This document shows, piece after piece, positions 1 to 64,000 of a stretch of 64,000 nucleotides of DNA (position 1 is its first letter; each line of letters opens with the position of its first letter). The stretch comes from Methylophilaceae bacterium (GTDB taxonomy: Bacteria; Pseudomonadota; Gammaproteobacteria; Burkholderiales; Methylophilaceae). The notes below the pieces were generated by a model that was not told the DNA's origin, did no database searches, and worked only from the letters and a program-made list of their open reading frames with translations. Both the position numbers and the translations under genes were made by a program. Where the stretch lies: contig JAOMKM010000002.1 in the NCBI GenBank assembly GCA_028351715.1, positions 1 through 64,000 on the forward strand. The letters run 5' to 3'.

Positions 1-81
1 CTTTACCATTTCAAACGATCCTTATAGTAAATAATATTTAACCGCGAGATTCTACACTTTTTGTATAACTCTTGAAAGTAT

Positions 82-927
82 TTATGCTAATTTCTGCGCT
101 AGTAATGTATTTTCCATTAATGTTGCAACTGTCATTGGCCCAACTCCCCCAGGAACTGGTGTAATATATGCTGCATTTTTACTTGCTACATTAAACTCAA
201 CGTCACCAACTAACTTATCATTAATTCTGTTAATACCGATATCGATCACAATTGCACCTTTTTTAATCCATTCGCCTCTTACAAGGTTTTGTCTTCCGGC
301 AGCAACGACAACTAAATCTGCCTGCCGAACTTTTCCTTCTAAATCTTTTGTTTTGCTATGGCATGATGTAATAGTACATTTCTCAATTAATAGCTCTAAT
401 GCCATTGGGCGTCCCACATTGTTTGAAACTCCTACAATTGTTGCATCAAGACCTTCTAAATTAATATTTGAAGCTTTAAGCATCTTTATCACACCATAGG
501 GTGTACATGGCCTTAACTTTGGCTGCCTTATGGCAAGTAAGCCTATATTAATTGGATGAAAACCATCAACATCTTTAAGTGGATCTATGGCCTTAATTAT
601 ATTATCTTCATCAATATGATTTGGAAGAGGAGACTGTATTAATATTCCATCAATTTCAGAGTTTAAATTAATATCCTTAACTAATTTTAATAATTCTTGT
701 TCAGTAATTGACTCATTAAAATTGTAAGATAGAGATTTTATACCTACTTTCTCACAAGCAAGTTTTTTGTTTTTAACATATACGTGGGAGGCAGGATTCT
801 CTCCAATTAGAATTACAGCTAAACAAGGATTTCTTATACCTTCATCTTCGTTAATTAAAATTAATTTACGAACTGTATCTAAAAGATCATTAGCAATAGA
901 TTTACCATCAATAATTTTTGCTGTCAT
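82..927 (-). CDS. folD: Bifunctional methylenetetrahydrofolate dehydrogenase/cyclohydrolase
   Basis: 281 aa ORF; FolD motifs such as YVKNKKLACEKVGI, QSPLPNHI, DVDGFHP and PVPGGVGPMTVATLMENT. Confidence 0.97.
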   Translation of the reverse strand: MTAKIIDGKSIANDLLDTVRKLILINEDEGIRNPCLAVILIGENPASHVYVKNKKLACEKVGIKSLSYNFNESITEQELLKLVKDINLNSEIDGILIQSPLPNHIDEDNIIKAIDPLKDVDGFHPINIGLLAIRQPKLRPCTPYGVIKMLKASNINLEGLDATIVGVSNNVGRPMALELLIEKCTITSCHSKTKDLEGKVRQADLVVVAAGRQNLVRGEWIKKGAIVIDIGINRINDKLVGDVEFNVASKNAAYITPVPGGVGPMTVATLMENTLLAQKLA

Positions 928-1066
928 TTGTATTTGTACCTAAAGTGTAAACGAATTATTTTATCAGAATGCTGGCTGAAAACTCTATTAAAAAAAATTA
1001 AATTAAAGACACCTAAAGTCAAAACGTATTTGACCAAAAGTACTAATTAGGCTATATTTGCGCGTT

Positions 1067-1143
1067 CGGGGTGTAGCGTAGCCTGGTAGCGCGCCTGCTT
1101 TGGGAGCAGGATGTCGGGAGTTCGAATCTCTCCACCCCGACCA
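1067..1143 (+). tRNA. tRNA-Pro (TGG)
   Basis: Cloverleaf readable; CGGGGTG acceptor pairs with CACCCCG; anticodon loop TTTGGGA; CCA encoded. Confidence 0.95.
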
Positions 1144-1211
1144 TTATTAGAATAGAATAGAATAATTAGATGTATTTAGATTAAGTACCATTGCTTTATT
1201 TATTTAGTTAT

Positions 1212-1288
1212 CTGCCCGTAGCTCAATCGGATAGAGCACCAGCCTTCTAAGCTGGGGGTTACAGGTTCGATTCCTGTCGGGCAGGCCA
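1212..1288 (+). tRNA. tRNA-Arg (TCT)
   Basis: CTGCCCG/CGGGCAG acceptor stem, anticodon loop CTTCTAA, GGTTCGATTCC T arm, CCA encoded. Confidence 0.95.
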
Positions 1289-1294
1289 GTTTGT

Positions 1295-1371
1295 GGTGGC
1301 TGTAGCTCAGTTGGTAGAGCCCTGGATTGTGATTCCAGTTGTCGTGGGTTCGAGCCCCATCAGCCACCCCA
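1295..1371 (+). tRNA. tRNA-His (GTG), includes G-1
   Basis: GTGGCTG/CAGCCAC acceptor stem, anticodon loop TTGTGAT, encoded CCA, extra 5' G opposite C73. Confidence 0.95.
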
Positions 1372-1423
1372 TTTTATTGTATAATATTTTAGCTTATCCA
1401 AGGTTTAATCCAGGGGAATCTGT

Positions 1424-2326
1424 TTGAAAAATTTTCTTAAATTTTTAATTTTAATCATAACGATATTAAACATTCAATTTTCGACGGCAACAGATATTAA
1501 TAAGATTAAATCTATGGTTATTTCTTCCCCTGAAGCAGCATTAATAGAGATTAATAGATTGCTAGAAAATGAACCAAATAATCAAAATATATTATTTTTA
1601 AAGGCTATAACAGAAACAAAACTAGAAAAAAATGATTTAGCGATTTCAACATACAATAAATTAATTGAAAAATTTCCGAGCTTACCAGAACCATATAATA
1701 ATCTTGCAGTACTTTATGCGGAACAAAATAAGCTAGAAGAAGCAAAAAAAATACTTCAAAAAGCATTAAAAACTAATAAAAGTTATTCTGTTGCACATAT
1801 TAATTTAGGTGATGTATACACAAGAATGGCATCTGAGGCATATAGAAAAGCATTTGAATTAGATAAAAGTCCAGTAGCAAATAATAAATTACAACTAATC
1901 AGTGAATTGTTTAGTTATAGTCCAAATATGCAAAAAACTAAGTTAGTTACTCCTGTATCTAAATCAGATAATAAATCCAGAGAACAAGAAATAGCTGACC
2001 TTGCCTTATTTATTGAGAGTTGGAAAGTATCATGGGAAAGTAAAGATTTAACAGGTTATTTTTCAAAGTATTCAAAGTATTTCAAAATTAAAAATGAGAT
2101 AAAGTATGAAAAATGGAAAAAAACAAGAACAGAAAAAATTATAAATAAGAAAAAAATTAATATTAAGATAAGCAATATTAGGTATAACTTTAAAGATGGA
2201 TTTTGGTTTATCAGCATGAGCCAGGCATATAGTTCTGGAAAGTATAGTGACAAGGAAGAAAAAACTTTAGTTATTATTAACGAATCTGGAGCATATAAAA
2301 TAATTGAAGAGAACACTAAGAGCTAA
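1424..2326 (+). CDS. Secreted tetratricopeptide-repeat protein with C-terminal NTF2/Cds6-like domain
   Basis: Signal peptide; TPR-like repeats (EPYNNLAVLYAEQNKLEEAKKILQKAL); C-terminal WKVSWESKDLTGYFSKYSK; TTG start. Confidence 0.75.
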   Translation: MKNFLKFLILIITILNIQFSTATDINKIKSMVISSPEAALIEINRLLENEPNNQNILFLKAITETKLEKNDLAISTYNKLIEKFPSLPEPYNNLAVLYAEQNKLEEAKKILQKALKTNKSYSVAHINLGDVYTRMASEAYRKAFELDKSPVANNKLQLISELFSYSPNMQKTKLVTPVSKSDNKSREQEIADLALFIESWKVSWESKDLTGYFSKYSKYFKIKNEIKYEKWKKTRTEKIINKKKINIKISNIRYNFKDGFWFISMSQAYSSGKYSDKEEKTLVIINESGAYKIIEENTKS

Positions 2327-2337
2327 GCTCAGTCGAA

Positions 2338-3543
2338 ATGATAAATTTTTTTATATCCATAATAATAATTATTGCTTTATTAACTAGCAATGCATTCTCA
2401 CTCAATAAATTAACTACCAATCAAAAACTAAAAGAAACAGAACAATTATTAGTTGAAGCTGCAAATAAGATTTCGGAAGGAGAGATTGATGCAGCGCTTA
2501 TGGTCGTTGAGAACCTAATTGATATAAATCCAAATTTTAAGCTTGCACATATGATTTATGGTGATCTACTTTTAATTCAAAGTCATAATTATGATCAGGT
2601 TAGTGCTGATACACATAAACAGTATAAAAAGAAAATCTATGATTTGAAATTAGAGTTATCTAGAAGGATAGAGAGCTTTAACAACGTAGATAAAAATCTC
2701 ATAGGGGCTAAAATAAAAGTATTATTAGCAAAAAATATAGAATATTTAATTTTCATAGATGTTAAAAGTTCCAGATTATTTGCATTTAGTAATAATGAAG
2801 GTAATTTAGAATATATTTCAGATTATTATATGTCTGTTGGTAAAAACGGATATGGAAAAAAATATGAGGGGGACAAAAAAACGCCAATTGGTACATATTT
2901 TATTAAAAACAAAATTACTACAAAACTCCCTGATTTATATGGGTTGGGTGCATATGCTATAAATTTTCCTAGTGTGTACGATAGACTTAATAACTTTACT
3001 GGGTCTGGTATTTGGATTCATGGAACTCCAAGCTCAACTTATTCTAGACCACCTCAATCTAGTGATGGTTGTATAGTCTTGAGTAATAACGATATTAATG
3101 AGTTAGCTTATATACTAAATAAACCAGGTATACCTGTAATTATTTCAGATACTGGCTTAAATAATATTAGCGACCGTGCTTCTGAAGATATAGATACATC
3201 TAAAAACGAAATCCTTAAAAAAATTAAAGAATGGAAAAAAAGTTGGGAGGAAAAAGACACTGAAAAATACCTAGAATATTATTCAAATACAGCTAAATAT
3301 AATAATGATAACTACTCTAAATGGACAACTCATAAAATAAATGTTTTTAAAAGATCACAAGACCTAAAAATAAAGATTGAAGATATCTCTATTTTTGAAT
3401 ATCCCAGAAATGATGAAGATCTAATCCTGGTTAAATTTAAGCAGATTTATAGTAGTAATTTATTAAAAAACGAGATGATCAAACAACAGATATGGTCCAA
3501 AAAAGATTCTATCTGGTCAATAATCTATGAAGGAGGCACTTAA
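2338..3543 (+). CDS. L,D-transpeptidase (YkuD) with C-terminal Cds6/NTF2-like domain
   Basis: YkuD motif IHGTPSSTYSRPPQSSDGCIVLSNND; C-terminal WKKSWEEKDTEKYLEYYS. Confidence 0.88.
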   Translation: MINFFISIIIIIALLTSNAFSLNKLTTNQKLKETEQLLVEAANKISEGEIDAALMVVENLIDINPNFKLAHMIYGDLLLIQSHNYDQVSADTHKQYKKKIYDLKLELSRRIESFNNVDKNLIGAKIKVLLAKNIEYLIFIDVKSSRLFAFSNNEGNLEYISDYYMSVGKNGYGKKYEGDKKTPIGTYFIKNKITTKLPDLYGLGAYAINFPSVYDRLNNFTGSGIWIHGTPSSTYSRPPQSSDGCIVLSNNDINELAYILNKPGIPVIISDTGLNNISDRASEDIDTSKNEILKKIKEWKKSWEEKDTEKYLEYYSNTAKYNNDNYSKWTTHKINVFKRSQDLKIKIEDISIFEYPRNDEDLILVKFKQIYSSNLLKNEMIKQQIWSKKDSIWSIIYEGGT

Positions 3544-3548
3544 TTTAT

Positions 3549-3896
3549 CTATATACAAGTCTCCTTAAATAATGACGGGTATGCAGAACTAATTAAGTTT
3601 TGTGCCTTCTTAAGTTCTTTAATATTTTCAATCTTTTTACCCTTTCCAAAAGGCTTCTCCGCAAGAAGCTCCTCAATAATTATTGGGATATTTTGCCCGC
3701 ATTCATAAGAGATAAGTTGAGAATAAAATTTAGATTTAGATAATAATGAGCTATTCTTAATATCAAAAGTTACAAATGCCTTAATTCTATACTTTTCATT
3801 CTTTACAGAGTCTAAGTAAAGGTAAGCATCAAAAGAAGGGCTAGTAAAAATTTTTTTAGGGGTAGAGTTAGCTCCTAAAGCAAAGAAAATTAGCAT
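3549..3896 (-). CDS. Hypothetical exported protein, possibly surface-adhesin E-like
   Basis: 115 aa ORF with hydrophobic N-terminus; loose resemblance only (SKFYSQLISYECGQN). Confidence 0.45.
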   Translation of the reverse strand: MLIFFALGANSTPKKIFTSPSFDAYLYLDSVKNEKYRIKAFVTFDIKNSSLLSKSKFYSQLISYECGQNIPIIIEELLAEKPFGKGKKIENIKELKKAQNLISSAYPSLFKETCI

Positions 3897-3992
3897 TATG
3901 CAAGTAATTTTTTTAATATGTAGCGCCCTAATTAATAATTCAATAAACTATAATTGAATCATAACCTTTTATTATGAATTAAAGTTAATGTC

Positions 3993-4742
3993 ATGACTGA
4001 TAATCAACTAATTAGATATAGCCGACATATTTTATTGCCTGATATAGAATACGAAGGGCAATTAAATCTTATAAATAGTCATATATTGATAGTTGGAGCA
4101 GGTGGTTTAGGGTCTGCAGCATCAATATATCTTGCGGCATCTGGTATTGGAAAAATAACAATATGTGATTTTGATACTGTAGACCTAAGCAATCTTCAGA
4201 GACAAATTTTACATACTGATAGGCGTCTTGGTATTAATAAGGCATTATCTGCGAAATCTACCCTTGAAGCCATCAATCCAGAAGTTAAAATTTTTGGAAT
4301 AGAAGAGAGGCTTGATGCTGAGAAAATGAAGAAATTAGCCTATGAAGTCGATGTTATTATTGATTGTTCTGATAACTTTTTAACTCGATATTCTTTAAAT
4401 CAAATCGCTTATGATTTAAAGAAACCACTTGTATCGGGAGCAGCAATAGGATTTGATGGACAGGTCAGTGTATTTGATTTTAGAGATGAAAATACTCCTT
4501 GCTATCAATGCTTATTCCCAGATACATCTGAGGATGAAGAATTACGATGTTCAGATCATGGAGTATTTTCTCCAATTGTTGGAATCATTGGATGTACCCA
4601 AGCGGCAGAGGCTATGAAGATAATATTAAAGGTTGGAAAATCACTAATGGGTAGATTACTTATTTTAGAGTCTAAGGGTATGAACTGGAAAAATTTCAAA
4701 GTACCAAAAGATCCACAATGTAAGGTTTGCTCAAATAAGTAG
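3993..4742 (+). CDS. moeB: MoeB/ThiF-family adenylyltransferase (E1-like)
   Basis: RYSRHILLPDIEYEGQ, GAGGLGSAASIYLAASGIG, C-terminal CxxC (CKVC) and CYQC. Confidence 0.85.
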   Translation: MTDNQLIRYSRHILLPDIEYEGQLNLINSHILIVGAGGLGSAASIYLAASGIGKITICDFDTVDLSNLQRQILHTDRRLGINKALSAKSTLEAINPEVKIFGIEERLDAEKMKKLAYEVDVIIDCSDNFLTRYSLNQIAYDLKKPLVSGAAIGFDGQVSVFDFRDENTPCYQCLFPDTSEDEELRCSDHGVFSPIVGIIGCTQAAEAMKIILKVGKSLMGRLLILESKGMNWKNFKVPKDPQCKVCSNK

Positions 4743-4801
4743 ATTTAATTTATCTTGCGACTTCGCGTGATAAAATTAGTTAAAATATAAATTACACTTC
4801 C

Positions 4802-7606
4802 ATGAATAAAGAATTATCAAAATCGTTTAACCCATCTGACATTGAAAAAAAATGGTATGAATTCTGGGAATCCAAAGGTTACTATAAATTAGGAGAAGAT
4901 TTAAACAATCCACATTCTTTTTCTATACTCCTTCCCCCCCCTAATGTTACAGGGACCCTTCATATGGGACATGGCTTTAATCAAACTCTAATGGACGCTC
5001 TAACCCGATATCACCGTATGAAGGGAGATAATACTCTATGGCAGCCAGGGACTGATCATGCCGGTATAGCAACACAAATTGTTGTAGAAAGACAGCTTGA
5101 TCAACAAAATATCTCAAGGCATGACTTAGGTCGCGAAAAGTTTATTGAGAAAGTCTGGGATTGGAAGACTTACTCAGGAGGAACTATTACTCAACAAATG
5201 AGGCGGCTGGGCACTTCTCCGGACTGGTCAAGAGAGAGATTCACCATGGATGAAGGCTTATCAAATACAGTTTCCGAAGTATTTGTTAGTCTCTATCGGG
5301 AAGGTTTAATTTATAGAGGAAAAAGACTAGTTAATTGGGACGTTACATTACAAACAGCTGTTTCTGATCTAGAAGTAATTCAAGAGGATGAAAGTGGATT
5401 CTTATGGCATATTAATTACCCATTAGAGGACGGTAAGAATTTTCTAACTGTGGCTACAACAAGACCTGAAACAATGTTAGGCGACACAGCATTGATGGTT
5501 CACCCTGAAGATGAAAGATATAAAAAATACATCGGGCAATATGCATTTATTCCTTTAATTGGTCGAAAAATTCTAATTATTTCTGATGAGTATGTTGACC
5601 CAGAATTTGGAACTGGTGTAGTTAAAGTAACTCCAGCTCATGACTTCAATGATTATGAGGTAGGACAACGACATAATCTGCCATTACTTAATATTTTAAC
5701 CCTTGATGGCCATATTAATGAGAACGGAACAAAACTATATCAGGGGCTAGAGAGATTTAAGGCTAGAGATAAGATTGTTGATGACCTAAAAAAAGAATCT
5801 CTACTCTTAAAAATTCAAAAGCATTCTTTAAAGATACCAAGGGGAGATAGAACAGGAACAGTTATTGAACCAATGCTTACAGATCAATGGTATGTGGCTA
5901 TGACGAAGCCAACTAGTGATAATAAAAGTATTGCTGAGAAAGCTTTAGAGGTTGTTAAGAGTGGCGAGATTAAGTTTTATCCAGAAAATTGGGTTAATAC
6001 TTACAATCAATGGCTAAATAATATTCAGGATTGGTGTATTTCCAGACAGCTCTGGTGGGGACATCAGATTCCAGCATGGTATGGGACAAATAAAGAAGTA
6101 TATGTTGCAACCTCATATGAAGAGGCAAAAAAAATTGCAGAAGAGGATGGCTATCAAGGTGAATTAACAAGAGATGAAGATGTATTAGATACTTGGTTTT
6201 CATCAGCTTTATGGCCATTTTCAACATTAGATTGGACTCCTGATTTCCCAGAAAAAAGTAATTCAGCTTTAGATTTATATTTACCATCATCTGTTCTCGT
6301 TACAGGTTTTGATATTATTTTCTTTTGGGTAGCCAGAATGGTCATGCTAACTAAGCATATTACTCAGAAGATACCATTCAAAAATGTATATGTACATGGT
6401 TTAATTCGGGATGCAGATGGTCAAAAAATGAGTAAGTCAAAAGGAAACGTTCTTGATCCGATTGATCTAATTGATGGAATTTCATTAGATAATTTAATTA
6501 AAAAAAGAACTAAGGGATTAATGAATCCTAAGCAAGAAGAATCAATTATTAAGAAAACAAAAAAAGAATTTCCTGATGGTATTTCCTCTTACGGTACAGA
6601 CGCTTTAAGATTTACTTTTGCAAGTTTAGCGAGCCCAGGTAGAGATATAAAGTTTGATCTACAAAGGTGTGATGGATACAGAAATTTTTGCAATAAATTG
6701 TGGAATGCAACACGATTTGTTCTATTAAATTGTGAAAATCAAGATAATGGGTTTGGTAGCTGTGATGATGGTTACTTAGAATTTTCAAAGGCCGATAGAT
6801 GGATTGTAAGTATTCTTCAGGAAACAGAGTCTAATATTGAGAGAAATTTTTCAGAGTACAGGTTTGATCTATTGGCACAAGAAATTTACAAATTTGTGTG
6901 GGATGAGTATTGTGATTGGTATTTAGAATTAGCAAAAGTTCAGCTTCAAAATGGAAATGACGCTCAAAAAAGAGCTACGCGCAGAACTCTAGTTTCTGTC
7001 CTAGAAACTATATTAAGGATAAGTCATCCAATAATGCCATTTATAACAGAAGAAATTTGGCAAATTATAGGGCCAATGGCTGGCAAGAAAGCTGAATCAA
7101 TTATGCTAGAGCCCTATCCAGTGTCAAGATCAGAAAAAATTGAAGAAGTATCTATTCAGTGGATGCAAATACTTAAAAGAATGGTTGAGCAATGCAGGAG
7201 TCTTAGGGGTGAAATGAATATCTCGCCGGCAGTAAAAATCCCATTAGCTTTATCGGGTAATTCAGATGATATAAACACATATGTTGACTACCTAAAAGGC
7301 CTTGCTAAATTATCTGATATTGAATTAATGGATGAATTACCTGCTAAGGATGCTCCGGTTTCAATAATTGGTGACTTTAAATTAATGTTAAATATAGAAA
7401 TAGATAAGGAAGCAGAAAAAAATAGACTTCAGAAAGAAATTACTCGCCTTGAAATTGAAATTACGAAAGCAGAAAAAAAATTAGGCAATACTAGTTTTGT
7501 AGAAAAGGCTCCACCAGAGGTTATTTTTCAAGAAAAAGAACGACTGGAGAACTTTAGTCAATTGAAAGAAAAATTTCTAGTACAATTAAGAAAGATAGGG
7601 AGTTAA
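4802..7606 (+). CDS. valS: Valyl-tRNA synthetase
   Basis: HMGHG (HIGH-type) and KMSKSKGNV (KMSKS) motifs; [10 protein letters not shown]; 934 aa with C-terminal coiled coil. Confidence 0.98.
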
Positions 7607-7833
7607 TTTTTCCGAATATAGGAAGAAGTAACATTACCAATAATATTAAATGAAATTAATTCATGGCCAGTTTGCTGACAAAATACTTTTAGATCTTTTG
7701 TTGCATTTTTATCGGTCGTAGAAATTTTTAAAATTTGATTTGTTTGCATTGCATTGAGACCTTTTTTGCACCGAAGAATGGGCATTGGACACTTTAATCC
7801 AATTGCATCTACTTCAAAATCATAATTTATCAT
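7603..7833 (-). CDS. tusA: TusA-family sulfurtransferase
   Basis: 76 aa; [18 protein letters not shown] motif. Confidence 0.85.
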
Positions 7834-7902
7834 TACTTCTCCAAGCCGAATTTAAAATGGCGCCAATATAGCACGCCTTCTTAAATATTTAGTATAAACC
7901 CG

Positions 7903-8352
7903 CTATCCTTTAAAAGGAGCAACATCGCCAGGGCTTCTTAGCATTTTATCTACTTCTCCCAGATGAAGCTCTTCAGTATAAATTAAAGTTCTTGCATACT
8001 CTTCAAGCATAACCGACTTACCTTCAACTAATTGTAAAAGATCTTTGTAGGCATTAAGTGAAATAGTTTCATGCTCTAATGACTCTCTAAGAATATTTCC
8101 AATATCATGATTATGTGATTCTAGAAGAGGACCAATAGCAAGTGATGGATGACCACCAAGATTAGTTATAACTTCCCCTGCTTGGTTTGCATGATCTAAA
8201 GATTCAGAAGCTTGATCACGAAGCCAGCTTATTATTGGAATGCGGCTATAACCATAAACCATGAGTCCATAATGTGTATAACGGACAACCCCTGCTAATT
8301 CTAGCTCTAGAATTTTATTAAGCGCATCTATTATTTTTTTATTATCAGCCAT
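7903..8352 (-). CDS. Bacterioferritin / ferritin-like protein
   Basis: LELAGVVRYTHYGLMVYG and LEHETISLNAYKDLL, ferritin-like four-helix pattern. Confidence 0.8.
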   Translation of the reverse strand: MADNKKIIDALNKILELELAGVVRYTHYGLMVYGYSRIPIISWLRDQASESLDHANQAGEVITNLGGHPSLAIGPLLESHNHDIGNILRESLEHETISLNAYKDLLQLVEGKSVMLEEYARTLIYTEELHLGEVDKMLRSPGDVAPFKG

Positions 8353-8438
8353 TCTATTTTCTCCAAGTAAAAAATTTTGTATCTAATTATAATTGAAGTC
8401 AAATAAATTCGTAGAAATGAGAATGAGAATGATTATGA

Positions 8439-8834
8439 TTAAATAAATGATACTAAAATTGAAAAAATATTCATTCCAGACATAAGGGCAATCGACCAAA
8501 AAGTAAATTGCATTCCTTTTACCCTAAGAGAGGTATCAATCTTCTCCTTAAGAAAAGATTTTGCATGCAATACCCTGCCTACAAAAAATAAACCCCCCAA
8601 TAATATGACTACAGCAAAATGTATTTTATTAATTTCAAGGCAAGCCAATAAAATGAGACCAATAGGAACGAATTCTGAAAAGTTTGCATGTGCACGAATA
8701 GCTTGCTCTAAATCACCATGATTCTTATGAGCGAGACTCACATTATATTTTCTACGAAGTCGAATAATATTTTTCGACAACCTAATATATATAAAACCTA
8801 AAATTGATGCATAGAATGCTGTAATCATAATCAT
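8439..8834 (-). CDS. MAPEG-family membrane protein
   Basis: AHANFSEFVPIGLILLACLE, GRVLHAKSF. Confidence 0.8.
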   Translation of the reverse strand: MIMITAFYASILGFIYIRLSKNIIRLRRKYNVSLAHKNHGDLEQAIRAHANFSEFVPIGLILLACLEINKIHFAVVILLGGLFFVGRVLHAKSFLKEKIDTSLRVKGMQFTFWSIALMSGMNIFSILVSFI

Positions 8835-8841
8835 ATTTTTT

Positions 8842-9726
8842 TTAAATTCCTATTATAGCTGCCCCAATGACTCCAGCTGAGTCACCTAAGCCGTTTTTAA
8901 TTATAGGCGTACTTGGCTCGTTACTAAAAATATTTTTATAAACTTCCCTTTTCCCTATACTATAAAGTTCATCATGATTTGACAAACCACCCCCAATAAT
9001 AATAACGTCAGGATCAATAACATTAATAATATTAGATAGTGCAATTCCAAAATACCGATAAAATTTATTTAGAACAAGTTGTTCTTGCTCATTAAAATTA
9101 TCTTTACTTAAAAAATCAGCAGATGAGATTTTAATTTTTAAATCGCTATTAATAATTTTTTCTAACCCGCTTCCAGATATATATGTTTCAATACATCCTT
9201 TTTTTTTACAGTAGCAATCAGGCCCATAAACATTAATGGTTGAATGTCCCCATTCTCCAGATATATGTTGGGGGCCAGTTCTCAATTTTTTGTTAAATAC
9301 AAAGCCACCTCCGCAACCAGTGCCCATAATGACTCCAAAGACACATGAATATGCTTTTCCTACCCCTAGGGTAGCTTCGGCTAGGGTAAAGCAATTAGCA
9401 TCATTTTCTATGGCTATTTTTTTACCTAATTTCTCTTCTATACTTATTTTTAATGGCAAATTATTTAAACATAGAGTATTTGAATTCCTTAGGAGTTGTG
9501 TTTTTTTTGAAATTGATCCAGGGGTTGCAACACCTAGAGAGTGAGCCTCGTTGTTAATTGACTCAGTAGCCATCTTATAAATATTAGTGATTTGGTTAAG
9601 AATATGATTTGAGCCTAAATGACTTTGAGTAGGGATTCTTTCCCTAAATAAAATATTGTTACCTAAATCAAGAACAGCTGACTCTATTTTAGTACCACCT
9701 AAATCAATTCCAATCCTGTAAGCCAT
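8842..9726 (-). CDS. ROK-family sugar kinase
   Basis: GIDLGGTKIESAVLD, GVIMGTGCGGGFV, GPDCYCKKKGCIETYISG zinc motif. Confidence 0.9.
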   Translation of the reverse strand: MAYRIGIDLGGTKIESAVLDLGNNILFRERIPTQSHLGSNHILNQITNIYKMATESINNEAHSLGVATPGSISKKTQLLRNSNTLCLNNLPLKISIEEKLGKKIAIENDANCFTLAEATLGVGKAYSCVFGVIMGTGCGGGFVFNKKLRTGPQHISGEWGHSTINVYGPDCYCKKKGCIETYISGSGLEKIINSDLKIKISSADFLSKDNFNEQEQLVLNKFYRYFGIALSNIINVIDPDVIIIGGGLSNHDELYSIGKREVYKNIFSNEPSTPIIKNGLGDSAGVIGAAIIGI

Positions 9727-9803
9727 AGAAACATTCCCTAACGATATAAAAATATCATAACGGAGTTTGCAGCGGTTAGAAAATTAAATGTGGAAAGTAT
9801 GAG

Positions 9804-9879
9804 TGGTGGCCAGAGACAGAATCGAACTGTCGACACGAGGATTTTCAATCCACTGCTCTACCGACTGAGCTATCTGGCC
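9804..9879 (-). tRNA. tRNA-Phe (GAA)
   Basis: Reverse complement GGCCAGATAGCTCAGTCGGTAGAGC...TTGAAAA...GGTTCGAATCTGT-type T arm region...TGGCCACCA; acceptor stem pairs; CCA encoded. Confidence 0.95.
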
Positions 9880-9944
9880 GTAAATTACAATAGCAAGTGC
9901 CGAATTATATCAAACTTATGTCTGATATGGTCGTTTCGAATTTA

Positions 9945-10529
9945 CTAATTAGATGTAATAAAATGCGCTGAAAATTTTGGAATTTTATTAATTATTTTAA
10001 AGATGGTATATAAAATTCCAAAATAGACTGCATTAGGTAGAAAGAAAGAATTGAAATTATTTGCTAGGAAGCTTAAGCTGCCATAAAAATTTGGGCTACT
10101 TATCCACCCTGATAAAAAATAATGGCTAGAAAAAGAAATAATATAACTTACTAATATTGCTAAGAAGGCAACAGGTAAAAATAATTTTGCTTTAAGTGCC
10201 TTATTACCTGACAAGAACTTTCTTCCTAATTCCCAAGTAAGGATATAAGTAAATATGTGCCCCATATAACTAGTTTCAAAATTAATATGGGTCATGTTAT
10301 TTATATTAATTATATAGGCGTCTATGGATACAATTAAGGCTACAAATAGAAAGAGAAATTTTCTTTGTTTTAGCAAGATTCCTGCAGCTATAAAAATAGC
10401 TAGGCTAGCATCTGGTAAGTTAAAGGATGTTAACTCATGACTAGCTCTAGTAAGTATAATTAAAAATAACAAAACTAAAGCTAGTAAAACATTTATTGTA
10501 AGAAATTTTTGAAAATCTATTTTATTCAT
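9945..10529 (-). CDS. Multi-pass membrane protein downstream of the BtuB-like receptor; candidate BtuM-like solitary ECF S-component for cobalamin
   Basis: 194 aa, several TM segments, same strand and about 30 bp after the TonB receptor under a cobalamin riboswitch. Family assignment is inferred. Confidence 0.5.
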   Translation of the reverse strand: MNKIDFQKFLTINVLLALVLLFLIILTRASHELTSFNLPDASLAIFIAAGILLKQRKFLFLFVALIVSIDAYIININNMTHINFETSYMGHIFTYILTWELGRKFLSGNKALKAKLFLPVAFLAILVSYIISFSSHYFLSGWISSPNFYGSLSFLANNFNSFFLPNAVYFGILYTIFKIINKIPKFSAHFITSN

Positions 10530-10559
10530 GTTGTGATTTTAGCACTATATATAAAGTTA

Positions 10560-12533
10560 TTAAAAATCAATTTTAAGTCCTCCTGTGAAGACCCTAGAGA
10601 AATTAAAAGGGTAAATAGTGTTGGCGTAACTTTGTACAGCATTGCTGTGTTCGAAAATATTAGAGACTGAACCATAGATACGAAGTTTTTTGAATTGTGT
10701 AAATTTCTTCTTAACTTCGTAGTTGACGCTGACATCTGTCGAAATATATGCTGGTTGTCTTACTGGGCTTTCATTTAGAAAATCATCAAAAATATATGCA
10801 TCTTCTTTCCATGTATGGCTCAGATTAAAACGCATTTGGTCAGTAACCTTATGGCTTAGATTTACTAATATTGAGTTATTAGGCACACCAGGCATAGATC
10901 TACCATCCTGAAACTCAGCGTGTGAATCCTTGCCAATTTTTGCTTCAATGTATTTATAAATAAAATTAATGTTGGATCTGTCGTTGAATTTATAATTATC
11001 ATGAATTTCAAGCCCATATTTCTCAGAGTTATCAATATTTTCATTCTTCCCTGAAGTTGGATTGTAGACAATCTCATCCTTAAGGTCTGAATAAAAGGCA
11101 ACAATTTTTAATTTATTTTTTTGAGTAATGTGGTTAAAGCCTGCATTTAAAGTATCTACTTCTGATGGCTCAATAAATCCATTAAAGTCACGTCTAATGA
11201 AGGCGTATGGGGAATTTGACTGCCATACTGCAACAAAAGATCTATCAATATCTGGAGCTTGGTAGGCATGATTATAATTTCCAAAGAAACTTAATTGAGA
11301 ATCAACCTCATAATTTATACCGATATCCCAAGCATTTAAAGATTCGTCAGTAGAGTAATTAGCTGCTGAATCAGAATGGGTATATTCCACACGTTCATGT
11401 CTAAGTCCCGCAGAAAGTGCAATATTTTTGGGAAGCCAATCGGGTTGTAACTGTGACTCAACAAAAATTGCAAGGTTATCTTTTGTTGTGGTGCCACGAT
11501 TCGTCTGATCTACTCGCTCCGCATCAAAATAATCAATACCAGTTGTTATGGTGTAATTGTCTTCTTGATACTCTGCTGAAATATTTGTACCCATATAGTC
11601 TTTACTATAGAGGGACCCATAAGCTCTAGTTGCATTATAAAGTTTCTCTTCGTAGTAAAAATCTGCTTTTAAATTTAATTTCTCACTTGCCTTATATTCA
11701 AGCCCAGTACTATATTTATCTGAGTCTGTATCATAATTACTATATGCATTACCAGAATTTTGGGCAGGATTTGCATGAAATTCATCCTTGGTCATGGCTC
11801 CCGTTCTGTAGAGGTTAACCCTTGAGCTGGACAGACCAAAGTTTAAAAGCAGGTCTTTAGATGGAGTAAATTTCAATTTAGCTGTTTGTGATTTATTTTT
11901 ATTCCTATCCCTTTCCCCATTTATATCTACATCGGCAAAGCCTTTATGAATATCATCAGTTACATTGACTGATAGATTAAAATTCTTCCCATTAAACCCA
12001 GCGTTAACAATTTTTTTAACTGCATTACTGCTACCAATAGCGGTTTCTATAGAATAACCACTATAATCTTTAGTATAAATTTGTATTACCCCCCCCATCG
12101 CTCCGTCACCATATCTAACTGATCCTGATCCCTTAACAATCTCAATTCTATCGATACTGCTCAGGTCAATTGATCCTAGGAGCTGAGGACTCATATCTAT
12201 GTTATTTAAACGTTGACCATCAATAGATATAACTACATTTTGATAGCCAGCTTCAGCTCCATAACCTCGCATGTCAATCATTGGTTTTGATTTGTCACCA
12301 TAATTTGGAACAATATTAAGCGAGCTATGTTGAGCAAGGTAGTCAGTAAGATTAGTACTTCCTGATAATCCAATTTCTTTTGCTGAATGAATTTCTACAG
12401 AATATGGCAATAGCCCTTCCTGGGTATCGTATTGGTATTTTTTTATAATAATTTCTTTTGTTTGTATATTTGTTTCTGCATTAATTGATGAAGTAATTAA
12501 TGGAAGTATTAAGACTAGATTTTTATAAGACAT
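10560..12533 (-). CDS. btuB: TonB-dependent outer-membrane receptor, probable vitamin B12 receptor
   Basis: Plug domain (GSGSVRYGDGAMGGVIQIYTK), beta-barrel C-terminus ending in F (GGLKIDF), upstream cobalamin riboswitch. Confidence 0.85.
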   Translation of the reverse strand: MSYKNLVLILPLITSSINAETNIQTKEIIIKKYQYDTQEGLLPYSVEIHSAKEIGLSGSTNLTDYLAQHSSLNIVPNYGDKSKPMIDMRGYGAEAGYQNVVISIDGQRLNNIDMSPQLLGSIDLSSIDRIEIVKGSGSVRYGDGAMGGVIQIYTKDYSGYSIETAIGSSNAVKKIVNAGFNGKNFNLSVNVTDDIHKGFADVDINGERDRNKNKSQTAKLKFTPSKDLLLNFGLSSSRVNLYRTGAMTKDEFHANPAQNSGNAYSNYDTDSDKYSTGLEYKASEKLNLKADFYYEEKLYNATRAYGSLYSKDYMGTNISAEYQEDNYTITTGIDYFDAERVDQTNRGTTTKDNLAIFVESQLQPDWLPKNIALSAGLRHERVEYTHSDSAANYSTDESLNAWDIGINYEVDSQLSFFGNYNHAYQAPDIDRSFVAVWQSNSPYAFIRRDFNGFIEPSEVDTLNAGFNHITQKNKLKIVAFYSDLKDEIVYNPTSGKNENIDNSEKYGLEIHDNYKFNDRSNINFIYKYIEAKIGKDSHAEFQDGRSMPGVPNNSILVNLSHKVTDQMRFNLSHTWKEDAYIFDDFLNESPVRQPAYISTDVSVNYEVKKKFTQFKKLRIYGSVSNIFEHSNAVQSYANTIYPFNFSRVFTGGLKIDF

Positions 12534-12624
12534 TGAATATTCCTAAACATCCATGCGACCCCGCATGGGTAAATAAAATAGAAATACGGTCAGAGAATTA
12601 AAAAAGTATTAGGTATTATCTAAT

Positions 12625-12845
12625 TCTAATATCAGCTCCCCGCTGTACTTCAGAGTGAGTTTTTAGGCCGGTCTCCGGACTTGTAAGGTTTGATTTAAAG
12701 CCTTCCCAATTTCTCAGTGGCTATATTTATAAATCTTTTATTCTTACTTACCGTTGCGGGGGCAGTATAGGAATTGTATTTAACGCACCTATTTCCCAGT
12801 TTCAATGATTTCTTCGAGAGAAGATTTCATCACCTAAAAAACTTG
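12625..12845 (-). promoter_or_regulatory. Cobalamin riboswitch (leader of the btuB-like gene)
   Basis: Minus strand carries CTGCCCCCGCAACGGTAAGTAAG, GCCACTGAGAAATTGGGAAGGC and the B12 box AAGTCCGGAGACCGGCC (12666-12682). Boundaries approximate. Confidence 0.93.
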
Positions 12846-12929
12846 AATTGATAGTACCACAGAATAAAAGAAGTATTAATTTAAACTAGCGTACTAATAA
12901 TTTTTAAAGCGAAGTTTATTAAGTTTAAA

Positions 12930-13328
12930 TTAAAAAGAGAAGAGTATGAAGAACCAGGTGAGATATAAGTTTGTAGTAGCGAAAAATACTGTCACATTAC
13001 CAACTTTTTTTAAGTATCTTACTAAATTAATATTTTCGAAAGATATTGTATCAACTGCTACTTGTAATGCAGGATTTAGAAGTTCTATACTTACCATAAT
13101 TAGAACGCTACTGATTAATAAAAGCTTATGAATAGCTGTTTCGCCAATCAGAAATCCTAACGGGATTAGGATGATTGCTAAGTAAATCTCTTGTCGAATT
13201 TTTTTTTCGCTTTTAAAGTGAACCTGAAAATTATCGATAGAATATTTAAGTGCATCAATTAATATAGTACTAAAGGTTTTATTCTTAAATTGATTTTCCA
13301 TTAATTGGCTATCTCTTGTTAAAATCAA
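12930..13328 (-). CDS. dgkA: Diacylglycerol kinase
   Basis: ALKYSIDNFQVHFKSEKKIRQEIYLAI, SIELLNPALQVAVDTIS. Confidence 0.9.
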   Translation of the reverse strand: MILTRDSQLMENQFKNKTFSTILIDALKYSIDNFQVHFKSEKKIRQEIYLAIILIPLGFLIGETAIHKLLLISSVLIMVSIELLNPALQVAVDTISFENINLVRYLKKVGNVTVFFATTNLYLTWFFILFSF

Positions 13329-13406
13329 CTGCCATTATATCAAAACTATTAATTAATTAATTAGTCAGGATATGGAGTGTTATTAAATCTATTATCAGGA
13401 GGCAGT

Positions 13407-13679
13407 ATGGTTAGAACTGTAAAATGCGTAAAATTAGGAAAAGAAGCTGAAGGGTTGGATTTCCCTCCATATCCGGGGGAACTAGGCAAGAAAATTTTTG
13501 ATAATGTTTCTAAGCAAGCATGGGGTGAGTGGTTAAAACAGCAAACTATGCTTTTAAATGAAAATCGTCTTAGTTTGGTTGATCCCCAGGCAAGAAAATA
13601 TCTAACTGACCAAACAGAAGCTTATTTTTTTGGAGGTGGTGCTGATAGTGCGTCGGGTTATGTCCCGCCTAGTGAATAA
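13407..13679 (+). CDS. yggX: Fe(2+)-trafficking / oxidative damage protection protein
   Basis: [40 protein letters not shown] just upstream of this ATG. Confidence 0.95.
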
Positions 13680-13681
13680 AA

Positions 13682-14425
13682 TTAATTTTTTAGTTCAGCC
13701 TTAATTTCATTTATCGAAGAATGTCTTACGTCTTTGCCTTTGACAGTATAAATAACATTTTGTGAAACATTCTTGGAATGATCTCCAATACGCTCTAAAG
13801 ATTTAGCAACAAACATTAATTCGAGTGATAAAGAGATTGTTCTAGGATCTTCTAGCATATAGGTTAACAACTGTCTCATATAAGCTCGATACTCGCCATC
13901 TACTTCCTTATCGCTTTCAAGCACTGCAACAGTTTCACCGACATCAAGTCTTGCAAAAGAATTTAAGGCAGTTCTTAGCATGTACTGTAATTTTTCATAT
14001 ATTGATTGAATTTCTTTTGTCTGAGGTTTACTCATTCGGTCTTTTTCATATATTCGATGTGTTGCTTTAGCAATTTTTGATGCTTCATCGCCAATTCTTT
14101 CAAGATCTGTAATAATTCTTAACATCATCAACACATTTCTAAGATCGCGCGCAGTTGGTGAGCGTTTAGCAATAATTAATGAACAGTCTTCATCAATTTC
14201 TGATTCAAGGTCATTAACTCGTTCATCTTTTTTAATTACGCTATCAGCTAATTTCGCATCAGCATTAAGAAGGGAAGACACAGAGTCAGTTAATTGTTCC
14301 TCAACGATACCCCCCATTTCAAGCACTTTAGCTCTTATGGCTTCTAAGTCAGTATCATACTGAGTGTAAATATGTTCTGCTGCCATTTTATCTGTTTCTC
14401 CAAAAAGTATTAACTTGTATTGCAA
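13682..14425 (-). CDS. phoU: Phosphate transport regulator PhoU (start probably internal, MAAEHIYTQYD)
   Basis: RDLRNVLMMLRIITDLERIGDEASKIAK, LERIGDHSKNVSQNVIY. Confidence 0.95.
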   Translation of the reverse strand: MQYKLILFGETDKMAAEHIYTQYDTDLEAIRAKVLEMGGIVEEQLTDSVSSLLNADAKLADSVIKKDERVNDLESEIDEDCSLIIAKRSPTARDLRNVLMMLRIITDLERIGDEASKIAKATHRIYEKDRMSKPQTKEIQSIYEKLQYMLRTALNSFARLDVGETVAVLESDKEVDGEYRAYMRQLLTYMLEDPRTISLSLELMFVAKSLERIGDHSKNVSQNVIYTVKGKDVRHSSINEIKAELKN

Positions 14426-14458
14426 TAATAATATTATAAATTAATTGTCATTACCAAT

Positions 14459-15130
14459 TCATCCTCTATTTTTTGAGGTAATAGTTTTTACGCCTTGATG
14501 CGTAGCTAGTAGAAGGGTATTGGCAGGTCTCGATGCAAATAGCCCATTAGTCACAACCCCTACAATTTGATTAATTTCATTTTCTATCTCAATAGGATCA
14601 GAAATTTTTAATCCATGCACATCTAGAATAATATTTCCATTATCTGTAGTGAAGTCCCTTAACTTAGGCTGACCGCCTAATTTTATTAATTGCCTAGCAA
14701 CATAACCTCGTGCCATGGGAAGAACTTCTACGGGTAGAGGAAATTTTCCTAGTACTGGAACAAATTTTGTTTCATCACAAATGCATATAAAATTTTTGGC
14801 ATTAGCAGCTACAATTTTTTCTCTAGTTAATGCCCCACCCCCACCCTTTAACATGTGCATGTGTTCAGTAATTTCATCTGCACCATCTACATAGATATCC
14901 ATTCCATTAATTGTATTTAAATCAAAAACTTGAATACCATGTGACTGTAGTCGTTCAGCTGTTGCTTCACTGCTTGCGACTGCACCTTCAATTTTGTGTT
15001 TAATCTTTGCTAAAGCATCGATAAAGTAGTTTGCAGTTGATCCAGTCCCTACACCAATAATTCCTGATTTGACATACTCAATCGCTGCATCTGCAACTTG
15101 CTTTTTCAATTGATCTTGTGTTAAGTCCAT
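14459..15130 (-). CDS. rpiA: Ribose-5-phosphate isomerase A
   Basis: [40 protein letters not shown]; start chosen at MDLTQDQ. Confidence 0.95.
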
Positions 15131-15211
15131 TTTTTTAAATCCTTTGTTTTGAACAAAAATTATGGTTATATGATACACGTTGAAATGTTTATTGAGTATT
15201 TCTATAAATTT

Positions 15212-16747
15212 ATGAAAAATGAGTATAAAGACAGAATAGATAAAGCAAATGTTTATGATGCAGCTCTGAGGACACCTCTAGAGAAGCAATTAAATTTATC
15301 AAAAAGATTTAATAATAATATTCTATTAAAGCGCGAAGATCTTCAGCCGGTTTTTTCTTTTAAGATACGTGGCGCCTATAATAAAATGAAAAACTTAAGT
15401 GATGAGAATCTTTTAAATGGGGTTATTGCCTGTTCAGCAGGGAATCATGCTCAGGGCGTTGCGTTAGCAGCAAAAATTTTAGAATGTAAGGCAACAATTG
15501 TCATGCCTAAAACAACTCCTATTATAAAAATTAACGCTGTTGAATCCCATGGAGCTGAAGTAGTTTTGCACGGAGAGACACTTCATGAGTGCTTTGATCA
15601 TGCTTTGGGTATTCAAAAAAAACAAGGCTCAATATTTGTCCACCCATTTGATGACCCCGAAGTAATAGCAGGTCAAGGTACGATAGCAAAAGAAATTTTA
15701 GAAGATTACTCTCGTCCAATTGATGCTATTTTTTGCTGCGTTGGAGGTGGTGGTTTAATTTCAGGAATAGCTGCTTATATAAAAGCTGTAAAACCTGAAA
15801 TAAAGATAATCGGTGTCGAAGCTGAGGGTGCGGATGCAATGACACAATCACTTGCAGCAAACAAGAGAGTTACTTTAGATAAGATTAGTTTATTTGCAGA
15901 AGGAGCTGCATTAAAGCAAGTAGGCGAACTTCCTTTTAAAATTTGTCAGCAGTATGTTGATGAAATGATTGTTGTTAGTAAAGATGAAATTTGTGCAGCA
16001 ATAAAAGATGTTTTTGAAGATACGAGAACCATTTTAGAGCCTGCTGGAGCATTAGCAGTGGCAGGTATAAAGTCTTATATTAAAAAAAATAATGTTGAAA
16101 CAAAAACTTTTGTCGCAACTGCTTCTGGGGCAAATATGAATTTTGATCGACTTGGATTTGTTTCGGAAAGAGCAGAAATTGGCGAAGAAAGAGAGGCAAT
16201 TTTTGCTGTTACTATTCCTGAAAAACCCGGAGCTTTTAAAAGCTTTTGCGGTCTAATTGGTGAAAAAAATATTACTGAATTTAATTATAGATATTCAAGT
16301 GATAATAGCGCAAATATTTTTGTTGGTATTAGCGTAAAAAACTTTGATGAGGCTAAATTAATATTTGAAGTTTTAAAAAGAGCTTCTCTTGAACCAATAG
16401 ATTTAACTTATAACGAAGTTGCTAAGCTTCATTTAAGACATTTGGTCGGTGGTCATGCCCCAGAAGCTAAAAATGAAGTTATGTATAGATTTGAATTTCC
16501 TGAAAAACCTGGAGCACTATTAAATTTTTTAGGCAAAATGGGCCATTGGAATATTAGTTTATTTCATTATCGTAACCATGGTTCCGATATTGGAAGAGTA
16601 CTGGTTGGTATGCAGGTTGATGAAGAAAGCAAAGAAGAATTCAAAGAATTTTTAAGGAATCTTGGTTACACCTATATCAATGAGACTAATAATGAAGCTT
16701 ATAAGTTATTTCTTGGAAAAAATAACGATAATATGATTAAAAATTAG
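15212..16747 (+). CDS. ilvA: Threonine ammonia-lyase, biosynthetic
   Basis: [23 protein letters not shown]-lysine motif, [11 protein letters not shown], two C-terminal ACT-like domains; start chosen at MKNEYKD. Confidence 0.95.
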
Positions 16748-16816
16748 AATATAAGTGAACAATTCCTATCCAAGCCATATTATAATATTTTTAAAATTAA
16801 TGGGGAAAAATACTAA

Positions 16817-17905
16817 ATGAATCTAATAAAAATAGCTTTGCTGTCAATTTTCTTGATTGGATGTGGGGAGACTGATAGAGGAAAAGCATACATCACCTCT
16901 CAAGAGGGAGGTATTTCTGTAATTGACTTAAATACAATGGAAGTTATAAATAAATTAAATGCTGGGGGTTACCCAAGAGGTATAGGTATAACCAAAGATG
17001 GCTCGTATATAATTACTGCCAATAAGTCGGAAGCTTCCATCACAGTTACGAATGAGAAAACCAATGAAATTGAAAAAAACATTGAAGTAGGAATTAATCC
17101 AGAGTTTGTTCGAGTATTAAATGATCAAGTTTTTGTATCAACCGAGCCGTCCTCAACAGGTAAGCCACCTGCTAAAGGAGAAATGCATAAGGAAGAGGAA
17201 GAGGATGATGATGATCGAACTCCTGCAAAAATTGCCGTAGTTGATCTTGTAGAAGGTAAAAAAATAAGAGAAATTACTGCTGGTCCTGAGACAGAAGGTA
17301 TAGAGTTTAGTAAAGATGGCATGCAAATTATTGTTACTAATGAAGCTGATAATACGATCACTGTTCATGATTTTACATCAGGGGACTTACTTAAAACTAT
17401 CCAAGTAGAACCTTACGGCTTGAGACCTAGAGGTATTAAAGTTTCTCCAGATGGTAATTTTTATGTGGCTACATTAGAGCACAGTGATAATTTTATTATT
17501 CTTGATAAAGAATTTAATCATGTTAAAACTGTAAAAACGCAACATGACGTTTCAGAAGACAATAAACATAAGGGTAAATCACCTTATGGAGTAAGTTTTA
17601 GCCCTTCAGGAGACAGACTTTTTGTTGCAGCAAGTGGCGGATATAAAAAAAGAAGTTCTTTAGAAGTTTATGATGGTAAAACCTATGAAAAAATAAATAG
17701 AGTTGAAACTGAGGGCAGAAGATGTTGGCACTTCACATTCACTCCTGATAATAAAGATATTCTTTTAGCTTGTGGGAGGTCTGATGAGGTTTTAGTCATT
17801 GATGCCAAAGATTTAAATATTAAAAAAAGAATTCCTGTTACTGGGATTCCATGGGGAATCGTAACTTACCCCAAGGCTCTAGGTAGCCTGGATCAGGCAA
17901 GCTAG
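16817..17905 (+). CDS. YVTN-type beta-propeller lipoprotein (resembles PQQ-associated beta-propeller proteins)
   Basis: Lipobox LIGC; repeated YVTN-like blades (IGITKDGSYIITANK, IVTNEADNTITVHD); acidic insert KEEEEDDDD. Confidence 0.8.
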   Translation: MNLIKIALLSIFLIGCGETDRGKAYITSQEGGISVIDLNTMEVINKLNAGGYPRGIGITKDGSYIITANKSEASITVTNEKTNEIEKNIEVGINPEFVRVLNDQVFVSTEPSSTGKPPAKGEMHKEEEEDDDDRTPAKIAVVDLVEGKKIREITAGPETEGIEFSKDGMQIIVTNEADNTITVHDFTSGDLLKTIQVEPYGLRPRGIKVSPDGNFYVATLEHSDNFIILDKEFNHVKTVKTQHDVSEDNKHKGKSPYGVSFSPSGDRLFVAASGGYKKRSSLEVYDGKTYEKINRVETEGRRCWHFTFTPDNKDILLACGRSDEVLVIDAKDLNIKKRIPVTGIPWGIVTYPKALGSLDQAS

Positions 17906-18369
17906 TTTTTTATATTATTGATAAATAACCATTCGTTCTTAGTTATCGGGGTAATCGATAATCGATTACCCTTTCTTAAGATCATCATGTCCTTTAATTC
18001 AGAAAAATCTCTTAATTTCTTTAATTCAATCAAAGGTAGTTTTTTTACTAATGTCACATCTACATTAAGCCATCTTGGATTCTCAGGCGAAGATTTCGGG
18101 TCATAATATTTATTGTTCTTTAGAAATTGAAGTGGATCAGGATAGGCAAGTCGTGTAATTTCCATAATCCCTACAATTCCTGGAGATTCACAGTTTGACT
18201 GATAGAAAAAAGCTTGGTCACCTAAAGACATATCATCTCTCATAAAATTTCGAGCTTGATAATTTCTTATACCTTTTGTGGGAATCCAGTCGACTGTTTT
18301 ATTCGGAGAATTTTCAAGGTCTTCAATTGTAAATACTGATGGTTCTGATTTCATTAGCCAGTAATGCAT
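17902..18369 (-). CDS. EVE domain-containing protein
   Basis: MHYWLMKSEPSVFTIEDLE, WDGIRNYQAR-type motif (GIRNYQARNFMRDDM). Confidence 0.9.
   Translation of the reverse strand: MHYWLMKSEPSVFTIEDLENSPNKTVDWIPTKGIRNYQARNFMRDDMSLGDQAFFYQSNCESPGIVGIMEITRLAYPDPLQFLKNNKYYDPKSSPENPRWLNVDVTLVKKLPLIELKKLRDFSELKDMMILRKGNRLSITPITKNEWLFINNIKN
17949..17977 (+). terminator. Putative intrinsic terminator of the beta-propeller gene, inside the convergent EVE CDS
   Basis: GGGTAATCG-ATAAT-CGATTACCC hairpin (17949-17971) followed by TTTCTT, 44 nt after the + strand stop. Confidence 0.6.
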
Positions 18370-18435
18370 AAAAAATTTCCTATATTTAATGAATTATTGT
18401 TATGTTAGATTAAGTTTAATAGAGGAAGAAGAAAA

Positions 18436-18801
18436 ATGGAAAAGAAAAATATTTTAGGTGGTAATTTAGAGCTTTGTAGTTTAGAACCAATCACTGGTTA
18501 TTATAGAAATGGTCTATGTGATCAATGTCAAACAGATGCGGGACAACATACTGTTTGTGCAGAAGTTAATGAAGCATTTTTAACCTATTCAAAAGAAAAA
18601 GGAAATGATTTGATTACACCTAGACCTGAATTTAATTTTCCGGGGCTAGAGCCGGGCGATCGTTGGTGTTTATGTGCAAGTAGATGGTTAGAGGCATCGG
18701 AGGATGGCTGTGCTCCTCCTGTAATTCTTGAAGCCACGCATGAAGGTGCTCTTGAAGTTATTTCAATGGGAGATTTGGAGTATCATCAGCTAAGAAAATA
18801 A
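18436..18801 (+). CDS. DUF2237 family protein
   Basis: NILGGNLELCSLEPITGYYRNGLC, GDRWCLCASRWLEA, APPVILEATHEGALEV. Confidence 0.92.
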   Translation: MEKKNILGGNLELCSLEPITGYYRNGLCDQCQTDAGQHTVCAEVNEAFLTYSKEKGNDLITPRPEFNFPGLEPGDRWCLCASRWLEASEDGCAPPVILEATHEGALEVISMGDLEYHQLRK

Positions 18802-18811
18802 TTCTTTTTAA

Positions 18812-18990
18812 GGTTGCCTAGACCAGCATCCTGAACCAAAGGTTCAAGTGGTAATAAACTAAGAAGCTTAAGGTTCGCTCGCCAAGAGCCCTTATAAGGT
18901 TACCCAATCGTGAGCGCTCGCACCGCATTCTGAATATTTAGAACCGACGCTATAGACTAGTTCAAGGAATTAATAGTCTAAGCAACTTCA
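18812..18990 (-). ncRNA. ssrS: 6S RNA
   Basis: Minus strand downstream of zapA; closing stem GTTGCTTAGAC/GTCTAGGCAAC; CACTTGAACCTTTGGTTCAGGATGCTGG matches the conserved 6S 3' portion; position next to zapA is canonical. Confidence 0.9.
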
Positions 18991-19016
18991 AAAAAAACTA
19001 TAGTACTAACTTAATC

Positions 19017-19301
19017 CTAATTAAGTGCGTCGTCAAGAATTTGATTAAGCTTTGTTAGTTTCTCTTTATATCCGATAGTATGGATATCAGAGTTGTTTCC
19101 TTGATTTAGGTATTCATGAGTAATATTAAGAGCAGCCATAATGATGGTTTTATCAACTCCTATTACATTGCCTGTTTTTTGTATTTCTTCTATTTTATGA
19201 TTTAAGTAATTAATAGACTTAAGTAAACTTTCTTCTTCATTTTCAGGGCAACCAACACTAAAATCTCGCCCTAGAATTTTAGCTTCAATTTGTTTTGTCA
19301 T
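19017..19301 (-). CDS. zapA: Cell division protein ZapA
   Basis: EAKILGRDFSVGCPENEEESLLKSINYLNHKIEEIQ; next to 6S RNA. Confidence 0.9.
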   Translation of the reverse strand: MTKQIEAKILGRDFSVGCPENEEESLLKSINYLNHKIEEIQKTGNVIGVDKTIIMAALNITHEYLNQGNNSDIHTIGYKEKLTKLNQILDDALN

Positions 19302-19507
19302 ATTGTTGTGTCAGGAATCTGAGCTAACAGATTCTCTATTTTTATTGTTGCTTCATGAATCTTAGACTTTAATAAAACTACTTCTTCTTGTGCAAGATGA
19401 AGAGTTGGCCCCATCTCTAGATTCTCTTTCTTTAAATTCTCAATTTTGTTAACCAATAGGTTAAGTTTAGTTTCAAGTAAATTAATTTCTTCATCCATAT
19501 CATTCAC
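19298..19507 (-). CDS. Small coiled-coil protein, ZapB/TIGR02449-like
   Basis: 69 aa coiled coil overlapping zapA start; position. Confidence 0.7.
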   Translation of the reverse strand: MNDMDEEINLLETKLNLLVNKIENLKKENLEMGPTLHLAQEEVVLLKSKIHEATIKIENLLAQIPDTTI

Positions 19508-19554
19508 TATAATTTAAATTGCTTCTGCCATCAACACTCATTCCTATCCATTTA

Positions 19555-20445
19555 TTATTTTTTTTTAGCACGCGGATGAGATTGATCGTAAATTTTGGAT
19601 AAATGTTGAAAATCAAGATGAGTGTATATTTGAGTTGTACTAATATTTTCATGCCCAAGTAATTCCTGAACAGCTCGTAAGTCTTGGCTAGATTGAAGAA
19701 TATGTGTTGCAAAGCTATGTCTTAATAAATGTGGATGTATATTTTCTGGAATCCCTTGTTTGATCGCCCATATTTTTAGTCGGTATTGAATAGCGCGCGC
19801 AGTAAGACATTTTCCAAATTTACTTGTAAATAAAATTGAATCTTTCTCACTAATATTTTTTAAAGTATTGCGCAAGGTTATCCATTTTTGAATGGCAGCA
19901 ATAGCATCTTTTCCAGCAGGTACTATTCTACTTTTTCCACCCTTACCAAGAACAGCAACGGTCCCATCCTCAAAATTTATATCCTGAATCTTAAGCTTAA
20001 TAAGCTCTGAGAGTCTAAGGCCTGAGGAATAAAATAGTTCCATAATCGCATGGTCACGAATCCCTAGGAATGAAGAGTCTTTAATAGAGACTAACTTCAT
20101 AGTTTGATCAATAGATAGAGTTTGAGGCAACTTTTTTTTGTCTTTAGGCGCACTAATACCTAGTGTCGGATTATGAGTAAAATTAAATTGTTGGCTTAAA
20201 AAATTAAATAAACCTCTCCAGGCAGAGATCATTCTTGATAATGATTTACCATTAAGACCTCTTGAATGGAATGCTGAAACACTTTTTCTAATGTCATCAA
20301 TCGACAACTCACTTAATATTTTTTTGGGTGAAATTTCAAGCAACAACTCTATATCACGGTGATAATTTTTCACAGTTGAGGGGCTTAGTCGCTTCTCAAA
20401 TTTTATGTACTCTAAATAGTATTTTATGTATTCTTTATTAGTCAT
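19555..20445 (-). CDS. xerC: Tyrosine recombinase XerC
   Basis: RxxR-HxxR-Y motifs: SSGLRLSELIKL, HPHLLRHSFATHIL, LGHENISTTQIYTH; next to dapF. Confidence 0.92.
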   Translation of the reverse strand: MTNKEYIKYYLEYIKFEKRLSPSTVKNYHRDIELLLEISPKKILSELSIDDIRKSVSAFHSRGLNGKSLSRMISAWRGLFNFLSQQFNFTHNPTLGISAPKDKKKLPQTLSIDQTMKLVSIKDSSFLGIRDHAIMELFYSSGLRLSELIKLKIQDINFEDGTVAVLGKGGKSRIVPAGKDAIAAIQKWITLRNTLKNISEKDSILFTSKFGKCLTARAIQYRLKIWAIKQGIPENIHPHLLRHSFATHILQSSQDLRAVQELLGHENISTTQIYTHLDFQHLSKIYDQSHPRAKKK

Positions 20446-21282
20446 TTATTTGAAATTAAGTAAATCAAATTCTCCTTCGAATACAATTTTTGCAGGGCCA
20501 ATTAGTGTGGCTTCATCATTAGGCCCCCACTTTATAATAAGATCTCCCCCATCCATATGAACCTTAACTGGGCTTGTTACCCATCCATTTTTTATGCTAA
20601 TAACTGATGCAGCACACGCACCCGTTCCGCAAGCCAATGTTAAGCCACTACCTCTCTCATAGACTTTAAGTGATATTTCATTTTTATTAATTACTTTTAG
20701 AAAGCTGACATTGACACTTTTTGGAAAAAATTTAGAGTTCTGCAACTCTTCTCCAATTGAAGAAAAGTTAATATTATCTAATGAATCTACTTTGATCACA
20801 GCATGAGGGTTACCAAAAGAAATTGGATAAAAAGAATACTCAACATTATTGATATAGACTGTTTGACTTGTTGAGTGATTTGGTAAAAAAGGGATAGATT
20901 CGGGATTATCATTTGCAAATCCCATATTAACTGAGATTTGATTATTTTCTTCAAAAGACAATGCAATTAAACCGGACTGTGTTTCAACAGAAATTGTTTT
21001 TTTCACCGAGATACCAGAATTTTTTAAAAAAAGAAGAAAGCATCTAGCCCCATTACCACATTGCTCAACTTCATTTCCATCTGCATTAAAGATACGATAT
21101 TTAAAATCGACATTAGGCAAAGTTGTTTTTTCCACAATAAGTAATTGGTCAAATCCAATTCCTAATTGTCTATTGGATAAAAGTTTTATTTCTTTTTTGG
21201 TGAGATTATACTTTTTGTTAAGTTGGTTAATGACAATAAAGTCATTTCCGGCCCCATGCATTTTTGTAAAAAGAATTTTCAT
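20446..21282 (-). CDS. dapF: Diaminopimelate epimerase
   Basis: MHGAGNDFIVIN, FNADGNEVEQCGNGARC, ERGSGLTLACGTGACA. Confidence 0.98.
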   Translation of the reverse strand: MKILFTKMHGAGNDFIVINQLNKKYNLTKKEIKLLSNRQLGIGFDQLLIVEKTTLPNVDFKYRIFNADGNEVEQCGNGARCFLLFLKNSGISVKKTISVETQSGLIALSFEENNQISVNMGFANDNPESIPFLPNHSTSQTVYINNVEYSFYPISFGNPHAVIKVDSLDNINFSSIGEELQNSKFFPKSVNVSFLKVINKNEISLKVYERGSGLTLACGTGACAASVISIKNGWVTSPVKVHMDGGDLIIKWGPNDEATLIGPAKIVFEGEFDLLNFK

Positions 21283-21353
21283 ACTATATTTTAGTCCTAT
21301 CTTTTGCTATTCTAACGGGTTATTGCATTTTATAGTTGAAATTACATATTAAT

Positions 21354-22505
21354 ATGAAAAATTACTTATTTACATCCGAATCTGTTTCTGAAGGCCATCC
21401 TGACAAAGTATCTGATCAAATCTCAGATGCTATTTTGGATGCTATTCTAAAACAAGACCCTCTAGCTAGAGTGGCAGCAGAGACATTAACTGCAACTAAT
21501 CTTGTAGTTTTAGCTGGAGAAATAACTACAACAGCAAAAGTCGATTACGAGAAGATTACGAGAGATACTTTACAGTCAATTGGATATGACAATGAAGATT
21601 ATGGAATTGATTATAAAAGTTGTGAGGTAGTTATTAAATATGGAGAGCAATCTCCTGATATTGCTCAAGGAGTCGATGGCGCAATGGATGAACCGTTGGA
21701 CCAAGGAGCTGGCGACCAAGGATTAATGTTTGGCTATGCCTGTAATGAAACAGATGTTCTTATGCCCTTACCTATATCTTTGGCACATCGCTTAGTTGAA
21801 AGACAGGCAATGTTAAGAAAGGATGGTCGACTAACATGGCTGAGACCAGATGCTAAATCTCAAGTAACAATAGAATATAAGAATAATAAGCCAGCCCGAA
21901 TTGATACAGTTGTGCTGTCAACGCAACATTCTCCAGAAATCACATTAAAGGATTTAAGGGAATCTGTAATTGAAGAAATTATTATTCCAATTTTACCAAA
22001 AGAATTAATTGAAGGAGACATTAAATTTCTAATTAACCCTACTGGAAGATTTGTTATTGGAGGCCCTCAAGGAGACTGTGGATTAACAGGAAGAAAAATT
22101 ATTGTAGATACATATGGGGGCTCTGCGCCTCATGGAGGCGGAGCATTTTCTGGTAAAGATCCAACGAAAGTTGATCGATCAGCAGCTTATGCTGCTCGCT
22201 ACGTTGCTAAAAATATTGTTGCAGCAGGTCTCGCAGAAAAATGTTTGGTACAAATTTCATATGCAATTGGTGTTGCAAAACCAACATCAGTGATGGTAGA
22301 TACTTTTGGAACTAGCAAGCTTAGCGGCGAGAAAATTTCAAGTATGGTTATAGAAAATTTTGATTTAAGGCCTAGGGGAATCGTTAAAATGCTTGATTTA
22401 TTAAGACCAATTTACAGAAAAACTGCTGCTTATGGTCATTTTGGTAGAGATGAACCTGAATTTACTTGGGAAAATTTAGATAAGAAAATACAGCTTCAGG
22501 AATAA
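21354..22505 (+). CDS. metK: S-adenosylmethionine synthetase
   Basis: [52 protein letters not shown]. Confidence 0.99.
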
Positions 22506-22554
22506 AAAATTCTATCTATTTGTTTTTTATACTAATTTATATTAGAATTTACCC

Positions 22555-22621
22555 TTCCAAGGAACGCTGCGAGAAATATTCCCAGGCTTGGAATACAATT
22601 TAATTTGTAAACTGCGTTCAC
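22555..22621 (+). promoter_or_regulatory. S-adenosylhomocysteine (SAH) riboswitch
   Basis: TTCCAAGGAACGCTGCGAG...CCCAGGCTTGGAA...AACTGCGTTCAC; P1 TTCCAAG/CTTGGAA, P2 GAACGC(TG)C and pseudoknot GGAACGC/GCGTTC pairing options; directly upstream of ahcY. Confidence 0.9.
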
Positions 22622-22630
22622 TAATTTTCT

Positions 22631-22687
22631 GTGCCAGTCGCAGGATATTAGGTGAACCTGATATCCCACTGGTCACATTTATTTTTT
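22631..22687 (+). terminator. Long imperfect hairpin plus U-rich tract between SAH riboswitch and ahcY; possible expression platform
   Basis: GTGCCAGT/ACTGGtCAC lower stem and GGATATTAGG-TGAA-type loop-CCTGATATCC upper stem, then ATTTATTTTTT ending at the ahcY SD. Confidence 0.6.
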
Positions 22688-22693
22688 AAGGAA

Positions 22694-24121
22694 ATGAAAA
22701 TGAATACAGTGACTGAACCAAAACTATCTAATCAAGATTATATTATTGCGGACATTACCCAAGCAGGTTTTGGCCGAAAAGAAATTGCAATAGCCGAAAC
22801 AGAAATGCCTGGTCTAATGGCAATTCGTACAGAATATGCAAGTAAAAAACCATTAAAAGGAGCCCGAATTTCTGGCTCGCTTCATATGACTATTCAAACA
22901 GCTGTTCTAATTGAAACACTAAATGAATTAGGTGCTGATGTTCGATGGGCTTCTTGCAATATTTATTCAACTCAAGATCATGCTGCCGCAGCAATTGCTG
23001 AGGGTGGAACGCCAGTTTTTGCTTTTAAGGACGAAAGTCTTGACGAGTATTGGGATTTTACGCATCGTATTTTTGAATGGCCAGAAGAAAAATTTACAAA
23101 TATGATTCTTGATGATGGAGGTGATGCAACTCTTCTACTTCATCTTGGAGTTAAAGCAGAGAAAGATATCTCTGTTTTGGATAAACCATCCACTGAAGAA
23201 GAAGTTTGTTTATTTAACGCTATTAAAAATAAACTAAAAATAAATTCATCTTGGTATTCTGAAAGATTGCCTCAGGTTCAAGGGGTAACAGAAGAAACTA
23301 CGACGGGTGTTATGCGTCTTTATCAAATGTTTAGAGATAATGAATTAGCATTCCCTGCAATCAATGTAAATGATTCAGTAACTAAGTCAAAATTTGATAA
23401 TTTATATGGATGCAGAGAGTCTTTAGTAGATGCTATTAAGAGAGCAACTGATGTAATGATTGCTGGTAAGGTTGCAGTAGTTTGTGGATATGGTGATGTC
23501 GGAAAGGGTTCAGCCCAAGCCTTAAGAGCTTTGTCAGCTCAGGTATGGGTAACGGAAGTAGATCCAATATGCGCACTGCAAGCAGCTATGGAAGGTTATC
23601 GTGTAGTTACTATGGAATATGCCGCTAAATATGCTGATATTTTTGTATCTGCAACAGGGAATTACAACGTTATTAATCATGAACATATGAAGGCAATGAA
23701 GGACCAAGCTATCGTATGTAATATTGGACACTTCGATAATGAAATTGATGTTGCCTCATTATCAGAATATAAATGGGAAGAAATAAAGCCACAAGTTGAC
23801 CATGTAATTTTCCCAGATAATAAACGTATTATTCTTTTAGCAAAAGGTCGTCTGGTTAACCTCGGATGTGGGACAGGCCATCCAAGTTACGTTATGGGGT
23901 CTTCTTTTGCTAATCAGGTGATTGCTCAAATAGAACTATTTTCTGAGAAAGATAAATATCCTCTCGGCGTTCATGTGCTGCCTAAACATTTAGATGAAAA
24001 AGTAGCGAGATTACAATTAACTACACTAAATGCTGACTTAACAACGCTAACTGAAGAACAAGCAAAATATATTGATGTGGATATTAACGGACCATTTAAA
24101 ACTGATACATATCGGTATTAA
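22694..24121 (+). CDS. ahcY: Adenosylhomocysteinase
   Basis: [47 protein letters not shown]-terminal KTDTYRY; start at 22694 or 22700. Confidence 0.99.
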
Positions 24122-24126
24122 TCAAT

Positions 24127-24961
24127 ATGTCTAATTCACCATCAGTAAGTTTTGAATTTTTTCCTCCTCGCACTGAGGAGGGAGATCTTAAGCTTAATGA
24201 AACAATAAAAACATTATCGCAATTTAACCCAGAGTTCTTTTCCGTTACTTTTGGTGCTGGAGGTTCAACTAAGACTAAAACGTTAGAAACAGTTTTAAGT
24301 ATTGAAGCTTCAAATAATAATGGAGTGCCTCATCTATCTTGCATTAGCTCTTCAAAAGAAGATATTAGAAGCATCTTAAGTGAATATAAGAGCCATGATA
24401 TTAAACATTTAATTGCCCTAAGAGGAGATAACCCATCAGGAGCAACAAGCCATGGAGATTTTAAATATGCTAATGAGCTAATCTCTTTCATAAGGGAGGA
24501 AACAGGAGAATATTTCCATATTCAAGCCGGCGCATATCCTGAATATCACCCAGAAGCAGAGTCTGCGACTGATGATTTAAATAATTTTAAAAGAAAAATA
24601 GAAGCTGGAGCAAATTCAGCAATCACACAGTTTTTTTTTCAATGTGGATGCTTATTTTAAATTTATAGAGGAATGTCAGAAAAAATCTATTAATGTACCT
24701 ATTATTCCAGGAATTATGCCTATCTATAATATAAAGCAACTATCAAGATTTTCATCTAATTGTGGAGCAGAAATACCAAGATGGTTAAGGCTAAAACTTG
24801 AAAGTTATGGGGATGATATTGTTTCTCTTAGAGCTTTCGGGGTTGATGTGATATCAGAGTTATGTGAAAAATTAATTCAGTACGGGGTGCCTGGAATTCA
24901 TTTTTACACACTTAATGAGTCCGGTACAATTACCAAAATAATTAATAATATTAAAAATTAA
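24127..24961 (+). pseudogene. metF: Methylenetetrahydrofolate reductase, single frameshift at a T9 run (two ORFs: 24127-24660 and 24644-24961)
   Basis: ORF 1 ends ...ITQFFFQCGCLF*; ORF 2 resumes ...VDAYFKFIEECQKKS; expected ITQFFFNVDAYF is restored by deleting one T from the T9 run at 24631-24639. Confidence 0.85.
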
Positions 24962-25419
24962 TGCAAGCTCAAATTTTCTTTTTGGTAAAGCGCATCTTCA
25001 ACAAATAGATAATCATTTTCTCGGCCATTGTTCCATAAAGCCATCATAACAATCCATCTAACCTCATCAATTGAAATAATGTTATGACTTAATGCCATTG
25101 CACGATCAATTATAATCTCTCGTTCTATAGAATTGAGAACTTTTGCTTGCTCCAGAAATAATATGAATCCTAAACCATCGCAGGCAATTTTTTCTAATTC
25201 GGACTCGGTAAATATTCTTAACTTATCATTAGCTTCTAATTCGGAATTAAGGGGTATTTTATCAGCCATTAATTTTAATTGCGCAAACCAATCAAATGCT
25301 TTCTGAATCTCGTCGTTATCAAAACCTGCAGCTTCTAACTCTTGTGTCATGTTATTAAAATCTAATTGATTTTGAGAGCTAAGGTAGTTTTCGAACATAT
25401 AAATTAGTAGATCAAACAT
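24958..25419 (-). CDS. smg: Smg family protein (DUF494)
   Basis: MFDLLIYMFENYL, AGFDNDEIQKAFDWFAQL. Confidence 0.88.
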   Translation of the reverse strand: MFDLLIYMFENYLSSQNQLDFNNMTQELEAAGFDNDEIQKAFDWFAQLKLMADKIPLNSELEANDKLRIFTESELEKIACDGLGFILFLEQAKVLNSIEREIIIDRAMALSHNIISIDEVRWIVMMALWNNGRENDYLFVEDALYQKENLSLH

Positions 25420-25576
25420 AAAAACTCCTTATATTTTTGCTTAAATACGACTTTAGCGCTAATGATGGACTGAAAAAAGAGAAAAAAGTGCAGTACACAG
25501 TATAATTATGTCTATAACAGAAATTATAAATAGCATTCACTTAAGATTAATTTATCAGCTAACTATCAAATAATCA

Positions 25577-26086
25577 ATGACAATATTAAATATTTTAAAT
25601 TACCCAGACCCTAGACTGCATAATATAGCAGCCCCTGTAAAAAAAGTAACTGAAGAACATAAAAAATTAATTAAAGATATGGCAGAAACTATGTATTCTG
25701 CACCTGGCATAGGCCTTGCTGCAACTCAAGTCAATCAGCATATACAAATTATAGTAATTGATATCTCTGAAAATAAGGACTCCCTTCTTGTGTTAATTAA
25801 CCCTAAAATTATTGATAAACGAGGGGAGCAATTCTGCGAAGAGGGTTGTTTATCGGTTCCAGGCGTTTATGAAAAAGTTCAGCGTTCGGAATGTATAAAA
25901 ATTCAAGCTTTAGATAATTGTGGAAATTTATTAAAACTAGAAGCTGACGGTTTATTATCGGTATGCATTCAGCATGAAATGGATCACCTACTGGGAAAAG
26001 TTTTTGTAGAGTATTTATCGCCTTTAAAGAAAAGTAGGATTAAATCTAAAATGATTAAGCTATCTAAAAGAAAAGATACTACTTGA
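25577..26086 (+). CDS. def: Peptide deformylase
   Basis: GIGLAATQVN, EEGCLSVPGV, QHEMDHLLGKVFVEYLS. Confidence 0.98.
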   Translation: MTILNILNYPDPRLHNIAAPVKKVTEEHKKLIKDMAETMYSAPGIGLAATQVNQHIQIIVIDISENKDSLLVLINPKIIDKRGEQFCEEGCLSVPGVYEKVQRSECIKIQALDNCGNLLKLEADGLLSVCIQHEMDHLLGKVFVEYLSPLKKSRIKSKMIKLSKRKDTT

Positions 26087-26095
26087 TCTGGCTAA

Positions 26096-27058
26096 ATGAA
26101 TAAAATTCTAAAAATTATATTTGCAGGAACTCCTGAATTTTCAGTTCCAACTTTATTGGCATTAAATACTGCTTATTCTAATGTCACATATGTTCTTACT
26201 CAGCCTGATAAAAAGTCAGGCAGAGGAATGAAACAATTACACAGCCCAGTAAAGAAAATAGCATCAAGTCTAAAAATTCCTACATTTCAACCCATTTCAT
26301 TGAAGGGTAATGAGATATATGAAACTCTGGAGGCATGTAACGCAGATATTCTAATTGTAGTGGCTTATGGGTTAATTATACCTAAGAAAATTTTAGCCTT
26401 ATTTCCTATGGGATGCTATAACGTTCATGCATCATTACTACCTAGATGGAGAGGCGCAGCCCCAATACATAGGGCAATTGAGTCTGGGGACAAGGCTGTA
26501 GGAGTTACCATTATGAAGGTTGTTGAAAAGTTAGATGCAGGACCAATGTTAACTAGTAAAAGTATAGCTCTAGGTAAAAATATGACGACTGGAGAGGTCA
26601 CAAAGAGTTTGGCAGATATAGGTGCAGAGCTAATGAGCCAAATAGTTTTTTCTCTTCAAAAAAAAGAAACAATATCTATTGTTGAACAAAATGAATCACT
26701 AGTTACATATGCTGAGAAAATAAGTAAAACAGAGGCGCGTATAAATATGAGTTACTCCCCTGAAATAATTATAAGAAAGATTAATTCATTAAATCCCTAC
26801 CCAGGAGCCTCAATTATATTTAGAGAGAAAATTCTAAAAATATGGGGAGCAAAATTAATTGAAAATAAAGATGAAAAAAAACAAGTCAATAAGCAGATTA
26901 ACATCGGAAATTTATATACATATAATGAAGAGTTGTTCCTAAAATTAGGAAATGGAGCAATTAAAATAATGGAATTACAGCCTGAAGGTAAAAATAAGAT
27001 GGATGCAAAATCATTTATCAGGGGCTATAAGATAATTAAAATTGAGAAGATTAATTGA
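26096..27058 (+). CDS. fmt: Methionyl-tRNA formyltransferase
   Basis: FAGTPEFSVPTLLAL, NVHASLLPRWRGAAPIHRAI. Confidence 0.98.
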   Translation: MNKILKIIFAGTPEFSVPTLLALNTAYSNVTYVLTQPDKKSGRGMKQLHSPVKKIASSLKIPTFQPISLKGNEIYETLEACNADILIVVAYGLIIPKKILALFPMGCYNVHASLLPRWRGAAPIHRAIESGDKAVGVTIMKVVEKLDAGPMLTSKSIALGKNMTTGEVTKSLADIGAELMSQIVFSLQKKETISIVEQNESLVTYAEKISKTEARINMSYSPEIIIRKINSLNPYPGASIIFREKILKIWGAKLIENKDEKKQVNKQINIGNLYTYNEELFLKLGNGAIKIMELQPEGKNKMDAKSFIRGYKIIKIEKIN

Positions 27059-28338
27059 TGCAAAATTCACAACTTTTGTCAGCAAAAGTTTTAGAAAAGC
27101 TACTTAGTGGATCAAATCTAGATAAAAGTTTTGATGTAGTTTTTAGCAGTAATAAAAATAACAACATAGAAATACAAGAGTCTCAAATTAAAGCATTAAC
27201 CTATGGCTCAGCAAGATTTCTTGGTAAATCAAGATTCATAATAAATCAATTAGTAAAAAATAAGATAGAAAATAAGACCGTTGAATGTTTAATTCACATT
27301 GCACTTTATCAGTTATCTCAAGAAAAATTTAATAACTTTACAATAGTTAACCAGGCAGTGGATGCAGCAAAAAAAATTGATTTTAGAAAAAGTAAATTTG
27401 TAAATGCAATATTAAGAAATTATTTAAGAAGCAAGGATGATTTACAAGAATTATTAAACCAAGACCAGGCTGCTAAATACAGCTATCAAAATTGGTGGGT
27501 CAATAAAGTTAGAAATGAATTTAAGAAAGATTGGGAACAAATACTTGAAATTGGAAATCAGCATCCTCCACTAACTCTTAGGGTAAATAAAAAATTAATT
27601 AGTATTGAAAAATATAGTGAGGTTCTAATGAGAAATGGTATCGACCATCAAATAATTTCAAACACAGGGCTCATCATTAAGAATCCTCTTAATATAAATG
27701 ATATTCCTGGATTTATAGAAGGTCATATTTCAGTTCAGGACTTCGGGGCACAAATTGCAACAGAATTATTAGATGTTAAGAAGGAGCAAAAAATATTAGA
27801 TGCATGTGCAGCTCCGGGAGGTAAAACTTGTAATATTCTCGAGTCTAATAATGTAGCTGTTACGTCCCTAGAAATTGATGAGTTAAGAGCCAATAAAATT
27901 AGGGAGAATCTAAAACGATTAGGTCTTGAAGCAAATGTAATTCATGGCGCATTATCTAATGATAATTTATGGTGGGATGGTGGGCATTTTGATCGAATAT
28001 TATTAGATGTACCTTGTTCAGCATCGGGAATTGTAAGAAGACACGTAGATATAAAATGGCTCAGACAGATGCACGATTTGAAGAAATTTTCAGAGAAGCA
28101 ATATCTATTAGTTAGATCAGCATGGCCCTTATTGAAGTCTGGAGGAAAATTACTTTATGTTACATGCTCAATATTTAGCGATGAGAATAGAGATGTGATT
28201 GAAAGATTCAAACAAGAATTTTCGGATGCAAAGGAAATTGATTTAATATATCCAAATAAAGTTAAACATATAAGGAATCAACTGATTCCCTCAAAAAATC
28301 ATGATGGATTATTTTATGCGTTACTTAAAAAAAATTAG
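27055..28338 (+). CDS. rsmB: 16S rRNA (cytosine-967-C5)-methyltransferase
   Basis: LDACAAPGGKTCNILE, LDVPCSASGIVRRHVDIKW, VTCSIFSDEN. Confidence 0.95.
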   Translation: MMQNSQLLSAKVLEKLLSGSNLDKSFDVVFSSNKNNNIEIQESQIKALTYGSARFLGKSRFIINQLVKNKIENKTVECLIHIALYQLSQEKFNNFTIVNQAVDAAKKIDFRKSKFVNAILRNYLRSKDDLQELLNQDQAAKYSYQNWWVNKVRNEFKKDWEQILEIGNQHPPLTLRVNKKLISIEKYSEVLMRNGIDHQIISNTGLIIKNPLNINDIPGFIEGHISVQDFGAQIATELLDVKKEQKILDACAAPGGKTCNILESNNVAVTSLEIDELRANKIRENLKRLGLEANVIHGALSNDNLWWDGGHFDRILLDVPCSASGIVRRHVDIKWLRQMHDLKKFSEKQYLLVRSAWPLLKSGGKLLYVTCSIFSDENRDVIERFKQEFSDAKEIDLIYPNKVKHIRNQLIPSKNHDGLFYALLKKN

Positions 28339-28876
28339 TAATAAATTAGTTCTAATATGGATGATTTTATTTTCAATTCATGCATATTCGATTGAGCAAA
28401 AAATTGAAATTAGTGATATTAAGTTAGATTTTAAGGAGGGACATTACTTTGTAAGTTATTCACAGTCAATAACACTGCTCTCAGAAGCAAAAGAAGCGTT
28501 AAGTAAAGGGATTCCCTTTAAATTTTTAGTGACAGCAAAAATTTCACAAAAAAATAAATATGGACTTAATAGTCTTATATTGTATAAAATTTTTTACTTT
28601 CAATTGAAGTATAAAAGTTTGCTTCAAAAGTATATGGTAAGTGACATGAATGACCAAAAGAGTTATTTTAGTAATATTGATGATGCCATTATGAGGCTAT
28701 CATATATAGAAAAATGGGATATTGGCCCTAGCAATAATTTAAAGGAGGGTACTTTGGAGTTGAAAGCTAAATTAGATAAGAAGTATTTACCAAAAGCGCT
28801 ACAAATTAATTTTAATAAAAAATCATGGGATGTGGAGTCTGAGATAACAAAATATGAGATAGGTAAATTAAATTGA
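28301..28876 (+). CDS. DUF4390 domain-containing protein
   Basis: Position between rsmB and ntrY; signal peptide; pattern of family. Confidence 0.75.
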   Translation: MMDYFMRYLKKISNKLVLIWMILFSIHAYSIEQKIEISDIKLDFKEGHYFVSYSQSITLLSEAKEALSKGIPFKFLVTAKISQKNKYGLNSLILYKIFYFQLKYKSLLQKYMVSDMNDQKSYFSNIDDAIMRLSYIEKWDIGPSNNLKEGTLELKAKLDKKYLPKALQINFNKKSWDVESEITKYEIGKLN

Positions 28877-30987
28877 GATATGTAATCACTACAGTTGCTT
28901 TTATTGGGATAGCGCTACTAATTTTATTAGCTAAATCTCTATCAAATGCTGAATTAGTTTCTAGTGATACATTTAGGCTGTTATTAATTTTTAATATAGT
29001 TTTTGTATGTGCATTAATAGTTCTTATTACAATCCAAATAGCAAAATTACTCCAAAATGTTAAAAAAGAAATTTTAGGAAGTCGATTAACAATGAGGCTT
29101 GTTTTATCATTTGCAACTGTTGTTATTATTCCAGTAACGATAGTTTATTTAGTATCTGTAAGTTTTTTAACGAAGTCAATTGAGTCATGGTTTAATGTTC
29201 AAGTAGAATCAGCCCTCCAAGGAGGGTTGAGTCTTGGTCAGAAAACACTGGATATTTTATTAAAAGATATTGAATTGAAATCTAAAAGTTTGGCTTATTC
29301 TATTGGTGCAGCTGAGGAATCATCAACAACTGAAATACTTAATGACTTGAGGGAGAAATTTTCTATCCAAGAGGCAGTAATATTTGACTCAAATTCTAAA
29401 ATACTTAATGTGTCAGGAGACTATAATACTCTTCCACTACCAGCACTCCCAAAACAAGAAGATTTAATAAGAGCTTCAGAGGGTTTCTTTGGAAAAATTG
29501 AAGAAGTAGATGGAAAAATCTTCATGAAAGCATACGTTCCAATTCCTAGTAAAGAACTAATAAAATCAGAAAAAATAATTCAGATAACTCAGCCAATTCC
29601 TGAATCGATTTCAGATATAGCATTATCAGTTGAATCAGTATACGAAGATTATCAAACGCTTGCATACAGTCGAAGTTCACTAAAAATAATATACACAATG
29701 ACATTGACACTAGTTCTTTTGCTTGCAATTCTATCAGCGGTTGCTGCATCTTTTGTAATAAGCCGGAGAATCTCTAAACCAATATCATTATTAGCCGAAG
29801 CAACAAGGCAAATAGCAAAGGGAAAATATAATAAAACAATCCCAGAAAATAGTAGAGATGAGCTAGGTCTTCTAGTTATGTCATTTAACAGCATGACAAT
29901 GAAGCTAAATGATGCCACAAAGAGTTCGCAAAAGAGTAGAGAAAGATTAGAAATTGCGAGAGCTTTTCTAGACAAAATACTAACTAACCTATCCTCAGGT
30001 GTAATTGTAATAGACAAGGATGGCGTGATTAAACTTCATAATATTACAGCATCAAAAATAATTGAATTTAAAAAAATAGATATGACTAATATAAAATTTA
30101 CAAATGATATATCTAAGAATAAAATATATGAACCAATCATACAAAAAATTAATAGAATTATTTTAGCGAAGAAAATTGTAAAAGAACAGAGTTTTGAATT
30201 TAATACTAATAATAAGAATAATGAAGAAATAATTCGAGTTCAAATAACTCCATTGAAAAGAGAAAAAAATATTTCTTATATATTAGTTATCGATGATATA
30301 ACTGAATTAACTAAGGGACAGAGAAATCAAGCATGGTCTGAAATTGCAAGAAGATTAGCACATGAAATAAAAAATCCTCTCACTCCAATTCAATTATCTG
30401 CTGAAAGAATTGAACATAAGTTAAAAGATAAGCTTAGCAATGAGGACCTAATAATGCTAAGAAAATCAACTGCAACTATAGTTAATCAGGTATTCGCATT
30501 AAAGACTATGGTAAATGAGTTCTCGGAATACTCAAGACCCCCAGAGAGAAAAATAAAAGCATTTAATCTATTTGAACTGTTTGAAAATATTATTGAGTTA
30601 TACCAAGCAACTAAAATTAAAATTATACTTAAAGCAACAAATAATAAGATATCAATAAAGGCTGATGAGAATAAGATCCGACAAGTTATTATTAATTTGA
30701 TTGAAAATGCAAAGGATGGCCTAATAAAAGAAAATAAACCTGAGCTTATTATAAATATAACTGATGATAATAAATGGATTACATTCATAATAAAAGATAA
30801 TGGAATGGGAATATCTGAAGAGCTAATGGGGAGAATATTTGAACCATATGTAACCTCAAAAAAAAATGGAACTGGTCTTGGACTTGCAATCGTAAATAAA
30901 ATTATAGAAGAACATTCAGGAATAATTGAAATTATGAAAAATAAAGTTAAGGGAACTTGTGTTTCAGTAAGGTTACCTAAATTATAA
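28873..30987 (+). CDS. ntrY: NtrY-like sensor histidine kinase
   Basis: TM N-terminus, HAMP, ARRLAHEIKNPLTPIQLSAERI H-box, INLIENAKDG N-box, GTGLGLAIVNKI. Confidence 0.9.
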   Translation: MRYVITTVAFIGIALLILLAKSLSNAELVSSDTFRLLLIFNIVFVCALIVLITIQIAKLLQNVKKEILGSRLTMRLVLSFATVVIIPVTIVYLVSVSFLTKSIESWFNVQVESALQGGLSLGQKTLDILLKDIELKSKSLAYSIGAAEESSTTEILNDLREKFSIQEAVIFDSNSKILNVSGDYNTLPLPALPKQEDLIRASEGFFGKIEEVDGKIFMKAYVPIPSKELIKSEKIIQITQPIPESISDIALSVESVYEDYQTLAYSRSSLKIIYTMTLTLVLLLAILSAVAASFVISRRISKPISLLAEATRQIAKGKYNKTIPENSRDELGLLVMSFNSMTMKLNDATKSSQKSRERLEIARAFLDKILTNLSSGVIVIDKDGVIKLHNITASKIIEFKKIDMTNIKFTNDISKNKIYEPIIQKINRIILAKKIVKEQSFEFNTNNKNNEEIIRVQITPLKREKNISYILVIDDITELTKGQRNQAWSEIARRLAHEIKNPLTPIQLSAERIEHKLKDKLSNEDLIMLRKSTATIVNQVFALKTMVNEFSEYSRPPERKIKAFNLFELFENIIELYQATKIKIILKATNNKISIKADENKIRQVIINLIENAKDGLIKENKPELIINITDDNKWITFIIKDNGMGISEELMGRIFEPYVTSKKNGTGLGLAIVNKIIEEHSGIIEIMKNKVKGTCVSVRLPKL

Positions 30988-30989
30988 TT

Positions 30990-32231
30990 ATGACAAAAGC
31001 TAAAATACTAATTATTGATGATGAAAAAGATATAAGAGAATCATTATCAGATATTCTCAAGGATGAAGGTTATGAAATAGTTGTAGCTGAAAATGCAGTT
31101 AAGGCTAAAGAAATTAAAAGTAACCTTCGCTTCGATCTAATTCTGTTAGATATTTGGATGCCTGATTGTGATGGTATATCACTTTTAAAACAATGGGCTA
31201 AAGATAAAGAGATTAATTGCCCAGTTATAATGATGTCGGGGCATGGAACTATTGACACCGCTATAGAAGCAACGAAGATTGGAGCGTTTGATTTTCTAGA
31301 AAAACCAATTTCGCTCCAAAAATTACTAAAAACAATAACCTTGGCATTAAAAAAATCTATTCATATAAATAAATTAGATGTAAGTTTTATTACAGATATT
31401 GAAAGTCCAATTATTAAGGTATTAAGGGAAAGATTAAAAGATTTAAAAAAAGAAAGCTTGGTACTTATTGAAGGTGAAGAAGGTAATTTTTCAAATATAT
31501 GTATTGAATTCTTACTAGGAAATAATTTCATTACATATGATCCAAAAAATAAACTAGATTCATATCTAATAAATAAAATCCAGGAGAAAGGTAAAACTGC
31601 TCTTTTAATTAAAACCCTAGATAATTTATCGCATTATGATCCATCTGAGCTAAGAGCTGTAATAAAGTTACTAATTAATAAAAAAATTAAAGTCGTTATT
31701 CTAGATAAAAACATAAATACAATAAAAACATTAGTAGCTAATGAATGGATTTTTTCAGATTATTACTTTAAAATTCCAATAGATAAAGATTCAGATTTGA
31801 TATCTGAATATTCAAATTTAATATTAAATTATTATCTTTCAAAAAATATTAATATTGGTTATAAAGAATTTGATACATCTGCCGTAAATTTAATGAGACT
31901 TAACCCTAACTTCCTTAACATTGATTTTTTAGATCAATTTATTGTTACTTTAATTCAGAATACTGATGTAGAAACAATCACGGCAGATGATTTTGATTTC
32001 CTACAACCCTCAGATACAGTTAAGAATTTAACAACTAAAGATTCAGACTTGGTTGTTGATGAAGGTTTATATAATTTAGACTTTAGGGAAGCTAGAGAAA
32101 AGTTTGAAAAAAGATACTTTGAATTTCATATAAATTCTAAAATATCAATCACTGACTTATCAAAAAAATCAGGAGTTGAGAGAACACACTTGTATAGAAA
32201 ATTAAAGCAACTTAAGGTTAATATTAAATAA
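30990..32231 (+). CDS. ntrX: NtrX-like response regulator with degenerate central AAA+ domain
   Basis: Intact receiver (IIDDEKDIRESLSDIL, LLDIWMPDCDGISLLKQW) and Fis-like HTH (ITDLSKKSGVERTHLYRKLKQL); Walker A and GAFTGA not found. Confidence 0.82.
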   Translation: MTKAKILIIDDEKDIRESLSDILKDEGYEIVVAENAVKAKEIKSNLRFDLILLDIWMPDCDGISLLKQWAKDKEINCPVIMMSGHGTIDTAIEATKIGAFDFLEKPISLQKLLKTITLALKKSIHINKLDVSFITDIESPIIKVLRERLKDLKKESLVLIEGEEGNFSNICIEFLLGNNFITYDPKNKLDSYLINKIQEKGKTALLIKTLDNLSHYDPSELRAVIKLLINKKIKVVILDKNINTIKTLVANEWIFSDYYFKIPIDKDSDLISEYSNLILNYYLSKNINIGYKEFDTSAVNLMRLNPNFLNIDFLDQFIVTLIQNTDVETITADDFDFLQPSDTVKNLTTKDSDLVVDEGLYNLDFREAREKFEKRYFEFHINSKISITDLSKKSGVERTHLYRKLKQLKVNIK

Positions 32232-32234
32232 TTA

Positions 32235-33011
32235 TTAAAGTTCTGTTACTACTGGAGTATGGTCAGATGGTCGCTCTAATTTTCTAGGTTCTTTATCGAT
32301 GTATGACTTTGTGACTTTTGGCATTATATTTTTTGATACTAGAATATGGTCTATCCTCATTCCTAGGTTTCTTCTAAACCCTGCCATACGATAATCCCAC
32401 CATGAAAATTCTTGGTTATTTGGATTAATTTCTCTGTAGGAATCATGGAAGCCAATGTTAAGAATACCATTGAAGGCTTTTCTTTCTTTAGTTGAAACGA
32501 GGATTTGGCCAATCCAGGCATCCGGATCATGACAGTCTTTGTTTTCTGGGGCAATGTTGAAATCACCGGTTAATATGATTTCATCATATTGATTCGTAAG
32601 CTCTGTTACCCATTTCGAAAATTTATTTAGCCAGCTCATTTTATAAATAAATTTATCAGAGCCAACTGTTTGTCCATTTGGAACGTATGCGGATACAATA
32701 TAAATTTTATCATTAGAATCGCTAATCCATAATCCCGATATAATTCTCTTTTGGGGATCATCAAAATCTGGAAGATCAAAATTAATATCTATTAATTTAT
32801 TCTTGGAGATTATGGCTACTCCATTATAGGTTTTTTGACCATTATGGTATGAGTGGTAACCAATTGTGCTAAATGCATCATGATCAAATTTGTCGTTAAC
32901 TTGTTTTGTCTCTTGTAGGCATAAAATATCAGGCTGATGCTTTACTACCCAATCAATAACGTGAGAAAGTCTTACGTTTAATGAATTTACGTTCCACGTT
33001 GCTATCTTCAA
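32235..33011 (-). CDS. xthA: Exodeoxyribonuclease III
   Basis: MKIATWNVNSLNVRL, LCLQETKQ, GDFNIAPE, RMDHILVS-type (MRIDHILVSKN), PSDHTPVV. Confidence 0.96.
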   Translation of the reverse strand: MKIATWNVNSLNVRLSHVIDWVVKHQPDILCLQETKQVNDKFDHDAFSTIGYHSYHNGQKTYNGVAIISKNKLIDINFDLPDFDDPQKRIISGLWISDSNDKIYIVSAYVPNGQTVGSDKFIYKMSWLNKFSKWVTELTNQYDEIILTGDFNIAPENKDCHDPDAWIGQILVSTKERKAFNGILNIGFHDSYREINPNNQEFSWWDYRMAGFRRNLGMRIDHILVSKNIMPKVTKSYIDKEPRKLERPSDHTPVVTEL

Positions 33012-33015
33012 TTTT

Positions 33016-35049
33016 TTAATTTAACCCAGAATGTTTAAGAAGAGCATCAATTGTTGGCTCCCGACCTCGAAAGGCAATAAATGAGTCAAGAGCAGGTCTT
33101 GACCCGCCCCGCCCTAAAATTTCTTTCCTGAAAGTTCTTCCAACAAGGGGGGAAATTACACCATTTTCTTCGAATAGGCTGTATGCATCAGCAGAGAGAA
33201 CTTCTGCCCATTTGTAACTGTAGTATCCTGCAGCGTAGCCACCAGAAAATATATGAGCAAAACTATGTGGAAATCTATTCCATGAAGGGGGTTTAATAAC
33301 TGCAATTTTGTTTCTTATATCTTCTAAAATACCCATGACATTATTTGAAGAAGAATCATATGTACTATGTAAAATTATATCAAATAAAGCGAATTCAACC
33401 TGTCTTAATGTTTGCATTCCAGATTGAAAATTTTTCGATAAGTATAGTTTGTCGAATAGTGACTTTGGCATAGGAGATTTAGTTAAGGAATGTTCTGACA
33501 TACTTTGAACAACTGACCACTCCCAACAAAAATTTTCCATAAACTGACTTGGTAGTTCAACAGCATCCCATTCAACCCCCTTAATTCCAGAAACGCTATA
33601 TTCTTCAATTTCAGTAAGTAAATGATGAAGTCCATGTCCAAATTCATGAAATAAGGTAATTACTTCATCATGAGTGAATGTTGATGAAGTATTATTTACA
33701 GGAGGTGAGAAATTACAAGTCAAGTAAGCTACAGGTAATGATGATTCTTCCAAAAACTTATATTTTGAGATAGCCTCATCCATCCAGGCACCTCCCCGCT
33801 TGTTCTTTCTGGCATATAAATCTAGGTAAAATTGTCCAAGTAAATTATTTTTTTCATCTTTAATTTCATAGAACTCAACAAGATTGTTCCAAGTGTCAGC
33901 CTTTTTTGGGGTTATATAAATGCTGTAAATTTTCTCAACAATATTAAAAAGACCGGTAAGGACCTTATGTTTAGGAAAATAGTTTTTTATTTCCTGATCA
34001 GAAAAATTAAATCTTTGCTGTTTAATTTTTTCAGAAAAATAAGCTATATCCCATGCCTCTATATCTTTTATTCCATTTTTAAATGCTTCATTTGTTAAAT
34101 CAAGCATATCTTTTCTTGCAAATGACTTTGCTTTTAAAGCTAAATCATATAAAAATTTTGTAACATCATTACTAGATTTTGCCATTTTAGTTTCTAATGA
34201 CATGGAGGCATAATCAGAATAATTAAGCATTTTAGCTAGTTTAGATTTTAGAGTTAAAATATCATTAATAATTTTTGTATTATCTAATAGTGGTTCACCT
34301 AGATCAGATGCCTTTGTTGCGTATGCATGATACATTTCTTTTCTTAACTCACGGTCATCTGCATATTGTAAGGTTGGTATATAACAAGGAAAGTCTAAGG
34401 TAAATAACCAGCCGTCTAATTTTTTTTGCTTGGCATTATTTTTTACCATAGCAATAATGTCTTCGGGCAACCCTTTAATTTTTATAGGGTCAGTAACATG
34501 AAGTTGAAAATTATTTGTTGCATCTAGAAGATTCTCTTCAAATTTAGAGGTCAGTGAAGAGAGCTCTTCCTTAATTTTCTTGAATTCTTTTTTTTTGTCA
34601 GTAGGTAGGCCAACCCCCCCAAGTTTGAAGCCGATTAATTCATCATCAACAACTTTTTTCCTTGCATCATTAAATGATTTATATTCTAAAGAATTCTTAA
34701 GTTGTTTAAATTTTTTATAAATTATTTCATTTTGTGATATTTCTGAGTAATAATTTGTAATCTTCAGAAAATTTTTATTGTACTCGTCCCTCAAATCCTT
34801 ATTATTTACTACTGCATTCAAATGACTTACCTGAGACCACGATCTACTTAGCTTCTCATCACATTTTTGTAAGGGTTCTACAAAGTTTTCCCATAATAAT
34901 TTTTCTGAAAGATTTTCAATTTCTAATATTAGTCTCCTATTATCATCCAATATTATGTCAATAGCAGGTGTAATATGTTCGGGCTTAATTTGAGAGAATA
35001 AAGGTAGAAAATTTCTTACGAGTAAAGGGTTGTTAGCTTTATTATTCAT
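33016..35049 (-). CDS. prlC: Oligopeptidase A (M3 family)
   Basis: LFHEFGHGLHHLLT zinc motif; 677 aa. Confidence 0.95.
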   Translation of the reverse strand: MNNKANNPLLVRNFLPLFSQIKPEHITPAIDIILDDNRRLILEIENLSEKLLWENFVEPLQKCDEKLSRSWSQVSHLNAVVNNKDLRDEYNKNFLKITNYYSEISQNEIIYKKFKQLKNSLEYKSFNDARKKVVDDELIGFKLGGVGLPTDKKKEFKKIKEELSSLTSKFEENLLDATNNFQLHVTDPIKIKGLPEDIIAMVKNNAKQKKLDGWLFTLDFPCYIPTLQYADDRELRKEMYHAYATKASDLGEPLLDNTKIINDILTLKSKLAKMLNYSDYASMSLETKMAKSSNDVTKFLYDLALKAKSFARKDMLDLTNEAFKNGIKDIEAWDIAYFSEKIKQQRFNFSDQEIKNYFPKHKVLTGLFNIVEKIYSIYITPKKADTWNNLVEFYEIKDEKNNLLGQFYLDLYARKNKRGGAWMDEAISKYKFLEESSLPVAYLTCNFSPPVNNTSSTFTHDEVITLFHEFGHGLHHLLTEIEEYSVSGIKGVEWDAVELPSQFMENFCWEWSVVQSMSEHSLTKSPMPKSLFDKLYLSKNFQSGMQTLRQVEFALFDIILHSTYDSSSNNVMGILEDIRNKIAVIKPPSWNRFPHSFAHIFSGGYAAGYYSYKWAEVLSADAYSLFEENGVISPLVGRTFRKEILGRGGSRPALDSFIAFRGREPTIDALLKHSGLN

Positions 35050-35062
35050 ATAATCCTATATT

Positions 35063-36787
35063 TTATTTATTAATGTCTTGAATTAGGCTTTCAATATTAT
35101 CAGGCTCAATTGATCTTAGTATTTTATTTGCTTTTATTTTTATCTTTTTTGGATCTGAACTTAAAACTTGTTTTTTAACAGTTAGCATACTTGTAGGGTG
35201 CATTGAAAAGTTTGTTAATCCCATTCCAAGAAGTAATTTTGTTAATTTAGGATCGCCTGCCATTTCACCGCATATTGATACCTCTTTATTATATTTCATA
35301 CCAGCTTTAATGGTGTTATCTATTAATCTAAGAACTGCTGAGTGAAGGGAATTATATAAATGGGAAACACTATCATCAGTCCGATCAATAGCAAGTGTAT
35401 ATTGCACTAAATCATTTGTGCCAATTGATAAAAAATCTAATTCATTCGCAAACATATCAGCGTTAATAGCAACTGCTGGAACTTCAATCATCCCTCCTAC
35501 CAGAATCTTATTATTAAACTTTATTTTAGAATTTTTAAGAGATTGTTTTGCTCTTTCAATTAACATTTTTGTTTGTCTTAATTCTTGTAGTGAAGAAAGC
35601 ATGGGTATAAGAATTCTTATATTACCAAACGCTGATGCTCTAAGAATTGCTTTTAATTGTGTAGTAAATAGATGTGGTTCAGATAAGCAAAGCCTAATTG
35701 CACGTAAACCCAGTGCAGAATTATTTTTGTTATTATTATCTACATCAATATTTTTATCTGCACCTGAATCAAGTGTCCTTATAACCACTGGAAGCTTACC
35801 CATAGATTTAGTAACTGATTTATAAATATTAAATTGCTCTTCTTCATCAGGAAGTGATGATCTATTCATAAATAGAAATTCAGTTCGAAATAAGCCAATG
35901 CCGTCACCATTATTTTCTTTAACAGATTTAATATCTTCTGGTACCTCAATATTTGCAAGAAGAGTTATTGTTTGATTTCCTAAAGTCTTGCACTTAACAT
36001 TTCTAATTTTTATTAGTTTTTTCTGTTCTATTTCCCAAAGATTCTGTTTGTATTGGTATTCCTCAAGAATGGCAGAACTAGGATTAATAATAACAATACC
36101 TTGATTGCCATCAACAATTAACGTGTCATTATTTTTGATTAATTTCTTTGCATTTTTTAGAGCAACAATTGATGGAATATTTAAGCTCCTAGCCAAAATT
36201 GCTGTATGAGAATTAGCCCCCCCCATTTCTGTAATAAATGCACCATATTTATGATTTTTGAACTGGAGTGTATCTGCTGGAGATATATCTTGAGCTACTA
36301 GTATCACAGAACTTTCATTTTTAAAATTTATTTTCTGCTTTCTATGCCCTAAAAGAACTTTTATAACCCTCTCAGCAACCTGAACTACATCATGTTTTCG
36401 CTCTTTAATATATGGATCTTCTATTTGGTTAAACTTATCAATAATTAGATCAAGTTGAATCTTGATTGCCCACTCTGCATTACATTTCTCATCTTTAATA
36501 GTTTGAGCTGGCTCATCTGATATATTACTATCACTTAGCAACATCAAATGAGTATCTATAAATGGTGCAAATTGTGAATTAGAATCAAGTAATAGTCGTT
36601 TCTTAATCCGGATTAATTCATTTTTTACTGTTAATAATGCCTTTTTAAATCTCTTAACCTCAAAATCAATTTTTTTAGTTTTAATATCGTAACGAACAAC
36701 TTCAAGCAAGGCATTTGAGATTAAATGTGATGTGCCAATAGCAATACCATTTGATACTGGTACACCATGGATATTAAAAGATACCAT
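35063..36787 (-). CDS. ptsI: PTS enzyme I
   Basis: GGANSHTAILARSLNIPSI, GIGLFRTEFLFM, DFLSIGTNDLVQYTLAIDR. Confidence 0.95.
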   Translation of the reverse strand: MVSFNIHGVPVSNGIAIGTSHLISNALLEVVRYDIKTKKIDFEVKRFKKALLTVKNELIRIKKRLLLDSNSQFAPFIDTHLMLLSDSNISDEPAQTIKDEKCNAEWAIKIQLDLIIDKFNQIEDPYIKERKHDVVQVAERVIKVLLGHRKQKINFKNESSVILVAQDISPADTLQFKNHKYGAFITEMGGANSHTAILARSLNIPSIVALKNAKKLIKNNDTLIVDGNQGIVIINPSSAILEEYQYKQNLWEIEQKKLIKIRNVKCKTLGNQTITLLANIEVPEDIKSVKENNGDGIGLFRTEFLFMNRSSLPDEEEQFNIYKSVTKSMGKLPVVIRTLDSGADKNIDVDNNNKNNSALGLRAIRLCLSEPHLFTTQLKAILRASAFGNIRILIPMLSSLQELRQTKMLIERAKQSLKNSKIKFNNKILVGGMIEVPAVAINADMFANELDFLSIGTNDLVQYTLAIDRTDDSVSHLYNSLHSAVLRLIDNTIKAGMKYNKEVSICGEMAGDPKLTKLLLGMGLTNFSMHPTSMLTVKKQVLSSDPKKIKIKANKILRSIEPDNIESLIQDINK

Positions 36788-37056
36788 TATTCACCTTCAT
36801 CGAAATAGTTTTTAAAAAGATTTTCAACTTCTTTAATTGCTATCTTCTCGTCCGACCCAGTTACCTGAAGTTCAACCTTTGAACCTATGCTAGCTGCTAG
36901 CATTAAAATATCCATAATATTTTTTGCATTTACTTTTTTGCTATCTTTTATTATAAATATTTCAGAGTCAAATTGTGACGCAAGCTGAGTAAGTTTGCTT
37001 GAAGCCCTGGCATGCAAACCTAACTTATTAATAATTTTTACTTCTTTTTTTATCAT
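36787..37056 (-). CDS. ptsH: HPr-family phosphocarrier protein (Asn at the Ser46 position)
   Basis: NKLGLHARASSKLTQL; VNAKNIMDILMLAA. Confidence 0.93.
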   Translation of the reverse strand: MIKKEVKIINKLGLHARASSKLTQLASQFDSEIFIIKDSKKVNAKNIMDILMLAASIGSKVELQVTGSDEKIAIKEVENLFKNYFDEGE

Positions 37057-37442
37057 TTATTATTCATTTTTATGATGCTTTCTTGAGCAGATTGCATACA
37101 TTTTCTTACAGTCTGAGAAAGAGATCCATCTCTATTTGTGATTGCCTGAACTAGCATTGGTAAATTAAGCCCTGTAATTACTTCAATACTATCTTGAGAG
37201 GTATATTTTTTCAGTATATTGCATGGAGTTGCCCCATAAATATCAGTTAAAATCAACACACCTGATCCTGTATCCAGGTTCTTTATTTCATTTTCAATAA
37301 ATTTTTCGCATTCTTGTAAATCACTTTTAGGATCTACCGGTATACACTCAAGGAAGTTGATAGATTTCCCAAGTATATTAGATGAACAATCTATAAGAGA
37401 TCTTCCTATCTGACCATGAGTAACTAAGAGTATACCAATCAT
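37053..37442 (-). CDS. PTS mannose-family EIIA component
   Basis: MIGILLVTHGQIGRSLIDCS, LTDIYGATPCN. Confidence 0.9.
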   Translation of the reverse strand: MIGILLVTHGQIGRSLIDCSSNILGKSINFLECIPVDPKSDLQECEKFIENEIKNLDTGSGVLILTDIYGATPCNILKKYTSQDSIEVITGLNLPMLVQAITNRDGSLSQTVRKCMQSAQESIIKMNNK

Positions 37443-37455
37443 TGTTATGTATTAT

Positions 37456-37779
37456 TTATTCCGATTTATTTTTTATTGAACCATCTGCCTTATGATGGTT
37501 TGCGTTTTTTTCTTTATATTTGATTACTTGCCGATCTAATTTCTGAATTACTATCTCAATTGCATGATACATGTTCTCGTCAGATGATTCAGCATGCATA
37601 TTGGCTTTTGGGAGGTGAATTGTTACATGAGCCTTATGATCTAGCCTCTCTAAGCTAAGAGTAAATTTTGCATCTATTAAATGATCAAAATGATTAGTAA
37701 TCCTTTTGAATTTATTTCTAACATACTGATCAATTGAGGGAGTAATTTCAAAATTATGAGCTTTAATTATTAAATTCAT
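37456..37779 (-). CDS. hpf: Ribosome hibernation promoting factor
   Basis: HNFEITPSIDQYVRNKFKRI, DHKAHVTIHLPKANMHAESSDENMYHAIE. Confidence 0.93.
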   Translation of the reverse strand: MNLIIKAHNFEITPSIDQYVRNKFKRITNHFDHLIDAKFTLSLERLDHKAHVTIHLPKANMHAESSDENMYHAIEIVIQKLDRQVIKYKEKNANHHKADGSIKNKSE

Positions 37780-37794
37780 TTATGGTTCCTTATA

Positions 37795-39132
37795 TTAATT
37801 TTTTCTTTGGTTAGAAGGTAAAATTTTTAATTTGCTTCTATATTTAGCAACCGTCCTCCTTGCTATATTAATACCCTGCTCCTTTAGCATCAAAACTATT
37901 TTTTCGTCAGAAAAAGGTTTTAGTGAGTTTTCGTCAATAATAATATCTTTTATTCTGCCTGAAATTGCCTTTGAGGATAATTCTTTTCTTAAACCTGACT
38001 TAATTTTTGTTCCAAAAAAATGCTTAAGCTCATAAATTCCGTGGGGGGTAAGAATAAACTTATTAGATGTTACTCTAGAAATTGTAGACTCATGTAGCTC
38101 TAATTCCTCTGCTATTTCTTTTAATATTAAGGGCCCTAAATATAACTCTCCTTTTTGCAGAAAGTCTTTTTGATGGTTCATAATAGCCCGAGAAACTCTT
38201 AGGATAGTTATTGAGCGCTCCTGTAAATTTTTAATTAGCCACTTAGCCTCTTGAAATTTTTCCTTTAAAACTTTCACTGCATCAGACGGTAAATCCTTAA
38301 AATAATTTTCATGTTCATTAGTTATCCTCAATCTAAATAACTCGTCTTCATTAACATAAACTTCCCACTTACCATTTTCATTCACTACGGTAACATCTGG
38401 CTTTATATAATCATTTATATCATTCTTCTTGAAAGCATTTCCTGGCTTGGGATTTAGTGCTGTAATAATTTCAATTGCTTTATCTAAATTATCTCGAGAG
38501 CAGCTTAGTTTCTTTATTAAATCTTCATAGTTTCTATTGGCTAGTAGATTCAAATGATTTATAACGATAGATTTAGAAATTTTAATAATTTCATTTTTAT
38601 TTTCAATAATATTTAATTGAGAATATAAGCATTCGGATAAATCTCTTGCCCCAATGCCTGGGAAGGAAGAATTTTGAATATGTTTTATCAAGCCTTCTAA
38701 TTCTTTTATCTCAACTTTTGGTTCTACATTGATATCACTTATAAGTGATTGATAGGTTTCAGTTAAGTAGCCCTCATCATTAATTGCATCAATTAAAAAG
38801 GAAAAAATTATTTGTTGTCGTTCGGAAAAAGAAAAAATACTTAAATTATCAATCAAATATTCCTTTAAGGTTTCATTTTTTACTTGATTCTCGAAAATAT
38901 TATAGTACTCATCTGCTGAGCCTTTTAAACCGTTTTTATTTTGTTTATTTTTAGCTGAGGACCTTATATGACTGTAATTTTCTTCTTGTTCAAGAAAAAT
39001 ATTGTCATTTAAGTATTCTTCGAGTAATTGATCTAATTCAGCTTGTGATGCCTGCAGAAATCTTAAGGATTGCTGAAGAAGGGGAGTGAGCTTAAGAGAC
39101 TGTGAAAGTTTTAAGTTATAACTTAATTTCAT
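37795..39132 (-). CDS. rpoN: RNA polymerase sigma-54 factor
   Basis: N-terminal LKLSQSLKLTPLLQQSLRFLQ; RpoN box ARRTVAKYR. Confidence 0.97.
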   Translation of the reverse strand: MKLSYNLKLSQSLKLTPLLQQSLRFLQASQAELDQLLEEYLNDNIFLEQEENYSHIRSSAKNKQNKNGLKGSADEYYNIFENQVKNETLKEYLIDNLSIFSFSERQQIIFSFLIDAINDEGYLTETYQSLISDINVEPKVEIKELEGLIKHIQNSSFPGIGARDLSECLYSQLNIIENKNEIIKISKSIVINHLNLLANRNYEDLIKKLSCSRDNLDKAIEIITALNPKPGNAFKKNDINDYIKPDVTVVNENGKWEVYVNEDELFRLRITNEHENYFKDLPSDAVKVLKEKFQEAKWLIKNLQERSITILRVSRAIMNHQKDFLQKGELYLGPLILKEIAEELELHESTISRVTSNKFILTPHGIYELKHFFGTKIKSGLRKELSSKAISGRIKDIIIDENSLKPFSDEKIVLMLKEQGINIARRTVAKYRSKLKILPSNQRKN

Positions 39133-39855
39133 TTAAAGAACAAAGTTTTTACCAAGGTAGATATTTTTAACAGCTTCATTAGAAACCATTTCAGAAGGAG
39201 TACCAGAGGCCAAGACTTCACCTTGATTAACAATATAGGCTCGATCACAGATACCTAATGTTTCTCTAACATTATGGTCAGTAATTAGGATACCAATACC
39301 TAGAGAGGTTAATTGAGTGATAATCTTTTGAATATCAATAACTGCAATTGGATCAATACCTGCGAATGGTTCATCAAGAAGGATAAATTTGGGGTCAGTT
39401 GCTAGGCACCGAGCAATTTCAACTCTTCTTCGTTCCCCTCCGGAAAGACTAATTGCTTGACTATCTTTTATGTGATCAATACTTAAATTCATTAATAGAT
39501 CCTCCAATCTTTCGTATATTTTCTTTCGCGAATGCTTTCTAAGTTCTAATACCGCTAGAATATTTTCGCTTACTGTCATTTTTCTGAAGATAGAAGGCTC
39601 TTGTGGAAGGTAGGAGATACCAATTTTAGAGCGATTATGAATGGGCATTTTAGTTAATTCATTTTGATCAATTTTGATAGTGCCATTCTCTGCGGCAATC
39701 AGACCTACGATCATATAAAAGGAAGTTGTTTTTCCTGCTCCATTTGGACCAAGCAAGCCCACAACTTCTCCACTTTTTACATTTAGAGAAATATCTTTAA
39801 CAACTACTTTTTTTTTGTAGCTTTTCCTTAAATTTTGAATAATTAATTCAGACAT
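39133..39855 (-). CDS. lptB: LPS export ABC transporter ATP-binding protein
   Basis: [49 protein letters not shown]. Confidence 0.97.
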
Positions 39856-39857
39856 GG

Positions 39858-40379
39858 CTATTTCTCGCCCTTTGGAGCAATAATTACTCTTGTTCGAGTT
39901 TTCTTTGAATTTTTTCCAGAATTATCTTTTGTGCTTCCTGACATTGCTTGAGCAATTTCAGCATTAGCATCATAAATAATATAGTCGCCAAAGACAGTAT
40001 CTTTACCTCTTTTTACTGAAGCTTTGTCATAAAGATGAACTTTGTCCATATGCCCGTCATACTCTATTCGAGAGGCCTTACCTTCAACATACGAATCAAT
40101 TCCGTCTCGCTTTTGTTTAAAGGATGTTGGATTTCCTGTAGAAATACTATGCTGAAATCCTTGTTTATCCTCTCTTACCGTTAATTCATCAGCTCTAATT
40201 ATCATTGTACCTTGCGTTAAAATGACGTCACCTTTATAAACACTAATACTTCGATTGTCATCAACTATCATAGTGTCTGATTCAATTTCAATTGGCATGT
40301 CTCTATCTGCCTGCTCTGCCAAAGTAAAGGGAGATAAAAATAATATACATAGTAATAAGAATTTTTCTTTATAATTCAT
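39858..40379 (-). CDS. lptA: LPS transport periplasmic protein LptA
   Basis: OstA-like fold pattern ([32 protein letters not shown]); operon position. Confidence 0.9.
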
Positions 40380-40384
40380 AATTT

Positions 40385-40963
40385 TTATTTAATAATTTTT
40401 TCATAATGTACTTTTACATTGCTTAAAAGTTTAAAAGTGTTTTCTTTTTTATCGTACTTCATCCCAACTCCATTTATTTCAATATTAGGCTCTTGTATAA
40501 TTTTTACTGGCGATCTTGTAAATATCACATTAGTGTTTGGGAGGATATTAAGTGAATCTGTAAAAAGCTTCATAGCTTTTTTTTTGGATGTAGCTAGTCT
40601 CATAAGGACTACATTTTTTCTTACAATAATTTTATCACCTAGGTTTGTAATTTCTCCGTTACTTCCTGTTATCCATGAATAAGGATTACCTCTTTCATAT
40701 TTAGTAAATTTTGGGTTTATAAGATAGGTTTTATTAAGGTAGTCATAGTTAGACATTTTCTTTCCAGCTAAAATAAATTTAATATCACCATTCTCTGTTG
40801 TTTGTTGAGCTGAAAATTCATCTAAATAAAAATCAGGCCCACTAGCTAAAAGAGATTTTTCTGAATAAAGCTCTTTAATAACCTCTAATTTTAACCAATA
40901 GGAAGTTAATGCAATTAAAGCTATAAGAAGAATCACTAAAATGGAAGATAGTTTATTTTCCAT
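40385..40963 (-). CDS. lptC: LPS export protein LptC
   Basis: Single N-terminal TM; PDFYLDEFSAQQTTENGDIKFILAGKKM; operon position. Confidence 0.87.
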   Translation of the reverse strand: MENKLSSILVILLIALIALTSYWLKLEVIKELYSEKSLLASGPDFYLDEFSAQQTTENGDIKFILAGKKMSNYDYLNKTYLINPKFTKYERGNPYSWITGSNGEITNLGDKIIVRKNVVLMRLATSKKKAMKLFTDSLNILPNTNVIFTRSPVKIIQEPNIEINGVGMKYDKKENTFKLLSNVKVHYEKIIK

Positions 40964-40970
40964 GTCTAGT

Positions 40971-41945
40971 TTAGATAACTTTTCCTTTTAGTAAGTCATG
41001 GAGATTAATGATACCAATTAATTCTGTTTCCTCATTAACAACTAAAAAACTATTAACCTTTGATTTTTCCATTATATTTACAGCATCAATTGCTAATTGA
41101 GATGATTTTAATACAATAGGATTTTTTGTCATACAATCTGCAACGCTGCTACTTATTGTTTTATTTTCTATTAGTGCACGTCTTAGATCACCATCCGTCA
41201 GAATGCCTATTGGCTTATTTTTTTTATCAATGACTGCTGTAAATCCTACCTTTTTTTTAGTTATGGTTATGATGGCATCCTTAAGTGATGCTTTTAGTGT
41301 AACTTTTGGAATTGCATTATTTATTCTCATTATGTCTTTAATCTTAATTAAAAGATTTTTACCTAAAGATCCTCCTGGGTGCGACTCTGCAAAATCATCA
41401 GCTGTAAAACCTCTTAAGCTTAGTGTACAAATTGCTAGTGCATCTCCAAGTGCCAGTGATACAGTTGAGCTAGCGGTTGGAGCCAAACCTAATGGACATG
41501 CCTCTTGTTTTACGTCCGAGGATATATGAATATCACTTTGTATTGCTAAGTCTGAGTTTGAATTGCTGCAAATAGAAATAATTTTTGCACCAATTCTTTT
41601 GATATTTGGAATGATCGAACTGATTTCCGAACTTTGTCCTGAATTAGAAAAAATAATTACTACATCATCTTTCATAATCATACCAAGATCACCATGACTT
41701 GCTTCCCCAGGATGCATAAAAAAAGCTGGTGTACCAGTACTAGCAAGTGTTGAGGCAATCTTTCTAGCGATATGTCCTGATTTCCCCATTCCACTTAAAA
41801 CTATTCGCCCTGAACAATCTATTATTAGATTGACCGCATTAACAAAGCTACTCGAAATATTCTTGCTAGCATGAAGGATCTCTTGAGCTTCAATTTCAAG
41901 GACTTCCTGTGCTATTTTTATTATGTTTTTTGGGTTATTTGCCAT
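40971..41945 (-). CDS. kdsD: Arabinose-5-phosphate isomerase (SIS + CBS domains)
   Basis: VLSGMGKSGHIARKIASTLASTGTPAFFMHPGEASHGDLGMI, tandem CBS domains. Confidence 0.95.
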   Translation of the reverse strand: MANNPKNIIKIAQEVLEIEAQEILHASKNISSSFVNAVNLIIDCSGRIVLSGMGKSGHIARKIASTLASTGTPAFFMHPGEASHGDLGMIMKDDVVIIFSNSGQSSEISSIIPNIKRIGAKIISICSNSNSDLAIQSDIHISSDVKQEACPLGLAPTASSTVSLALGDALAICTLSLRGFTADDFAESHPGGSLGKNLLIKIKDIMRINNAIPKVTLKASLKDAIITITKKKVGFTAVIDKKNKPIGILTDGDLRRALIENKTISSSVADCMTKNPIVLKSSQLAIDAVNIMEKSKVNSFLVVNEETELIGIINLHDLLKGKVI

Positions 41946-42037
41946 AGTTTAATTATTAATTATATTTTTGTAGTAATTCATAAGTATAAAAGGGTTTGAT
42001 AGTAGAATAAAGTATATACCGAAGTCATTTAAAAATT

Positions 42038-44017
42038 ATGTTTGAATCTATTCAATTAATTATTTTATTATTAGTAAGCTCTGTCTTATTGGTAGCCTTA
42101 TTTAGCTATTTAAGATTACCTCCTATGATCGCCTATTTTGTTGTTGGTTTAGTATTAGGCCCCCATGCATTTGGTATTTTGCCAGATTCTGAATCAAGCA
42201 GACATTTTGTCGAGTTTGGCATCGTTTTTTTAATGTTTACAATAGGTCTTGAGTTTAGCTTACCCAAATTAAATGCGATGAGAAACATTCTTTTTGGTCT
42301 GGGAAGCTCTCAAGTTCTCATAACAATTTTTACTGTTATTCTTTTTGGGATTTTCTTTGGTTTAAATCTTCCAGCTGCATTTATTATTGGATCAGCTCTT
42401 ACTATGTCATCAACAGCAATCGTGTCAAAAATTTTAATGGAGCGTATTGATCTAAATAGTCGGCATGGAAGACTATCAATTGGTATTTTATTATTCCAAG
42501 ATATTGCAGTAATTTTAATTTTAATTTTAATACCTGTTTTCAATGCACAAGGTACTAATTTAGTTGAAATTATCTCTTTTTCTGTAATAAAAATTTTATT
42601 ATTATTATTTATTGTTTTTAAAGCAGGTCAGCCTGTAATGAATTTTTGGTTTGGGATTGTTGCAAAAAATAAATCTAGGGAGCTATTTGTTTTAAATGTG
42701 TTAATGATTACCCTTATTTTTGCTTATGTAACTAAGCTAGCCGGACTTTCTTATGCATTAGGAGCTTTTTTAGCTGGGATGTTGATTTCCGAAACTCGAT
42801 ATAGGCACCAAGTTGAATCAGATATAACTTCATTTAGAAATATTTTATTAGGACTATTCTTTATTAGTGTCGGGATGATGTTAAATCTTGATATTTTAAG
42901 TAATAATTTTTTATTAATAATAATCTTATTTTTATGCCTCACACTTTTTAAGGTAGCCCTAATAACTCTACTTACTACTTTGTTTAAATATGAATTGGGA
43001 GTTGGTATTAGAACAGGTGTCATTCTTTCTCAGGCCGGCGAGTTTAGCTTTGTGATATTGGCTCTTGGACAAGAGAGTGGAATTATTTCTGGAGATATTT
43101 TACAAATTACATTATCGGTATGCCTTTTATCTATGTTATTTGCTCCTATACTAATTCCATTTAATGGAAGAATAGCTAGATATATTGCTAAGGGGTATTC
43201 AAAGAAAACAGAAACTCTTATGAAGCAATTAGAAGGTTTAGGCCATGATTTTTCTAATCACGTAATTTTATGCGGATATGGAAGAAGTGGACAATACTTG
43301 GGGAGGTTCTTAAAGGAAGAAAACATTAATTATATTGCAATAGATATAGATTTAAATCGTGTAAATGATGCTTCTAATGCTGGAGAGAAGGTAATGTATG
43401 GAGATGCAAGCAGAAGAATTGTTTTGAAAGCTGCAGGCATTGAAAGGGCTAAAGCTGTTGTGATTGCATATGCAAATGATAGATCTACTGAAAAAGTATT
43501 GAATGTTATTAGAGAAGCATACCCAAAATTACCTGTTATCGTGAGAACAAAAGATGAATCCTCAGTTGAGGCGCTCCAAAAAGCTGGAGCAACAGATGTT
43601 GTTCCAGAAGTTCAAGAAGGGAGTTTAATGCTTGCATCTCATGCATTAGTAATATTAGGAATTCCATTGAGTAATGTTATAAAGAAAATAAGAGTATTTA
43701 GAAGTGAGAGATATAAGATGTTTAGAGGTTTTTTTGCTGGTGAAACTGACCTTGATCAAGATAATAATTTACAAGAGCGATTTCAACTTCACTCAATTGA
43801 AATAGATAAATATTTCTTTGTGGTAAATAGGCCTATTAAAAGTATTCCATTAAAAGAATTTAATATTGAAATTCAACATTTAAGAAGACCTAATATGCTT
43901 GAGAATATTGAACCACGTGAGGATATAGTATTATCATCAGGCGATATAATTGTTATTTTAGGCTTGCAGGCAGACTTAAATATTTTTGAAAAATATGTAA
44001 TAAATGGAAATAAATAG
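42038..44017 (+). CDS. Monovalent cation:proton antiporter-2 family (Kef-type) transporter with TrkA-N domain
   Basis: LSYALGAFLAGMLISET, Rossmann VILCGYGRSGQYLGRFL, C-terminal TrkA-C-like region. Confidence 0.93.
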   Translation: MFESIQLIILLLVSSVLLVALFSYLRLPPMIAYFVVGLVLGPHAFGILPDSESSRHFVEFGIVFLMFTIGLEFSLPKLNAMRNILFGLGSSQVLITIFTVILFGIFFGLNLPAAFIIGSALTMSSTAIVSKILMERIDLNSRHGRLSIGILLFQDIAVILILILIPVFNAQGTNLVEIISFSVIKILLLLFIVFKAGQPVMNFWFGIVAKNKSRELFVLNVLMITLIFAYVTKLAGLSYALGAFLAGMLISETRYRHQVESDITSFRNILLGLFFISVGMMLNLDILSNNFLLIIILFLCLTLFKVALITLLTTLFKYELGVGIRTGVILSQAGEFSFVILALGQESGIISGDILQITLSVCLLSMLFAPILIPFNGRIARYIAKGYSKKTETLMKQLEGLGHDFSNHVILCGYGRSGQYLGRFLKEENINYIAIDIDLNRVNDASNAGEKVMYGDASRRIVLKAAGIERAKAVVIAYANDRSTEKVLNVIREAYPKLPVIVRTKDESSVEALQKAGATDVVPEVQEGSLMLASHALVILGIPLSNVIKKIRVFRSERYKMFRGFFAGETDLDQDNNLQERFQLHSIEIDKYFFVVNRPIKSIPLKEFNIEIQHLRRPNMLENIEPREDIVLSSGDIIVILGLQADLNIFEKYVINGNK

Positions 44018-45030
44018 TGTCTTTAAAAGTTGCAGTTATAGGCGCTGGTATCGTTGGATGCCTTACAGCAATTAAGCTTCAAGAGTCAGGTTATGATGTG
44101 ACTATAATTGATAAAAATGAAATTGGAAAAGAATCAAGCTGGGCAGGGGCAGGTATTTTATTTCCTTTAATGCCTTGGGAGTATGAACCAAGAGTTTTTG
44201 AGCTATGTATCTCCGCTGCAAATTTCTATAAGAATTTTTCATCAAAATTATTTAAGATTACTGGTATTGATTCAGAATTTATTGAATCTGGTTTGTTATG
44301 TATTGATCCTCCAGATAAAAAAACTATTTTAAATTGGGCAAAAAATAATAATTTAAATTTTAATGAGTGTTCATTTTTAAATTTACCTTCATATTTATTT
44401 CCAGGAGTGACTCAAATTCGCCCCCCAAGATTGATGGAAGCAATTAAATTATTTATGCAAGAAATTGGAATTAATATTAGAGAAAATACAAATTTAATAA
44501 AACTAAAAAAAGAAGGCTATAAAATTGAGAGTTGGCCTACAACAGAAAATGAACAAATTAAAGCTGATATATTTGTTATTACCTCTGGGGCATGGAGTTC
44601 AAATTTAGTTATTGATCAAGAGGATATTATCTATCCTGTGAGAGGACAAATGATTCAGTATAAAAAAATAGAAGTTAATATGAAACACATTTTATATTCT
44701 GATGATTTTTATATATTACAAAGAAAAGACGGAGTAATATTAGCTGGAAGTACCGTGGAGCATGTAGGTTTTGATAAAAATACTGATGCAACTGCATTAA
44801 ATGAGCTTATGAAAAAAACTTCAATATTGGTACCAGAACTGAAAGAGATAATGCCTGAAAATCATTGGGCTGGAATTAGGCCAGGTACCAAAGGAAATAT
44901 TCCGATTATCAAAAAATCTGAAAATTACGAAAATATCTTCATTAATTCTGGGCATTACCGATATGGATTAACTATGGCTCCGATGTCTGCAGAAGAAATA
45001 TATAAACTAATATCAGAATCAATCGAATGA
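44017..45030 (+). CDS. thiO: FAD-dependent glycine oxidase-like protein
   Basis: VAVIGAGIVGCLTAIKLQESGYDVTIIDK, HWAGIRPGTKGNIPII, GHYRYGLTMAP; GTG start. Confidence 0.8.
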   Translation: MSLKVAVIGAGIVGCLTAIKLQESGYDVTIIDKNEIGKESSWAGAGILFPLMPWEYEPRVFELCISAANFYKNFSSKLFKITGIDSEFIESGLLCIDPPDKKTILNWAKNNNLNFNECSFLNLPSYLFPGVTQIRPPRLMEAIKLFMQEIGINIRENTNLIKLKKEGYKIESWPTTENEQIKADIFVITSGAWSSNLVIDQEDIIYPVRGQMIQYKKIEVNMKHILYSDDFYILQRKDGVILAGSTVEHVGFDKNTDATALNELMKKTSILVPELKEIMPENHWAGIRPGTKGNIPIIKKSENYENIFINSGHYRYGLTMAPMSAEEIYKLISESIE

Positions 45031-45929
45031 AGAAATCTATTACAATTTGGAGGGTTATAGATGGAATTTATGGGCATGAAAAACAAAGTAAGTCCCTTAC
45101 ATCATCACTATCAAAAATAATAAATACAAAAATAATTGATTTATCAGTAAAAAATTTATGGGTACTCATAGTTAAAAACTATTTTATTAAAAATAAAATA
45201 AATAAACCTAAATTTATAATAGGCGCAGGTCACAAAACCCATATGATAATATTTTTATGTAAGTTAGTATTTGGAGGAAAAACAATACTCATTATGAAAC
45301 CATCACTACCAATTAATTGGTTTGATTTATGTTTTATTCCATATCATGACCATGTAAACAACATTGAGAAAAAAAATATAGTTAAAATTTACGGTGCACT
45401 AAATAGCCTTAGAAATTTAGGAAAACATAACCCTAAAAGGGGCTTAATATTAATTGGAGGTAATTCAAAATACTTTAATTGGGATAATAATAATATTTCT
45501 CTGCAAATAAAAAGTATATGTAAAACATATCCAGATGTTCAATATTATTTAACGACATCAAGAAGGACACCATCGACATTTCTTAAAAGCCTAGTTTCGA
45601 TGAATATAAAAAATATAGAAATAACTTCATGGTCCGAAGTAGATAATTTATGGATTGAAAAAAGATTGAATGAATGTAAAAAAGTATCGGTAACAATCGA
45701 TTCAATTTCAATGATTTATGAAGCGATATCAGCCGGTGGACAGGTCTCAATAATTGATCTTATTAAAAAGAAGGAAAATAAGATATCTAGAGAGGTAGAA
45801 AGATTAATTTCTAAGAAAATTCTACGGAAAATAGGAAATAATGAAATGAAAGAGCCTAAAATTATTATTAAGGAGTCTGATCGTTGTGCAGTAATTATAA
45901 AAAATAAATTCCTTAAACCTTCATCGTGA
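45027..45929 (+). CDS. ELM1-like (mitochondrial fission ELM1 family) putative glycosyltransferase
   Basis: WRVIDGIYGHEKQSKSL, LTTSRRTPSTF, EVDNLW...TIDSISMIYEAISAG. Confidence 0.78.
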   Translation: MKKSITIWRVIDGIYGHEKQSKSLTSSLSKIINTKIIDLSVKNLWVLIVKNYFIKNKINKPKFIIGAGHKTHMIIFLCKLVFGGKTILIMKPSLPINWFDLCFIPYHDHVNNIEKKNIVKIYGALNSLRNLGKHNPKRGLILIGGNSKYFNWDNNNISLQIKSICKTYPDVQYYLTTSRRTPSTFLKSLVSMNIKNIEITSWSEVDNLWIEKRLNECKKVSVTIDSISMIYEAISAGGQVSIIDLIKKKENKISREVERLISKKILRKIGNNEMKEPKIIIKESDRCAVIIKNKFLKPSS

Positions 45930-47053
45930 AAATAAAATCAAAAAAAATAATTGTAGCTCAAGTTCTACCTGAGATTAATTCTGGAGGTGTAGAAAGAGGC
46001 ACATTAGAACTTGGAAAATATCTTGTTAAGCATGGTCATAAATCTATAGTTATTTCTGGCGGAGGCAGATTAAAAAACCAATTAAAAAGTGAGGGAAGCA
46101 GCCATATTGATTTAAATGTTGGAAATAAATCGATCCTAATATTTTTTTTGATACCAAAATTAATTTCTATTATAAAAAAAAATAAAATTAATATTATTCA
46201 TGCTAGATCAAGGCTGCCGGCATGGATTTGTTATTTTGCAATAAATTTGATGGTAAAAAGTAAACGACCAATATTAATAACAACTATTCATGGGCCCTAT
46301 TCAATTAACTTTTATAGTTCAATTATGACCAAAGGAGACCGAGTTTTTGTAATTTCAAAAATGATCAAAGAATATGCAATCAAAAACTATAATATAAGTA
46401 GAGCTAAATTAGTCCTTAACTATAGGGGGGTTGATTCAAAGGAATTTGTTTTTGGCTATAAACCAAAATTACTATGGAAAAAAGAATGGTTTATGGACTA
46501 CCCACAGACAAAAGACAAAATTATTTTAACATTGCCTGCCAGAATAACTCGTTGGAAAGGCCAGGAAGATTTTATTAAAATGATTTCAAAACTTACTTCA
46601 AAAAATATCAATATTCATGGGTTATTAGTTGGAGAAGCTAAGGGTAGAAAAGAGAAATATAAATCGCAATTATTAAAACAGATTAAAAAATTAGGAATTG
46701 ATGAACATATAACATTAACTGGCAATAGAACTGATGTGAAGGAAATTATGGCAATAAGTCATATTGTCTATTCCTTATCTAAAGAACCTGAAGCATTTGG
46801 AAGAGTTTCACTTGAGTCAATTAAATTAGGAGTCCCAATTATTGGTTATGATCATGGTGGAGTTGCTGAACAATTGAGGGAGATATTTCCTGAAGGATTA
46901 GTCCCTGTTAATGACCACAGGAAATTAGCTGACCTATCAGAGAAATGGATTAAAAATCCTCCATTAGTAAAACCGACAAATAAATTTAGCTTAAAATCAA
47001 TGCTAGATAAAACATTAAAAACTTATTTAGACATATTATTAATAAAAAAATGA
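45926..47053 (+). CDS. Glycosyltransferase family 4
   Basis: EINSGGVERGTLELGKYL; C-terminal EPEAFGRVSLESIKLGVPIIGYDHGGVAEQL. Confidence 0.92.
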   Translation: MKIKSKKIIVAQVLPEINSGGVERGTLELGKYLVKHGHKSIVISGGGRLKNQLKSEGSSHIDLNVGNKSILIFFLIPKLISIIKKNKINIIHARSRLPAWICYFAINLMVKSKRPILITTIHGPYSINFYSSIMTKGDRVFVISKMIKEYAIKNYNISRAKLVLNYRGVDSKEFVFGYKPKLLWKKEWFMDYPQTKDKIILTLPARITRWKGQEDFIKMISKLTSKNINIHGLLVGEAKGRKEKYKSQLLKQIKKLGIDEHITLTGNRTDVKEIMAISHIVYSLSKEPEAFGRVSLESIKLGVPIIGYDHGGVAEQLREIFPEGLVPVNDHRKLADLSEKWIKNPPLVKPTNKFSLKSMLDKTLKTYLDILLIKK

Positions 47054-47952
47054 TATTCAATAATTATAAAACTGATATTTGGGCAATTGGAGTAGTTAAA
47101 ATGCCTATTGATAAATTTATAAAAACTACTGAAGCTCCAAAAATAAAATGGATTTTTCCTAAGAAAAATTTTACTTTTCTTGCTGACCCTTTTGGTATTT
47201 GGAAAGATAATAAGCTCTATATTTTTTATGAGGGATTTGATTATAGATTTAAAAAAGGAAGAATTGACTGTACAGTTTTAAATAAAAATTTTAAGGAAAT
47301 TGAGAGTTTTATAGTTTTAGATGAAAGCTTTCATTTGTCATATCCTTTTATTGTTGAGGATAATAATAGTATTTATATAATTCCGGAATCAAGCAGAGCA
47401 GAAAAAACTCTAATTTATAAGTTTAAAGAATTTCCTAGAAAGCTTGAGCCAGTAGGGGAGTTGATACCTAACCTTGGTATGGTTGATCCAAGCCTTATTA
47501 AATATCAAGGAAAGTGGTGGTGCTTTTATTCGTTATTTGACAAAAATGACACAGCTAATGGAGATTTACATATTGCATATTCTAAAAATTTACTAGGACC
47601 ATGGAAAAAGCATCCTAAAAATCCAGTAATAGTTGACTATGGAAGCTCCAGAATGGGAGGCAAACCTTTTTTATTAAGAGGTGATCTTCATCTGCCAATT
47701 CAGGATAGTGAAACTACTTATGGGGCAAAATTAAAAATTATAAAAGTTGATTTATTGAATGAGAATAATTTTAAAGGGTCGCTAATAAAAATAATAAATC
47801 CTTTTTTCCATAAACGCTATAACCAAGGCATTCATACATTATCTGATACAGGATCAGCTACCCTAATCGATTCTAAAAGAATTGATACTTCACCAGTCCG
47901 ATTTTGGATCAATATGCAAAGAAGACTATATAGGGCATTAGGATTAACATGA
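47050..47952 (+). CDS. Beta-propeller protein resembling the glucosamine inositolphosphorylceramide transferase/GH43-like family
   Basis: FTFLADPFGIWKDNKLYIFYEGFDY, MVDPSLIKYQGKWWCFYS, SRMGGKPFLLRGDLHLPIQDS. Confidence 0.65.
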   Translation: MIFNNYKTDIWAIGVVKMPIDKFIKTTEAPKIKWIFPKKNFTFLADPFGIWKDNKLYIFYEGFDYRFKKGRIDCTVLNKNFKEIESFIVLDESFHLSYPFIVEDNNSIYIIPESSRAEKTLIYKFKEFPRKLEPVGELIPNLGMVDPSLIKYQGKWWCFYSLFDKNDTANGDLHIAYSKNLLGPWKKHPKNPVIVDYGSSRMGGKPFLLRGDLHLPIQDSETTYGAKLKIIKVDLLNENNFKGSLIKIINPFFHKRYNQGIHTLSDTGSATLIDSKRIDTSPVRFWINMQRRLYRALGLT

Positions 47953-49868
47953 AGATTTTACATATTATGGGTGGAGCAAATGATGGGGGCGCTGAAATAT
48001 TTTTTGCAGATGCATTACTAGCATTAAATAATAAAAAAATTGACCAGCAAGCAATAGTTAATAAATGCTATAAAAAGATAAATCAATTAGATAATCTAAG
48101 CATTTCAATTCATCAGGCGTCGTTTAATAAAATATTTAAATGGGGCACAAAAAAAATAATTGAAAAAGTTGTAGCTGATTTTAAGCCTGATATTATTCAT
48201 TACTGGATGGGGCGAGCATCTAGCTTTATGATCAAGGGGCCTCACGTTAATATTGGTTGGCATAGTGGTTATCGAGGAGTTGAGAGGTTTAGAGGATGCG
48301 ACTTTCATCTAGCCTTAACTAAAGAATTAAAGGCACATTTAGTGAATCATAAGTTACCAGAAAAAAATATTTTCATATTGCCTATCTATGCCCCTTACCT
48401 AAAAGCAGAATCAATAAAACGTGAAGTCTTTAATACTCCAATAAAAAGTCCATTATTGCTAACTATGGCAAGGCTCCATCCAGTGAAAGGACTAGATATA
48501 TTATTAGATGCAATGGTTGAAATACCCAAGGCTTATTTATGGATTGCAGGTTCGGGAGAGCTTGAATCTCAACTTAAACAACAAGCAAAGAAATTGGGAA
48601 TAGAAAATAGAATAAAATTTTTAGGTTGGAGGGACGATAAGGAAGCACTAATGGCGGCAGCTGATCTTTTTGTCTTCCCCTCAAGAAATGATGCTTTTGG
48701 TGCAGTTATGCTTGAGGCATGGGCACACAAAATCCCATTTATAGCCACAAAAGCTCCTGGACCAAAGGCTTATATAAAGAATAAAATTGATGGGGTGTTA
48801 GTAGATATTGATAGTCCAAAAAAATTAAGCAAAGCAATTAAGATGACAATTAATAATATTCCTTTGCAAAAAAAGTTAATCAAAAACGGATATAAAAGAT
48901 ACCAAAAAGAGTTTACTGAAAAAGCCTTTGTTTTGAATGTAACTAATATATATAAAGAAATACTAAATCTCCAGAAAATAATGATTAAAAAAATATTAAT
49001 AATTAAGCATGGAGCATTAGGAGACATGATTCAGGCTGATGGGATGATGCAAGATATCCGGAGGACTTACCCTAAAGTAAGAATAATTCTCTTAACAACA
49101 AAGTCACACGCAGAACTTTATAAACATGCACCTTTCATTGATGAAATTATCATTGATGAGAGAAAGCCATTTTGGAAAGTAAAATCGATTATTGATTTAG
49201 CTAGTAAGCTTCTAGATTTAAATATTGATAAGGTTATTGATCTACAGAACTCCAGAAGAACTAGATATTATAAAAAATTTATACTAAATAAAATTCAATG
49301 GAATGATACATCAAACATAATTGATGAAGATTCTGGATTTGAGACTCAATTAACTCTATTAAGAAATATGGGAGTAAAGATTAAATTCTCGCAATCTCCA
49401 AATATACAATGGACAACTAAGAATGTATCAAAGTTATTGGGGAATCAGAATATTAGAAGAAAATTTGTTGTTCTAATACCTGGATCGTCAAAAAAAAATC
49501 AAGAAAAAAGATGGCCTCATTTTCCTTTATTAGAAAAACTATTGATTAAAAATAAAATTTCAGTTCTAACTTTGCTTGGGGATGAAGAGAAAAATTTAGA
49601 GTCTAGTTTTCAAGGCCCTGTTTTAAAAAATTTAAGTTGGTTCGAGCTAGCTGGATGCCTTAATGAGTCATCATTTGTTATTGGAAATGATTCTGGACCA
49701 ACATTTTTAGCTTCTTATTTAAACAAAAAAGGATTGGCACTTTTTGGTCCAACAACTTCAGCAAAAGCAACTAGCATATTTATAATTGGATCATTTAAAG
49801 CTATTGAGGCTGATAATTTAGAAAAATTAAAACCTATTGATGTTTATAACAGCTTTAAGAATTTTTAA
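47949..49868 (+). CDS. Fused glycosyltransferase: N-terminal GT4, C-terminal GT9 (heptosyltransferase-like)
   Basis: N-term MGGANDGGAEIFFADAL and NDAFGAVMLEAWAHKIPFIA; C-term from about codon 345 IIKHGALGDMIQADGMMQDI and FVIGNDSGPTFLAS. Confidence 0.88.
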   Translation: MKILHIMGGANDGGAEIFFADALLALNNKKIDQQAIVNKCYKKINQLDNLSISIHQASFNKIFKWGTKKIIEKVVADFKPDIIHYWMGRASSFMIKGPHVNIGWHSGYRGVERFRGCDFHLALTKELKAHLVNHKLPEKNIFILPIYAPYLKAESIKREVFNTPIKSPLLLTMARLHPVKGLDILLDAMVEIPKAYLWIAGSGELESQLKQQAKKLGIENRIKFLGWRDDKEALMAAADLFVFPSRNDAFGAVMLEAWAHKIPFIATKAPGPKAYIKNKIDGVLVDIDSPKKLSKAIKMTINNIPLQKKLIKNGYKRYQKEFTEKAFVLNVTNIYKEILNLQKIMIKKILIIKHGALGDMIQADGMMQDIRRTYPKVRIILLTTKSHAELYKHAPFIDEIIIDERKPFWKVKSIIDLASKLLDLNIDKVIDLQNSRRTRYYKKFILNKIQWNDTSNIIDEDSGFETQLTLLRNMGVKIKFSQSPNIQWTTKNVSKLLGNQNIRRKFVVLIPGSSKKNQEKRWPHFPLLEKLLIKNKISVLTLLGDEEKNLESSFQGPVLKNLSWFELAGCLNESSFVIGNDSGPTFLASYLNKKGLALFGPTTSAKATSIFIIGSFKAIEADNLEKLKPIDVYNSFKNF

Positions 49869-51069
49869 GAGCAAGTACCCAGCCAGAAAATAGCCAGATA
49901 GTTGCGGCTATCCAGTTATTGAAAAGGCTCATGCCACCAATTAATGGGAAAAATGAAATAAAGAGGAGAGTAAAACCAAAAAAGAAATAGAGCCACTTTT
50001 TTTGTGAAAGATGTTCTTTGAGGGCACTAATACCAATAGAAACAATCATTAAGTAGTATAAGAAAAATCCAACAATACCTGTTTCTGAAAGTAATTCAAA
50101 TGAAATATTATGAGGGTGTGCACACACAGACACACCTGTATTTTTAAAATCTTGTGCTATACATTCCAATCTATATTGATGAATCCCAACGCCAAAAATG
50201 GGTGATTGCATCCAGACGTTATATGCACTTTGATAAACTATTCCATAGTCTGAGCTATAAAAGTTACTTAACTTATCTAGTATTCCAATTACCTGTCTTT
50301 CAAATATCATTGTAAAGTTAAATGCTAAAACGGCAACAAAACTAAGAAATACAAAGCAACCTAATGAAATAATTCTTCTATAGTTTGGATATTGAAAATA
50401 TAGAGCCGCCAAAGAGAGCATTGAACCCGATAGTGCTAATATTAAAGCCATGCGCTCACCAGTAATGAATACTGTCAAAAGCATTGTTGTAGTAATAATA
50501 AGAATTAAAAAAATTTTCTTTTTAGGATTATTAAATTGTGAAAAAAGAATTCCAATATAAAATAGAATAAAAGTAAGTCTTGCAAGAAAAATACCAGGAA
50601 CACTATTGTTTTCTCTAAATGGCCCAGTTAATCTATCGCCTTGTAAAGGCAGATACCCAAAAATATCTACTCGAAAAAAGTACTGCCACCATGTATCAAA
50701 CGCAATAAAAATTAAAGTAACTGCCATTACAGCTAATAGTTTTTTTTGATTAATTTGGGATTTCAAAAGCCAATATGAAAGAGCCATAGCAAATAGCGGC
50801 CAGCGAATAAAGGCTAATGAGTACAAGAGACTTCCTTTGGTATTAATGCTCATAGGGGTATTAATAAACAAAAGATAGCCAACAAAAATTAGTGAGCATA
50901 AAAACCATTTCTCACCAAGCCATTCCCAATCCTGAAGTTTATAGGATCGGTATAAAAAAATAAGGCCAATACTTACTATCGTAATATCTGCAGCTGATCT
51001 TGAGAAGATCAATAGAATAGGCAGTAAAAAAACAATATTTTTTTCAAATAATTTTAAAAACGAAGACAT
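49855..51069 (-). CDS. waaL: O-antigen ligase family protein
   Basis: Polytopic; GDRLTGPFRENNSVPGIFLARL, GVGIHQYRLEC...AHPHNISFELLSETGIVGF. Confidence 0.88.
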   Translation of the reverse strand: MSSFLKLFEKNIVFLLPILLIFSRSAADITIVSIGLIFLYRSYKLQDWEWLGEKWFLCSLIFVGYLLFINTPMSINTKGSLLYSLAFIRWPLFAMALSYWLLKSQINQKKLLAVMAVTLIFIAFDTWWQYFFRVDIFGYLPLQGDRLTGPFRENNSVPGIFLARLTFILFYIGILFSQFNNPKKKIFLILIITTTMLLTVFITGERMALILALSGSMLSLAALYFQYPNYRRIISLGCFVFLSFVAVLAFNFTMIFERQVIGILDKLSNFYSSDYGIVYQSAYNVWMQSPIFGVGIHQYRLECIAQDFKNTGVSVCAHPHNISFELLSETGIVGFFLYYLMIVSIGISALKEHLSQKKWLYFFFGFTLLFISFFPLIGGMSLFNNWIAATIWLFSGWVLALKNS

Positions 51070-51139
51070 GATTATTGGTAGTTTCTTTTAGATTTTGTTT
51101 ACTATAGATTAATATACTACTTTATCCAAAAAAATTATT

Positions 51140-52036
51140 ATGCCAAAAAATATACTACTAGTTTCAGGTGGCGACACAAAATACTTTAATCTTCTTTGCG
51201 AGCTATTAAATTCTATTAGAAATTTACCTGATGGAGATAGGATAAATTTAGCTTTTCTAGATGGTGGATTAAAAGAAAAAGAAATCAATTTTTTTAAAAA
51301 GAATAATGTTAATGTTGTTGATCCAGGGTGGCGGCATCCAATTGCTGAGAAGAAATGCAAAGGGAGAGATTTTTTAAAAATTAATATTGCAAAATTACAT
51401 CTAGATAAAATTTTCCCTGAATATAAAATTATTATTTGGATTGATGGCGATGCCTGGTTACAAAGTACATCTGTAATTAAATTATTTGAATTGGTGGCAT
51501 TAAAAAAGAAATTGGCGATAGTTTCGCAAGCAACAAGACTACAAGAAAATCATATTTCTTTCAAAAATGCATTTTTTAATTTTGTAAAGCTAAAAAATAT
51601 TTTATATAAAAATGCAGTGCGTTCGGGTCTAAGTAGAAGTATTTGTCTTAATCTCCAAGGTAGACCTACTTTAAATGCAGGTGCTTATGGACTTCATCAA
51701 TCTTCTGGTCATTGGGAGAATTTTAGATATTGGCAAGATATCATCCTAAGAAAAGGAAGGCTATTCACCTCCGATCAGCTAGCAATGGGATTAGCTATTT
51801 GGCAAGATAATTTATCTTATGAGGCATTACCTGATATTTGTAACTACATGGGTCCTTGGCGGTGGTGTAAAAAAAGAAAAATTTTTGTTGATTACTTTGC
51901 TCCTTATGATCCAATTAGTGTAGTTCACTTGGCGGGCCAAGATAAGATGAGAGCTGACCCAAGTACTAAAATAACAATTATGGATATGAATGATGCCCCA
52001 ATTCTAAAATCATTAAGATTTCAAGGGAAATCTTAA
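51140..52036 (+). CDS. Putative glycosyltransferase (GT-A type)
   Basis: KIIIWIDGDAWLQ DxD-type motif, GRPTLNAGAYGLHQSSGHW, FTSDQLAMGLAI. Confidence 0.65.
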   Translation: MPKNILLVSGGDTKYFNLLCELLNSIRNLPDGDRINLAFLDGGLKEKEINFFKKNNVNVVDPGWRHPIAEKKCKGRDFLKINIAKLHLDKIFPEYKIIIWIDGDAWLQSTSVIKLFELVALKKKLAIVSQATRLQENHISFKNAFFNFVKLKNILYKNAVRSGLSRSICLNLQGRPTLNAGAYGLHQSSGHWENFRYWQDIILRKGRLFTSDQLAMGLAIWQDNLSYEALPDICNYMGPWRWCKKRKIFVDYFAPYDPISVVHLAGQDKMRADPSTKITIMDMNDAPILKSLRFQGKS

Positions 52037-52902
52037 TGATTCAGAGTATCTTAACTGCTCTTATTAAACTAATCCTTAGAATACTTCCTCTATTTATTAT
52101 TCAATATCTAGGAATCCTATTAGGAAAACTTTTTCATTATTTAAGACCAAATATTAGGGCTATGCTTATTAAAAATATCAAAAGTACTGGAATTTTTAAA
52201 ACTAGCCATACACTCAATAATGCTATAAATGAAAATATTAATGAGACAGGCAAGACTATTATTGAGAGTTTGGCTATTTGGGCAAATTCTCAAAATAGAG
52301 TATTAAAGTGGATAAAGAATGTTAAAGGTGAAGGGTATATTGAAAAAGCTAAAAAGGTAGGAAAAGGGATAATTTTTTTGACGCCACATATGGGAGCATA
52401 TGAAATTACTTCAATTTATTATGGCTTAAACAATCCCCTTACTATTCTATATAGGCCGCCAAGAAAGAATTGGTTAGTAAAATTTATGAATGAGGGAAGA
52501 AAAAAAGGATTTATTAAATTAGCCCCAACCAAAAAAACAGGTATTAAAAAAATATTGCTTGCATTAAGAAAGGGAGAGGCTGTAGGTATTCTACCTGATC
52601 AAGTAGCTAAAAAAGGAGAGGGAGAGTGGGCCCCTTTTTTTAATAGACCTGCTTATACAATGAATTTAGCTAGTCGCTTAGCAAAGAAAACAGGCGCTTC
52701 AGTCATCATGGTCTATGGCGAAAGATTATCGTTAGGCAAAGGCTTTATAATTCACCTAGAGCCTATTAAATTGAAAGATATTAAGGGGCCGAAGGAATTG
52801 AATCAGCAATTAGAAAAACAAATCCTCAAGAATCCAACGCAATACCTTTGGAATTATGATAAACATAAGGGATGCGAATCCCAATTAGATAATGTTGCAT
52901 AG
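52036..52902 (+). CDS. lpxL: Lipid A biosynthesis acyltransferase (LpxL/HtrB family)
   Basis: FLTPHMGAYEI (HX4E-type H-MGAYE), GILPDQVAKKGEGEWAPFFNRPAYTM. Confidence 0.92.
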   Translation: MIQSILTALIKLILRILPLFIIQYLGILLGKLFHYLRPNIRAMLIKNIKSTGIFKTSHTLNNAINENINETGKTIIESLAIWANSQNRVLKWIKNVKGEGYIEKAKKVGKGIIFLTPHMGAYEITSIYYGLNNPLTILYRPPRKNWLVKFMNEGRKKGFIKLAPTKKTGIKKILLALRKGEAVGILPDQVAKKGEGEWAPFFNRPAYTMNLASRLAKKTGASVIMVYGERLSLGKGFIIHLEPIKLKDIKGPKELNQQLEKQILKNPTQYLWNYDKHKGCESQLDNVA

Positions 52903-53842
52903 GCTAATGCTTAAAAAGTCACAGTATTCGCCTGTAAACGTAAAAAAAATTCTTTTTATAACCCTTTCAAATATTGGCGATGCAATTTTAACAACACCTA
53001 CAATACAAGCGATACATCTAAAGTATCCCAATGCTGTTATAGATATTGTCGGGGATGCTCGTTCAAGAATTATATTTCTACATTGTCCCTATATGGGAAA
53101 ATTTTATGAAAAGAAAAAACAATCAGGTTGGTTAGGAGTTATTGCTCTCTTGAGAATTCTAAGACGCACAAATTATGATATTGCAATTGATTTAAGATCT
53201 GACGGGTTACTTTATTTAATTAAAGCCAAATTCAAAATTTTTAAACTTCTAAATAAGTCAACACTATCTATGCATAGTGTAGAAAAGCACTTTTTCTCCT
53301 TAAAAGAAATTGTTAAGCCTACGATTCCTGGTTTAAAAATATGGTTGTCAAAAAAAGAGAAAATGAAAGCAAACAAATTACTTAAAGAATTTAAAAATAA
53401 AAAAATATTAGCACTTGGACTGGGGGCAAATTATGATGGGAAAATATGGCCTACTTCATCATTTTTAGAACTAGCCAATCAGCTTGAGAAGTATTTTGAT
53501 TTAATACTATTATTGGGTAGCAAAGAAGATAATAAGAGATCTTCTGTTTTCATTAAGAACTATTCTGGAGCTGTTATCGATTGTGCAGGCATTTATAGCA
53601 TACTGGAAACAACAGCATTATTAGAAAGATCAACTTTTTTTGTTGGTAATGACTCTGGCTTGGGTCATATGGCAAGTGCAGTAAATACACCATCATTTAC
53701 GGTATTTGGAATTGGTGAGCCTTGGAGGTATAGACCTTGGGGAAATAAAGCCTTATGGCACCAAGATTCAAATAATAATATTGGAGCTATACCTGGGTCA
53801 CTTGTGGCTAATGTAATTATTAAGCAGTTAAAATTAGACTAA
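52892..53842 (+). CDS. Glycosyltransferase family 9 (heptosyltransferase-like)
   Basis: LFITLSNIGDAILTTPTIQAI, FFVGNDSGLGHMASAVNTPSFTVFG. Confidence 0.92.
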   Translation: MLHRLMLKKSQYSPVNVKKILFITLSNIGDAILTTPTIQAIHLKYPNAVIDIVGDARSRIIFLHCPYMGKFYEKKKQSGWLGVIALLRILRRTNYDIAIDLRSDGLLYLIKAKFKIFKLLNKSTLSMHSVEKHFFSLKEIVKPTIPGLKIWLSKKEKMKANKLLKEFKNKKILALGLGANYDGKIWPTSSFLELANQLEKYFDLILLLGSKEDNKRSSVFIKNYSGAVIDCAGIYSILETTALLERSTFFVGNDSGLGHMASAVNTPSFTVFGIGEPWRYRPWGNKALWHQDSNNNIGAIPGSLVANVIIKQLKLD

Positions 53843-53852
53843 ATAAGGTTAT

Positions 53853-54326
53853 TTATATACTTTTTTTCCAGTCGCCAGATTTGCCTCCCTTTTTCCTGAT
53901 TAAGCTAATATTCTGAATATTCATTCCTCGGTCCATTGCCTTGCACATATCGTAAATAGTCAATAAACCAACGGAAACTGCTGTTAATGACTCCATTTCC
54001 ACTCCTGTCTGACCAGCACATATTGTGGTTGCAATACATTCAACCAATAAATCTTTTTCATGAATCTTAAATTCTATATCAATAGATGTTAAAGCAATTG
54101 GATGGCACATTGGAATTAGGGAGGAAGTATTCTTCGCTGCTTGGATTGCAGCAATTTTCGCAACCGTTAAAACATCACCTTTTTTATGGCCTTGAGATTT
54201 TACAAGCACTAGAGTCTGACTACTCATGGTAATTTTACCAGAGGCAATAGCCAGTCTTTGTGTTATCTCTTTTTTAGAAATATTAACCATTTTTGCATTT
54301 CCATTTCCATCTATATGTGTGAGCAT
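53853..54326 (-). CDS. moaC: Cyclic pyranopterin monophosphate synthase
   Basis: KKGDVLTVAKIAAIQAAKNTSSLIPMCHPI, TGVEMESLTAVSVGLLTIYDMCKA. Confidence 0.97.
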   Translation of the reverse strand: MLTHIDGNGNAKMVNISKKEITQRLAIASGKITMSSQTLVLVKSQGHKKGDVLTVAKIAAIQAAKNTSSLIPMCHPIALTSIDIEFKIHEKDLLVECIATTICAGQTGVEMESLTAVSVGLLTIYDMCKAMDRGMNIQNISLIRKKGGKSGDWKKSI

Positions 54327-54380
54327 CTAGTTTATCGCTTTATAATAAATACAATTACTATATTAACGACAATTAAAAAA

Positions 54381-55802
54381 ATGAAAAAGCTTTTATTATT
54401 GATTTATTTTTTAAGCCAAAATTTGATGGCTAATGATTTGCCAGATTTAGGTAGTTATACCGATAGTATTGTTAGCGATGTAGAGGAGGATAAAATCGCC
54501 AAACAAATTCTATATCAGGTTAATCAAAGTCCTATTGTGGTCCGCGACGTTGAAATTGACGACTATCTTACAGGCTTAGGCCGTCGCTTAATGACTGGAA
54601 CTTCGATTGCTCATCGAAATATAGAATTCTTTATTTTAAATGATTCAACTATCAATGCATTTGCTATGTTGGGTGGCGTAATTGGTGTTCATACAGGTTT
54701 ATTCTTAGCAGCCAATACTGAATCTCAATTGGCTAGTGTATTAGGTCACGAGATTGCTCATCTTTCTCAGAAACATTTACCTCGAATTATTGCCAAACAA
54801 CAGCGTGATAGTTACAAATCATATCTTGCATTAGCATTTGCTTTGTTGTTATCCCGCTCAAACCCAGAGCTAGCATCTGCAACTCAGACCATAGCTAGCG
54901 CATCTGCAATTCAAAACACCCTTGATTTTACAAGAAAACATGAAAAAGAGGCAGATAGAGAGGGGCTTAAAATTTTAGATCGCGCAGGCTTTGATGTAAG
55001 AGCCTCTATTGAGTTTTTTAAAACTATGCAAAAAGGTAACCAATTTAGTGGGGGTACTGCCCCTGCATTCTTAAGGACTCATCCGATCACGAGTGATCGT
55101 ATTAGCGATATTCAGGATCGATTAAGTGAATATCCATATAAACAAAGAATAGATTCCGATTATTTCTATTATGTTAAGGGAAAGATAAAAGCATTTCTTG
55201 AAGAAGAAAAAACTATCATAACTATTCTTGAGAGAAATATTAAAAATAAAACATATATTAATGAAGCTGGAGAAAGATTTGGTTTAGCTTATGCATATTT
55301 ACGTAACAACATGATTCTTAAAGCAAGAAGTGAATTAGAGTATATAAAAAAAGAAAAGACACCTAATGCAATGTTGCTTAATTTAGAGGCAATTATTTTG
55401 GTTCAGGAGGGCAAGCAAAAGGAGGCTACTCAGCTTTATAAAAAAGGATTATTAATGTTTCCAAATCATCGAGCTTTTGTTTATGGTTTAGCCGAACACT
55501 ATATTAGGTCATCCAAAATAACTATAGCAATAGATTTATTACAGGATTATTTATTAATCTATCCCAAAGACCCTAATCTTTATGAATTAATGGCAAAAGC
55601 ACAGGCTGTTAAGGGAAAAGTTTTATTGCAACATGAGAATTTAGCCGAGGCATTTTATTATCGTTACAATATAAGAGAAGCAATTAGCCTTTTAGATCTT
55701 GCTGCGCGTGCACAGGATGGTAACTTTTATGAAAAGTCTCGAGTAGAATCAAGATTAAAAGAGTTAAAAAAAGAGTGGGAACAATTTAGTAAGGGATTAT
55801 AA
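54381..55802 (+). CDS. bepA: M48-family TPR metalloprotease, BepA-like
   Basis: LGHEIAHLSQKH HExxH motif, signal peptide after Met at 54381, C-terminal TPRs. Confidence 0.88.
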   Translation: MKKLLLLIYFLSQNLMANDLPDLGSYTDSIVSDVEEDKIAKQILYQVNQSPIVVRDVEIDDYLTGLGRRLMTGTSIAHRNIEFFILNDSTINAFAMLGGVIGVHTGLFLAANTESQLASVLGHEIAHLSQKHLPRIIAKQQRDSYKSYLALAFALLLSRSNPELASATQTIASASAIQNTLDFTRKHEKEADREGLKILDRAGFDVRASIEFFKTMQKGNQFSGGTAPAFLRTHPITSDRISDIQDRLSEYPYKQRIDSDYFYYVKGKIKAFLEEEKTIITILERNIKNKTYINEAGERFGLAYAYLRNNMILKARSELEYIKKEKTPNAMLLNLEAIILVQEGKQKEATQLYKKGLLMFPNHRAFVYGLAEHYIRSSKITIAIDLLQDYLLIYPKDPNLYELMAKAQAVKGKVLLQHENLAEAFYYRYNIREAISLLDLAARAQDGNFYEKSRVESRLKELKKEWEQFSKGL

Positions 55803-55903
55803 TAAGTAAAATATATTATACTAATATCTATAATTAATTATACATATTAAATTTTCCTCCATATACTTATCTTTCTTTTTAAATATTAGATAAGGAATTA
55901 CTA

Positions 55904-56470
55904 ATGTCTTCATTAATAAATACGGAAGTTAAGCCATTTTCGGCAACAGCCTTTCATAATGGCAAAGAAGTTGAAGTAACTGAAGCGGACCTAAAGGGTA
56001 AATGGTCGGCTGTTGTTTTTTATCCTGCCGATTTTACATTTGTATGCCCAACAGAGCTTGGTGATATTGCAGATCATTATGACGAGCTTCAAAAAATAGG
56101 CGTTGAAGTTTATACAGTTTCAACTGACACTCACTTCACTCATAAAGCATGGCATGATGCTTCTGATACGATTAAAAAAATAAAGTTTCCAATGATCGGA
56201 GATCCAACAGGAACAATGACAAGAAACTTCGATGTAATGATCGAGGAAGCAGGATTAGCTCTTAGAGGTTCATTTATAATTAACCCTGAAGGTATTATAA
56301 AGACTGCAGAAGTAAATGATCTAGGTATTGGTCGATCAGCAACTGATCTTCTTAGAAAAATTCAAGCAGCTCAACACGTAGCAGCAAATCCAAACCAAGC
56401 CTGCCCTGCTTCATGGAAACCAGGGGAAGAAGCACTTACTCCTTCATTAGACCTAGTTGGAAAAATTTAA
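55904..56470 (+). CDS. ahpC: Alkyl hydroperoxide reductase subunit C (peroxiredoxin)
   Basis: [42 protein letters not shown]. Confidence 0.98.
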
Positions 56471-56500
56471 ATAATTTATATTTTTTGATAAGAGGTAACG

Positions 56501-56626
56501 ATGAAAATAATTAAAAAATCCTACATTATTATAATTAATGATGAAGAGAAAAATATGGAAGAAGTTTGTGGTTTAGATAAAAAATGTCAGAAAAGATGGT
56601 TGGAAGCTCAATCAGATTGTATTTGA
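56501..56626 (+). CDS. Putative 41-aa small ORF between ahpC and ahpF (MKIIKKSYIIIINDEEKNMEEVCGLDKKCQKRWLEAQSDCI)
   Basis: ATG preceded by AAGAGGTAACG (SD-like); three Cys; not in the supplied ORF track because of its length. Confidence 0.5.
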   Translation: MKIIKKSYIIIINDEEKNMEEVCGLDKKCQKRWLEAQSDCI

Positions 56627-56643
56627 ATTACAACTTAATGATG

Positions 56644-56665
56644 TTGGGCCAGAGCCTTGGCCCAA
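56644..56665 (+). promoter_or_regulatory. Perfect 8-bp hairpin between ahpC/sORF and ahpF
   Basis: TTGGGCCA-GAGCCT-TGGCCCAA; no strong U-tract follows; ahpF ATG 28 nt downstream. Confidence 0.55.
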
Positions 56666-56692
56666 TTCCTAATAATTATGGATTGATAGTAA

Positions 56693-58243
56693 ATGGCACT
56701 TGATACAAAAATAAAAGAACAATTAAATCAATACCTAACAAAAATTGAATCTGCAGTAGTTATAGACGCGTATGTCAATAAGGAAACTGCATCTACTTCA
56801 ATGGTAGATTTACTGAAAGAATTATCAGTCATGTCTGACAAGGTATCATTGAATATTTTTGATGATAGTAATGAGCGAACTCCATCCTTTACAGTAAATA
56901 AACCTAATGAATCATCTGGTATTCAGTTTGCAGGTATTCCTATGGGTCATGAATTCACATCGCTGGTATTAGCATTATTACAAGTTGGTGGCTATCCAGT
57001 GAAGATATCTGATGAACAGATTGAGCAAATAAAGAATATTGAAGGAGAATTTTTCTTTGAGACATATATTTCTTTAAGTTGCCATAATTGTCCTGACGTA
57101 GTTCAGGCACTTAATGTTTTATCTTTATTAAATCCTGGGATCAGTCATTGCATGATTGATGGCGCATTATTTCAAGATGAAATAAATACTAAAAAGATTA
57201 TGTCTGTTCCAACCATACATTTAAACGGCAAGGAGTTTGGGCAGGGTCGAATGGACCTTGAGGAAATTATTAATAAAATTGATACAAAAGCTTCAGATAA
57301 AGCAGCTAAAAAACTTTCAGCTATGAAATCTTTTGATATGCTTATTGTAGGCGGGGGTCCTGCAGGAGCATCAGCTGCTGTGTATGCTGCAAGAAAAGGT
57401 ATTAGAACAGGTATTGTTGCTGAACGCTTTGGTGGGCAGGTTATGGATACCCTTGGCATTGAAAATTTTATTTCAGTTAAGGCTACCGAAGGCCCAAAAT
57501 TAGTGGCTGCACTAGAGGAGCATGTTAAAGAATATGAAGTTGATATTATTAACCTCCAGAAGGCTACAAAATTAGTTAAGAATGAGACTTCTCATTATGA
57601 AGTTGAACTTGAGAGCGGAGGAAGGCTTGAAAGCAAATCAATTATTATTGCTACAGGGGCAAGATGGAAAGAGCTGGGAGTTCCAGGCGAAAAAGAATAT
57701 AAAGGTAAGGGGGTGGCTTACTGCCCTCATTGTGACGGACCATTATTTAAAGGAAAAAATGTTGCTGTAGTTGGTGGAGGTAATTCAGGAATAGAAGCAG
57801 CTATTGATTTGGCTGGTATAGTTGGTCATGTTACCGTCTTGGAGTTTGCCCCTGAATTGAAAGCTGACCAGGTATTAGTCGATAGATTAGAAACATTAAA
57901 AAATATTGATGTCTTCGTGAATGTTCAGACAAATGAGATATATGGTTCAGATAAAGTTACTCACTTAAGATATATGGAAAGAGCCTCCAAAGAAGAGAAG
58001 CAGCTAAATATAGAGGGAGTATTCATTCAGATTGGTTTAGTGCCGAATACTGATTGGGTAAATGGAACTGTAGATCTAAGTAAATACGGCGAAATTGAGG
58101 TTAATAATAATGGAGCAACATCATTACCAGGAGTATTTGCAGCTGGAGACGTAACTACAGTTCCTTATAAGCAGATTATTATTGCTATGGGAGAAGGTTC
58201 AAAAGCTGCGCTTGGAGCCTTTGATTACTTAATTCGTCATTAG
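56693..58243 (+). CDS. ahpF: Alkyl hydroperoxide reductase subunit F
   Basis: N-terminal glutaredoxin-like [53 protein letters not shown]. Confidence 0.98.
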
Positions 58244-58836
58244 ATAATCGAATTAATCAATTCCTTAAGTAAAGGAATTGTTATAGGCTTTTTCGTTTTT
58301 AAAGACCATTCATCGAGAGCATCTAATGTAGTAATTAAGGATGGTAAATCACGTTTCAAATGTTTCATACAATAAGTAAGAACATTATGATTAAGTGACA
58401 TTCCCTTCTCTTTTGTATGATGTTCGAGAGCTAATAATTTTTCATTATCAGTTAACCCTTTTAATTGGTAAACAAGCCCCCAGCTTAGTCTACTAGAAAG
58501 ATCCTCTCTTAATCCCATATAGGATGGAGAATTTGATCCTGTAAGTAACATTTTTTTGAGAGTAGCTTTGTGTTGATTATATAAGTTAAAGGTTTCAATT
58601 TGACGATCTTCGTTAAACTTATCAATGTCTTCAATTATAGTTATATTCTGATTAGAAAGAGCTTCACAAATATGAGATTTTCCACTACCTTCTTCTCCCC
58701 ATAAATAAATAAATTGATTATTATCAGAGTAAATAAAATTATTAATAGCTTCGAGGCATTCATAATTATTTCCGACCACAAAATTTTGTAGTGTTTTTTC
58801 TGCTGGAGGATGAATATTTAGTAAAAGTTGGTCCAT
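58240..58836 (-). CDS. hda: DnaA regulatory inactivator Hda
   Basis: DnaA-like AAA+ ([17 protein letters not shown]), divergent neighbour of purM. Confidence 0.88.
58258..58293 (+). terminator. Putative intrinsic terminator of ahpF, inside the convergent hda CDS
   Basis: CAATTCCTT-AAGTA-AAGGAATTG perfect 9-bp hairpin 15 nt after the ahpF stop, followed by TTATAGGCTTTTT. Confidence 0.5.
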
Positions 58837-58930
58837 AAAGAGAGCTCTAAGATGAAAATAACTATTGGCTGTAAATTAAGTTAAAATTCTATTATACGTA
58901 ATGTAAAAATTTATTCAGAGGATAAATAAT

Positions 58931-59980
58931 TTGTCTCAAAAATCCAAAAAATTAAAATCTATTTCATATAAAGATGCAGGTGTCGATATTAAAGCAGGAG
59001 ACCAGCTAGTTAAAAATATCAAGCCTTTTGCAAAAATGACTTCTAGAAAAGAAGTAATGGGTGGTTTAGGTGGGTTTGGTTCAATGTTTGAAATTCCTGA
59101 AAAATTTAATAGCCCAATATTGGTTTCAGGAACAGATGGTGTTGGTACAAAGTTAAAATTAGCGGTTGAACTTAACAATCATGAAACAATAGGACAAGAT
59201 CTTGTCGCAATGTGTGTAAATGATATTTTAGTTCAAGGAGCAGAGCCTTTATTCTTTTTAGATTACTTTGCATGCGGGAGTTTAAAGGTATCGACAGCAA
59301 CTACTGTAATTAAAGGTATAGCTGATGGATGTCTTCTTGCTGGGTGTTCATTAGTTGGAGGAGAAACAGCAGAAATGCCAGGTATGTATGCAGAAGGGGA
59401 CTATGACTTGGCAGGGTTTTGTGTTGGAGCTGTTGAGAAAAATAATATTATAGATGGAGCTGATGTCTCACTCGGTGATTTAATTATTGGATTGGCTTCT
59501 TCAGGTGCACATTCAAATGGATATTCACTAATTAGAAAAATTATAGAAAAGGAAGATATTGATATTAATCAGGAATTTGATGGAAAAACATTAGCTGAAG
59601 TATTGATGAAGCCTACTAAAATTTATGTCAAATCAATCCTGGAGCTTTTGGGTTCAGTGAAAGTTAATGCGATGGCACATATTACTGGTGGAGGTATAAC
59701 AGAAAATATTCCTCGCATTCTACCAACTAATCTAAAAGCAATGTTGAATCGAAAGGCATGGGAATTACCGCGACTATTTAAGTGGCTTAAAGAAAATGGG
59801 AATCTTAGCGATCGTGAACTATACAGAACATTTAATTGCGGTATTGGCATGGCAATTGTTATTAATCCTCTGGATCAAGAACAAACATTAAAAATATTAA
59901 ATGATTGTGGGGAAAAGCCTTTCTTGATAGGGGTTGTTACAAATCGAATAAGCGATGAGCCACAGACTGAAATTAACTAG
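58931..59980 (+). CDS. purM: Phosphoribosylformylglycinamidine cyclo-ligase
   Basis: [46 protein letters not shown] start. Confidence 0.97.
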
Positions 59981-60668
59981 ATTTTTATTCTTCCTCATTT
60001 TTTTCACTAAATTTATTAGTGCTGCACAGGATTTTCCAGATCAATTCTATATGGAGTATGAATTAACTCAAGCAAAAAAAAATATTGGAAATATAACTGT
60101 TAAATATAAGTATAAAAATAAAAATTACTCATTAAATGCAATTACTGAAGGACAGGGAATATTAAGATTGCTTGGTAATAGAGAGCTATATAGTGAAGGG
60201 ATAATCAACAGCAAAGGCTTTACACCAAAAATATTTATGTTAAAAAATATCAAGAAGCCAAGAAAGAATATTGTTGCAATATTTCAACCTTCTTCTAAAA
60301 AAATAGAGATTAAATATAAAGATCAAACGTCACTTCTAGATTTAAAGCCTAGAAATTTAGATTTAGCTATTTATTTATATCAATTTAACTTTGAGAAGAG
60401 AAATCAGCCAGAATACAACTTCACTGTCTTAGATGGAAAAAAGATTCGTGATTATGGATATACGAAAATAAGAGATGAAATTATTGAAGTTAATGATAAG
60501 CCGATAGCTACAGAACTTTATGAGGGTAAAATTGTTGCAAAAGAAAATTCAAAACATTATGTATGGATTTCTAAGGGTAAGTATCGAATTCCACTTAAAT
60601 TAAAATTGATGACAAATTTTGGTGTAACAATTGAGCAAAGGATGGTTAAGACAAGTCTGCCATTGTAA
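59955..60668 (+). CDS. DUF3108 domain-containing protein
   Basis: Signal peptide; [37 protein letters not shown]; position after purM. Confidence 0.75.
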
Positions 60669-60673
60669 AATAA

Positions 60674-61732
60674 ATGAAATACTATTACTTAATTATTGCA
60701 TTAACAATTTCTCTTTTAGCCCATTTATTTTTTTTTAGTAATATTCATTTTTCTTTTAATAATATAACATCTGACGAACATCTTTTTATTGAGATGATTC
60801 CTATACCAGCAAATTCAATAAATAATGATTTAAAAAAAATTCATAAAATAAAAAATAATAAAAAACCAATGGAAAGTCAAAGCAAAGTAGAAGACCCCCC
60901 ATCTAAAATTAGTGAAAGCTATTTAAAAGAAGAAATAAATAAAACTGAAATTTGTGAGCTTTGCCAGCCTGTTGAAGAAATAATTATTCCAGAAATAGAG
61001 AAAGCATATGGAAATGAAATCCAATCAATTATGATGCAATACATAGTATTTCATGAATTGCCTCCGAATAAGGGAAATATTAATAACTTTACGTTATTTG
61101 GTGATAGAAAAAATAAAAATGCTAATGTTAGCAATAGATCAGAGGTAGGGATTCTTAATATCGAATACGTTATCGATAAAAATAGTTACACCATTAAATA
61201 TGAGGCAAAAGCCAATGGTATTACATCATTGATTTATTCAAAATCATTAATTCAAAGAAGTGAAGGAGTGATTAACGAAGATGGAATACGGCCAAACTAT
61301 TATCTCTATAAATATGGAGATAAGCTGAAAAATGAGGCTTTTTTTGATTGGGATACTAAAAAGCTAAAGATTACTCGTCAAAATAAAGAAAATTTTTTTG
61401 ATCTATCTAACGGGACGCAGGACCAACTGAGCTTTATGTTTCAATTTATGTTTTTAAATCCCTTAGACAAAATGCAAATACCAATTACAAATGCAAAAAT
61501 TTTTAAAACATATAACTATCAATACATAAAAGAAGGGCAAATGAAGAGTAATATAGGAAATATAGATTATATTCACGTAGCAAAATTTAATTATCAGGAT
61601 CCAGAAAGGATCGATCTTTGGCTTGCAAAAGACTATGGGTTTCTTCCCTTTAAAGTATCAATAACCGATGAAGATCTAAGCACTATTACCCAAGATATAT
61701 TTAAAATTCAAGTGGAAAAAAATGATGAATAA
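60674..61732 (+). CDS. DUF3108 domain-containing protein (second, tandem)
   Basis: YVIDKNSYTIKYEAKANGITSLIYSKSLIQRSEGVINEDGIRP; N-terminal TM. Confidence 0.72.
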   Translation: MKYYYLIIALTISLLAHLFFFSNIHFSFNNITSDEHLFIEMIPIPANSINNDLKKIHKIKNNKKPMESQSKVEDPPSKISESYLKEEINKTEICELCQPVEEIIIPEIEKAYGNEIQSIMMQYIVFHELPPNKGNINNFTLFGDRKNKNANVSNRSEVGILNIEYVIDKNSYTIKYEAKANGITSLIYSKSLIQRSEGVINEDGIRPNYYLYKYGDKLKNEAFFDWDTKKLKITRQNKENFFDLSNGTQDQLSFMFQFMFLNPLDKMQIPITNAKIFKTYNYQYIKEGQMKSNIGNIDYIHVAKFNYQDPERIDLWLAKDYGFLPFKVSITDEDLSTITQDIFKIQVEKNDE

Positions 61733-62990
61733 ATTTGTTATATCAACATGTGCAGATATTTTGAAGGAAGTTTTTATTGGAAAAAATCCATCAGATGTTC
61801 ATCTAAGTTATTTTTTTAAAAAAAATAGGAGTCTTGGTAGCCACGATAGATCAAATATTGCGGAAATATTTTATGGAGTTATAAGAAATAAAAGATATTT
61901 AGAAGAAATAGTTCAAGATGAAAACCCTAAAAAAATGATCTTAGTCTATTTAATGTTTATGTTAGGGAAAAGTGTACGTGAATTAACTCCCATACTTAAT
62001 GATTTTGAAGTTGAATGGCTACAAAATAAAAAATCAAATAAACAAATAATAAAAAGCTGGCCAGTTAAGTTAAGTCTTCCAGATTGGTTATGGGAAAAAT
62101 TTATTAAGCAATTTTCAGAGAAAGATTTAATCATGTTAGCTCAAAGCTTGCTAGTGCCTGCTCAATTGAATCTTCGTGTTAATACACTAAAAGATATATC
62201 AAGAGACGAGGTGATTAATGAACTGCAAAAATCATTTCCGGAACACGAGAAATTAATATTACCTACTATATATTCCCCAATAGGTATTTCTTTACCCAGA
62301 GGAACGGCTATTAATAAGCATACATTATTCTTGGATGGTAATATTGAGGTTCAAGATGAAGGTAGCCAAATTCTCTCTTTCCTATTAAGTCCGCGACGTG
62401 GACAGATGGTTGCAGATTTTTGTGCAGGGGCAGGAGGTAAGTCATTGGCTATATCATCCATAATGAAAAATACAGGGCGTGTTTATGCATTTGATATCTC
62501 TGAAAGACGTTTGGCAAATTTAAAGCAAAGACTTAAGAGGTCTAGTGGATCTAATATTATGATGCAGAGAATAGCTAATGAAAATGATCTTAAGATAAAA
62601 AGACTAAAAGGAAAATTTGATAGAGTTATGGTGGATGCACCATGCACTGGATTAGGCACCTTAAGAAGAAATCCAGATTTAAAGTGGCGTCAAAATCAAA
62701 AGTCACTATCTGAACTTATTGTTAAGCAAGGAGCAATTCTTAGTTCTGCCTCAACATTATGTAAGAAAGGTGGTTACTTGGTTTATGCTACATGTAGCTT
62801 GCTTAATGATGAAAATGAAATGATTGTTGAGAAATTTTTAGGCGAGCATAAAGACTTTGCTTCTATCTCTGCCAAAGCTGCTTTAGAGAAACAAGGTATA
62901 AAACTAGATTGTGGTAATTATTTGAAGCTTTTTCCTAATATACATAAAACAGATGGATTTTTTGGGGCTCTCTTAGAGAGAATTGATTAG
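61722..62990 (+). CDS. RsmB/NOP-family rRNA cytosine-C5 methyltransferase
   Basis: VADFCAGAGGKSLAISS, VDAPCTGLGTLRRNPDLKW, YATCSLLNDENEMIVE. Confidence 0.9.
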   Translation: MMNKFVISTCADILKEVFIGKNPSDVHLSYFFKKNRSLGSHDRSNIAEIFYGVIRNKRYLEEIVQDENPKKMILVYLMFMLGKSVRELTPILNDFEVEWLQNKKSNKQIIKSWPVKLSLPDWLWEKFIKQFSEKDLIMLAQSLLVPAQLNLRVNTLKDISRDEVINELQKSFPEHEKLILPTIYSPIGISLPRGTAINKHTLFLDGNIEVQDEGSQILSFLLSPRRGQMVADFCAGAGGKSLAISSIMKNTGRVYAFDISERRLANLKQRLKRSSGSNIMMQRIANENDLKIKRLKGKFDRVMVDAPCTGLGTLRRNPDLKWRQNQKSLSELIVKQGAILSSASTLCKKGGYLVYATCSLLNDENEMIVEKFLGEHKDFASISAKAALEKQGIKLDCGNYLKLFPNIHKTDGFFGALLERID

Positions 62991-64000
62991 ATGAAGAATA
63001 TAAATAAAATGATTTTTATATCTGCTGCAATGGGAATATTACTAGGCATATTGATTAAATTTTTTCCTAATTTATTTTTTGTTGATTATCTATTAATGGC
63101 AACCGACCTAGTCGGACAAATTTTCATTAAAAGTTTAAAGATGATATTAGTGCCTCTTGTTTTTTTCTCAATTGTCGTTGGTGTTTCAAACCTTGGAGGA
63201 GGTGGAAAATCTAGCCTAATATGGAAGTCAACTTTTTTATATTTTACGATCACTATGTCAATTGCTATTACCTTGGCACTTGTTGTAATGAATATTGTTC
63301 AGCCAGGCGTAGGCCTAAGTATTGATTCATGGCAATCAATTAATAATAACCTTCCATCAACCATGACTATCTCGCAATTCTTTAAACAGTTTTTATTGAG
63401 CTTATTTGAAAATCCTTTTCACTCACTTGCTTCCGGAAAAATCCTACCGTTGATAGTTTTTTCTATTATTATTGGTATGGCATTAAATGATAGAAAAGGA
63501 AGTTTTAAGGCAGCCAAAGACGTTTTCACTAGTCTTTATGAGGTTATGCTTAAAATTGTTCATTGGTTAATGCTATTTGCTCCATTAGGTGTGTTTGCAC
63601 TTTTAGTGAATATGGTTGCAAGCCAAGACACTAGCTTATTTTCTCAGTTAGGAATTTTTATTTTCACTGTAATATTTTTAATTCTATTTCATGGCGTAGT
63701 AATTTTGCCTGCTATTTTATTTCTCTTAACTAAAATAACGCCTATAAATTTATGGGTAGACGGAAGGCCAGCATTTATTACTGCATTCGCGACTAGTTCC
63801 AGCGCAGCGACTCTCCCAATTACCTTAAGTGTAGCCAATAATAATTTTAAGACTTCTAAAGGGATATCTAATTTTGTACTTCCTTTAGGGGCAACTATGA
63901 ATATGGATGGGACGGCATTATATGAAGCAGCAGCAGCATTGTTTATTGCAAACTTAGTTGGAATGGATCTAACTTTAGCTCAGCAACTTATTTTATTCTT
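62991..64000 (+). CDS. Dicarboxylate/amino acid:cation symporter (DAACS family), truncated by the window end
   Basis: Open frame from ATG 62991: MKNINKMIFISAAMGILLGILIKF...FATSSSAATLPITLSV...LPLGATMNMDGTALYEA. Confidence 0.92.
   Translation, partial: MKNINKMIFISAAMGILLGILIKFFPNLFFVDYLLMATDLVGQIFIKSLKMILVPLVFFSIVVGVSNLGGGGKSSLIWKSTFLYFTITMSIAITLALVVMNIVQPGVGLSIDSWQSINNNLPSTMTISQFFKQFLLSLFENPFHSLASGKILPLIVFSIIIGMALNDRKGSFKAAKDVFTSLYEVMLKIVHWLMLFAPLGVFALLVNMVASQDTSLFSQLGIFIFTVIFLILFHGVVILPAILFLLTKITPINLWVDGRPAFITAFATSSSAATLPITLSVANNNFKTSKGISNFVLPLGATMNMDGTALYEAAAALFIANLVGMDLTLAQQLILF

Follow-up and report, generated by a model that had tools for sequence, protein, structure and literature searches.

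The closest described relatives of the regulator treated here are the NtrX (PlrR) proteins of Betaproteobacteria, represented by PlrSR of Bordetella and NtrYX of Herbaspirillum and Neisseria. They are ~410-430 residues long, are encoded in a conserved rsmB-plrP-ntrY-ntrX block and have lost both the Walker A Lys and GAFTGA. PlrP has been described as a third partner in the NtrYX system; in Bordetella, phosphorylated PlrR is indispensable, and PlrP works together with PlrS (PMC13001219). The same paper states that betaproteobacterial NtrX lacks the AAA+ domain (PMC13001219, citing Bonato et al., 2016), and the want of a working ATPase in this group is to that extent already known. GAFTGA is missing from Caulobacter NtrX as well (PMC10274813). 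The alphaproteobacterial NtrX of Brucella abortus has the same three-domain order as the protein described here, and its GAFTGA region is replaced. However, it is ~40 residues longer, retains a Walker A Lys (GPSGAGKE), and its crystal structures contain ATP and ADP (5m7n, 5m7o, 5m7p).

The window, a stretch of 64,000 nucleotides from a Methylophilaceae genome, carries on its forward strand an open reading frame (30990..32231) for a 413-residue response regulator of the betaproteobacterial NtrX type (ntrX/plrR), as judged from the reading frame, a Response_reg match and the relatives. A receiver (residues 1-121; 30990..31352), a middle domain (residues 125-345; 31362..32024) and a C-terminal Fis-like helix-turn-helix (HTH; residues 358-413; 32061..32228) follow one another. 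The gene lies directly 3' of ntrY/plrS (28873..30987), which encodes the partner sensor histidine kinase with NtrY_N, HAMP, PAS, HisKA and HATPase_c domains. Upstream, also on the forward strand, are an intact gene for a plrP-like periplasmic DUF4390 protein (28301..28876; PF14334, 99 bits) and rsmB (27055..28338), whose position 5' of the plrP-ntrY-ntrX genes is syntenic in the genus and the family. Because it sits in this block, the organisation given in PMC13001219, the gene is recognised as the PlrR/NtrX of Betaproteobacteria, and full-length matches (33-39% over residues 1-413 to Dechloromonas, Chromobacterium, Nitrosomonas and others) likewise indicate orthology. The NCBIfam equivalog for NtrX, NF051870, is the best NCBIfam match but scores only 142 bits over residues 4-170, below its curated cut-off of 600; it describes the 452-residue type. 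The genome is a draft (873 kb, 31 contigs, 68% complete), and its source is a marine OM43-like methylotroph, since the named relatives are Methylophilaceae metagenome-assembled genomes (MAGs) and isolates such as LSUCC0665.

The first-pass annotation regarded the receiver, the HTH and NtrY as intact, and this was borne out. All phosphotransfer residues are present in the receiver (D10, D11, E12, D54, S83 and K105), the ERTHLYRK motif of the HTH is invariant across the alignments, and NtrY contains HEIKNPL (at residue 497) and DNGMG. Identity to relatives is 60-89% in the receiver and 43-77% in the HTH.

The same annotation held the central region, with GEEGNFSN at the Walker A position, to be devoid of Walker A, Walker B and GAFTGA; Pfam, motif and alignment checks agree. 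Response_reg (108 bits) is the sole Pfam match of the whole protein, with none to Sigma54_activat, AAA or HTH_8 at E <= 0.01. Compared with NtrC-type AAA+ domains, the Walker A site reads IEGEEGNFSN, without the Lys of GxxxxGK, and the Walker B site reads ALLIKTLDNL, in which the acidic pair and the hhhhDE pattern do not occur. GAFTGA is gone together with ~30 surrounding residues, and WPGN is absent. Nevertheless, structure prediction, one of the checks that had been proposed, gives an AAA+ fold for the isolated domain (AlphaFold mean pLDDT 91.6, pTM 0.86). The nearest solved folds are the AAA+ domains of sigma-54 activators (NtrC1, FleQ and NtrX), at 10-17% identity and moderate TM-scores of about 0.5-0.6, and the full-length protein finds its best structural and profile matches in Brucella NtrX. 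As a single sequence the middle domain has no match among PDB sequences, whereas its family profile did reach AAA+ entries. The best profile match of degenerate type is 3co5, the middle domain of a Neisseria-type NtrX, presumably from Neisseria gonorrhoeae; it covers the N-terminal two thirds of the domain and is less degenerate than the window protein. Given that the fold is still confidently predicted, the domain is best modelled as a pseudo-ATPase rather than as a missing domain, and the wording "lacks the AAA+ domain" (PMC13001219) would be better replaced by retention of a dead AAA+ fold. In principle, a P-loop without its Lys might still bind nucleotide weakly.

These losses extend well beyond the window. 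Searching 41 genomes with the window NtrX gave a match in all of them, although some best matches are another receiver or a fragment, and a scan of named genomes provided 80 NtrX loci. Both the Walker A Lys and GAFTGA are absent from every NtrX in the alignment of genus and order; the alignment of relatives suggested at the outset as a check recovered neither in any betaproteobacterial orthologue examined. GAFTGA occurs in none of the 74 loci (of 80) that could be read by a simple motif rule. A P-loop of the GEPGTGK type is kept only in five gammaproteobacterial sequences (L136, L142, L143, L150 and L156), with Lys in three and Arg in two. These orthologues, ~456-472 residues long, resemble the window protein in having no GAFTGA but differ in the P-loop and, in some, a Walker B, and thus represent an intermediate stage. 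The sigma-54 interaction domain PF14532 matches 46 of 52 NtrX proteins and leaves the window protein unmatched; from the count, the six left without it are probably those that come from the window's genus. There, unlike in other betaproteobacterial NtrX, the P-loop glycines, Walker B and WPGN have disappeared and Pfam AAA+ models find nothing, which marks the OM43-like Methylophilaceae as carriers of the most decayed form. The alignments indicate that the loss is ancestral to Betaproteobacteria, as previously reported, and no oddity of the window copy. The simplest order would be an early loss of GAFTGA, then of the Lys and ~30-40 residues in Betaproteobacteria, then of nearly everything in the window's genus.

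Because the losses are present in every betaproteobacterial orthologue examined, they are due neither to chance nor to an artefact of one genome. A sequencing or assembly error in the window copy, which the draft state of the assembly might invite one to suspect, is accordingly hardly credible: independent genomes, single-contig ones included, share the architecture, and the NtrX of locus L079 matches it at 78% identity from end to end. Two segments of the window, 22479-24979 and 32979-37600, are ~96-99% identical to L079 at the nucleotide level against ~78-88% around them, with breakpoints that fall shortly after xth and shortly before rpoN; such mosaic similarity points to a recent event of homologous recombination, or else to a MAG that is chimeric. 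Elsewhere in the genus, ntrX and ntrC are each split into two frames in G013, and ntrC and rpoN are split in G046 (L014, G013:C1; L055/L056, G013 and G046); in these low-completeness MAGs, the splits are probably frameshift errors.

Degeneration on this scale could also mean that ntrX is a pseudogene on its way out of a streamlined genome, its middle domain drifting freely. Indeed, about one third of that domain is missing compared with NtrC, and it evolves much faster than the receiver (18-32% versus 58-74% identity to relatives beyond L079). However, in nine pairs analysed by NG86 counts, middle-domain dN/dS is 0.09-0.55, well below 1, with receiver values of 0.03-0.12 where computable; some values are rough because dS is near saturation. 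Between the window and L079, dN/dS is 0.05 for the receiver, 0.19 for the middle domain and 0.18 for the HTH. Purifying selection thus acts on all three domains, less strongly on the middle one than on the receiver. Moreover, the reading frame is open in all near-complete genomes, receiver and HTH are strongly conserved and every species keeps the operon. Decay toward a pseudogene is therefore very improbable, and dN/dS and the relatives together led to rejection of both the pseudogene and the artefact readings.

The remaining question is whether NtrX has kept any tie to sigma-54. As noted in the first-pass annotation, the window rpoN (37795..39132, reverse strand) is intact, with AID, CBD and DBD domains and the RpoN box ARRTVAKYR. 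Close to it, at 35063-37442, are genes for PTS EI and an EIIA-Man-like protein with no obvious sugar permease there, a PTS-Ntr-like regulatory remnant; this ptsI-IIA block is missing from G018 at the corresponding place. The neighbouring RpoN is not the partner of NtrX: the sigma-54 circuit of the genus is NtrC-glnA. NtrC, found by the proposed search for other GAFTGA-bearing activators, is a separate, normal sigma-54 activator that shares the receiver-AAA+-HTH order with NtrX but keeps GESGxGK, GAFTGA or GSFTGA, and LFLDEI. A -24/-12 element lies at ~-50 to -63 of glnA in 16 of the 21 genomes examined (shuffled upstream regions reach such a score with a probability of ~0.002). The idea that no further activator with GAFTGA exists in the window genome was rejected: its ntrBC falls in an assembly gap, since glnA and dgt, the ntrBC neighbours in relatives, are likewise missing from the incomplete assembly, and the nearest relative (G047) has an NtrC with GAFTGA.

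Two genomes of the genus, G014 and G024, have lost rpoN altogether. They are sisters with full support in the NtrY tree, and G014 is 94% complete in 3 contigs. Neither a genome search nor inspection of the syntenic place found the gene, which is cleanly deleted, leaving ~46 bp between lptB and hpf (positions 6019-6066 of L070, G014:C3:70000-89999; positions 13539-13587 of L072, G024:C40). Their NtrC proteins keep Walker A, with LFLSEI as Walker B in G014, but GIEGNVNAHND or GMETHASTDTQ replaces GYEKGAFTGA; GAFTGA or GSFTGA is present in the 20 remaining intact NtrC copies of the genus. Upstream of glnA, a TATAAT-like element takes the place of -24/-12, while NtrC-like TGCAC...GTGCA half-sites remain (loci L070, L072, L074 and L075), an apparent switch of the NtrC-glnA circuit from sigma-54 to sigma-70. 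The -24/-12 element is also missing from G016, G018 and G022 (L185, L177 and L183), which keep rpoN and a GAFTGA-bearing NtrC, a combination that points to further promoter rewiring in that clade.

Both ntrX and ntrY are retained in G014 and G024, with receiver and HTH intact and a middle-domain dN/dS of 0.09. Since ntrYX is kept under selection where rpoN is gone, NtrX works independently of sigma-54; of all the functional evidence, this carries the most weight. NtrX might nevertheless act at sigma-54 promoters without ATPase activity, for example as a repressor or as a helper co-assembling with NtrC; rpoN and GAFTGA-bearing NtrC do coexist in most of the genus, and mixed AAA+ rings are conceivable. 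That ntrX is held under similar constraint where rpoN is missing and NtrC has no GAFTGA makes such a role quite improbable as the general one: it may hold in some species, yet NtrX cannot depend on it.

Motif loss throughout the genus and the Betaproteobacteria, together with retention of ntrX in the absence of rpoN and the existence of NtrC as a separate activator with GAFTGA, thus supports the prediction of the first-pass annotation that the protein would be a phospho-switch DNA-binding protein unable to drive sigma-54 promoters by ATP hydrolysis. Taking in also the conserved receiver and HTH and the purifying selection, NtrX is most probably a DNA-binding protein that acts on sigma-70 promoters under the control of phosphorylation. 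Its pseudo-AAA+ domain descends from a sigma-54 activator ATPase and has kept the fold but lost the motifs for nucleotide binding, hydrolysis and sigma-54 contact. NtrY, modulated by PlrP, would phosphorylate D54; with the pseudo-AAA+ domain as a linker, this may alter how the protein forms dimers or larger assemblies, after which the HTH would bind operators at sigma-70 promoters, with activation or repression as the outcome.

Alternatively, the middle domain may have been put to a new use, sensing a ligand or a protein and so providing NtrX with a second input. It is under selection, folds confidently in prediction and differs strongly between two clades of the genus, as would suit a fast-evolving sensory or interface role, and its fold neighbours include VpsR, a degenerate bEBP (the PDB entry describes c-di-GMP binding). 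Yet no pocket residues are conserved, and the only invariant residues, P138, N175, R178 and L189, look structural; a sensing role is therefore unlikely. More broadly, and only tentatively, the pseudo-AAA+ domain of OM43-type NtrX could be more than a linker and form a new regulatory module, whether a ligand- or partner-binding unit or an assembly switch, that went on evolving under selection after the ATPase and sigma-54 functions were lost.

What is new is how far the decay has gone in this genus, the evidence from fold and selection that the domain is a pseudo-AAA+, and the RpoN-less sisters. A published remark is thereby extended to a staged picture, in which the loss of GAFTGA would have been followed by that of the P-loop lysine and finally by that of nearly all motifs, while the fold was kept. 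G014 and G024 offer a natural experiment on giving up sigma-54, in which the sigma factor, the contact loop of NtrC and the -24/-12 promoter of glnA were lost and NtrC and its upstream sites stayed; these species show that NtrX has no need of sigma-54.
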